Positions 1 to 64,000 of a DNA stretch of 64,000 bases are shown in pieces. This stretch comes from Annona cherimola. Its lineage: Eukaryota; Streptophyta; Magnoliopsida; Magnoliales; Annonaceae. The stretch covers positions 806,001 through 870,000 of the forward strand of contig CM059971.1 of NCBI GenBank assembly GCA_030490835.1. The letters are read 5' to 3'. Made by a program: the position numbers and the translations under genes. The first letter of the stretch is position 1, and every line of letters starts with the position of its first letter. The notes under the pieces were generated by a model. That model saw nothing but the letters and a program-made list of their open reading frames with translations. It had not been told where the DNA came from and made no database searches.

Positions 1-527
1 TAAAATTTTTTTCTGAAACTGGATTGAGATTATTGTTCTATTGGTGTGCAATTGTATACTACATAAAAATAAACTTCCTGCGATCGCGTATTGTTATTTG
101 AAATTTGTTGCTCTGCCTGTCGCATGGTTTTTACAATTACAATCCTGTTTCTAACCGAGCCTTCTTCTGTAGCAACGCTTTTCTTTGTTGCTAACACATT
201 ACCTCAGCTCATCCGCAAACACATTAAAAAGAAAGGTTAAAGCCGCAGTTGGATTTTTCTTCTGAAATTGTTATCTTACATCACAGTAGTCGCATAAGCA
301 AACTGAACGGATTTCTCTCACTCCACGGATACTGGTTGTCTACAGCCAAAAGAAACAAGGGCGCCATTTTTTATGGAATATAAATTGAAAAACCAAAGAA
401 TTTGAGACCCACAAAGCTAAATCTTCAAGTTATTTTATGAAAAGCATAAGCCGTACGGTTGAACACCATTTCTCCAGTCATCAGCAACATGACATTCCAC
501 TTCTGCAATATGGCTTATCTGTAAATC

Positions 528-688
528 TTAAAAGAGCGGGAACTTGCGTTGGTGGACTTTTTTCTTCCAAAGGATGATAACAGCGCATAGAGCAATACAT
601 GTCACAAGAAGTACAAGTACGACGATGGCAGCAACAATCTTCCTTGGAAGCCTATGCTCGCCCTGTGAAACAGCTGCACCTGCGAACA
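528..688 (-). CDS. Transmembrane/juxtamembrane exon of the receptor-kinase gene
   Basis: On the minus strand an acceptor (..TTGGCAG) at 689-690 opens a frame in phase with the preceding malectin exon. It encodes a short linker, a hydrophobic segment of about 22 residues (IVAAIVVLVLLVTCIALCAV) and a basic stop-transfer WKKK. This is the expected membrane anchor between malectin and kinase domains. An alternative in-phase acceptor nine nt downstream would also work. The 3' end is uncertain: the frame meets TAA at 528-530, and I see no convincing donor before it. So the exon may end earlier, or this may be another lesion. Positions 1-527 contain no recognisable kinase sequence and are treated as intron or flank. 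Confidence 0.65.
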
Positions 689-868
689 CTGCCAAATCAA
701 GCAAATGGCAGAAACTGCGATTTTTTTATGTAACAGGGACAGCAATTTAAATAAGGATTCAAAAGGTTAACAGAAAAAAAAAACAATAATATCTTGTATA
801 AAATTTACGTTGGGTGCATAAAAGGAAAGATGGGAGATAGTGATGCTCATAGTTATAGGTCAGCTTAC

Positions 869-1524
869 TGGATTCTACAGAAATGGCTGAGACTAGTACA
901 CCATATTCTCCTCGTCTAGGAATTGCTTGTGTCCCTTTTCCAGCCCAAAAGAAATTGATCTCTAGTGTGTGATTTGTCACAGTAGCCATAAAGCTCTTAA
1001 CAATAGGCTTTCCAGGTCCACCAGCTTCATCTTCAATGTTGAAATCTTTCAATACCAACTTGCCCTGGACCAATTAAGACATCAAGAGATCCATGCCACT
1101 GAACCGAACCAAAACCAAGGAAGGAAAATTTAAGTGAGATCAAATACCTGAATGTACACATCAAAAAAACGTCTTGCGAGGCCGGTGAATGCACTTGTAT
1201 TTGTGAAGATTATTTCTGCGAAGTGTAACCTCACTTCGTAATCTCTGTTATTCAGATGTAGCCCGTAGTAAGTGAGAGAAATGGGAGAAGTGCGAGCTGT
1301 GGTATACAACTCTGGGTTGGCTGTGGCAATAGGGCTGGTGTTTGTAGCAATGTTGGGGATATCTCTGCCTTGATTGTCCCCCATAAAGTTGCCGGTAGTG
1401 CTTAATGCCCAGTTTTGATTTAAAGAGAAAAATGAAGCGCCTTGTGGAGTGTTATCTGCATCATATGCGTTGCTTCCGACCACAGTCTCCCTACCTCCGC
1501 AGTTTATGAATAATGAATCCTGAT
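869..1524 (-). CDS. Malectin-domain exons of the receptor-kinase gene (1148-1524 and 869-1064)
   Basis: The first exon (377 nt) begins after an acceptor at 1525-1526 and encodes the hallmark DSLFINCGG start, an SLTYYGLHL stretch, the YEVRLHFAEI core and RRFFDVYIQ. It ends at a GT donor at 1146-1147. The second exon (196 nt) continues with GKLVLKDFNI and a closing beta-sandwich segment (TLEINFFWAGKGT), then a GTAAGC donor at 867-868. No internal stops occur. Family knowledge: this is the single malectin domain of LRR-VIII-2 receptor kinases, an extracellular carbohydrate-binding-like fold between LRRs and membrane. The exon sizes and the QG junction match the family. Well supported. Confidence 0.88.
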
Positions 1525-1627
1525 CTGTTGATAACATAGTTTCAATGGTTCAAAATTTTCAAGTATGTTTTTATTCGAATGTCATAAAAGTCCTAGTCAA
1601 GCAAAGCTGACAAATAATGTAGGGGGG

Positions 1628-2827
1628 TGTTGACACCCCACCGTTGGGCCCAAAAATAGATAAAATGGAAATGGTTCCAAACCCAAACAAATTCAAGGCA
1701 AAAAGAGGTTCAAGCAAGCTAAGCAGGCCCTTCCAAACTCAGTCTACGGGAGCGAAGCTCCACCAAGTCTCGAAGCAGGCTTTTCAACAAACCAGATCCG
1801 GCCCACGAGAGCGAAGCTCCTACAGGTCATCTCAACGGGCTTAGCCAAGCTCTAGCCCACCAAGTTCTAGCCTACTATGGAAGGAGCCCGCCAAGCTCAA
1901 GCTCATGGATCAAGTCCAACATACCAAGCGGCCCAAAGCCCATACTCTCACTCCAAGCCCAAGGCTCGTGATCTCAAACCAAGCTCAAGTCCACCAAGCT
2001 CAAGTCCACCAAGCTCAACTATATGGACCAAGTCCAAGCCTTCAAAGGGCCCAAAGCCCACGATCTCAATCCAAGCTCAAGTATGTGGACCAAGTCCAAT
2101 TCTTCAAAGAAGCCCAAGCCCGTGGACCAAGTCCATGACCTCAAGAGAGCCCAAAGCCCACTCCTACATCTATAAAAGGAGGAGCTCCCCTCTCATTCCA
2201 CACACTTGAAGAGAGGCATCCCAAGGGGAGGACGGGAGTCTGCAGCAACGCCCCCGGCATTCCGGTTTTCCCGCTCTACGCGCTATAAGCCTCTCTTCCC
2301 ATTTTTCCCTTTCCATCTCTCCCGTTCTCTCAAATCTTCTTATTTTCCCCCTTTTACGCCATGTAAACCGCCTCGGGTTGGCAGATTTTGCCATATTTGC
2401 TTCAACCCGAAGGCCGGAACCCGAGCTCTGTACAACTAGTGCCTTATTCCATTAAACAGGGGCTGATCTCCTTTTAAAGATCAGTGGCGACTCCGTTTTT
2501 CTTTATTTTTTGTGTGTGCGTGTTTGAGTCAACGCCCCGGCAAGGCGGGCGCACGCAGGTCCACGGATCCTAGCATAATACGCTACCGTTATGCTGCCGG
2601 ATTTGTGACTTGACCCGTGTACGGAAAGCCCCGTCTTAGCCGTTATGCTGCCGAAATCACAAGAAAACGCCCATACGCTATATTGATCTAAAACCGTGAA
2701 TCCTAATGCGTTTTACCCCATGTGAATGCAGGAAATCTAAGCCCAAGTTGCTACCCACCACGATCCACATTTCCAAGGCCCGGGAAACCATTCCGAGTCC
2801 ATCGTAGCGCTCCCGGCGGGTGCTACA
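1628..2827 (+). mobile_element. Solo LTR (about 1.2 kb) of an LTR retrotransposon in the receptor-kinase intron
   Basis: The segment starts TGTTGACACC and ends GGGTGCTACA (TG...CA), and both ends are followed by GGGGG, a 5-bp target-site duplication (1623-1627 and 2828-2832). No gag, pol, PBS or second LTR adjoins it, so it is a solo LTR left by LTR-LTR recombination. A TATAAAAG box at 2171-2178 followed by a GC-richer transcribed-looking region suggests the promoter and the + orientation. The first half has short imperfect tandem motifs built on CCAAGCTCAAGTCCA and GCCCAAAGCCCA. The superfamily is not certain; gypsy is more likely from length and composition. Confidence 0.72.
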
Positions 2828-2832
2828 GGGGG

Positions 2833-3250
2833 TGATCACAGAATTACTTTGATTAAGCTAAAAGATATTTGTAAGAAAGATATTCACGTGCATCTATTTT
2901 CTCTTGAAGTCAATCCCATCTGGACATTGCTGACAATAGGCACTCATGAAAGAGAGAAACATCGAGCTTCTTAGCATCTGGCCTACCGAGAGTGATTCTC
3001 ACTGTTCATTTTCGATTCATAGAAGGTCTTGTTTTCATGAAAAATTCCTGTAGGAATCTACTTCTTTTCCAGGCGGAAAAGAAAGTGTAATGTTCTTGTA
3101 CACTACTAAAGGAAATCATTTTTATGATTCATGTGCCTGGCAAGATTTCTTAGACTTTGTTTAACATAGAAATCATATTGTTTATCAAGCAAATCCCATG
3201 TGTCCTTAGCCTATAACAGAGGATTTTGATCCAATGCATGCAACTGCACT
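2833..3250. other. Intron stretch with a possible retrotransposon gag remnant
   Basis: Intronic sequence of the receptor-kinase gene between the solo LTR and the fold-back mosaic. On the minus strand around 3070-3215 one frame reads AKDTWDLLDKQYDF and continues for about 20 codons to a stop. It resembles the UBN2/gag region of copia-type elements, where a 'K..W..L...Y' pattern is typical. No other parts of an element are recognisable. This may be a chance resemblance. Confidence 0.3.
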
Positions 3251-5760
3251 ATACAGTCCATATACTGTGATGCCCATTTGATCATAAATAGGAAATTTAT
3301 CACATCCATTGTATTTAGAATTATTTGCCTTATTAGCCTACCAATTTTCATCGAAATTAAACGTGTACAAGCCCCATCCTAAAATGATACAAAATTAATG
3401 TAATAAAATATTTTAACGTAAATATCAAGTTTAAAGTAGTATTTTCAACATCTAAACTGTCTAACATATATTTTTTATGTGGATAAATAAATGCATAATT
3501 ATTATTACATTTTAATATATGTGAGACCCATTTTGCATTTGGATAAGATTTAAGTGCATTTGGACTACATTAGAAAATGAGACCTCCTTGATCATAAACT
3601 TAACATCTACTTTGTCCATTGTATTTAAAATCATTTACTTTAAAAGCGAGCTAATTTTATTCAAATCAAACGTGTATATGGTCCTATCTTAAAATAGTAC
3701 AAAATCAATATAATAAAATAATTTAACGTAAATATCAATTAAAATTATATTTTTCAGCATTTAAACTATCTAAAGTATTGTATATGGTTTCGCTTCTATG
3801 AAACCTTTTTTTATGTAACCCCCTCTATTTTTAATATTTTGATAGTTGATAGAAAATTCACTCAATTTATTATATTTAGCATCATTTATAGTATCTTGGA
3901 AATCCTTTTATTTGTCCAATCTCGTTACATACGGGACCCATAATCAATGTAATAAAATAATTCAATATTAAATATCAATTTTAAAGTCGTATTTTCAACA
4001 CCTAAACCGTCTAAAATATCATTTCTATATAGATGAATGATATTATAAAGTATTATTACATTTCAATACATGTGTAAATGAATTTTAAACGTTTTTCACA
4101 ATTTACACATAAATATATATTTTTCAATAAATATGACCCATAAATACACTTGATCGGGATAAAACTTAGTCTCCTAAATAAACAAATGATGTTAAATACA
4201 ATAAATGAATTAAATTTTTCATTAATGATCAAAATCTTAAAAATTATAGGGGTTACATAGCTTCACTTCTATATAAGAACTAATATGCATTATATATATA
4301 TAGAGAGAGAGAGAGTTGTTCCGGTACTGCACCGGAACAGCGGTGCAGTTGCCCAAAAATGGGCCCCACATGATCATGAAATCATGATCTACTCCACCCA
4401 TTATATTTAGAATAATGTATTCTATTATCATACCAATTTTCATCCCAATCAAATATGTATATGGGCCTCATCTGAAAATGGTACAAATCCAACATAATAA
4501 AATAGTTTAATGTAAATAACAACTTTAAAGTATCTGATTGGGATGAAAATTGGTATGGTAATAGAATACATTATTCTAAATGCAATGGGTGGAGTAGATT
4601 ATGATTTGATGATCATGTGAGGCCCATTTCAGCGACGCTGCACCTGAATATATTCCATATATATATATATATATATATATATTAGTGACCCATATAACAA
4701 CTCAATTTTAAAATATCAATGATTGATGTAAAATTCGATCCATTCATTGTATTTAATATCATTTATTTACTTAGGAGATTAAGTTTTATCTAAATTAAGT
4801 ACGTACATGGCCATATTTGCTCGAAAAAATATATTCATGTGTAAATTATTAAAAACATTTAGGTCCATTTACATATATATTCATATATAAATTATTAAAA
4901 ACGTTTAGATCCATTTTACATGTATATTATAATATAATAATACTTTATGAAATCATTAATCTACATAATAGTAATATTTCAGATGTTAAAACGTTACATT
5001 AAAGTCAATATTTTAGCCTTAAATTATTTTATTACATTGATTTCACATATTTATAGATGAGAACCATATAAAGTGAAACTAAGTAAATGACAGAGTTGTC
5101 ATGATAATATGAATGATGTTAAACACAATGGATGGAGTGAATTTTTCATCCACCATCAAGATATTAAAAATGAATGAGGGTTACATAGAAAGGAGTTTCG
5201 TAGAAACAAGACCGTATATATACATAGAGGGCCTTGCTTTTATGTAACCAAATTACATAGAAGCGGTCTAATATAACCTTCTCAAATTTCAAGTTATTGA
5301 TTCTTAATGGAAAATCTAATTCATTCATTGTATTTAACACTATTTGTTTAGCTAAGAAAACAAGTTTTATCGAAATCAAGTATGTGCATAGACCACATTT
5401 AATCAAAAATATATATTCATGTGTAAATCATGAAAAACACTTACATCCATTGACACGTGTATTAAAATATAATAATACTTTATAGAATAATTTATCTACA
5501 TGGTAGCGATATTTTAAATGGTTTAAATGTTGAAAAAATTACTTTAAAATTGATATTTTAGCATTAAACTATTTTACTATGTTAATTTTACACATTTATA
5601 GATAAAGACTCATATAAAGTGAAACTAAACAAATAAAAAAGTTTTCAAAATACTACAAATGATGTTACATGAATTGAGTAGATTATCTATTAACCATCAA
5701 GATTTTAAATATAGAAGGGGTTATATAGAAAAAAGGTTTCATATAAGCGAAACTGATATA
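3250..5760. repeat. Mosaic of degenerate AT-rich fold-back (MITE-like) elements
   Basis: The same core recurs at least five times in both orientations: a 'cattgtatttaa..atcattta' motif, 'gtaataaaataatttaacgtaaatatca', and 'tttaaactgtctaa'. Examples are 3285-3530, 3600-3780 and 3840-4140 in one orientation, and 4700-5160 and 5280-5760 in the other. Several copies end in TGTAACCCCC or GGGGTTACATA, which act as inverted termini (near 3815 and 4250; near 5180 and 5240; near 5715). Related single copies occur at 57595-57850 and 63437-64000. No coding capacity is seen. The element class is not determined because clean TSDs were not found. Confidence 0.6.
4315..4650. mobile_element. Palindromic MITE inserted in a TA microsatellite (copy 1)
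   Basis: Almost the entire segment is an inverted repeat: a left arm running from GGGCCCCACATGATCATG through ATTTTCATCCCAATCA, and a right arm reading its reverse complement, separated by a loop of about 90 bp. The termini carry CGGTGCAG or CGCTGCAC motifs. The flanks are TATATATA plus AGAGAG on the left and (TA)n on the right. A second, inverted copy lies at 62180-62532, also inside (TA)n. Family knowledge: Micron-type MITEs target TA microsatellites, and this matches by behaviour, not by proven sequence homology. Confidence 0.75.
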
Positions 5761-5804
5761 TATAAAGAGAAATATTAAGTGCAGTTACCTCCTCCATATC
5801 ATAT

Positions 5805-6610
5805 ACATATGATCTTGTTATGACTAAGTAATGACTTAGCTTACATCAAGAAACCTATTTTAAAAAAAAAAAAATTTTGCTTCATACACTTATTTATTTA
5901 AGTATATTTAATATATAAACTAAATTTTGTCATTTTTGGATGTGTATATTTTTTAAAGATGTTTAAACACAAGGGCATTTTAGCCATTTTCAATAGTTGA
6001 AAATAGCTAAAATACCCTTATGTTTAAAAATCTAAAAAATATATACATATATTCAAAAATAGTAAAAGTTGGTTGATATGTTAAATAAATCTACATTAAC
6101 AAGTTTATGAGGAAAAAAATGAAAGATCCTGTTAGCTCAGACTAAGCAAATGTTCCACTTAACTCATCTCAAAAACCCATTTACAACAAATTTTTTTTAT
6201 TTTTTCTTCATACACTTATTTATCTAAATGTATTTATCATATAAACTAAGTTTTACCATTTTGATACGTATATATATTTTTAAAAATTTTTAAAGATAAG
6301 AGTATTTCAAATACATATATACATATAAATGTTTTAAAATCATAAAAAAATAAATACACATACCTAAAATAGTAAAACTTAGTTTATATATTAAATACAT
6401 TTAGATAAACAAATGTATGAAGAAAAAAGCATAAAAAATTATTGTAAACGAGTTTTTTGAAGTGGCTTAAACAAAGTTTTTACTTAGCCCAAGCTAATAG
6501 GATCACTCCTCGGGAAAAAAGTAAATAAGAAAAAACTTTTTGAATAGTTTTTTTTTTTTTTATATGGGCTACGTATGTCATTACTTAGACTAGGCTACCA
6601 GGATCATTTT
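5805..6610. repeat. Nested fold-back elements with ACTAAG-type termini
   Basis: Outer inverted motifs GATCTTGTTATGACTAAGTA (about 5811) and TACTTAGACTAGGCTACCAGGATC (about 6580) face each other. Inner ones are GATCCTGTTAGCTCAGACTAAG (about 6126) and CTTAGCCCAAGCTAATAGGATC (about 6477). Between them are mirrored AT-rich arms sharing 'cttcatacacttatttat' and its complement. The same core recurs at 53840-54215 and 55885-56145. It is a non-coding fold-back family of uncertain superfamily. It lies immediately left of the LINE insertion. Confidence 0.55.
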
Positions 6611-6702
6611 TCAGTCTACACTCTAGAACATGCACTAACCTTGCCAGTAAGAGTTTCTATCTTACTGCCGGTCCCAAGCCCGGGAAAAAAGCGAGGGTTG
6701 GC

Positions 6703-9700
6703 ATGTCAGGCTGGCAGCCGGTGCCATTAAAAATCACCGCCACATCTCTTATAGATTCTGATAATATATTAAAAATTGTTAATGCTAGGGCGTTTCCTGT
6801 AAGCGACGCGCTGCAGCAGAGCCCGGCTGTAGTGAGAAATGAGCAAGGGTTGCTAGGGCGTTTCCCCAGAAGCGACGCGCTACATCGGAGCCCGGATGTA
6901 GTGAGAAATGGGCAAGGGTTGCTAGGGAGTCTCTCCGGAAGCGACGCGCCACAACAACATCCGGTTGTGACGAAAAGTCAACAAAGGTTCCCATGCCTTT
7001 ATGGACGTGGTTTAGGGAAGAAGGTGATATCAAAACGCAAGGTCCGTTTTGCCTCGTTGAATGTTGGGACTCTTTCAGGGAAAAGTATGGAAGTAGTAGA
7101 TGTTATGAGAAGGAGAAAAATTAATATAGCATGCCTTCAAGAGACTAGGTGGAAAGGAGAGAAGGCTAAAGAGATTAATGGATTCAAATTATGGTATATA
7201 GGACAGGATGATAATAGAAATGGTGTAGGGATAATAGTAGATAACAATTTCATAAATAAAGTTGTAGATGTCAATAAAGTAAATGATAGAATTATTCAAA
7301 TAAAACTTGTATTAGGTGCAGAGGTTTTAAATGTGATTAGTGCTTATGCACCACAAGTAGGATTAGATGATAGAATCAAGAAACAATTTTGGGATGACTT
7401 AGATAGTATTATGCAAAGAATATCTAACCAAGAAAAAGTTGTGATAGGTGGAGATCTAAATGGACATGTAGGAAAAGAGAAGGTAGGATATGAGAGAAGT
7501 CATGGGGGCTTCGGTTTTGGAATAAGGAACGAAATGGGGAATGCTATTTTGGACTTTGCTATAGCATATGATTTGGTTATAGCAAATACCTTATTTCAAA
7601 AGCGAGATGAACACTTAATAACTTTTAAGAGTGGGACCAATTCTAGCCAAATAGATTTCTTCCTTATAAGAAAATTGGATAGATCCCTTTGTATAAATTG
7701 TAAAGTTATCCCAGGTGAGAGCTTAGCTATGCAGCATAGATTATTAGTGATGGATATATATACACAAAAAGAGTCAACAAAAACGAAAGGCAATGTAATT
7801 CCAAAAATTAAATGGTGGAATTTAAAAGGAAACAACATAGAACTTTTTAGAAAAAGAATAATAGAAGAAGTAAAATGGGACACACAAGAAGATGGAGTAG
7901 AATCGATGTGGGATAAAATGACAACTAACATAAAAGAAGTAGGACAAAGTATTATAGGTGTATATAAAAATCGTAGATCCTCACATAGAGAAACTTGGTG
8001 GTGGAATGAAGATGTTCAAAAAGCTATAAATGATAAACAAGAAAATTTTAAAACATGGCAGGAAAATAAAAATGATACAAACTTACAACAATACAAACTA
8101 TAAAAAAAAGCTACTAAAAGGATTATTAGTGATGCTAAACACAAAGCTTATGAGAACCTATATGACAGATTAGGAACTAGACAAGGTGAAAAGGATATTT
8201 TTAAGTTGGCTAAATTAAGAGAAAATAAGGGCAAAGATTTAACACATGTTAGATGTATTAAAAGTGAGGACCAAAGAGTTCTAGTCAAAGATGATCATAT
8301 TAAGGAAAGATGGAAAACTTATTTTTATAGTTTACTAAATGATACCCCACATGAACAATTAACATTATATGTTAATCTAAATAGGGAAGAAAATAGGAAT
8401 ATCAGTTATTTCACAAAAATTTGAATATCTGAAGTAAAGGAAGCTTTAAGGAAAATGAAAACAGGAAAAGCTTTAGGCCCAGATAATATACCAATTGAGG
8501 CATGGAAGTGCATGGGAGATGTAGGTGCAACAAGGTTAACAAATCTTTTTAACAAGATTATAAAAACGAAGGTAATGCCAAATGAATGGAGGAAAAGCGT
8601 TATAGTTCCAATTTATAAAAATAAGGGAGATATTCAAAATTGTGCAAATTATCGTGGAATAAAATTAATGAGTCATACTATGAAATTATGGGAAAGAGTA
8701 ATTGAACATAGACTAAGACGGGAAACTAATATATCTGAAAATCAATTTGGTTTTATGCCAGGAAGATCAACTATTGAAGCTATTTTCTTACTTAGACAAC
8801 TATTTGAAAAGTATAGAGAGAAGAAAAAGAACTTATACATGATTTTTATTGATTTAGAAAAAGCTTATGATCGAGTACCAAGAAAGTTAATATGGCAAGT
8901 GATGAGGAAAAAAGGAATTAATGACAGATACATTGATATTATTAAAGATATGTATGAGGGGGCTGTTACAAATGTGAGAGCTATTAGTGGAGATACTAAT
9001 GTCTTCCCAGTTAAAATAGGTTTACATCAAGGCTCAGCCTTGAGTCCCTACCTTTTTACCTTAGTAATAGATGAAATTACTAGACATCTCCAAGAAGAAG
9101 TACCTTGGTGTATGTTATTTGCAGATGACATTGTTCTAATAGATGAAAGTAAAGAAGGACTAAATTTAAAATTGAATAGGTGGGTAGATGCTCTAGAATC
9201 TAATGGTTTTAGAATTAGTCGTACAAAAACTGAATATATGAAATGTAATTTTAATAATAGTGAGAACCCGGATGAGGAGCCAATTAAGATTTTAGATCAA
9301 ACAGTAACAAAAACTAATCACTTTAGGTACTTAGGATCAATAGTTCAAGAGAACGGGGAAATTGAGAAAGATATAATACATAGAATTCAAGCAGGATGGA
9401 AGAAATGGAGAAGTGCGTCAGGAATTTTATGCGACCGTCGAGTCCCAGTCAAATTAAAAGGAAAATTTTATAAGACTGCGATTAGACCAGCTATGCTTTA
9501 TGGGGCAGAATGTTGGGTAGTTAAAGAGCAACATATACGAAAAATGAGTGTAGCGGAAATGAGAATGTTAAGGTGGATGAGTGGCAAAACAAGAAAAGAT
9601 AAAATTAGGAATGAAATAATTCGAGAAAACTTAAAAGTGAGACCAATTTATGATAAAATGAGAGAAACTAGATTAAGATGGTTTGGTCATGTTAAAAGGA

Positions 9701-9891
9701 GGCCTGAAGTAGCACCGGTTAGGAAAACAGAGTTTATCAAAGTAGAAGGTGGTAGAAGAATGAGAGGAAGACCCAAAAAAACATGGATGGAAGTAATTAA
9801 ACAAGATTTTAAAATATTACATATTACTGAAAATTTAGTCTTAAATCGCCAAGAATGGCGAAACAGAATCCATGCAGCCGACCCCACATAG
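6703..9891 (+). pseudogene. RTE LINE polyprotein (endonuclease + reverse transcriptase), two in-frame stops
   Basis: One frame runs from ATG 6703 to TAG at 9889-9891 (about 1,060 codons), broken only by TAA at 8101-8103 and TGA at 8422-8424. The endonuclease part (about 7040-7780) shows NVGTL, QETRWKG, GGDLNGHVG and SQIDFF. The reverse transcriptase part (from about 8440) shows GPDNIPIEAWK, the FMPGRSTIEA fingers motif, FIDLEKAYDRV, GLHQGSALSPYLF and the catalytic FADD at 9118-9129. The protein would nick target DNA and copy its own RNA by target-primed reverse transcription. The two stops make this copy unable to encode the full protein, but domains on either side are otherwise intact. The TGA is consistent with a CGA to TGA transition. 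Confidence 0.9.
6785..6990 (+). repeat. Three imperfect about 69-bp tandem repeats at the 5' end of the LINE ORF
   Basis: The units share GCGTTTCC...AGCGACGCGC...GTAGTGAGAAAT..GCAAGGGTTGCTAGG and start near 6789, 6857 and 6926. They lie within the N-terminal 100 codons, so the encoded peptide has a repeated SDALxxSPxVVRNxQGLLG motif. Small indels shift the spacing slightly between units. The units may be 5' UTR monomers (promoter repeats) read through by the open frame, with the true start downstream. This is inference. Confidence 0.7.
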
Positions 9892-9942
9892 GTGGGAAAT
9901 GGCTTATGATGATGATGATGATGACTCTAGAACATGCACTAA

Positions 9943-10105
9943 TGTCATTTACAGAAGCATTATGTAATTTGGGCAAAAAGAAACAAAAACATAAAAACAG
10001 TTTGGACGAAAAGAAACAAGTTTAGATAGACGCCCAGATGGACGGATAGAAGTGAAAAAGATTATAGCTTGTCTTAACAAACTGATTTCAGAGCCATACA
10101 CTTAC
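9943..10105. other. Short intron segment between LINE and receptor-kinase exon
   Basis: Contains the downstream target-site copy and AT-rich intron sequence, including a GAAACAA direct repeat. No gene is seen. Confidence 0.5.
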
Positions 10106-12552
10106 ATTGCGACTTTTGCATGTCTGTGCTTTCTCCGCCTTCCAAGCAATTAGAGTAGCTACTGCTTCATCATTAGAATTTATCCAGGCTTACAAAAGAT
10201 ATAAAAGATCGTCTTTAAAACTTGCGCAAACAAATGGATTTGAGGATGTGATTCAGACTTACGGACTATTCTCCTTGGAAGAGTGACTTGCAAATAGATT
10301 TCTGTTAAGATATAAATATCGTATCAAATCACCAGATGAACAAACATCAATAAACCAAGGAAAAAGACAAAATTCATCGCAATTTTTTCATTGGTAATAC
10401 TCACATGTTCCCCAGTTGACATTCGGATGGCATTGACTCTTCAGGTGTAAAATTATTGTAAGAAAGGTCACTGCATTTTAGAATGGCATGCAATTTAGAA
10501 CTTCCAAGAGATGACTTTCTTTCAGTGATGAAGACAGACGTGATATTCATGTTGATGCTACACCACTTGAAAAGCAAAAATATGGCCATCATTCTTACAT
10601 CGGATTCAGGCCTTCGTTCGTGTAATCCAGTTCAATTGTTCTTTTCAACATGTCCGGCAAACAAGGTAAGAAAAAAGAATAGAGTAAAAGAAAGAAAGGA
10701 AAATCCCTTGTATGCCCACTTGCCGGAAGTGGGACCGGCATCCATTACACTAGCAGAACCTAGAAAAGGATCTACGAACCATTATTGAAAGAATTTTATT
10801 TGAAACATTTCAAAAGCAAAATTTCAGAAGTCAAAGATAAACAGGTTGTTGGTATGTGTTCTTTCTGTCTTGGTATTATATCTACATCAAGAAACCAGAG
10901 GCTCAGAATCAACTATCATGCGATGAAGTTATTATTGGCGAAAATTTTAAGGAGAAGCTACAAGAACAAAATTGACCATGAAATGTAAAGGAATCAAATC
11001 AGAAGCTGTGACTCTGAAACAGAGCTTACACATTTTTGTTTGTTTTCCAAATCCAAGGGGGTAAACGTCCAGTAAGCCTATTCTTGGTTAAGTACCCGAA
11101 AAGAACCCATCATTTGGTCGTCATAGTCATCAAAGATGGAAAAATGCTGATAATTATTATCCTTAAGGGATTTTCTTACAAGAAGTCTAGGTCTTCCAGT
11201 TTCTGTAAGGAGCTTGGAATATTGCCTGTTAAGTTGTTGAAACCGAGATCTCTGCCGGTGAAACAGGGTAAGATGGAAAATAATATCTATGAGTGAGGGG
11301 GGGGGAAAACTCCATTTTCAATCTGTGTATCAGTGGAGGAAAAGTTAAGGATATTAGACAATGAATACTCATGAAAACACCAATGAAATACATAAACCAG
11401 ACATTAATCTGTGATACCAAACCGCAGTTGCAGATGATGTGTAGGACTTGAGCAATCTAATCCAATGCATTATTCATATTCTACTAGATCTCGAAAGACA
11501 CTCTATAGTAGATCTCTAATTTTTTTTCCATTACATGAGATAAATTGTACAAAACCACAGTTGCAGATAAAATGTAGGATTTGAGCAATCTAATGCAATC
11601 CATAGCATGACAATTTCAACGGGATCTTTTTTTTTTTTCATTTTAAACTTGACAAATCTAAACCATTTATATTCATCCATGTGTGTTTAGTTATGATTCC
11701 GAAAATCACATGTTTAAAACTACATATTTATTTGCAAAAGCTGGAAAATTCTCTCTCTCTTTTTTTTTTTTATAAAGCTGGAAAATTTTCTTAGTTATAT
11801 ATTTAAACCAAATGTTATCAAATAGTTACAACATCTACATTTCTAATAAAAGTGATTTCGGACATAATAAATATATGTCCAATAATGAACATTATACACG
11901 GCTTAAATTTTGAAAAAATATTTTAAAAAACTTTTGAATGACCGATGGAGAAAATATAAACGATCTCAACACTGCTCTTATTAACATGTTTCTCAGGACA
12001 TGCTGCAGTCCGTCAAATTGAAATCCCCAGCCACTGAATGCAGGTTATTTCATCATTGCCGTTAACAAACATGAACCAATCAAATTGCTTCTTTTGAACC
12101 TTTTCCAGCACATCAAGACATTTCCAAGCCAATTGGGTGGGTGTCTACGTCAAAAATCATTTATTTTAGATTTTTGCAGAATCTAAGAATAACTCACAGG
12201 ATTTTCAAATCATTCATATCATCGAAATCTTCTGGTATATTTCCATTAATTAGGCAGTTCCTCAGTATCCTGCACAACGAATTATTTTTTCAGTACACTA
12301 AAGCCTTTGATGCACAGATGATGAAACATAAACTTTCCATCATTCTACTCACAAAATTTTCAAAGGTGTCATTTGATGCACATCAGGAAAATTTGACTGC
12401 ATTCCAGATAAGTCACTTATCCTCCTAAAAACATTGGAAACAAATCGTTGATTTTTTTTTTATGATAAAAACAAATCGTTGATTGATTGTAAAGAACACA
12501 TATAGAGCCCGAAATAGCAAAGTAAAAAACACTCACAGGTTAGATAAGTTTC
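10106..12552 (-). CDS. Receptor-kinase exons: last LRRs and LRR-malectin linker (seven exons)
   Basis: Exons in transcription order are 12537-12552 (tail of the gypsy-split exon), 12353-12424 (72 nt, RISDLSGMQSNFPD), 12198-12269 (72 nt, ILRNCLINGNIPED), 11180-11251 (72 nt, DLGFNNLTGNIPSS), 11030-11095 (66 nt, YLTKNRLTGRLPPW), 10405-10470 (66 nt, DLSYNNFTPEES) and 10106-10161 (56 nt, linker into the malectin exon). Donors are all GTGAGT, GTAAG or close variants, and acceptors are AG except before 11030-11095. There the two bases at 11096-11097 read GG on the coding strand. The motif LxxNxLxGxIP is visible in most repeats. Introns here are short and AT-rich and hold nothing else recognisable, including 11252-12197. 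Confidence 0.85.
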
Positions 12553-12979
12553 TGATAGGAAACAGCTTATATTGCGCAACTCTGATTGGATTTGATTCCT
12601 GCTGATCGCTTTAATCCGATTCAAGCGGGGTTCCTCTTATCGGAGGGAACATTTCCGTGGAATACAAGAAAAATGTAAATTCGTCTTCTCTAAAAATATA
12701 TTCGAACAAGTTTTTATATCCAGCCTATGCTAGGACACGACCCTTCTAACTAACATGCACGGACATGCACGGCCCCTGACAGAAGCCGTTAGCTGCTCCC
12801 ATCATAGGTTCAGTCTCTCTGGAGGCCTGAGTTGCCCACGTGGCCGGAGTGTGCGCCGTTGATTACTTGTTTGCTGAAGCAACTCTCCTTCCCGCACTTG
12901 CTCTCCATTCTGCACCTGCTGTGGCTCCTCGTCAGCTCTTACTAGTGGCTCAATCCCTCCAGTGTCAGTGGTCATATCA
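12553..12979 (-). repeat. 3' LTR of the gypsy element, overlapping the end of pol
   Basis: Starts TGATAGGAAAC on the + strand and ends GTGGTCATATCA. The pol frame ends with a stop at 12802-12804, so about 175 bp of the LTR is coding. This overlap of pol with the LTR is also seen in the partial ORF in the other LTR. Confidence 0.93.
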
Positions 12980-15900
12980 TTCCCGCCGGGTTGAGAACCA
13001 ACTTGGTCCTCCATGTTGAAATGAGGGAAGAGTGAGCGGATTTGATTCTTAGCCTCCCAGGTATCATCCGAAGCAGTCAGCCCTTTCCAACGAATGCGGA
13101 TTTCCGTAATGGCATCCGGCCCGCGAAGTACCTGACGTTCAGCAAGCACCCGCTCTGGTTCCATTGTAAGTTCATCAAATTGATCCGTGGGTGGAAGAGT
13201 AGGCAATGAAGGAGACTCACTTAAGCTCCTTTTCAACAGAGACACATGAAAAGTGGGATGAATCTTGCAACCAACTAGCAGATCCAGTTTATAAGCAACT
13301 GCACCAATCCGTTCCAAAACCTTAAAGGGTCCATAAAACCGAGGAGAGAGTTTGTGAGTATGTTGGGACCTGGCTGAAACCTGTCGAAAAGGTTGCAATT
13401 TGAGGTACACCCAGTCACCCGGCTAGAATTCAGATTCTCGACGATGCTTATCTGCCATATGCTTCATACGATTTTGGGCCTGAATCAAATTGTCTCACAG
13501 CAATCGCAATGTTTGGTCACGAGTAGACAGCCACGCATCCACATCAGCTATGTTAGTTGATCCAGACTCATACACCGGAATTGTAGGGGGAGTATAGCCA
13601 TATAAAGCCTTGAAGGGAGACATGCCTGTAGCTGTGTGATATGCAGAATTGTACCAATATTCGGACCACGGCAGAAGATCAAGCTAACGCCGAGGGTGCT
13701 GCAAGGTGAAGCAACGGAGATATGTCTCAAGGGTGCGATTCGTGACTTCAGTTTGTCCATCCGATTGTGGATGATAAGCTGTGGTATGCTTGAGCCTAAC
13801 CCCCTGTTCTTTAAATATGGCCTGCCAAAAGTGACTGAGAAAGATGGGATCACGGTCAGAAATGAGTGACTTTGGTAGACCATGAAGTTTGACAATGTCA
13901 GTGATGAAAACCTTCGCAACATCAGGAGCCGAATAAGGATGGCCCAAGGCGGAGAAATGAGCGTATTTGGAGAGGCGATCCACAACCACTAAAATGACAG
14001 ACTTCCCTTTAGAGTTGGGTAGCCCTTTGATAAAGTCAAGAGTAACTTCTTCCGAAAGACAATTAGGTAAAGGGATAGGCTGTAACAGCCCAGCTGGGCA
14101 CATGGTGGAATATTTGACACGATTACATGTGTCACAAGCAGCTATCATGTGTTTGATGTGGTCACGCATACCTGGCCAATAAAAATGTTCGTTGATCCGC
14201 TTAAAGGTTCGGAAAACTCCTGCATGTCCACCCAATATCGAAGCATGGAAATAATCAAGTACCTTAGGAATAAGGTGGCTATCGGAAGGTAACACCACGC
14301 GACCCTTGTAATATAGCAAGCCATTATGCAAGCTATAGTGAGGAGGACCAGGTTGAACACCCTCCAGTTGCTGTCGGATGGCGGACAAGGAGGCAGACTC
14401 CCTGTTCTGCTGCAAAGCTTCATGCCATAAAGGGCTGACAATGGTAGACATGCTCAATGCTGCTGAAACCATTTGACGGGACAAGGCGTCCGCTGCTCCA
14501 TTTGCAGTTCCCTTCTTGTACTCCACGGTAAAGTTATATCCCATGAGTTTGCTCATCCATTTTTGCTGCTCGGGAGTTAAAATTCGCTGCTTCAAAAGAT
14601 GCCTTAGACTGTTATGATCCGAACGGACAACAAACGGGTGGCCAAGCAAGTACGGGCGCTATTTTTTGACAGCAAGCACAATCGCCTTGAGTTCCTGTTC
14701 ATACACAGATTGACCATGATTTGCCGAAGATAATGCCTTGCTGAAGAAAGCAACGGGATGGTTCTGCTGACTTAACACTGCACCGACTCCCTGACCTGAA
14801 GCATCACATTCGACGATAAAAGGAACAGAAAAATCTGGAGGCTGCAAAATTGGCGGTTGACAAAGAGCTGACTTGAGTTGGTTGAATGCGTCCTCTGCAG
14901 ATGGAGACCACTGAAACTCATTCTTCTTAAGCAATTTAGTTAAAGGCAAGACCATCAATCTGTAATGCCGAATGAAACGACGGTAATAGCCAGATAGTCC
15001 CAGAAACCCTCTCAACTGTTTCACTGTTTTAAGTCGAGGCCAATGTGCGATACAATGAAGCTTGTCTGGATCGGCTTCTATTCCCCGAGCTGAAATTAAA
15101 TGGCCTAAATACCCTATCTGTGAAAGGCCAAATTCGCATTTCTTGCGATTAGTGAGAAGATGGTGTTGCTGTAGACAGGATAAGGCCGAATGAAGGTGAG
15201 CAAGGTGAGCTTCCCAAGAAGGGTTGTATACCAGAATATCATCAAAGAAAACCAAAATGAACTTCCGAAGGAAAGGCCCAAAGATTCCATTCATAAGACT
15301 TTGAAAGGTAGCGGGTACATTGGATAATCCAAAGGGCATGACTAGATATTCAAACTGACCGTGATGCGTTCTGAAAGCAGTTTTATTAATGTCTGCAGGA
15401 TGCATGCAGATTTGGTGATAGCCCGAACGCAAATTGAATTTCGAAAAAACAGAGGCTCCTGTAATCTCATCAAGCAACTCGTCAATAACTGGGATGGGGA
15501 ACTTATCTTTTACTGTAATCTCATTCAAGGCCCGATAGTCCACACACATCCTCCAAGAACTATCCTTCTTCTTAACCAGTAATACCGGGGCAGAAAATGG
15601 ACTAGTGCTAGGCTGTATCCACCCTTTTTGTAACAACTCAGTTACTTGAGATTCAATCTCTTGTTTATGGTGATAAGGATACCTGTAGGGCCGTATGGAA
15701 GCAGGAGCGGCATTTGGAAGCAACTCAATGTGGTGATTAACTTCTCGCAGCGGAGGCAACCCGTGAGGCTCAGCAAACACAGCCTCAAATTTGTTTAAAA
15801 GCTGATCAAGATCTGCCACTCGTCCGCTGGAATCGCTACCCATGAGCTGTAGAGATTCCTTACCCCCTTGTAACATGAACACTTGGCACGAAGATGCATG

Positions 15901-16659
15901 CAATTTCATTAGTTGTCGGCAAGAAGCCAACTGAATTTCTGTGGGTTTCAACCCTTGCAAGTGATACCGAACCCCCTTCAAAGTGAAACTCATGACTCGT
16001 TTGACCCAATCAGATGTAATTACACCTAAACTAGATAGCCATGCCACCCCGAGGATCACATCAGCCCCTCCCAATGTCAAGGGAAACAGATCTACAAAAT
16101 GACTGCCCCCTTCAATCATCACCTCCACATTCCTGCAAATGCCTTGTCCAGCTAAGTACGTGCCGTCACCCTTCATGACGCGAAACCTGCTGGTATGCTG
16201 GGATATCAATCCCAACCGCCCCAAAAGCTGGCGATGGATAAAATTATGGGTGCTTCCAGAATCAACCATGATAACCACCTCCATCTCACAGATGATACCT
16301 TTAATCTTTAAAAGTTGATATGCATCCATTCCAGCCAATGCCTGTAAAGAAATGCAACACAACTCTGGTTCGAGCAATTTGTCGGGCTCCCTTCCTGATT
16401 CGATATTTCCTTGTTCATCGGAGGAACTGTCTTGCCACTCTTGCTGGAGGACACACAGCTGTTTGTTGGCGCAAATATGCCCTTTAACAAACTTCTCATC
16501 ACAAGTATAGCACAACCCTTTCTTGCGACGGTTTTGTAATTGTTCCCATGACAGTCGCTTAATAGGAACACTCGCTCTAGACACATCCAATTTGGGAGGC
16601 TCCCCTACCTTGGGAATGAATTTCTCGATTGGTCGAGAAACAGGGTCAAGTCGCCCCTT
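12802..16659 (-). pseudogene. Gypsy pol polyprotein: zinc knuckle, protease, RT, RNase H, integrase, chromodomain
   Basis: A single minus-strand frame carries, in order, a CCHC knuckle (CYTCDEKFVKGHIC, about 16480-16525), an aspartic protease motif VDSGSTHNF (about 16240-16270), RT with MPFGLSN and the catalytic FFDDILVY (about 15225-15250), RNase H starting VECDASGQGVG, an integrase HHCC zinc finger (H..H..CDTCNRVK, about 14110-14230), a DDE core (LDFIKG, SDRDP, QTEVTNR) and a chromodomain-like tail (RWKGL..DDTWE, about 13060-13095). It is broken by in-frame stops at 14659-14661, 13684-13686, 13495-13497 and 13423-13425. All are explicable as C-to-T or G-to-A changes in Trp, Arg or Gln codons. 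The element cannot encode a full polyprotein. Confidence 0.92.
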
Positions 16660-17570
16660 TCAAGCAGATTTTCCCACGAGTCGACCACTGGATTTGTTCC
16701 TCATCATTTTATTATTGAAGCATTTAGCCCATCCAATTGCTTCTGCTAATGTAGTTGGTCTCATCATCCTCACCTCGGACCCCAACTCCTCCCGAAGTCC
16801 TGCAATGAAGGCTCCCACTAATGCCTTCTCCTTCCATCCTCGAGCACGGTTGGTTAAACTCTCAAACTCTTCCAAGTATGTCTCTAATCTGCCCTGTTGA
16901 TAAACCGAGCTGATGGCCTCATGTACATCCACTGATTACCCTCCTCAAAACGCAGCCTAATGCTTTTGCAAAAACGCCGCCATGAATCCACTTCCCCACG
17001 ACGCCTAGCCCAATAATACCACTGAATCGCCGCTCCTTCGAGGTGATAGGAAGCCACCCGTACCTTATCTTCTTCAGAGGTGTTTGTCAATTCAAAATAG
17101 ATTTGGGCCCAGAGAAGCCACGAGTTAGGATCACCTGAAGAAAACACTGGGAAATCCAACCTTCCCTGTTGGAAGTTGCCGGGAAAAAGTGGCGGTGTAT
17201 TCCTGCGACTCTCCTCTCTTCGCTCTACCTGTTTCCTTTGATGATGCCACCTGCCAGCACGACCCTCGAGTCTCATCCGGCCTATTCCTCTATCCTCCGC
17301 AGAAGATGAATCCACACTGGATAAAGAGGCCTCACTATTCGATGACCAGCTGGACAATTTTTTCTTATCCTTACTAGAATCGAATAGCAGATTTATACCC
17401 GTCTGAAGATCTTTGAGTTGCTGGATCACGCTCGACATCTCCTTTTCGAGAGACGAAACTCGACGATTCCGGCCGCCCCTTGAATGCTCACTCGCAGATC
17501 CAGATCCGCTTTCCACCGTCGCGTTATGCTGTTCAATCCCCGCAGATGTTCCTTCGGCCATGTGTATCAC
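16660..17570 (-). pseudogene. Gypsy gag (retrotransposon capsid), frameshifted
   Basis: The frame from ATG 17568-17570 runs through a serine-rich N-terminus and the conserved retrotrans_gag core: FPVFSSGDPNSWLLWAQIYF, then VRVASYHLEGAAIQWY. Near 16930-16940 the homologous sequence moves to another frame (YLEEFESLTNRARGW, FIAGLREELGSEVR), so a 1-nt indel disrupts it. It then meets an in-frame TGA at 16660-16662, after which the zinc-knuckle region follows in the same frame as pol. Gag would form the virus-like particle that packages element RNA. Confidence 0.85.
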
Positions 17571-17623
17571 TGGAACTGCCCTGCGTGATCGTCGCCCGCG
17601 TTGCGCCAGCCTGACCGATCTGA

Positions 17624-17635
17624 GCTCTGATACCA
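17624..17635 (-). other. Primer-binding site, initiator tRNA-Met type
   Basis: Reads TGGTATCAGAGC on the minus strand, three nt inside the 5' LTR. It is complementary to the 3' end of plant initiator tRNA-Met, the usual primer for minus-strand synthesis in these elements. Confidence 0.93.
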
Positions 17636-17638
17636 GAT

Positions 17639-18062
17639 TGATAGGAAACAGCTTATATTGCGCAACTCTGATTGGATTTGATTCCCGCTGATCGCTTTAA
17701 TCCGATTCAAGCGGGGTTCCTCTTATCGGAGGGAACATTTCCGAATTCTTGGAATACAAGAAAAATGTAAATTCGTCTTCTCTAAAAATATATTCGAACA
17801 AGTTTTTATATCCAGCCTATGCTAGGACACGACCCTTCTAACTAACATGCACGGCCCTTGACAAAAGCCGTTAGCTGCTCCCCACCATAAGTTCAGTCTC
17901 TCTGGAGGCCTGAGTTGCCCACGTGGCCGGAGTGTGCGCCGTTGATTACTTGTTTGCTGAAGCAACTCTCCTTCCCGCACTTGCTCTCCATTCTGCACCT
18001 GCTGTGGCTCCTCGTCAGCTCTTACTAGTGGCTCAATCCCTCCAGTATCAGTGGTCATATCA
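17639..18062 (-). repeat. 5' LTR of the gypsy element
   Basis: Direct repeat of 12553-12979. The copy retains a 6-nt AATTCT segment near 17743 absent from the other LTR and lacks a 10-nt duplication present there. The left part on the + strand (17822-18058) encodes in reverse the same pol C-terminus as the 3' LTR, because the ORF extends into the LTR. Confidence 0.93.
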
Positions 18063-18067
18063 GTTTC

Positions 18068-18123
18068 TTAATGCAGAAATGCCCAAAGGAATTGGACCTT
18101 CCAATGAGGAGCCCTGGATTCGC
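18068..18123 (-). CDS. Upstream part of the LRR exon split by the gypsy element
   Basis: After an acceptor at 18124-18125 the frame reads RIQGSSLEGPIPLGISALRN and continues across the insertion into 12552-12537 (LSNL) before a GTGAGT donor at 12531-12536. With one TSD copy removed, 56 + 16 = 72 nt, exactly the length of the neighbouring LRR exons and in phase with both. This shows the insertion is within coding sequence, not an intron. Confidence 0.9.
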
Positions 18124-18204
18124 CTACCGTAAATTCATATGGAGTAGTATCATGAGAAAAAAGAAGAAAAATCCTAGAGGAACGTCTATGAGTAAAACAC
18201 TTAC

Positions 18205-19618
18205 AAAATTCGTAAACGCCTCCAGTTTTGGATGAAGTTTGGTAGTTTGCCAGAGAAGTTGTTGTCACTTATCCGACTACACACGACAGCAGGTGAGTGT
18301 TGATGCTTCAACTTGGGTAACTCGAATAATTAGCAACATAAAAATAATTGTAAGACGCAAAAACGAATTCTACTTACAAATCAACCAAATTGGTTAGCTT
18401 GGACATCTCCACGGGCAATTCACTGGTCAAATTGTTCGGAGAAAGAGAACTGTACACATAATGAGGTAAGCATGTATCATCAATCGGTTCGCTCTAATGT
18501 AGATGTAGTTTTTTTTTTTTTTCAAATTCTTCGCGCTTGATCTAAAGGGTCTTCTCCAAAGAATCCTCGACATCTGCTAGGTAGACCTACACCAATCAAT
18601 GATTTGGTTGCGGCTATTTTTAACAGATTAATAAGTAAGGCAATTTTGTGGGCACATTTTCTGTTACTATATAAAAAGCACGCGAGGAAAGCTACAAAAG
18701 CATTACGCACTATCAAGATTGATCAAGTTTCCAAACTCGGGTGGGATAGGCCCTGAGAATCCATTTGCCTCTAAGTTCCTGCACATGCCCATGTATTCCA
18801 TCATTTACGAAAGGCTACACTCCATCAAAAATTAACGAAAGAGAAGATTAGAAATGATAGTGGCTACAAAACAAAGGGCTACATACAGTTTTTGCAGCGT
18901 GGTGATGTTCCCAATTTCTTTGGGGATCGGACCAGAGAGTCGGTTCGCCATTAGATTTCTGCGAATTGACCATGCCAAAAAAAATTAGAGAGCAATTGGA
19001 TGAAATCATTTCAGAAGACATTTTGTTTGCTTCAACTGACTAGCAAATTAAAGTCGCGAAAGCCGAACAGAAGTGACTTACATTTGCTGCAATGGCAATG
19101 TAGCCCATTCGGGGGGAATTGAACCAGTTAGGAGATTGCGGGTGAGATCACTGCACAAATTGTAGGACATCATCCACCAAATCGTAAGACATCATCCACA
19201 AGGCACAATGGTCCTCAAGAAGCGAGTGTTATCATGTATCGTAGGAGTAGTCTTCTTACATGTTGTAGAGGAAGGGTAGCCTCGCAAGTTCTGATGGAAG
19301 GACCCCAGAAAGGTTCTGAGACTTGAGAGTTCTGCATCATATCCAATCTCAAATCAATTAATTTTTCCCATTTTTCAATAAAATAGATGTCAAAACATCC
19401 AAACGAATTTATGAACAAATATAAAAGAAGAAACTGGTGGAAGAAGCCTCACATGCTGACGACATGACAGCGATTCTCGGCAGTGCAATTGCATAACAAC
19501 TCATTCTCGAAGCCTTCCGTTGGTTCTTTAATGGTCCATCCACCTTCTCCTCTGCCAGGATCTGCACTGAAGTTCCAGTCCTTCCCCAATTTTGATGCAA
19601 TTAATTTAAGAGTATCGA
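18205..19618 (-). CDS. Receptor-kinase N-terminal and first LRR exons (seven exons, one frameshifted)
   Basis: 19453-19618 encodes an N-terminal cap with a WNFSADPGRGEGGW and LLCNCTAENRCHVVSM pattern typical of the family's N-glycosylated, Cys-bearing cap; its 5' limit is the acceptor at 19619-19620. Then come 19260-19331 (72 nt, SQNLSGVLPSEL), 19082-19150 (69 nt, RNLLTGSIPPEW), 18887-18958 (72 nt, ANRLSGPIPKEI), 18707-18778 (72 nt, ANGFSGPIPPEF), 18377-18449 (73 nt) and 18205-18276 (72 nt, DNNFSGKLPNFI). The 73-nt exon has one extra G in AGTGGAATTGCC (about 18420). It throws the frame off the LRR pattern and creates a TGA in the same exon. Short introns separate the exons. Confidence 0.87.
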
Positions 19619-20189
19619 CTGGTGCAATTCCAACATTAGAAATGCAATCATAAACACGAATTTGATATAATCCAAACAAAAGACTATCCAATTGGGAGAG
19701 GCGAAGCAAGTAGGCTTGCAAGAATGATCTGAAGCAATTCAAGTTACAAATTCAGATAGAACATTTAGATCACCTGGAAATTTATTTTAAAGTAAAATTT
19801 TACAAGAAATTGTTAGTAATAACATTATAAGAAGGTATTGAGAATATAATACGAAACATGATTATAGTTTTAGTATTCTTTTTGCATATGCTCAACAAAG
19901 AGCACAGAATTGTATTTTTAACGATTACGTTTAACAAACATAAATCTAATGGGATCGAATGGCAGCGGATTTTGACAATATTCATTAATGAAATTAGGTC
20001 CTGAGATCGTCAGATAGAATTTTAAAAGTAGTCGCGCCAGATAAAGGCATATGTCAAAGAGTGAAAATAGGTTATAGGGTTCACCAAGTTATTCAACTTG
20101 CGCATCCACGAAAGTAAGTATTGAATCATTACCGCATAAAAAAATCTACATTTTAATCATCGATGCATCACCCCAAACAAAATGTTTTC
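19619..20189. other. Region 5' of the receptor-kinase gene, no signal-peptide exon recognised
   Basis: AT-rich sequence. The minus-strand frame of the N-terminal exon stays open to about 19742, but the residues upstream of the acceptor do not look like a signal peptide or family sequence. No ATG-led signal peptide could be placed with confidence before the tandem array begins. Confidence 0.5.
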
Positions 20190-22610
20190 TATATATTTTT
20201 AGAAAATAAAATATTCATTTTTGTAAGCCCGCGGGACACATGCTTATTTTTATAAAAAAAAATATTCATTTTTTGAGTCCCGTGGGACATTTTTATATTT
20301 TAAAAAAACAATAAATTCATTTTTAGAGACCCGCAGGACACATTTAATTTCTTAAAAAACAAAATATTCATTTTTGGACGCCCGCGGGACAAATATATAT
20401 TTTTATAAAAATAAAATATTCATTCTTTGAGGCCCGTGGGACATTTATATATTTTAAAAAGCAAAACATTCATATTCGAAAGCCCGTAGGACACATATAT
20501 ATTTTTATAAAACAAAATATTCATTTTTGGACGCCGCGGGAAACATATATATTTTTATAAAAATAAAATATTCATTTTTTGAGGCCCGTGAGACATTTAT
20601 ATATTTTTAAAAATAAAATATTCATTTTTGGAGGCCCGTGAGACACATATATATTTTTATAAAACATTATATTTATTTTTGGACGCCCGCGGGACACATA
20701 TATATTTTTATAAAAATAAAATATTCATTTTTTGAGGAGCGTGGGACATTTATATATTTTATAAAAACAATACATTCATTTTTGGAGGCCAGCAGGACAC
20801 ATATATATTTTTATAAAATAAAATATTCATTTTTGAACGCTCGCGGGACATTTATATATTTTTATAAAAACAATACATTCAATTTTGGAGGCCCGTGGAA
20901 CACATATATATATTTTTATAAAACATTATATTCATTTTTGGACGCCCGCGGGACACGTATATATTTTTATAAAAACAAAATATTCATTTTTTGAGGCTTG
21001 TGGGACATTTATATATTTTATAAAAATAATACATTCATTTTTGGAGGCCCGCGGGACACATTTAAATTTTTATAAAACATTATATTCATTTTTGGACGCC
21101 CGCACGACACGTATATATTTTTATAAAAACAAAATATTGATTTTTTGAGGTCCGTGGGACATTTATATATTTTATAAAAATAATACATTCATTTTTGGAG
21201 GCTCGCGGGACACATTTAAATTTTTATAAAATATTATATTCATTTTTGAACGCTCGCGGGACACGTATATATTTTTATAAAAACAAAATATTCATTTTTT
21301 GAATTTTGTGAGACATTTATATATTTTTAAAAAATAATACATTCATTTTTTTAGAGGCCCGCGGGACACATTTAAATTTAAAAAGAAAAATATTCATTTT
21401 TGGAAGCCCGCGGGACACATATATATTTTTATAAAAATAAAATATTCATTCTTTGAGGCCTGTGGGACATTTATACATTTTAAAAAGCAAAACATTCATA
21501 TTTGGAGGCCCTTGGAACACATATATATTTTCATAAAATAAAATATTCATTTTTGGACGCCCGCGGGACACATAAATATTTTTATAAAAATAAAATATTT
21601 ATTCTTTGAGGCCCGTGGGACATTTATATATTTTAAAAAGCAAAACATTCATATTTGGAGGCCCGTGGGACACATATATTTTTTTATAAAATAAATTATT
21701 CATTTTTGGATGCCCGCGGGACACATATATTTTTATAAAAACAAAATATTCATTTTTTGAGGCCTGTGGGACATTTATATATTTTAAAAAACAAAACATT
21801 CATTTTTGAAGGCCCGTGGAACATATATATATTTTTATAAAATATTATATTCATTTTTGGACGTCCGCGGGACACATAAATATTTTTATAAAAATAAAAT
21901 ATTCATTCTTTGAGGCCCGTGGGACATTTATATATTTTAAAAAGCAAAACATTCATATTTGGAGGCCCGTGGGACACATATATTTTTTTATAAAATAAAT
22001 TATTCATTTTTGGATGCCCGCGGGACACATATATTTTTATAAAAATAAAATATTCATTTTTTGAGGTCCGTGGGACATTTATATATTTTAAAAAACAAAA
22101 CATTCATTTTTGGAGACCCATGGGACACATATATATTTTTATAAAACAAAATATTCATTTTTGGACGCCCGCGGGACACGTATATATTTTTATAAAAATA
22201 AAATATTTATTTTGTGAGGCCCGTGGGACGCATATATATATATTTTTTAAATTAACAAAACATTCATTTTTGAAGGCCCGCGGGATACATCTATATTTTT
22301 AGAAAACAAAATATTCATTTTTGGACACCCGCGGGACACATATATTTTTATAAAAATAAAATATTCATTTTTTAGGGCCATGGGACACATATATATTTTA
22401 AATTAACAAGACATTCATTTTTGGAGGCCCGCAGGACACACATATATTTTTAGAAAATAAAATATTCATTTTTGGACGTCCGCGGGACACGTATATATTT
22501 TTATAAAAACAAAATATTCATTTTTTGAGACCCGTGGGACACATATATATTTTAAAAAAATAAAACATTCATTTTTGGAGGCCCGCGGGATACATGATTA
22601 TTTTTACAAA
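20190..22610. repeat. AT-rich minisatellite array, about 52-bp unit with a CCGCGG box, about 46 units
   Basis: Each unit has a GC box (GCCCGCGGGACAC or variants such as GCCCGTGGGACAT) followed by TATATATTTTTATAAAA, a TATTCATTTTTGGA block and the next box. Spacing between boxes is about 50-54 bp (for example near 20942, 20993, 21045, 21097, 21148, 21200, 21250). Three unit variants alternate between about 20680 and 21330, giving a higher-order period of about 155 bp. Further right, a roughly 304-bp block is duplicated (compare 21599-21799 with 21903-22103). Open frames across it are by-products of the repeat. It separates the receptor-kinase 5' end from the citrate synthase 3' end. Confidence 0.9.
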
Positions 22611-23189
22611 AATTCACCCAATATTATCTTTAATTTTGTTGAATTGAATTAATTTGAATTGAAGCTCCATGAAAAATGAATTAATCAAATAATCCAACTT
22701 ACTTTTTAGAATAAAGTTATGGTACAAATATGTATTTCAATAACACCCATGGCCAATAATTCAAAAAATTATTTTTAATGTGAAAAATAAATAAAAATTG
22801 GTCAATTAATTTGAAATGAAGATTATAAAAATGAAAAAATATTAGATATTTTAAATTAAGTATGCTCATTATTCATTTTAGAGCACTTCGGTTGTGGGTG
22901 CTTTGGTATTACTCAAATATATACATGAAATGTTACGAGGAAAAATGATAAAATTAACTAGGTTTGAAATAAATTATTCCCATTTTTACAAACAAAAATG
23001 CTTAAATTTATATTGAGCTATTTTCAAAAATCTAACAATTTTAATTATATTGAGCTTTGAATGAAATTAGAGTTAGCTAATTTTCTATCCTTCCAAGTGA
23101 ATAAATTCTCGTCTAGGGAAGAAATAGACTGACGGGTTGAAAAATAAAAGACGTATTTTATTTTGCGACAATGCCTATTTAGTTTTTAG
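22611..23189. other. Intergenic AT-rich stretch downstream of citrate synthase
   Basis: No coding or RNA gene seen. It should contain the citrate synthase 3' UTR and polyadenylation region (minus strand, left of 23190). It also has an AATTGAATT-rich patch around 22630-22680. Confidence 0.5.
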
Positions 23190-36627
<13,438 letters not shown>

Positions 36628-38090
36628 CTGCAAAAACAGGATAAATAGAAAAAGAATGGAATGTGGTTGAGAAAAGAAAGTTTCACTTCAAGAATTACAT
36701 GCCTAAAATCATCTTACTAGCTCGTGTGCTAATATGCATGATGTGATCTTATCTAACTTGTGCATCCCTCAATTATGGCCGGGTTAATGTAGCTTGGATG
36801 CTCTCCCTGTTTGGCCCAGGTTAGCTTCACCAAAGCTCAAAAGTTGAACAAACTGGACTATGGTAAACTTTTATTTATATTTGCATCCTAAGAAAATAAA
36901 AAAAAGGTCTCCTTTTTGTGAATTTTAGCACATTCACATTCAACCAAGGATCCTCGAAAGACAACATGCTAGTCTTAAAAGTTTTCTTGTGGCTAAATTA
37001 AATTTTAATGTCAGGTTGAATGAAAGACACAAAATCTCCGCATATTGCCTTTGCTATCAATGTTTCTTTAATTTAGTAGTTTGTCTAATTCATTTAGGAC
37101 CCATGTAATGGAAAGCCAAGTCACATGCATCATTGCATCTATCTTTAAACACATGCCTCCACAATCATTGCGAATAGAGGAGGTTTAGGATCGATGGATC
37201 ATGAATAAAAGATACCCTAGAAAAGGTTGAATAAGGATATAGTTTTGGATCAGGTATGGGCAACAACTACAAATTTGAGGAGATGTGCCCCGAGCAGGCA
37301 CACTGATCCTTGTAGAAGCTTTGACTTGCTCTAGATCAGTTTGAAATCTTGCCACATGAGCATGGATTTCAGCCAATTTTGCCATGACATCTTCGATTGT
37401 AGGGTTAGCATTGCCCCTTGCCATGTATGTGCTTGCTACTTGTCCTTGTGGCAGTTGCTGGCATAAGCAGCAGTGAAGTCATTGATAGTTTTATAGTGAC
37501 CACCTATTATTTGAGGTTCTGGTTTTATTTAACTTAGTTGCCAAACCCTCTACAAGCCTAATTACTGCTGCTTGATATTACCATTGAAAACATGCAATCC
37601 CAGCTCCCTTCCAGCTTCCAAATGTTTATACCTGCTAATATTTTCAAAGAAAATCCTCCCAAATCCCAAAATCCAAGGTAATTTCCACTCGTCCTCAAAC
37701 ATCATGCAACTATAATAGCATTGCAGAGAAATTACAAGCTACTCTTCCGGAAGGCTTACAAGATCGATGCAGGTGTAAAGGAAGAGGACTTCTAACAGTC
37801 GTATCTTAAACCTCATGTTTGAAATTACTTCCTGAATTTCTGGCCTTGCGTCACTACCAGCCAATTATAATAAGCATCGCAAGAAAGCAAGGTTTCCTAT
37901 TGAGTGAAGGTATAGAACTTCTAAGAATGACGCGCCCAAAGCACCGAAAGTCAAATTGCAAAGAATATCCAATAATATTCCATATGCTCACGACTGATTG
38001 GAGCAAGTATCAAGAAAGTAAATTGAAGGAAATTATTCCTCGAAACACCCAAGAATCCAATACCAATTGGGGTATATTTGCTTACGCACA
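36628..38090. other. Upstream flank or intron of citrate synthase; no family exon found
   Basis: The expected preceding exon (N-terminus with PTS2) was sought and not seen. A minus-strand ORF at 37185-37424 starts MARGNANPTIEDVMAKLAEI, is helical-looking, and resembles the N-terminus of retroelement gag-like proteins more than citrate synthase. I do not assign it. The remainder is AT-rich. Confidence 0.45.
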
Positions 38091-39190
38091 AAATATGAAG
38101 GAAAATTTTTCAATTAAAATTTTTTTACTCTTTATAACTATTTTATTTTTTTAATTATTTTTTCACATTTCCTATATAAATAACAGTATTTTTCAATTAT
38201 TTCTACACAAATACCCATACAATTACCATATTTATTTTAACTTTATTCTCTTCACACCTCATTATTATCTCTATCATATCACATCATTTTCTATCAACTT
38301 GACAACTTCTACTCTAAGGGTGCGTTTGTTTAGGATAAAAAAATGTCAACTAAAACTTTTCACTCTCCATAATTACTCTATTTTTTAATTATTTTTTCAC
38401 ATTTTTCTACACAAACTACCCTACTTTTCAATCATTTCTACACAACTACCCATACAACTAACCTATCTATTTTAATTTTATTCTCTTTACTCCTCATCAT
38501 TACTCCTATTATATCACATCATTTTTTATTGATTTGACAACTTCTATTCCAAAAACTTTTCATCAAAAGTTTTACCTCCAATCAAACACACCCTGAAAAG
38601 TTTTTATCAAAAAGTGTTACCTCCAACCAAACGTACCCTTGATAAAAAGTTTTGGAGAATAAAAATTGTCATATGATATGATATAATAGGGATAACGATG
38701 TGATATGATAGGGATAATGATGAGTAGTAAAGAGGATAAAGTTAAAATAGATAGGTTAGTTGTATTGATAGTTGTGTAAAAATGATTAAAAAAGTAGGGT
38801 GGTTATATAGAAAAATGTAAAAAATAATTAAAAAATATGATAGTTGTGGAAAATGACAAGTTTTAGATTGAAAAGTTTTAACTTAGGGTATGTTTGGTAA
38901 TAAGTAGAAGTTGTCAAGTTAAAACTTTTCAATCTCCACAATAACCCTATTTTTTAATCATTTCTTCACATTTTTCTATACAATTACCCTACTTTTCAAT
39001 CATTTCTACACAACTATCAATACAACTAACCTATCTATTTTAATTTTATCCTATTTATTCTTCATCATTACCCCTATAATATCACATCATTTGACAACTT
39101 CTACTCTCTATAACTTTCCATCAAAAGTTTTATCCATTCCCAAACACACCTTTAGGCATTTTTTATCAATTGCCAAACACACCCTAGGTG
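38090..39190. repeat. Cluster of Tourist-like MITEs, including one nested in another
   Basis: At least four related copies occur. One from about 38318 (GGGTGCGTTTG, after TAA) to 38593 (CAAACACACCC) interrupts an older copy whose parts lie at about 38100-38314 and 38595-38637. An inverted copy occupies about 38638-38888, and another about 38891-39186. The shared core is a purine/pyrimidine-asymmetric AT-rich stretch with 'ctacacaactacccatacaactaacctat'. Termini GGGTGTGTTTGG and its complement and the 3-bp TAA target fit PIF/Harbinger (Tourist) MITEs. Confidence 0.75.
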
Positions 39191-42100
39191 TGTTCGGGGC
39201 CTCCTAGGTAAGGGTCGCAACGGATCAGTACCATTTAAAATATTTCAGCCCGAATTTATTTAAAAAATCTTAATTTTAATTCATTTATAACTCATTTAAT
39301 AAACAAGTTAGTTTATTGGTAAGGAGTTACATAGCAAATGATTTGAAAGCTTAGAGTCTGATCGACAATGATATCAAAAGGAGATACAAAAGGATGTTTT
39401 CAACACAAGAAAAATAAAAATAAGATAATAGCAAAAAAATTAAAATTAAAGCAATAGTGGAAAAATAAAAATTAGATAACAGAAGAAAAATTTAACAAGA
39501 AAAAATAACCAAGAAATTTATATTTATATATATAACTTGAATAGGTCAAACGAGTTAAATGAGTTATATGGGTTAACGCATCCCTAAGCAGGTTAACGAG
39601 TTATAAAATCGTAATCCTAATTTATTTATTTAATTAAATCATTAATTGGATTGGCCAATCATATTTTGTTTATTCAAAAATCTCAATTTAAATTCTTTTA
39701 TAAATGTATTGGATGAACGGGTCAGCGGGTTAACTGTAACGATTAACACCCCTATTCGTAGTAATAAAACTTTTTAAGGAAAAATTTTGTGTAAAAATTT
39801 TTAAAATATAAAAGAATAATGTGATATAATATGAATAATGATGATGAATAAAAAGAATACAGTTAAAATAAATAGATTAGATGTATTGGTAATTGTATAT
39901 AAATTATTGAAAAGTAGCGTAATTATATAGGAGGAAGAAGTGAAAAAATAATTAAAAATAGGATAGTTGAGAAGAGTGAAAAGTTTTAATTTGAAAAGTT
40001 TTATGAATTGCTAAAACACCCTCTTAATTAATTATTAATTTATTATCATTATTATTTTTAATTTTATTTAGGGTAAATCTAGGAAGTGATAAAAAAAAGT
40101 TTTTAGTATAGAAATTTTGAAATAATATAAAATAATATGATATAATGTAGATAATGATGAATGAAGATAATGAAGTTAAAATAGATAAGTTAGTTATATA
40201 GATAGTTGTATAAAAGTGATTTAAAAATAGAATAGCACTTATATAGAAAATATGAAGAAATATTTAAAAATATAGGATAATTATAAAAAGTGAAAAATTA
40301 GATTAAAAGTTTTAGTTTGAAAATTTTATGTTGTAAAAAAAATGCTGCTGCGACACGAGATAAACATGAAACACCCTTACTATATATTTATAAAAATCAT
40401 ATTAGTATATTATTATCATTGTTGTTGTGAGAATAAGCAAAAATTATTCTGTTACCTGCATCATCTACTCGTAATTTCTAATATATCTATAATGTTTTAA
40501 AAAAAATTTATATCTATAATATTTCGCCCTAAATTCCTATTATACTCATGAATCAAAATAATTGTTAATTATAACATTAAAAAGACAATTTTACCTCTTT
40601 AAGTTTTTACAAATTGAAATTATTGAGCTCAAATGTGACATTCGGATCACTTGATGTCGCATATTAATTATTTCTCAACATTAACTAAGTTATATTATGG
40701 TAAATCATTTCAATTATGAAATTGTGGAGGGATAAAATCGTTTTTTAATAGGGTAACTAATGATTATTTTAAATGCATAAGTTTGATATAAATTAAGAAC
40801 AAATATTATAGGTATAAAAAGAAATTTTGAAATATTGAGAGAATAATAAAAGTTATGGAAGTGCTGTAAGTACAATACGAATTTTTCTTAAAGATAAATT
40901 TAATAATTATTTTAATATTTTATTTAATTTTTCTTATTAGTCATTCCAGGCCTATGTGCCACGCAAGGAGAAAGCAAGCACCTATAGTTGCAGCGCGCAT
41001 GAAATATGCATATTTTGAAAAGTGAACCTCGAGTGAGAGGAAAGAGAATTGTGGCAGGGATTAATACACGACAAGCTAGGTGGGGAGCCCCCATTGTCCC
41101 TAGGGTTGCAGCCTCTGTTCTACTTCGCTACTTGCTTCCTCGAATTCAGCTAATATCAGCACTGCTTTTCTTTTGAACAAACAATCCCACGTTACGATGG
41201 TGCATTTTGTATTTAGGGTGTAGTTAGCAATTATGAAAAGTAGTAAATTTTTTCAATTTAAAACTTTTTATTTTCAACAATTACATTATTTTTTAATCAT
41301 TTTTTACATTTCTGTATATAACTAATATATTTTTCAGTTATTTTTTACACAGCTACTAATTTAATTACATGTACTCTTCATCATTACCTATATTATATCA
41401 TATTAGTTCTCTTATTTTGAAAATTTTTATACAAAAAAATTTTCTTTCAAAATTTTTATTACATTCTCAAACTCACCTTTAAAAAGATAATGAAATAGAA
41501 GAAAATTTTAAATAAGTAAAAAAATAATTTGATATTACATGAATAATGATTAAAAGTAAAATCAATAAAATTGAAATTGATAGAATAATTATATAGCAAC
41601 ATAAGATATGATAAAACAATTGAAAAGTAAGTTGGCTAGATAAAACACCACATAATATTAAAAACTATAAAAAATATAGGAAATTAGTTTTTGAAAAATG
41701 TCAAATGCACCCTTAGAATGTGCAAGAGAAGGAGAGAAATAGTGAAAATGTCGGGAAGAAAATATAAGAAAATTATGTGACATTATGAGAATAATGATTA
41801 TAGTCAAAGAAAAAAGTTCAAATAATATAATATTTATATGAAAAGACATAAAAAAATATTGAAAAACGACGGTTATCTGATTAGGCATTACATCGTATAA
41901 AAAAGAATTGAAAAACGAGGAAAAAGTTATGAAAATCTTTTCAAATTTTATCTTCTCATACATAACTTGTCAAAATGAAGGCTTCATTTGGTCTTACAAT
42001 TGAATTTTTGAAAAAAAAAAAAAAAACAGATTAATTACAAACTTTTATAAAAACTTCTGGAATGTATTGAGAAACGTCTATTTCAATAATATCCTGTTTA

Positions 42101-42771
42101 ACATAAACAATAAAAGGCTTTTAAACATGGAAAATTATCCAAAGAGACATAAGAAAGTAATTTTAAAAGTGAACTATTTATTAATAGAAATATTTCTCAT
42201 TATGTATTTTATTAATTACACATCATGTAAATTTTATGTTAAAAACAGAGTTCATGACATTAAAATATGGAGAAAGATTCAAAATCCTTTTCACTTTAAT
42301 TTAGTATAGTATTTTTATTACAAAATTGTTTCATATGATTTTATTTTATGGTTAAAATTCTATTGTAATAAAATAATACCTATTTCCCCATTCTAGGTTT
42401 GAAAACTAGTTACATTTTCAAGTTTCTAAAGCCTTGAAACTTATCTAAGTGCTCTAAAATGTATATAGCCATTTCAAATTATAACATATCTAAAAATTTT
42501 ATTTTTTAAAGTATCATTATTTTTAAATTTTGAAATTAACATAAGAGACAAAATCTCACACGATGTTAGAATTAATATAGTGTCCAACATAACTTTACAA
42601 CACGCAAATCTTACATGACTGCCGATCTTTATTTCATATATCTGGCCAAATATTTTTAAAAATTATAGAGGTGTCTTTTAACCAATGTTGTCACAACCAA
42701 ACCAATACTCGAATCGATTAAGAACTACTTTAGTTTGAACCAAGTTGACCGAAGTTCAAACTAGCAAAGTT
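39191..42771. repeat. AT-rich region with degenerate Tourist-like MITE copies
   Basis: Further copies, often inverted and missing termini, lie at about 39770-40020, 40078-40345, 41215-41490 and 41495-41715. Between them about 40960-41180 is a less AT-rich, apparently unique stretch with no coding signature. Otherwise nothing but AT-rich DNA is seen. Confidence 0.55.
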
Positions 42772-42776
42772 AGCAT

Positions 42777-44578
42777 TGTTGGAAATATGTGGAAAACTAG
42801 CTAAATCTATGTTTTGATGATTAACAAATCAATTTGAGTAAGTCTTGGCTACTAACATGTTTGTGGAAGTGTTTAAGGTATATACATTTGAAGGAAATAA
42901 AACATGGAAGGCCAAGTCGTCTCCCAAATCGACCCCAAGATCGACTTCAATAAGCCAAAACTGTCCAGAATTGAAAATGGGAGAAGAACAGGTGAAGTCG
43001 CAGGCCAAGTCGACTCCACTTGCGACTTGGGAAGCCAAGTCGCAAACGAAGTCGACTCCAGCATCGACTTCAGTCGGGAAATTCACTCCAGAGCTGAACT
43101 TGGGACGGAAGAATGCCGAAGTCGCAAACGAAGTCGACTCCAGTTGCGACTTGGGCGAAGTCATGGACGAAGTCGACCCCAAGTACGACTTGAGGACTTC
43201 AAAGATCAAAGATGAAGATTCAAGCTCATTTCAAGAATCAACTGGAGTGTTCTCAAATCAAAATCAAGAATACAAGTTAATTATCAACCTAAGTTTCTCA
43301 AGTCCAAGGCAAAAGCTTCAAGCATGATCCAAGATGAAGAAATAATCAAGTCTTAAAGATCAAATGACTCCAAAGCAAGCAAGGTGCATGAATATATCAT
43401 ACAAGACTCAAGCTATCCTCAAGATTCACAAGATTCAAGCCAATCCAAGATGGATCAAGGTCGAGTTTTTCAAGAATCACTAGATCTACAAGTATGAGGA
43501 GCCATTCTAGAATCAAAAGGACTAAAGGAAGAAAGCCAAGCAAGATAGAAGCAAATCAAATGAAGATCAAAGCATTTTTGGTAAAGACTGAGTCAAGTCG
43601 CAACCCAAGTCGACTCCAGGATCGACTTGAGTTGAAGTCTGGAGCCAAGTCGACTCAAGACTCAGACTTGGAACCTGAAGAGGTGAAGTCGCACCCGAAG
43701 TCGACTCCACCTGCGACTTGGGTCAAGTCGATACCCAAGTCGACCCGACCTGGAACTTGAAGTCGCGAACAGAAGGCGAAGTCGCACCCGAAGTTGACTC
43801 CATCTGCGACTTGGGCGAAGTCACATCCGAAGTCGACTCCACTTGCGACTTGGGTCGCAACGGTCGGATAATTTTCGAACGTTGGCGCATTTAATGCGCG
43901 CCAATCACCTTCAAACGTTCGGATTCTCTCCACAATTATAAAAGGGAGCCATTGTGGACGAGGGAAGTAGAAAGAAATCATTAAGTGTGCTTAACTCCTA
44001 CATTCAAGAGCTCTAAAGAGATCAAGCCATTCAAAGAGGAAGAACTCTGCTTCAGATTGCAAGAGTTATATTTCTGAATCTTCAAAGCCTGCATTACGAG
44101 TTTTTCTCTGCGGAGAATTGCTGCTACACAACTGTAACGTGTAGATTATTTTGTTATTTCTGTTGTTTGAGTTGAACTTGATTTAGTTTGAGGAACTAAG
44201 ATTAAGTGAAAGCAAAGTAGTGTGTGATTGGAGTGGAACTCATCACCTACTTGTGCTGTGTGTTGTTGAAGCCCCCTAGAGCTGGAATCTAGAAGAGAGC
44301 AGTGACTCTAATTGTATTTGAAGAATACAATAGTGGAACCCAAGTCACAAGGAGTGTGAGCTTGGAAGAGTGGAGTAGGGAGGTTGCCCGAACCACTATA
44401 AAAATCTTGTCTGCTTGATTTACATTTCTGCTCTCTGCATTACATTGCTTTCCATTTCGTTTCTTTATTCAAGGGGATTAAACTTATAAGGGGTTAAGTT
44501 TTTAAGTTACCAAAGAAATTTTTAAGAACCCAATTCACCCCTCCCCTATTGGATTTTTCCATTAACTCGGGGCCATCA
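42777..44578 (+). mobile_element. Solo LTR, about 1.8 kb, with GTCGACT hairpin motif clusters
   Basis: Starts TGTTGGAAAT and ends GGGGCCATCA, flanked by TSD AGCAT (42772-42776 and 44579-44583). A TATAAAAG box at 43937-43944 and a following leader-like stretch indicate the + orientation. Upstream of the TATA box, two clusters (about 42915-43190 and 43590-43860) hold about ten copies of a motif AAGTCGACTCCA..TGCGACTTGGG. Its halves AAGTCG and CGACTT are self-complementary. No internal coding region or second LTR is present. The TSD match and LTR-like organisation support a solo LTR; the superfamily is unresolved. Confidence 0.7.
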
Positions 44579-45216
44579 AGCATAACATTTTTACTATATT
44601 ATAAATATTTAATCATTTAATTATTTTTAAATATTGGTAAATTTTTATATTCATAACTCCTAAATATATATGCTATATTGATCATCATAATAAAATATGC
44701 ATAAAAAATAATAGAAATTTTCAAAAATTTATTAACTAAGCACAAATATTAACATATTAAATGAGAAAAAAGTTAACTTCTTTAACTGAATTGAAATATG
44801 TAATAAATCTTAGCTTTTGACTCTTGATTCTTGAATCCTCCTTATTTATCTTGGTGCATTTATAATTTGCAATTTTCCAAACATATCTAACAAAATAACA
44901 AATAAAATAAATTAATAATACTTAAACAATTAAATCATTCATAATGATAATAACAATAAAATTATATAAGAACAACTCAAGTGCTCAACAATCAACCTTC
45001 ATCAAAATATAATATTGCATATTATAAAACCCAAACTAATAGAATTATGGAATTATAAAAGAAGTTATCCATCCACAAATCTACCATATTATGATTTCAT
45101 ACAATGTATGAATTTATAAATAAAAGTAATTAAATCATGTAATGAACAATAATAACAAAAACACGCAACTAAATCAACTGCAACAATAAAATGGAACAAT
45201 ATAATGCAATCAATCA

Positions 45217-45398
45217 ATCCATCAACGATCGAATTCAATAATATAAATATCTAGTTTTTAAATTTTCAACAATAAAAAAATGAAAAGAAGTCTTGATGCT
45301 TATTTCTATCCATCAACGATCCAATTCGATAATATAAATATCTAGTTTTTAAATTTTCAAGAATAAAAAAATAAAAAGAAATCTTGATGCTTATTTCT
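45217..45398. repeat. 91-bp tandem duplication
   Basis: Two adjacent copies starting ATCCATCAACGATC at 45217 and 45308, ending CTTGATGCTTATTTCT; a few substitutions between them. Confidence 0.85.
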
Positions 45399-48127
45399 TA
45401 CAGTATTTTTGCTTCAATTTACGAACTGTAGCATGCCAGAATAGTGCACGCGTGCACTGCAAATATGCGACAAAACAATAGTAGAAACAGTTGGTCAGAG
45501 GAAAGATGAAAATAAAATGCAGTAAAAATAAATTATGTGATGCATCATAGTGTGTTGGAAAATGCACTACTATTTAATTGATGGATGCAAGTCACAGCTT
45601 AATTGATGGATTACACAAGATCAAAATAAACATAAAATACATTACAACGTGTTGAAAAATGCATTACTATTTGAGTTTGATTTCAAACAATATTTGGAGC
45701 ACTATTGTTTTTAACAAGATTTTTCAAACCAAAATTTTTCGGTCTAAAAGTTTTTATTCTCTATAACTGCCATATTTTAAAATTATTTTTTTACATCTTT
45801 CTATACAATTATCATATTTTCTAGTCATTTATATAACTAATCTATAACATTATTTTTTTTATACATTATCATTACCACTATTGCATTATATTAGTTTTTT
45901 TTATCAATTTAAAAACTTTTATAAAAAAAATTTTTTATCCAAGAATTTTATTACTTTCCAAATACACCCTTAATTATATTTTAGGGAAGATGGACTACTG
46001 TTATTTTGATTTCAAAAAAAAAAATTGACGGGTTTGATCGAATATGACGAAGAAAGTATATATCACCAATTGCAAGTGTTGATTTACCGGTAACGATGGC
46101 AGCCGGCCAGAAAGGAGATGACAACAGAGTGTGGATGGAGTTTTGGATGAGCTGTCGAGGACGACGGCCAAGTTGTCTAGGTTGTCGGGAAGTAGAGCAA
46201 TAGTGATGGGAGGAATAGAAAGGAGAGCAGTGATGCTCAAGGCCACTCTTCCATGAAAGCATTAGCTACAATATTTTCACTGATGGAAGGAATCAGGAGG
46301 AGAGCAGTAGTGCCCATTTCATGATTCAACTAACTACGATAATAGGGGGTTAACTCCGAAAATCAGGTGTCCATCAAGCCTAGTTCTAATATTGAACCTT
46401 CCAAAACAGGTTCAACCACGGCAGCTCCCACTAATTCAATAAATTAGGAAAATGTGCCAGGGACTTGGGGTGATGAATTGCAATGGCGGCAAAAATGGGG
46501 AAAGGTAAGCGTGAGCGCATGAGATGAATTTTCAGGCTTTTTTTTATTATGCTGTGAACGGGCTGAGTTGTATTAGAACAACATTCTGGATCCGACCATG
46601 GTTTGAACACTTCGAAAGTTTGATGAGAGAACCGGCTATAATTGAACTGGACTGGGGACCGGTCTCGGTTGGACCGGCGCAATTCTGAGAACACTGCTTC
46701 CAACTAAAATAAGCAAGATTATAGTATATACCAACGCTTGAGGTGGCTACCAAGCTGCCCATGCATGGCGAGGAGTCCACGGGAGTTTAGTCTCTCTGTT
46801 AGTCAGGTGAGAGTATAGTCTTTCGTATAGATAAGGGGAAACCTATTTTCTATTGTGTAATATTTGAGATTATCTCTTATTAGAGTTATGTTTAGGGAGT
46901 GATAAGACTTGTAAATGAAAATTTTTTGGTGTACAAGTTTTTAAAATAAAAGAAATGATATGATATAATAAGGTAATGATGAGGAATAGAAAAAATAAAA
47001 TTAAAATAGATACGTTAGTCGTATGGATAGTTATATAAAAATGATTTAAAAGTATGATAGTCGTATAAAAGATATAAAGAAATAATTTAAAATACAATAA
47101 TTATGGAAAATAAAAAAATTAAATTAAAATTTTTTGATTTGAAACGTTTTGTAGTTACCAAACAACCCTAAGGAAAATAAGCACAATTGTCCTTCTAAAA
47201 CGTTTAGCCAAAGAAGGGTACACTGTTTGGCCCAAGAGCTAGAGGATAGTGATTAGCAATGGTGGGAAAGCATTGAATATCTCCTTGTTATTTATTTATG
47301 GGAATTGTACGTTGATGGATATTCTAGGAAAATTAAAGTATAAAAAATAGAAATATTATTAGATATTTGGAGTAATGTTGTATAAAAAATTATAAGAATG
47401 TCTTGAGCTTGACTGTAATATGTTGAGATTGTAAAAAATACATAAAAAAAGAGGCCTGAAGGCTATCATGAATTGCAAAAATAGATCTAGGCAAATTAGT
47501 CTCACTCGCCCAACATTAGCTGACAGAGGACTCCAACTCATCTCATGTGGCCCTTTGGCCACCAACCACTACAACTCCTTTGCTAGCTTAACACAAATCC
47601 ATGATATGTGCTCCCTCATTCCCATTGAGGTCTAGGATGAAGGAAGAGGATCAAGGCAGTGCATTTGCTATCCTAGAGTAGCAGTATATGAATGCAAATT
47701 CAGCCATGTCACCTACTAGAAGGAACGTCGAAGCAAGTAGGGTGGGTGGCAAGTGATATAGATGGTTTGAGAGCCATAGACTGTTACATGGAAACAATGG
47801 GTACACTTCTTTAATCTCTTTTTTTGGATGAATCAAGCTCTTAGGCCTCAAATGATATCACGGCTCACTGAGTCAAGGCCTGTATTTGAGATTGATCCTA
47901 CAACATGGTCACTAATCATTTCATCCCCTTAAAACAAAGGGGGTCCAATTTCGTCCAAGTAGATCCAGGTAAGGGTGGATCCTACACCGTTACCTTATTT
48001 AGAAAAATTCTACCTTATCTTACTTTAGACCAGGCCAATTTGGAGCCTATATTACCCTATTTTTCAAAAGCAGGTCGGTTCTAATTTCAGTTCTAAATTG
48101 GTTCCCAAAAATATCATGCAATATCTA

Positions 48128-48370
48128 TTTTCACTACAATAACATATTACATGCAATTAACTGCCCAAACATGAATCATTGCAAAATAAATAACCTATTT
48201 TATGCAATTAACTATCCATAAATGAATTACTGCAAAAATGAATCATCTATTTAATGAAATTAATTGTAAAAACATGAATCACTGCAAAATGACTCATCTA
48301 TTACATATAATTAATTAGCTAAGCATGAATCATTGCAAAATAAATAATTCATTACGTGCAATTTGTTGCA
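48128..48370. repeat. About 58-bp tandem repeat, roughly four units
   Basis: Units share GCAATTAACT..(C)ATGAATCA(T/C)TGCAAAATAAAT; successive copies near 48155, 48215, 48270 and 48325 diverge moderately. Confidence 0.7.
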
Positions 48371-49129
48371 ATCATGAATCCGTAGAAGTAATAGTGGGCA
48401 GACCAAAGACTAACCCTCATAGTCAACTGGTTGTTGATGTATGCTCAAAAATGGAAGTTTTGTCCATTTGCTTCAAGGCTTCAACAATGGTAGGGAAAAA
48501 TCAAACTAGAAAATAGTTGTTGGAACTCCAAAGAATGAATAAGTGTGAGAAATCAAATGAGGAAATGAGAATTGGTAACCAAAAAGGGGAAATGAGAAAT
48601 TTAAATTCCTCACCAATTATTGTTGCCGAAGATGGAGCAAAAACTTGTTGTTGGAAAAAGTGAAGAGTATGAGAAATTAAAGTGAAGAAATGAAAAATAA
48701 GAAAATAAAATGGGGAAAAGGAAGATTTCTGATGAAATTTTTAGAAGATACAGTCGTAAAAGATACAGAGTCATTGTTGGAGGTGGAGCACAGAAGTGGC
48801 AACGAATTTGGCAATGACTGTGGTAATTCTAGCTTTGACTACAGTCTTCCAAGCAAAGGAACCACAACGCAAAGGGAGAAGGAATCACACAAAATCTAGG
48901 CTTTTAGGTGGAGAGAAAATCAAAAAACTGAGATGTACAGAGGAGATTTTAAACAAAGATGATGAGATCCAGGGTTTTCAACATCCAATTATGGGAGGAT
49001 AGACACATGTAGCGGTGTCGACTAGGTTTTCAGGGCAAAATCGCAGTTAGGGATGCAACTTAGGTTGGATCAAGCCTCAAACTTGATATGTCCAACCCGA
49101 TTTACAATAATATTCAAACTTATTTTTTC

Positions 49130-49206
49130 ACAACCCAAGCGCAAAGAACCCAAGGAACTCAATTTTCCACAACCCAAGCGCAAAGAACCCAAGGAATCCA
49201 ATTTGT
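49130..49206. repeat. Short tandem duplication, about 38-39 bp
   Basis: CACAACCCAAGCGCAAAGAA is repeated with its following CCCAAGGAA(C/T) segment. Confidence 0.8.
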
Positions 49207-49972
49207 AATCTGATAAGGTGAACTTGAACCCAAGTCCAATTTTCTATTTTATATTTATTATAAAATATATTATATGCATAATATTTAAATAATATTTTTT
49301 TAGATTTTGCATATTTCTGTTATTTATATTTATATTTGAATACATGTTTGGTATATCACTATATTGTAATTATATTATAAAAAAAATATATTATTTTCAT
49401 TTATATTTATCTTTTATTTTTATCATTTACTTTTACATTCATTAATTTTATTCTTTTATCTTTTTTATATTAAATTTTTCTATAAATATTCTTTATATTG
49501 CTATTTTTTTAAATGTGTAATTTATTTATATATTATGTTTACTTACATAATTCATTATTATATATGAATATGAAATTCTAAAATCATTGTTCTTAAATAA
49601 AACATATATTTATCAGCATAAATTCTAACCTGAAACTTAACTCAAATCGAATTTTCAAAAATAAAGTTAACGTTAAGATTAATATTTTATAATTAGAATT
49701 AAGATTAAGATTAAGATAAAATTAAGTTTTAGGAGCCTGAACTACACTCTTAATCGTGGTGGGAATGAGGAAAGAGGTAGAAGTGCCGCAGTGAGAGGGG
49801 AGATTGTGAGTGTAGAGTGCCCAATAGCATAAGATTTGAATATATTATATAAGATATAATAATAGTATTATTATATACGAAATCTGAGATGGTTTTGGGT
49901 ACCCAACCCTTAAAGTCGACCCTAATCGAATTTGGAACTGAACTGACTATAAAAGTATATTTTTTGAAACTA

Positions 49973-50235
49973 AGGATGTGTTTGTTAGTGAATAAAATTT
50001 TTGATGAAAGGTTTTGGAGAGTAAAAGTTGTTAAACGATATGATATGATGGGGGTAATAATGAATAATAAAGAAGATAAAGGTAAAATAGATAGGTTAGT
50101 TTTATGGATAGTTGTGTAGAAACGATTGAAAAGTAGGATAATTGTACAGAAATATGTAAAAAAATATTAAAAAATATGATACTGGTGAAAAGTGAAAAAT
50201 TTTAATTTGACATTTTCTATCAATAAACGGACACA
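49973..50235. mobile_element. Tourist-like MITE copy
   Basis: Begins after CTAA with GGATGTGTTTG and ends near CGGACACAT. It carries the family core (gtaataatgaataataaagaag...aaaatagataggttagt). Termini have drifted, and the right TSD is not clear. Confidence 0.55.
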
Positions 50236-50833
50236 TCGTGCCTATTTTCCGGTGCCTAGTGAGTCGACTTACAGATACCTGGACGGAGTTGCACTCCAAC
50301 CTGAAACCTCGCGGAAACTCCCCATGACGACCCAGCTGCTACCGCATAAGGTGCCTTGCTTCCATTGCAGGGTATTTGTAAAGGCTAAGACAAGAAATAA
50401 CGTGGCAGACGAACGATGCCTGCTGACTGCAGAGGATCGAATGAGATACATTCTCACGCAATGGCTGGGTAAATTGGTTGCTGCGTGCAAGTGGTAAACG
50501 ACAAAAAAAAAAAAAAAAAAGAGGAGTAAATAAGATAAGTGACTTTATCACCTTTACATACACTACCGTTAATCACTTGTTATCCAAGTGGGTCACATTT
50601 TTACACGTTATCTTAAAAAGTTAAAAATTGTGGAATTGGACTGATTGGGTCAGGCATCTACCATGGCCTCGTTAAGAAGCAAAGGGCCATCCTTGAAAAG
50701 GCATATGCAAATGAAATTCCTGAAATAGTAACAACTAACAATAAAAACGAAAGAATTTATTGACAAGCCAACGTCGATCATCATCATATCAGAGCTTGCC
50801 AGCGGAGCCCAGCACTTCCACTCCCAACGCCGC
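50236..50833. other. Low-copy-looking stretch without an identified gene
   Basis: The part at 50240-50500 is less AT-rich and has an open + frame to 50497 ending with WLGKLVAACKW. No domain is recognised and its 5' half runs through MITE sequence, so it is not called a gene. A poly(A) run follows at about 50503. Confidence 0.4.
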
Positions 50834-51469
50834 GTGGAGGCCGAATTCTGCCTCCCCCGCCATCTTCGTGCCAATCCCATTTTCTCCGTAGATTACAACA
50901 GACCACCACCCATCTTCGCTCCTACCCGCTTCTTATCCACACAGCAAGACAGAGTATCACTGATCATCACCTCTGGCTTCCGTGCAAGTCATATTACTCG
51001 ACAGAGATTTTTCCATCAGCGGCTATCTCCACACTAAAGCTTTCCTTGGCCGCACAACGCTCTCCCTGCAGCGTCTGCAGGAGATACCCGTGCGGGTGGC
51101 GATAGCGATGCCACGATTTGGTCCTGGGCACGGAGTACAGCTACAACCGCTTTGGCCACCACTGCAGTGATAATAGCTGCAGGGGTGGTATTAGGAGGAG
51201 GAATTCGGTTGAAAGGGGCTCAGGTGTAAGGCGACGGAGTAGCCATGGCTGGGGTGATGGCGACGCAATATCCGGCGTGGCTGAATATGCCAGCGGGAGC
51301 AAGAGCAGTGCAGGCATTGTTAGATACAAGCGACGATGAAGCTCCCACCCAAGAAGATGTTAATCAAGCCAAACGAAAGTTCACTCAGCAAATCCAAGCC
51401 AAGAAGCTAATCGACTACCGCGAACTGCAGGTAATCAGTTCCTCATCTAATTTTCAAATTCACTCCTGA
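50834..51469 (+). pseudogene. Unidentified coding-like region, one frame with two in-frame stops
   Basis: A single + frame keeps a protein-like composition from 50834 to 51469, interrupted by TAA at 51035-51037 and about 51227-51229. The first part is Arg/Ser/Phe-rich, as in organelle transit peptides. The middle part has a likely membrane helix (ALATTAVIIAAGVVLGGG). The last part starts with an in-frame ATG at 51245 and reads AGVMATQYPAWLNMPAGA, then an acidic and Lys/Gln-rich helix to a stop. GCTCAG followed by GTGTAAG could be a splice donor instead of a stop-containing read. I do not recognise the family. Options are a decayed gene, or the first exons of a gene with unusual splicing. Confidence 0.4.
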
Positions 51470-52852
51470 AAAAGACGTGGTTGAACTCAAACATGAGATC
51501 TATCTAGCGAAAGGATCCGTCCTTTTTCCTTTTCTTTTTTGGCTGACCCTGACCCTGTAGAATTTTAAAATAATAAGAAGCTGGTTTATCATCGGGTCCA
51601 ACAATACCGGTCAAGATCAGGCATGGCATAATCAAAGAGTGCATTTAATATATATGCAGGGCAGCGCACTTATCGCCATGCAACAAAAAAAAAAAAATTA
51701 ATACACATGTTGTCCTTATCTAGATTTGACACATAGCTTGGTAATTTTATATTTTATTTTGATTTTTGAAAGTAAATAATAGGTGCATATGTTTATGTCA
51801 AAATAAAATAAAATACTAAATAAATTTTAAACATTATCAAATTTTACATGTCTAGATTGGGCTCACAGATGTGTAAAAGTTTTTTTTAAAAAAAAAAACT
51901 TTAAAAACAGTTTTTTCTCTCATTTTTCATCGACTATTTTCTCTTTTACTCTCGACTTCTTCCTATGCTCGTTTCTCTCTATCTCGTGGCTTCTTATTTT
52001 TTTTCTTATTTCTTTCTCATTTCTCTCTCAATGTTCCCGTCACCTACCACACAACCTCACATAATCTATTAAGAATTTGTCAACACATTTATTAAATGAG
52101 CTATAAATCATTAAGATTGACGCTTCTTAAATAGATTAAGTTTGAACATTTTTAAATAAGTTGGGATCAAGATTAAGCTCTAGCTCATTCAACTCAATCT
52201 GATAAAACTTCCACACAAATGTATCCAATAGCTACAAACTGGGATGTTAATAGAGTGTCAACTCATGAATATGTGTATGACATGAGTTTGTCTGTCATTT
52301 AAGTAAATAAATAATAATAGATTGGATGTTTGCAACCAATCGAAATTAATGATCCATCAAACTCATGTAAAGCTAGCATATAAGTAATAATCTTACCCCC
52401 AATTCCATTTGTCTCTCCCTTCTTTCTATACATCATCGCCATCAAAATGTTTTTTTATTATGAAATTTAGGGTGTGTTTCATAAGTGATAAAAGAAAGGT
52501 TTTTTATGTAAAAGTTTTAAATTAAAAGAAAATAATGTAATATGATAGGGGTCATGATAACAAGTGGAAAAAAATAAAATTAAAATATATATTTATTTTA
52601 CATATAGTTATATAAAAATAATTAAAAAATAAAATAGTCGCATAGAAAAATATAAAGAAATTATTAAAAAATAAAGTGGTTATAAAGTGTGAAAATTTCC
52701 GGTGGTATTCAAATGTATTCTTATGTTATATGTAATATTAAAATAGTGCTTTAAATTGACTTACTTTCGACCTTATTACAATACATACATGCAACTCATT
52801 AACTCATTTATTGAATGAATTACAAATAAACTAAGGTCAATTTTTTTGGAAG
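51470..52852. other. AT-rich stretch, one MITE-like copy
   Basis: Mostly AT-rich with a CT-rich patch at 51910-52030. A Tourist-like copy starts TTAGGGTGTGTTTC at about 52468 and extends to about 52700. No coding signal seen. Confidence 0.5.
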
Positions 52853-53033
52853 ATAAGGTCAACAAACGGACTGCGATTGTGATTTTTTCAAATGGGTCTA
52901 CATACAGATAACCAGCTTGAATGGCCAATTCACCTCGGCCTTTTGGTAAGCCATGCACGAGAAAGTCAGCGACACCATTTCCAATGGCGGTTACGGTTTC
53001 TCGGTGACAACCAGGAATCTCCAACGTAGCTGC
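52853..53033 (-). other. Unidentified exon-like fragment
   Basis: Following a possible acceptor (..TTCCGCAG at about 53032), the minus strand reads LEIPGCHRETVTAIGNGVAD then FLVHGLPKGRGELAIQ and AGYLYVDPFEKITIAV before AT-rich sequence. Composition is protein-like and unlike the AT-rich surroundings. I do not recognise the family and see no partner exons, so it may be an isolated exon carried here by a transposon or a gene relic. Confidence 0.35.
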
Positions 53034-53839
53034 GGAATGTCAGCCACTGGCCGCAACGTCAGGCAGCACTGATCTATGATGAGGACTATACTTGCTTTTT
53101 TTGTTGATTTTAAAATAATATTTTAAATAAATTTAAAAAATTAAAAATTTGACATGATCCAGATGAGGACTATACTTCTACGATAAAATTTTATTAGTGA
53201 AGCTGTTGTGGAAGGGGATATTTAAGAATGTAAAAGTCAGGGGCTTGTTTGGCCAGCTTAACAAGTGGGGTTGGGGTAGGAAACATCCTATTATCCTCAT
53301 TTCTCTATTAATTGTTTATTCATTTAATAACTTAATTTTTTAATTTTGCCCCTACATTGTAATTATTTTTTCTTCTACCGATCCTTCAACAACTCTATTT
53401 ATTACAACATTGTGCATATCATTTCATAGTAGTTACACAAATTTCAAAAAGTTCTCTCTATGGGATTGTGGGATAGGGCGAGAGTAGAAAATAAAATATT
53501 TTAAAAATTTTATATTTAATGTAAAATAATAAATATAAAATTGGAATAAATAAGATAAGGAAAGGAAAAATAATTAAAGTGCAAGAATAAAATTAGAAAA
53601 ATTAAATTATTAGGTCATAAAATCAATTGTTGAATGATCCCACCCCTAACATATGTTTTCAAACAGCGCCTACGATTGCAACTTATGACCTATCCAGAAT
53701 GTAAATGAGCTAATGAGGAGGAAAAGTCTGACGTCTCTTGGAGCAAGCAATAAAATAGTTTGAGAATGGGGATGAGAGTATTTATCTCATCCTTAAAGTA
53801 TCTTAGATGCGGATACAGTGCACTTTGATATATTTAGCC

Positions 53840-54215
53840 TCAATGCACCTAGGTGCTTTAACCCATTTTTTATTTTTTGAAAATTTTTTATATGGCTGTT
53901 AATCTAAATGTATTTAGTATATGTATCGATTTTTACCATTTTTTGAGTATTTTAAATATTTATTTTTATTTTTAAAAAATAGCATCATTTTAAATAATTT
54001 AAAAATCAGCGTCATTTTAAATAATTTTTTAAATTATTTAAAATGACGCTGATTTTTTAAAAATAAAAATAAATATCTAAAATACTCCAAAAATCATAAA
54101 AATTAATATATATATATATATGTTAAATATATTTAAATTAATAATTGTATAAAAATATTTTAAAAACAACAAAAAAAATAATTAAATGCACCAGGGTGCA
54201 TTAAGGTCCCAAGTA
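53840..54215. repeat. Fold-back element with a long central palindrome
   Basis: Termini AATGCACCTAGGTGC and GCACCAGGGTGCATT face each other. The arms contain 'ttaatctaaatgtatttagtatatgtat' and its mirrored form, and the centre (about 53990-54060) is a near-perfect palindrome around CAGCGTCATTTTAAATAATT. Related to 5805-6610 and 55885-56145. Confidence 0.7.
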
Positions 54216-54265
54216 TGTTTGCCTTGCACAAAGATGTCTCTTTCCGTTCAACAGTTGTATACTAA

Positions 54266-54545
54266 GGGTGTGTTTGTTTGGGGCCAAAATAGGTCGACTA
54301 AAACTTTTCAATCTAAAACTTTTCATTCTCCATAACTACTCTATTTTTTAATTATTTTTTCACATTTTTCTATATAAATTCCCTTACTTTTCAATCATTT
54401 TTACACAACTACCCATACAACTAACCTATTTATTTTAACTTTATTCTATTTACTCCTCATCATTACCTCTATTATATCATATCATTTTCTATCAATTTGA
54501 CAATTTTTACCCCTAAAACTTTTCGTCCTCCGACCAAATATACCC
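54266..54545. mobile_element. Complete Tourist-like MITE, 280 bp
   Basis: Starts GGGTGTGTTTGTTTGG and ends ACCAAATATACCC, with TAA on both sides (54263-54265 and 54546-54548). Same AT-rich core as the other copies. The 3-bp TAA target and terminal inverted repeats fit PIF/Harbinger-derived MITEs. Confidence 0.82.
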
Positions 54546-54548
54546 TAA

Positions 54549-55884
54549 ATGCAATGACGCATCATTGTACGGCGAAGAAAGGGAAGGCGGTCCACCAGCC
54601 ACAGTCCGACGTGACAGCCTCAATTGAGTATGTACTGACAAGTCAGTCATCATTCCTTGGTACCAGCTTGTGCAGACCGGTCATCCGTCCCGCTAATGGT
54701 TTCTCTAGGAGGGTTACAAGACGGAATTTTACGTTCCTCAAAAATACTTTTTACATACTTTTTACGTTCTTAAAAAATAATAATTTATTTTTTCCATTTT
54801 TTTGACACCATGTTTTTCCCATTGAAACAAAATGCATTAAGGCCTATGAATGACACAAAGTTTTACTCTTACAACTAAACGAACAATAATTCATTTACAA
54901 AAATACTAAAATGTCATAAAATTGGAGTTATTATTTTAGATAAAAGGTGTATTTGATAAGTGATAAAATTTTTAGATGAAATTTTTTGATATAAAAGTTA
55001 TTTAAATGATAAAAAATAATGTAATATGATAGGGTAATAATAAAGAGTAAAGAAAATAAAATTAAAATAGATAAGAAATGTAAGGATAGTTATACTGGAA
55101 GATGTAAAAAATAATTAAGAGGGGATAATTGTAGATATAAAAAATTTTTTGTTTGACAACTTTTATGTGATTCCAAACGTTCCCAAAATAAATACTTTAG
55201 AAGGTTTTGATATCTAAGTAAAAATGCACAATCTCTTTAATTAATAATTTTTTTTATCATATTACCCGTGGATGACCAATTAATAAAGGTGTACTTTAAG
55301 CCATGAGACGGAGTAATAGATTACTATTGCTGTCTAACATTTGAACTTTGATCTCTCACTAGTGCTTCTTTACACACACCTACGTAAGCTGCTTCAATGA
55401 CTACACTTTACTTTTTTTTATTCTTATATTTACAACTTAACCTAGGTACATATTTCAATTTTAAATCTAGAAGCGTAAATTTAATAATGTTGGTAATTAA
55501 GTATCTATGAAGATATTAATTAAAAAATAAAAATAAACTACTAGGGGAAGTTTAGGAATGTAAAAATCGGTGAAATTGTGGATGAGGTGAAAGTAAGAAA
55601 AAAAATATTTTGAGAATTGTGTGATTGATGTGAAATAATATGGGTAAAGTGAATAAATAAAGTAGCTAAGAAAATAATTTGAATATATACAAAAAGTTTA
55701 AAAATAGAATTATTAAATTATTAAATCATCTATGGTAAACATGTACAACATGTGTACCATCCCATCCAACAAACCTTCCATTGTGGCCAAAGCATGGGCC
55801 AAAATCAATGCTCCCATTCTCACATCACTTCATTGTTTTTTATATGTGACTCACATTAATGCTTGGAAGAAACCTAATTCTATG
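54549..55884. other. AT-rich stretch with another MITE copy
   Basis: A degenerate Tourist-like copy lies at about 54945-55190. A short less AT-rich part at 54546-54740 has no recognisable coding potential. Nothing else found. Confidence 0.5.
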
Positions 55885-56145
55885 CTACCGTGCTCTCTGG
55901 TGCACATATCCATTTTATAATATTTTTAAAATTTTTTTTAATGGAAGTATTAATCTAAGTATGTTTAATATCTGTACCAATTTTTATCAATTTTTAGGTT
56001 TTAAGATTTTTTTTAATTTTTAAAAATTCAAAAAAAATCTAAAAATCAGAAAAAATAACAAAAATTGATACATATGTTAAATACACTTAGATTAATATTT
56101 GTGTAAAAAAATTTGAGAAAAAATAATATACAACCGGAAACATAC
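55885..56145. repeat. Fold-back element related to 53840-54215
   Basis: Contains 'attaatctaagtatgtttaatatctgtacca' facing its complement near 56070-56100, around a central AAAATTCAAAAAAAATCT region. It shares the order of motifs with the two other copies in the window. Confidence 0.6.
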
Positions 56146-58660
56146 AACCGAGATCCTACTCAAAAGGGCAGCTTAATGGAAATACGATGGCTCTATAAAT
56201 ACGTTACTGTCTGCACATCGCGTGAAGAGATGGACCCCAAGACAAGTATGATGCCAGTGCCTGGCTAGTCTAGTTTTGTACATGTTGATTAATTTGTTTA
56301 TTTGAGGGCGATCTGCACTGAGGTCCTTCAATCTTGTGAATTTGCACTTTCATCCATAATTTTCAAATTTGCAGTAGATGGTTTAACATTTTTCAAATTC
56401 TGCACTAGTAGTCTATTCTAGAAGTAAAAATTGGGATGGACTGTACCGGGTCAAAGTTTGCTCATTTCTGACTTTATTTTTTAAAAAAATTTGTTTGATT
56501 ATTTTTTTATACTAGTTAAGACAAGATGAATATGACACTCTTTTTTTTAAAAAAAAAATAGGTCCCAGAACAAACTTCAACTAGGTATTAGACCGGTTTT
56601 GGGGTAATGAGTCAAGTAAAAAATTGGGTCAAATAAGAGAATTTTAAGAATTTATATACCTATCAGACATAAAGATACATCTATGCTAAATTTAAATGTT
56701 ACATCCTTCAATAATTTAATAATTATTAAAAAATACATCATTACTAAAACAAAAGATGAGAAAGTAAAGTATAATTTTATTAAAATAGATTAATATACAA
56801 TTATGCATAAGAGTTATATATCCATGTGCAAATTTCTCTTATTAATTATTATATTATTTTTTTATAAATTGATTCTTCTATTATTGACATAGTTAATTAT
56901 AAAAAAATCTGAAAATTTTAAAAGAAAATAATAATAAGATTTAAACATATGCTTATAATGTTTAATAAATCAATATATGTGAGGTGAGTTGGAATATAGT
57001 TGATCCATCCCTATTTTTGAATTTAATAGGTTAAGTTATGGGTCCACTTGCCTAGATTCCCACCCGTAGTCTATTCACGATCACACGTTAGTGGATAGCA
57101 TTTTTTGTTTCTTTTTTGAAAAAAAAAAAAAAAAAATTGAAATGAGGCTTTGTAACGGAAAATTGGGCCTGGTCGACATTATGCCATCCACGCCTTTAAA
57201 AATAGTGTGTTTGACTCTGACCTCATCAAAATAGTGCTTTTCTCGGAAAAATAGTGTATTTTCAGTAAAAGTTTAAATTTCGGAATGTTGCCCGTTAATA
57301 TTTTCTGCAGACTTGTTGTTAAGATTTTGCCATGTGATAACGGATTATGGGCAGGCCGACCAGGCACACTGCCTGCAGCTTTTATTTTGCCCTCGGGAAT
57401 AATGTAAAAAAGGGTGGTATGGCTTCAATAGGAACCGGTTATGCCTGCCGTCCTTGGAACTAATCTTTTTTAGTTGTTTTCAGAAAATCCAATCGCATAT
57501 ATTGAGGGGTGATGACATGCGTGCAGGCATAGTTGCAAAAAGGATTGTTTGAGGGTTTTCCCTATTCATTTATTCAGACCTGCTTTTATATAATTGGGTT
57601 ATAGATTAGTTTTATATAACCCCCTCAATTTTCAAAAATTTAAAATTTTATAAAAAATCTAATCTATTCATTGTATTTGAAACTATTTTTTTGTTAGAAG
57701 ACTCAATTTCATCCAAATCTAATATGTGCACAGGTCATATTTGCTAAAAAAATATGTACATTCATGTGCAAATTAAGAAAATATTTAAATTCATTCATAT
57801 GTATATTAGAATTTGTTAATACTTTATAGAACATTGCCCAGCGTAGCGTAATGAGATGTCTGGTGAGGTGAAAAATTATGATATCGATCAAAAGGGTACA
57901 AAATAGAAAATGATTTTTTTCATAGTAAATAATAAGGGTAAAGTTTGAATAAATAAAGTTGATAGAGGTAGTTGGTAGGAAAAATAATTGAAATATAGAG
58001 GTAAAAGTAGAAAAAAATATAATTATTAATGAAAAATTATTGAGCTTCGGAAAACTAATCCTACATTCCCCCGTCGCTCATACATGTTACCAATCGTAAC
58101 CCAACACGCGTCAAATACAAATAGGCTGATGTATTAATTGACAAATTTTGTTAAATGGCAACCAATGTCTCAGAAAGAGTGTAGCAGAAATATGCATTGT
58201 TGCAAAGATAAGGAAAAAATGTTTGGAACGTATGCTATTACGTGTATAAGATGTTATGTCAAATACAAAAAAGATTAAAAGATAGTAAAATTATTTATGC
58301 AATTTTTTTTATAAAAGAAATGATCATTACTATCCCATCTCTATTTGTTCTAGAGAATTTTTTTGGAATGAGGGAGGAGAGATGGTAAGTCCTTATATTT
58401 GATTTTCAAAAGATTATTTACACATACTTTTTTTAGTAGAAAAGATGGTGGGTTACCCCACCATTCTTGGGTTTGCCACAAATTACGAGAAAAAAATATG
58501 CCAAACAATCCACAATGTTTCCCAACCATATGACCTTGCAAAAAGATAAAGATGATGTAGGAGCAATAAAGGCTTTTATCTTGTTGTTGTCGTTCCTACC
58601 GAAGAGAAAATAGGTCTTTTAACTTCGAAAAAAAATCAATGAGCTTGATTTATAAAATTT
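56146..58660. other. Non-genic AT-rich DNA with one fold-back relic
   Basis: A single copy of the 'TATAACCCCCTC' fold-back family lies at about 57595-57850. 57100-57580 is less AT-rich with no recognised gene. A poly(A) run is at about 57118-57137. Confidence 0.5.
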
Positions 58661-61630
58661 TGATATTTATGCAAATTTTTTATATAAAACTTTTTGAATT
58701 AGTAGAAAATTATATAATATGACAATGTAACAATGAAAAGTAAAAATAGTAAAGTTAAAATAAATGAGTTAATTGTATGGACGACTATGTAGAAATAATT
58801 AATTGGAGTAGTTATATAAGAAGAAATGAAGAATAACTTAAAAAATAAGGTAGTTATGAAAATTTTTTATGGTAAACAAACGTACCTTAGCACTATTGGA
58901 GGATGGTTTTTCCCTAACCATTCAATTCTTCTCATTTATTACTAGTACATATAATTGAGCCTTCACTAGTCTTGTGGACTTTTCCCTTGAAAATGATATA
59001 TTTAATTAAGTATATATTTAATTTTTGTAAATAAATTCTATATAGTTTAACTATAATTACAAATAATTCTCATGCCATGACAATATAGTAATAGTGTCAA
59101 AACGATGTGAGGTTATTTGTTATTTATGAAATTATGTGGATATATTTGTGATTTTGACCAAACTAGTGCACCAGGAATAAAGAAGAGTTCAATGGGCTTA
59201 CTAATATATTTGCGATTTTTGTTCAAAAGAATTTTATGGTAATTAAGATTTGATGATTATGTTTTGAAGGGAAGTAGAAAAAAGGCTGTAAAGGCTATCT
59301 TAATGTTCAATGACCTTACAATATGAAAATGTCATTTATATATCGAGTGAAAGGTCTAATATTCCATATGTCTTAATTTTATATTAAATGCAAAGTTTAT
59401 GCATATATGAGTTATCTAAGTGTATTTTTGAATACAAAAGGATGGAGACGCTTTAATAGCCTATAAATGCAAAGTTTATGCATATATGAGTTATCTAAGT
59501 GTATTTTTGAATACAAAAGGATGGAGACGCTTTAATAGCCTATAATACATAAAATTTCAGATATAATACAGTTTAAAATTTATAAATTCTAAGTATGAAA
59601 GATCTATAAGATTAAGATTAACTTAATTTTTATAATGTCACTGTGTTGAATTTCATGTATTGATGTTTTAAATGAGGATAAAATGTTTGCTCAAGTGGGG
59701 GATGATTCTTGAATGTGTGCAAGTCATATTGAAAGGACTAAACGAAGATTTTAAATAAAATAGAAGAAAATAAGATATATTTTTTGGGTAAAATAAGGTT
59801 ATTAGTTAATATGTCAAATGATCTTAGTTATTATTAGATAGTTAAATTGAATTATATGATTGATATTTTAAAGAAAGAAATGTAAGTAATAGGGAACCAA
59901 ATGAATGTGTCAATGTGGATAACCCTATTATGTGTAAATGAGATCTGAGTTACAGTAGACGAATTTACTATTTGAAAATATAAGTTTTTATGGAGACAAA
60001 ATGAAAATGGAATATACGGATTTTTTTAAAGTTGTATAAATAATGGTAGAAGCTATACTGAGCTTATATGTTCATTATATGTTATGTATAAAGTTAAAAC
60101 TTGAATTACAATTATTAGTTAAGTATTAAATACAAAGCTAATGAAATTTATAAGCTTATTAAAATGTAGGTTAAATGTGGAATGGTATAAAAGTTTAAAT
60201 AACTGAAAAGTAAAAAATTTTCAGATTTAATTCAAGTTTGGGTATAAAGGGTATTTCAAGGATACTTAACTTGTAAGGCTATGGTTCATCTAAGTTGAAA
60301 GAGTGGTTAAGTTAAAAAGGAGTTAGGAACTTTGGATAAGGAGATTTCAAGTTCATGAATACTCGAACTCCATGTCCAAAGGTCTCAAAAAAGTATGTAG
60401 TTAGATGCATAATCAATCATGAAATAAGTATGTATAATGGGTTAAATAAAATGCTGAGAAGTATTCTTTGTTGGCTATAATAGCAAGCTGTTAAAGGAAA
60501 GTTGAAAGATAGTATAAAAGAAAAATGGAGGAATGCTAAAGGGAAAAGGTAAGAAAGCTCTTCAAGATTCTTTTTGTTCAAAAGAATTTTATAATAAAAA
60601 AAATATGTTCTTGCTTTTTATTTCAAATGAGTTTGTTTTATTTAAACGTTTTTTAAAATTGACATGCATTGAAAATGTACTTAGGGATGACCATTACCCT
60701 GTGCATAAGTTTTACAAAAAGAATGTGCACTTGAAATATTTTTACAACTTGATTTTCATGTACAAACCCTATTATCATGTTGAGTAGGCAAAACTCAATT
60801 CATGTCATAAATGCATAAAATGCATGTGTGAATGGAATTCATGCATGAGGCTTTGTCAAGGTTGTAATTGGATAGGTAGTCAGTCATTGACAATGCTTGG
60901 TCAGTGTGTCCGACTTATGGGCGGGTGATCATTTGATAAGTGTCATCTGCCAAATAAGAAATAAGTCATAGAATGATGCATATATATGCATTAATCTCAT
61001 TATCACACATGCGTAAGGAGATTTTAAGAGTTTTATGATTTAAGTTAATGCCACGGAATTTGGAAATTATTTATTTCCAAATGCTTGCTTACTAAGTATT
61101 TTATACTCATTATTTTCAACTAATCAGTGAGGGCAAATGATGCAGATTTGATAGAAGAGGTTTCATTGCTAGTTGGGCAGTGAAGGTATAATTTTTAATA
61201 TTTTTGATGAATATAGGTTCATGGGATTGTAATTATTATAATTGCGAGTATGTATTAGATTTGAATGTTTTATGTTATTGTTAAACATAGCAGTTAGCTT
61301 CTCATGTGAAATATGATTATATAAGGAATATATGAGTTTGAATTGAAGTAAATGTGTGTGAACTAGTAGAAAATGTTGAAATTGTGTTGACTATTAGGTT
61401 TTTGTATTACCCAAACATCCTAAGTATAGACAACATGTTGCCGGATTTTAGTTAAGGAAATGAAACCAATGTAGGTTCTAAAGAAAAAAAAAAATTCAAG
61501 CTCATTTCCTAACAATTAGGAAAAGCTTCCGCTTGTATAAGCAATAAAACTTTCGATTTCATTCATAAGTTTCACCACCTAAAAGATCCGTGGAATAAGA
61601 TACGATGTGGTGTGACGCGCTAGCGGATCG
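58661..61630. other. AT-rich stretch; MITE copy and possible LTR relic
   Basis: A Tourist-like copy lies near 58661-58890. From about 60840 to 61320 the sequence (a GTCAGTGTGTCCGAC segment, then CTTGCTTACTAAGTATTTTA, then TCAGTGAGGGCAAATGATGC) has the look of the 3' part of a plant gypsy LTR, but no termini or TSD were found. No gene is seen. Confidence 0.35.
59385..59542. repeat. 79-bp perfect-looking tandem duplication
   Basis: The segment from TAAATGCAAAGTTTATGC to TTTAATAGCCTA is present twice in direct succession with no difference seen. Confidence 0.92.
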
Positions 61631-61639
61631 GGGCTCTAC

Positions 61640-61760
61640 AATAATCTAGCTACCAGTGCATGATTAACTAGAGAATTGGCAGTAGCATTTCCATTTCGAT
61701 AAGCATGAGAGAGTACAGTTGTTAAAGGCGGAGCTGGATCTTGTGAACCATGTGGCTAAT
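61640..61760 (-). pseudogene. Relic of a LINE-encoded RNase H domain
   Basis: On the minus strand a short frame reads LSHAYRNGNATANSLVNHAL and then a stop. This matches the C-terminal part of the RNase H-like domain found in plant L1-type LINEs and related host-annotated proteins, where a 'H..R..N..AD.LAN.A' pattern is typical. No RT or other element parts adjoin it, so it is a fragment. Confidence 0.55.
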
Positions 61761-62179
61761 GGGAGAACGAACTGGCACCTTCCCCAAAAGGAAATGAGAG
61801 AGGACGAAAGAGTCCGTTTAAAAATTGATCTTGCAGTAGTTAAGCATTTTTATCTCTTCAAAACTTTTTTCATAATAACTTGTTTTTGTTTAAGATTATC
61901 AAACACACCCTTTAATGACACGTGGTAAAATTCTGATGGTGCTTCTTCTATGTGAGATTTCACGGTGATGCCCGTCCGTTTGTTAATAGGTAGAAGCGAG
62001 AAGTGGAAATTGAGGGTGTTATTATCTTTGAGAAGTAATAAAATGATATGATAATGGGAAAAGTATAACGGAAAGTGGGAATTGAGGGCGTCAATATTTT
62101 TGAAAAACAAAATTTTTATTTATTTATTGCAAAACAGAAAGGTGTTAAGTATGAGTGTGGATATATATATATATATATA

Positions 62180-62530
62180 GGAAAATATTCCTGTGCAGCA
62201 TCGCTGAAATGGGCCCCACATGATCATGAAATCATGATCTACTCCACCCATTGTATTTAGAATAATGTATTCTATTACCATACCAATTTTCATCTCAATC
62301 AGATATGCATGTGGGCCCCATCTGAAAATGGTACAAATCCAACGTAATAAAATAGTTTGATGTAAATAACAACTTTAAAGTATCTGATTGGGATGAAAAT
62401 TGGTATGGTAATAGAATACATTATTCTAAATACAATGGGTGGAGTAGATCATGATTTCATGATCATGTAGGGCCCATTTTTGGCCCACTGTACCGCTGTT
62501 CCGGTGCAGTGACGCTGCACCGGAACAGCT

Positions 62531-62532
<2 letters not shown>
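62180..62532. mobile_element. Palindromic MITE inserted in a TA microsatellite (copy 2, inverted)
   Basis: Closely similar to 4315-4650 but in the opposite orientation: it begins TGCAGCATCGCTGAAATGGGCC and ends with ACCGCTGTTCCGGTGCAG motifs. The arms are near-perfect reverse complements. It is flanked by (TA)n on both sides (about 62161-62178 and 62535-62564). Confidence 0.8.
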
Positions 62533-62564
<32 letters not shown>

Positions 62565-62567
<3 letters not shown>

Positions 62568-63058
62568 CAAATTTCTTATATACCCACTAATTGGCATCCT
62601 AATTCCACTTATACCCGTGTTGTTTAGGTGGGCCGTTAACCCTCTTTGAAATGACGAATATATTCACCCTAATTATTCTTTTATATCAAAAAATTCATAT
62701 TATAATGATTTTGTAGTAATTCTACAACTATAAAATTATATATTATTTGAATATGAATTTTTAACTTTAAATAAAATAACCTTAAATTATATTAGGGTTG
62801 GGGCATATTCGCTCATTTTATAAGTGGGTTAATAGCTCATTTAACGCCGAAGAAGAAGAATAAGAAGAAGAAGAGGAAGCGGGCGACGGTGGGGTTTTGG
62901 GTGTTGAGAGAGGTGTAGGAGAAGTGACTAGCTGCCGTTTTTGGCCGGCCACTGAAAGTGGCCATCTGAACCTCCAAACAAGCATCAAACAAAATATAGA
63001 AAGGAATTTTGGGTGGTGTTAGAGAGAAGGGGGAAAATTTTGAGCAAGAGAGGTAAAA
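62565..63058. promoter_or_regulatory. 5' flank of the truncated resistance-gene ORF
   Basis: AT-rich to about 62840, then a GAAGAAGAA repeat (about 62848-62876) and a leader-like stretch up to ATG 63059. No definite TATA box is assigned. It could be the 5' UTR and promoter of the parental resistance gene. Confidence 0.35.
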
Positions 63059-63424
63059 ATGGCTGCTACTTTAGCTGTTTCATTCCTTGTGGGTAAGCTG
63101 CGTGAGGAGCTTAGTGAGGACATTATTCTGCTCTGCGGGGTGAGGGCACAGATGGAGTGGATGGAGACCGAATTCCGGAGGATGGGGTGCTTCTTAAAAG
63201 ATGCAGACGGGATGGAGGAGGAAGAAAGTGAAGTGACGAAGAACTGGACGCAGGAAGCGAGAGATACGGCGTACCGCGCCGAGGAAAACATCGACATCTT
63301 CTTGAGAATCGCGTACGCGAGGAAGGCAGAAGGATGCTGGGGTCGGTTGAAGAGGTACATTTTCATTTTGAAAGAGGTGGTAGCTTGCCGTGAAGTGGCT
63401 TACGAGGTGGAATGGATGAAATAA
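63059..63424 (+). pseudogene. Truncated CC-NBS-LRR resistance gene: Rx N-terminal coiled-coil domain only
   Basis: The ORF of 121 codons starts MAATLAVSFLVGKLREEL and shows the Rx_N pattern: a first helix, LLCGVRAQMEWMETEFRRM, FLKDADG, an RDTAYRAEENIDIF motif in place of the usual EDxxD-like element, and WGRLKRYIFILKE. Full-length family members continue into an NB-ARC domain of about 300 residues and LRRs, and act as cytosolic immune receptors. Here the frame stops at 63422-63424 soon after the domain, and fold-back repeat sequence begins within about 15 bp. No P-loop or LRR follows in the remaining window. It may be a truncated gene (a pseudogene). A short expressed CC-only protein is also possible but unproven. 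Confidence 0.8.
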
Positions 63425-63436
63425 ATACCACGCTTT

Positions 63437-64000
63437 CATATGATTGGGTTACATAGATTAGTTTTATATAACCTCCTTAGTTTCTAAAAATTTGAAGTTT
63501 TATGGAAAATCTAATCAATTTATTATATTTGAAACTACTTGTTTAGTTAGGAGACTAAGAGTGTGTTGGGGAATGTATAAACTTTTGATGAAAAATTTTA
63601 AAAAGTAAAAATTGTCAAATGATGTGATATGATAGAAGTAATTATGAAGAGTAAAGAGGATAAAGTTAAAATAGATAGGTTAGTTGTATATGTAATTGTG
63701 TGGAAATGATTTAAAAGTAGGGTAGTTGTATAGGAAAATGTAAAAAACTAATTAGAAAAATACAGTAATTATGAAAAGTGAAAAAATTTAGATTAAAAAA
63801 TTTTAATTTGAAATGTTATATTCAATGCCTAACACACCCTAAGTTTCATCCAAAAACAATATGTGCATAGGTCATATTTGCTCAAAAATATGTACATTCA
63901 TATTTAAATTTTTTTTTGATGTGACATATTTAAATTAAGAAACTATTTAGATTCATTTATATGTATATTAGAATTTAGTAATACTTTATAGAATCATTTA
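63437..64000. repeat. Fold-back element copy, split by a Tourist-like MITE, running off the window
   Basis: Begins GGGTTACATAGATTAG and TATAACCTCCTTAG, and matches 57595-57850 in order and spacing once the inserted 63559-63839 is removed. The right end is outside the window. Confidence 0.75.
63559..63839. mobile_element. Complete Tourist-like MITE, 281 bp, nested in a fold-back element
   Basis: Starts GAGTGTGTTGGGG and ends CCTAACACACCC between TAA copies at 63556-63558 and 63840-63842. The related copy at 57595-57850 provides the uninterrupted site (AGACTCAATTTCATCC against AGACTAA...TAAGTTTCATCC), which confirms the boundaries and the 3-bp target duplication. Confidence 0.88.

Follow-up and report, generated by a model that had tools for sequence, protein, structure and literature searches.

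A sense-oriented chromodomain Ty3/gypsy retrotransposon within a single LRR exon of an LRR-malectin receptor gene in Annona cherimola

The 64-kb stretch of Annona cherimola DNA analysed here (64,000 nucleotides, hereafter the window) carries on its minus strand a gene that was traced from exon E2 to exon E18 and that comprises an N-cap exon, the LRR-type exons E3 to E14, two small exons, and then two exons for malectin and one for the transmembrane segment. Its parts are:

19453 to 19618, minus strand: exon E2, N-cap, with a conserved Cys changed to Gly (splice sites and homology)
19331-19260, 19150-19082, 18958-18887, 18778-18707, 18449-18378 and 18276-18205, minus strand: LRR exons E3 to E8 (splice sites and homology)
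18068 to 18123, minus strand: first 56 nt of receptor exon E9 (join and homology)
12537 to 12552, minus strand: last 16 nt of receptor exon E9, one GTTTC copy included (join and homology)
12353 to 12424, minus strand: LRR exon E10, 72 nt (splice sites and homology)
12198 to 12269, minus strand: LRR exon E11, 72 nt (splice sites and homology)
11180 to 11251, minus strand: LRR exon E12, 72 nt (splice sites and homology)
11030 to 11095, minus strand: LRR exon E13, 66 nt, acceptor CGG (start placed by homology)
10405 to 10470, minus strand: exon E14, 66 nt (splice sites and homology)
10106 to 10301, minus strand: exons E15a (10301-10263) and E15b (10161-10106) (splice sites and homology)
869 to 1524, minus strand: malectin exons E16 (1524-1148) and E17 (1064-869) (Pfam and homology)
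548 to 679, minus strand: transmembrane exon E18 (homology; 3' end provisional)

Genes of the LRR-malectin receptor kinase family encode one LRR per exon of ~72 nt in phase 2. All boundaries of E3 to E14 are in phase 2 at both ends, and nine of these 12 exons, E9 counted, are 72 nt long (E4 has 69 nt, E13 and E14 have 66 nt). Canonical GT...AG borders are present in 16 of 17 introns, the element excluded, the exception being the 84-nt intron before E13, whose acceptor (11096-11097, minus strand) reads CGG instead of CAG. The rejoined coding sequence from E2 to E18 amounts to 1,816 nt, or 605 codons without a stop, with one base assumed from E1 and E13 counted despite its non-AG acceptor. The LRR ectodomain is homologous over its full length to At1g07650-like LRR-malectin receptor kinases, and a malectin domain (68.1 bits, Pfam, ORF 1133-1549) and a transmembrane segment follow downstream of the LRRs. 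The gene thus resembles the At1g07650/At3g14840 LRR-malectin kinases, which we take to be LRR subfamily VIII, in its N-cap, LRRs, malectin domain, transmembrane segment and full-length homology, but differs from them in that a kinase was not found in the window, nor exon 1 in 19619-30000, the relatives being compared by their proteins only. One report assigns malectin-like domains in Amborella to LRR subfamilies I and VIII-1 (PMC5179525). In the search for a signal-peptide exon 1, even the best hit in 19619-30000 was unconvincing (E 0.23, 11 residues long). A 2.4-kb minisatellite (20190-22612; a 51-bp unit repeated ~47 times, with a higher-order period of 153 bp) lies upstream of E2 at the expected location of exon 1, and a retroelement labelled LINE-type from its domains (6589-9891, plus strand; endonuclease ORF 6589-8100, reverse transcriptase ORF 8425-9888) occupies part of the 8.6-kb intron that separates E15b from E16.

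The two parts of E9 are separated by an LTR retrotransposon and its flanking duplication:

18063 to 18067: target-site duplication GTTTC, element's 5' side (flank comparison)
12553 to 18062, minus strand: Ty3/gypsy chromodomain-bearing LTR retrotransposon, 5,510 bp (LTR pair and Pfam domains)
17639 to 18062, minus strand: 5' LTR, 424 nt (LTR comparison)
17624 to 17635, minus strand: primer binding site TGGTATCAGAGC (read by eye)
16887 to 17696, minus strand: gag ORF, entering from the LTR (Retrotrans_gag)
14662 to 16659, minus strand: protease, reverse transcriptase (RT) and RNase H ORF, with an in-frame stop at its end (RVP_2, RVT_1, RT_RNaseH_2)
13687 to 14658, minus strand: ORF for the end of RNase H and integrase, in the pol frame, stop at its end (Integrase_H2C2, rve)
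12805 to 13422, minus strand: ORF for the integrase C-terminus and chromodomain, in the pol frame, running into the 3' LTR (SH3_Tf2-1, Chromo)
12553 to 12979, minus strand: 3' LTR, 427 nt (LTR comparison)
12548 to 12552: target-site duplication GTTTC, element's 3' side (flank comparison)

Element and receptor gene have the same sense, both on the minus strand. Each LTR starts with TG and ends with CA. Aligned to each other, the two copies show six substitutions over 417 ungapped columns (1.4%), every one a transition, as well as three indels; with substitution rates of 1.3e-8, 7e-9 and 3e-9 this divergence places the insertion at ~0.55, 1.0 or 2.4 My ago, respectively. The primer binding site at 17635-17624 is presumably of the tRNA-Met type. 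The protease, the RT, RNase H, both the zinc finger and the core of integrase, and the chromodomain score above their Pfam cut-offs; Pfam also identifies a Tf2-type SH3 domain, and the domains follow the gypsy order on the minus strand. The gag domain (Retrotrans_gag) falls slightly below its cut-off (23.7 against 24.1 bits), and the chromodomain, located at the pol C-terminus, passes narrowly (25.2 against 25.1 bits). One survey reports a chromodomain in 94% of chromoviruses and in none of the other groups of plant LTR elements (PMC6317226). The best 120 of 7,254 matches to the RT were all plant or other gypsy relatives and included no named chromovirus clade, whole-query matches being mostly 57-62% identical. 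Stop codons interrupt the single frame of the pol ORFs, and the gag ORF is read in a different frame, so this copy of the element is broken.

The insertion site can be resolved to the base. The GTTTC duplication is perfect and directly abuts the exact LTR ends, and with one copy removed the minus-strand segments 18123-18068 (56 nt) and 12552-12537 (16 nt) join to exactly 72 nt. The rejoined E9 is in phase 2, lies between the 72-nt exons 18276-18205 and 12424-12353, and is bordered by AG upstream and GT downstream. For comparison, the best 120 of 3,198 and the best 120 of 5,600 matches were pooled into 224 different proteins, and a hidden Markov model (HMM) of E8 to E10 was built from the 217 of these with at least 68 of the 72 positions filled, the window sequence being excluded. 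Against this model the exact join with one duplication copy scored 113.1 bits, joins shorter by 3 and 6 nt scored 103.4 and 100.7 bits, and six frame-breaking, truncated or unspliced versions (both duplication copies, no copy, two joins out of frame, the first half by itself and a read-through into the LTR) scored only 70.8-74.1 bits. The 24 positions of E9 correspond to 24 contiguous alignment columns, all of them filled in 217 of the 224 homologues, and therefore none of the 224 has an extra residue inside E9; identity to the join among the 217 reaches at most 19/24, with a median of 15/24 and a minimum of 10/24. A sequence-only reading of the locus had described a gypsy element inside a single 72-nt LRR exon, a 72-nt join in phase with its neighbours once one GTTTC is removed, and hence an insertion in coding sequence, and had named an alignment in which the join fails to match orthologous exons as grounds for refutation. 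The LTRs, the GTTTC pair and the 56 + 16 nt split bear out the first of these, the join was reproduced to the base, the fit of the rejoined exon to the homologue profile (113.1 versus 70.8-74.1 bits) places the insertion in coding sequence, and at the protein level the E8-E10 profile shows no such mismatch.

Translated without splicing, the E9 frame meets a TGA formed by the first LTR bases directly after the duplication, so that translation from the start of E2 would yield only 219 residues; the predicted truncation falls within the LRRs, before the malectin domain and the membrane. The earlier claim that the insertion disrupts the receptor is thus upheld by a broken frame with an in-frame TGA at the 5' LTR edge, and so is its suggestion that skipping the 72-nt exon preserves the frame, the E8-E10 join being open. 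An allele with presence/absence variation, also suggested in that reading, is conceivable. Because both boundaries of every exon from E3 to E14 are in phase 2, any subset of them could be skipped in frame. Retrotransposon insertions in plant genes can be spliced around, as in maize waxy, and the Annona case resembles these in that in-frame skipping over the inserted element would be possible. A TATA-like motif occurs in each LTR (17810 and 12718), as do poly(A)-like words in the sense of the gene, all of them plain word matches, and the motif at 12718 in the 3' LTR is directed toward the downstream half of the gene. The default expectation is that transcripts end early in the 5' LTR, and it is possible that a promoter in the LTR drives the lower half of the gene. 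A 3' splice site born from the LTR (the terminal CA joined to the G of the duplication, leaving an in-frame 15-nt remnant) was considered and rejected; it scored -2.9, a value equalled or exceeded by 83% of 2,963 minus-strand AGs, on a small and crude matrix derived from the gene's own acceptors, on which the native E9 and E10 acceptors score -1.6 and -0.2 and the CGG of E13 scores 3.2.

The closest proteins among the matches listed are predictions from Asimina triloba (P0002) and Magnolia sinica (P0001). In a tree of 36 proteins picked from 225 rows, the window pairs with P0002 (100/100) and P0001 joins this pair (100/100), and terminal branches after the Asimina split measure 0.079 for the window and 0.14 for Asimina; window and Asimina proteins are 84% identical. 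Exon content varies among these gene-model predictions. Isoform X1 of the Magnolia gene (P0001) has all the exons, whereas isoform X2 (P0021) is without E7-E11, and P0002, seen as a protein alone, is without E6 and E8-E10 in the 224-protein alignment. Occupancy in that alignment marks E13 of P0002 as present, yet only 7 of 22 residues match, and read directly the protein passes from E12 to E14; missing-exon counts from the alignment are thus approximate, and other misplacements may exist. With that reservation, E9 is missing in four of 224 homologues, P0021 and P0002 included. P0002 also contains two LRRs resembling E12, and its model continues through the intron preceding E2, so the Asimina locus looks irregular or poorly annotated.

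Damage to the Annona gene extends beyond the element. The E13 acceptor is changed, as given above, and after the transmembrane segment (679-510, minus strand) the reading frame departs from that of Asimina, a comparison with one Asimina gene model. Whether the Asimina C-terminus proves that a donor after E18 has been lost was also considered, and the idea was dropped: reading through an intact AGGTAAG donor yields the same last residues, and therefore only the frame difference is kept. The window sequence after E18, ACAGATAAGC, is one base away from a donor. In the N-cap, the E2 cysteine is present in all 205 reference proteins with a residue at that position and is glycine in the window. We counted breaks at conserved alignment columns using 221 reference proteins (the 224 minus P0001, P0002 and P0021), a comparison that favours the references because they themselves define the conserved columns. 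At 95% conservation the window breaks 11 of 125 columns, P0001 4 of 125 and P0002 12 of 103 filled, and a proportion at least equal to that of the window is reached by two of the 221 references; at 90% the counts are 19/181, 12/181 and 20/146, with eight such references. At seven of the window's 11 breaks at 95%, Asimina carries the identical residue; four of these are common to Asimina alone (one in E12, three in E16) and three are common to Asimina and Magnolia (two in E16, one in E17). The E12 break is doubtful as a common change because only one of the two Asimina E12-like copies carries it. The E8 break is common to the window and Magnolia with a gap in Asimina, that in E10 is specific to the window and also faces a gap in Asimina, and those in E2 (the N-cap cysteine) and E7 are window-specific with Asimina unchanged. 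The insertion, by LTR divergence, is younger than the divergence from Asimina. As conserved-position breaks are common to Asimina, the pattern suggests that relaxed constraint, or a changed role, began before the Asimina split and before the insertion.

The designation of the gene as a receptor kinase in the sequence-only reading is unproven, because LRR, malectin and transmembrane parts were found in the window but no kinase, and the predicted Asimina and Magnolia proteins likewise lack one. Kinase portions of three and then six proteins used as queries gave no convincing match in the 64-kb window; the best (E 0.27, with a range of 0.27-3.1 across the six queries) covers 31 residues at 5665-5757 on the plus strand, opposite to the receptor. 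This catalytic-loop-like candidate has no neighbouring kinase pieces and was taken as chance or a tiny remnant. The window extends only 547 nt past E18. Both the Asimina and the Magnolia models terminate just past the membrane, and eight of 120 proteins (best 120 of 5,600 matches, judged by eye), the two best matches included, have no kinase Pfam label. A kinase-less receptor lineage is possible, and the absence of a kinase domain from the models of the nearest relatives raises a question of receptor evolution in Magnoliales.

We consider it probable, at roughly three in four, that a sense insertion of a chromovirus-type Ty3/gypsy element with a 5-bp target-site duplication in E9 of this LRR-malectin gene produced a likely null allele of a gene whose constraint had already been relaxed. 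The element would have entered E9 in sense, duplicating 5 bp; transcripts entering the 5' LTR would terminate there or decay, and the resulting allele would be null or give only a short LRR fragment. The target gene may by then have been under relaxed constraint and possibly have been without a linked kinase, in which case the insertion would be one step of loss more than a functional switch. As regards prior decay, the splice site could have been lost after the insertion, the breaks common to Asimina could reflect a changed function, and the terminal branch of the window (0.079) is short, which speaks against reading too much into the signs of decay; as regards the missing kinase, that domain and exon 1 may lie beyond the sequence examined. 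In sum, the coding insertion, the frame break and the in-frame skip of the original interpretation stand, while the additional damage at the E13 acceptor, the tail and the conserved positions qualifies it.

That the insertion was instead the primary cause of death, with the gene functional until then and every other lesion later, we regard as somewhat unlikely. Exonic insertions of the chromovirus LORE1 serve as mutations in Lotus, according to two reports (PMC2832683, PMC5180183), and the 605 stop-free codons outside the element would fit a late death. Since only 0.3-0.4 stops are expected since the insertion under neutrality, however, these open codons neither support nor refute a long decay, and seven of the 11 conserved-position breaks, one of them doubtful, are common to Asimina, where the model likewise omits E13 and has no kinase at its end. 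Tolerance of the insertion appears less likely still: the element would be removed with a 5,780-nt intron (E8 donor 18204 to E10 acceptor 12425), or a longer one, to leave a shorter in-frame receptor. The phase-2 exons, the open E8-E10 join, and relatives without E9 by alignment (P0021 lacking E7-E11, P0002 lacking E6 and E8-E10 and, when read directly, E13) are compatible with such an outcome, but the exon losses of the relatives are gene-model predictions, the element lies in sense and each of its LTRs carries TATA-like and poly(A)-like motifs, and the acceptor at the LTR edge is weak by the crude matrix (-2.9). A skipped-exon transcript would moreover still meet the changed E13 acceptor and the changed tail after E18. 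A kinase-less LRR-malectin receptor whose LRR exons are freely skipped, so that the 5.5-kb element is passed over and a shorter receptor still works, seems very improbable. An assembly artefact or chimeric join is scarcely credible in view of the perfect 5-bp duplication at the exact LTR ends and of an exon restored to the base.

Insertion with partial loss of constraint, as preferred here, is an exonic insertion of an ordinary kind in a well defined case. Chromodomain retrotransposons are suspected of favouring heterochromatin, and the locus offers a base-resolved and roughly datable example of one in coding sequence. Modular phase-2 LRR exons could buffer such insertions: if transcripts skip the element, LRR receptors would have a built-in tolerance; if not, this is an ordinary knocked-out gene copy. 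A close parallel is LORE1, a Lotus japonicus chromovirus of the Reina clade with a C-terminal chromodomain that inserts into genes, including the LRR receptor kinase gene LjFls2, in which 31 of 40 insertion lines are exonic (PMC2832683, PMC5180183). Both cases involve a gypsy element with a C-terminal chromodomain in an exon of an LRR receptor gene, but LORE1 is reported to be active and the LjFls2 insertions come from a mutagenesis population, whereas the Annona copy is natural and aged, with stops in its pol frame. Titles and the opening parts of abstracts in the literature searched held no prior account of the Annona insertion, which does not prove that there is none. Elsewhere in the window, large stretches at 3781-5218, 5875-6427 and 38338-38879 are 65-75% identical to their own reverse complement, and an ORF at 23368-23910 on the minus strand encodes the C-terminal part of a citrate synthase (Pfam).
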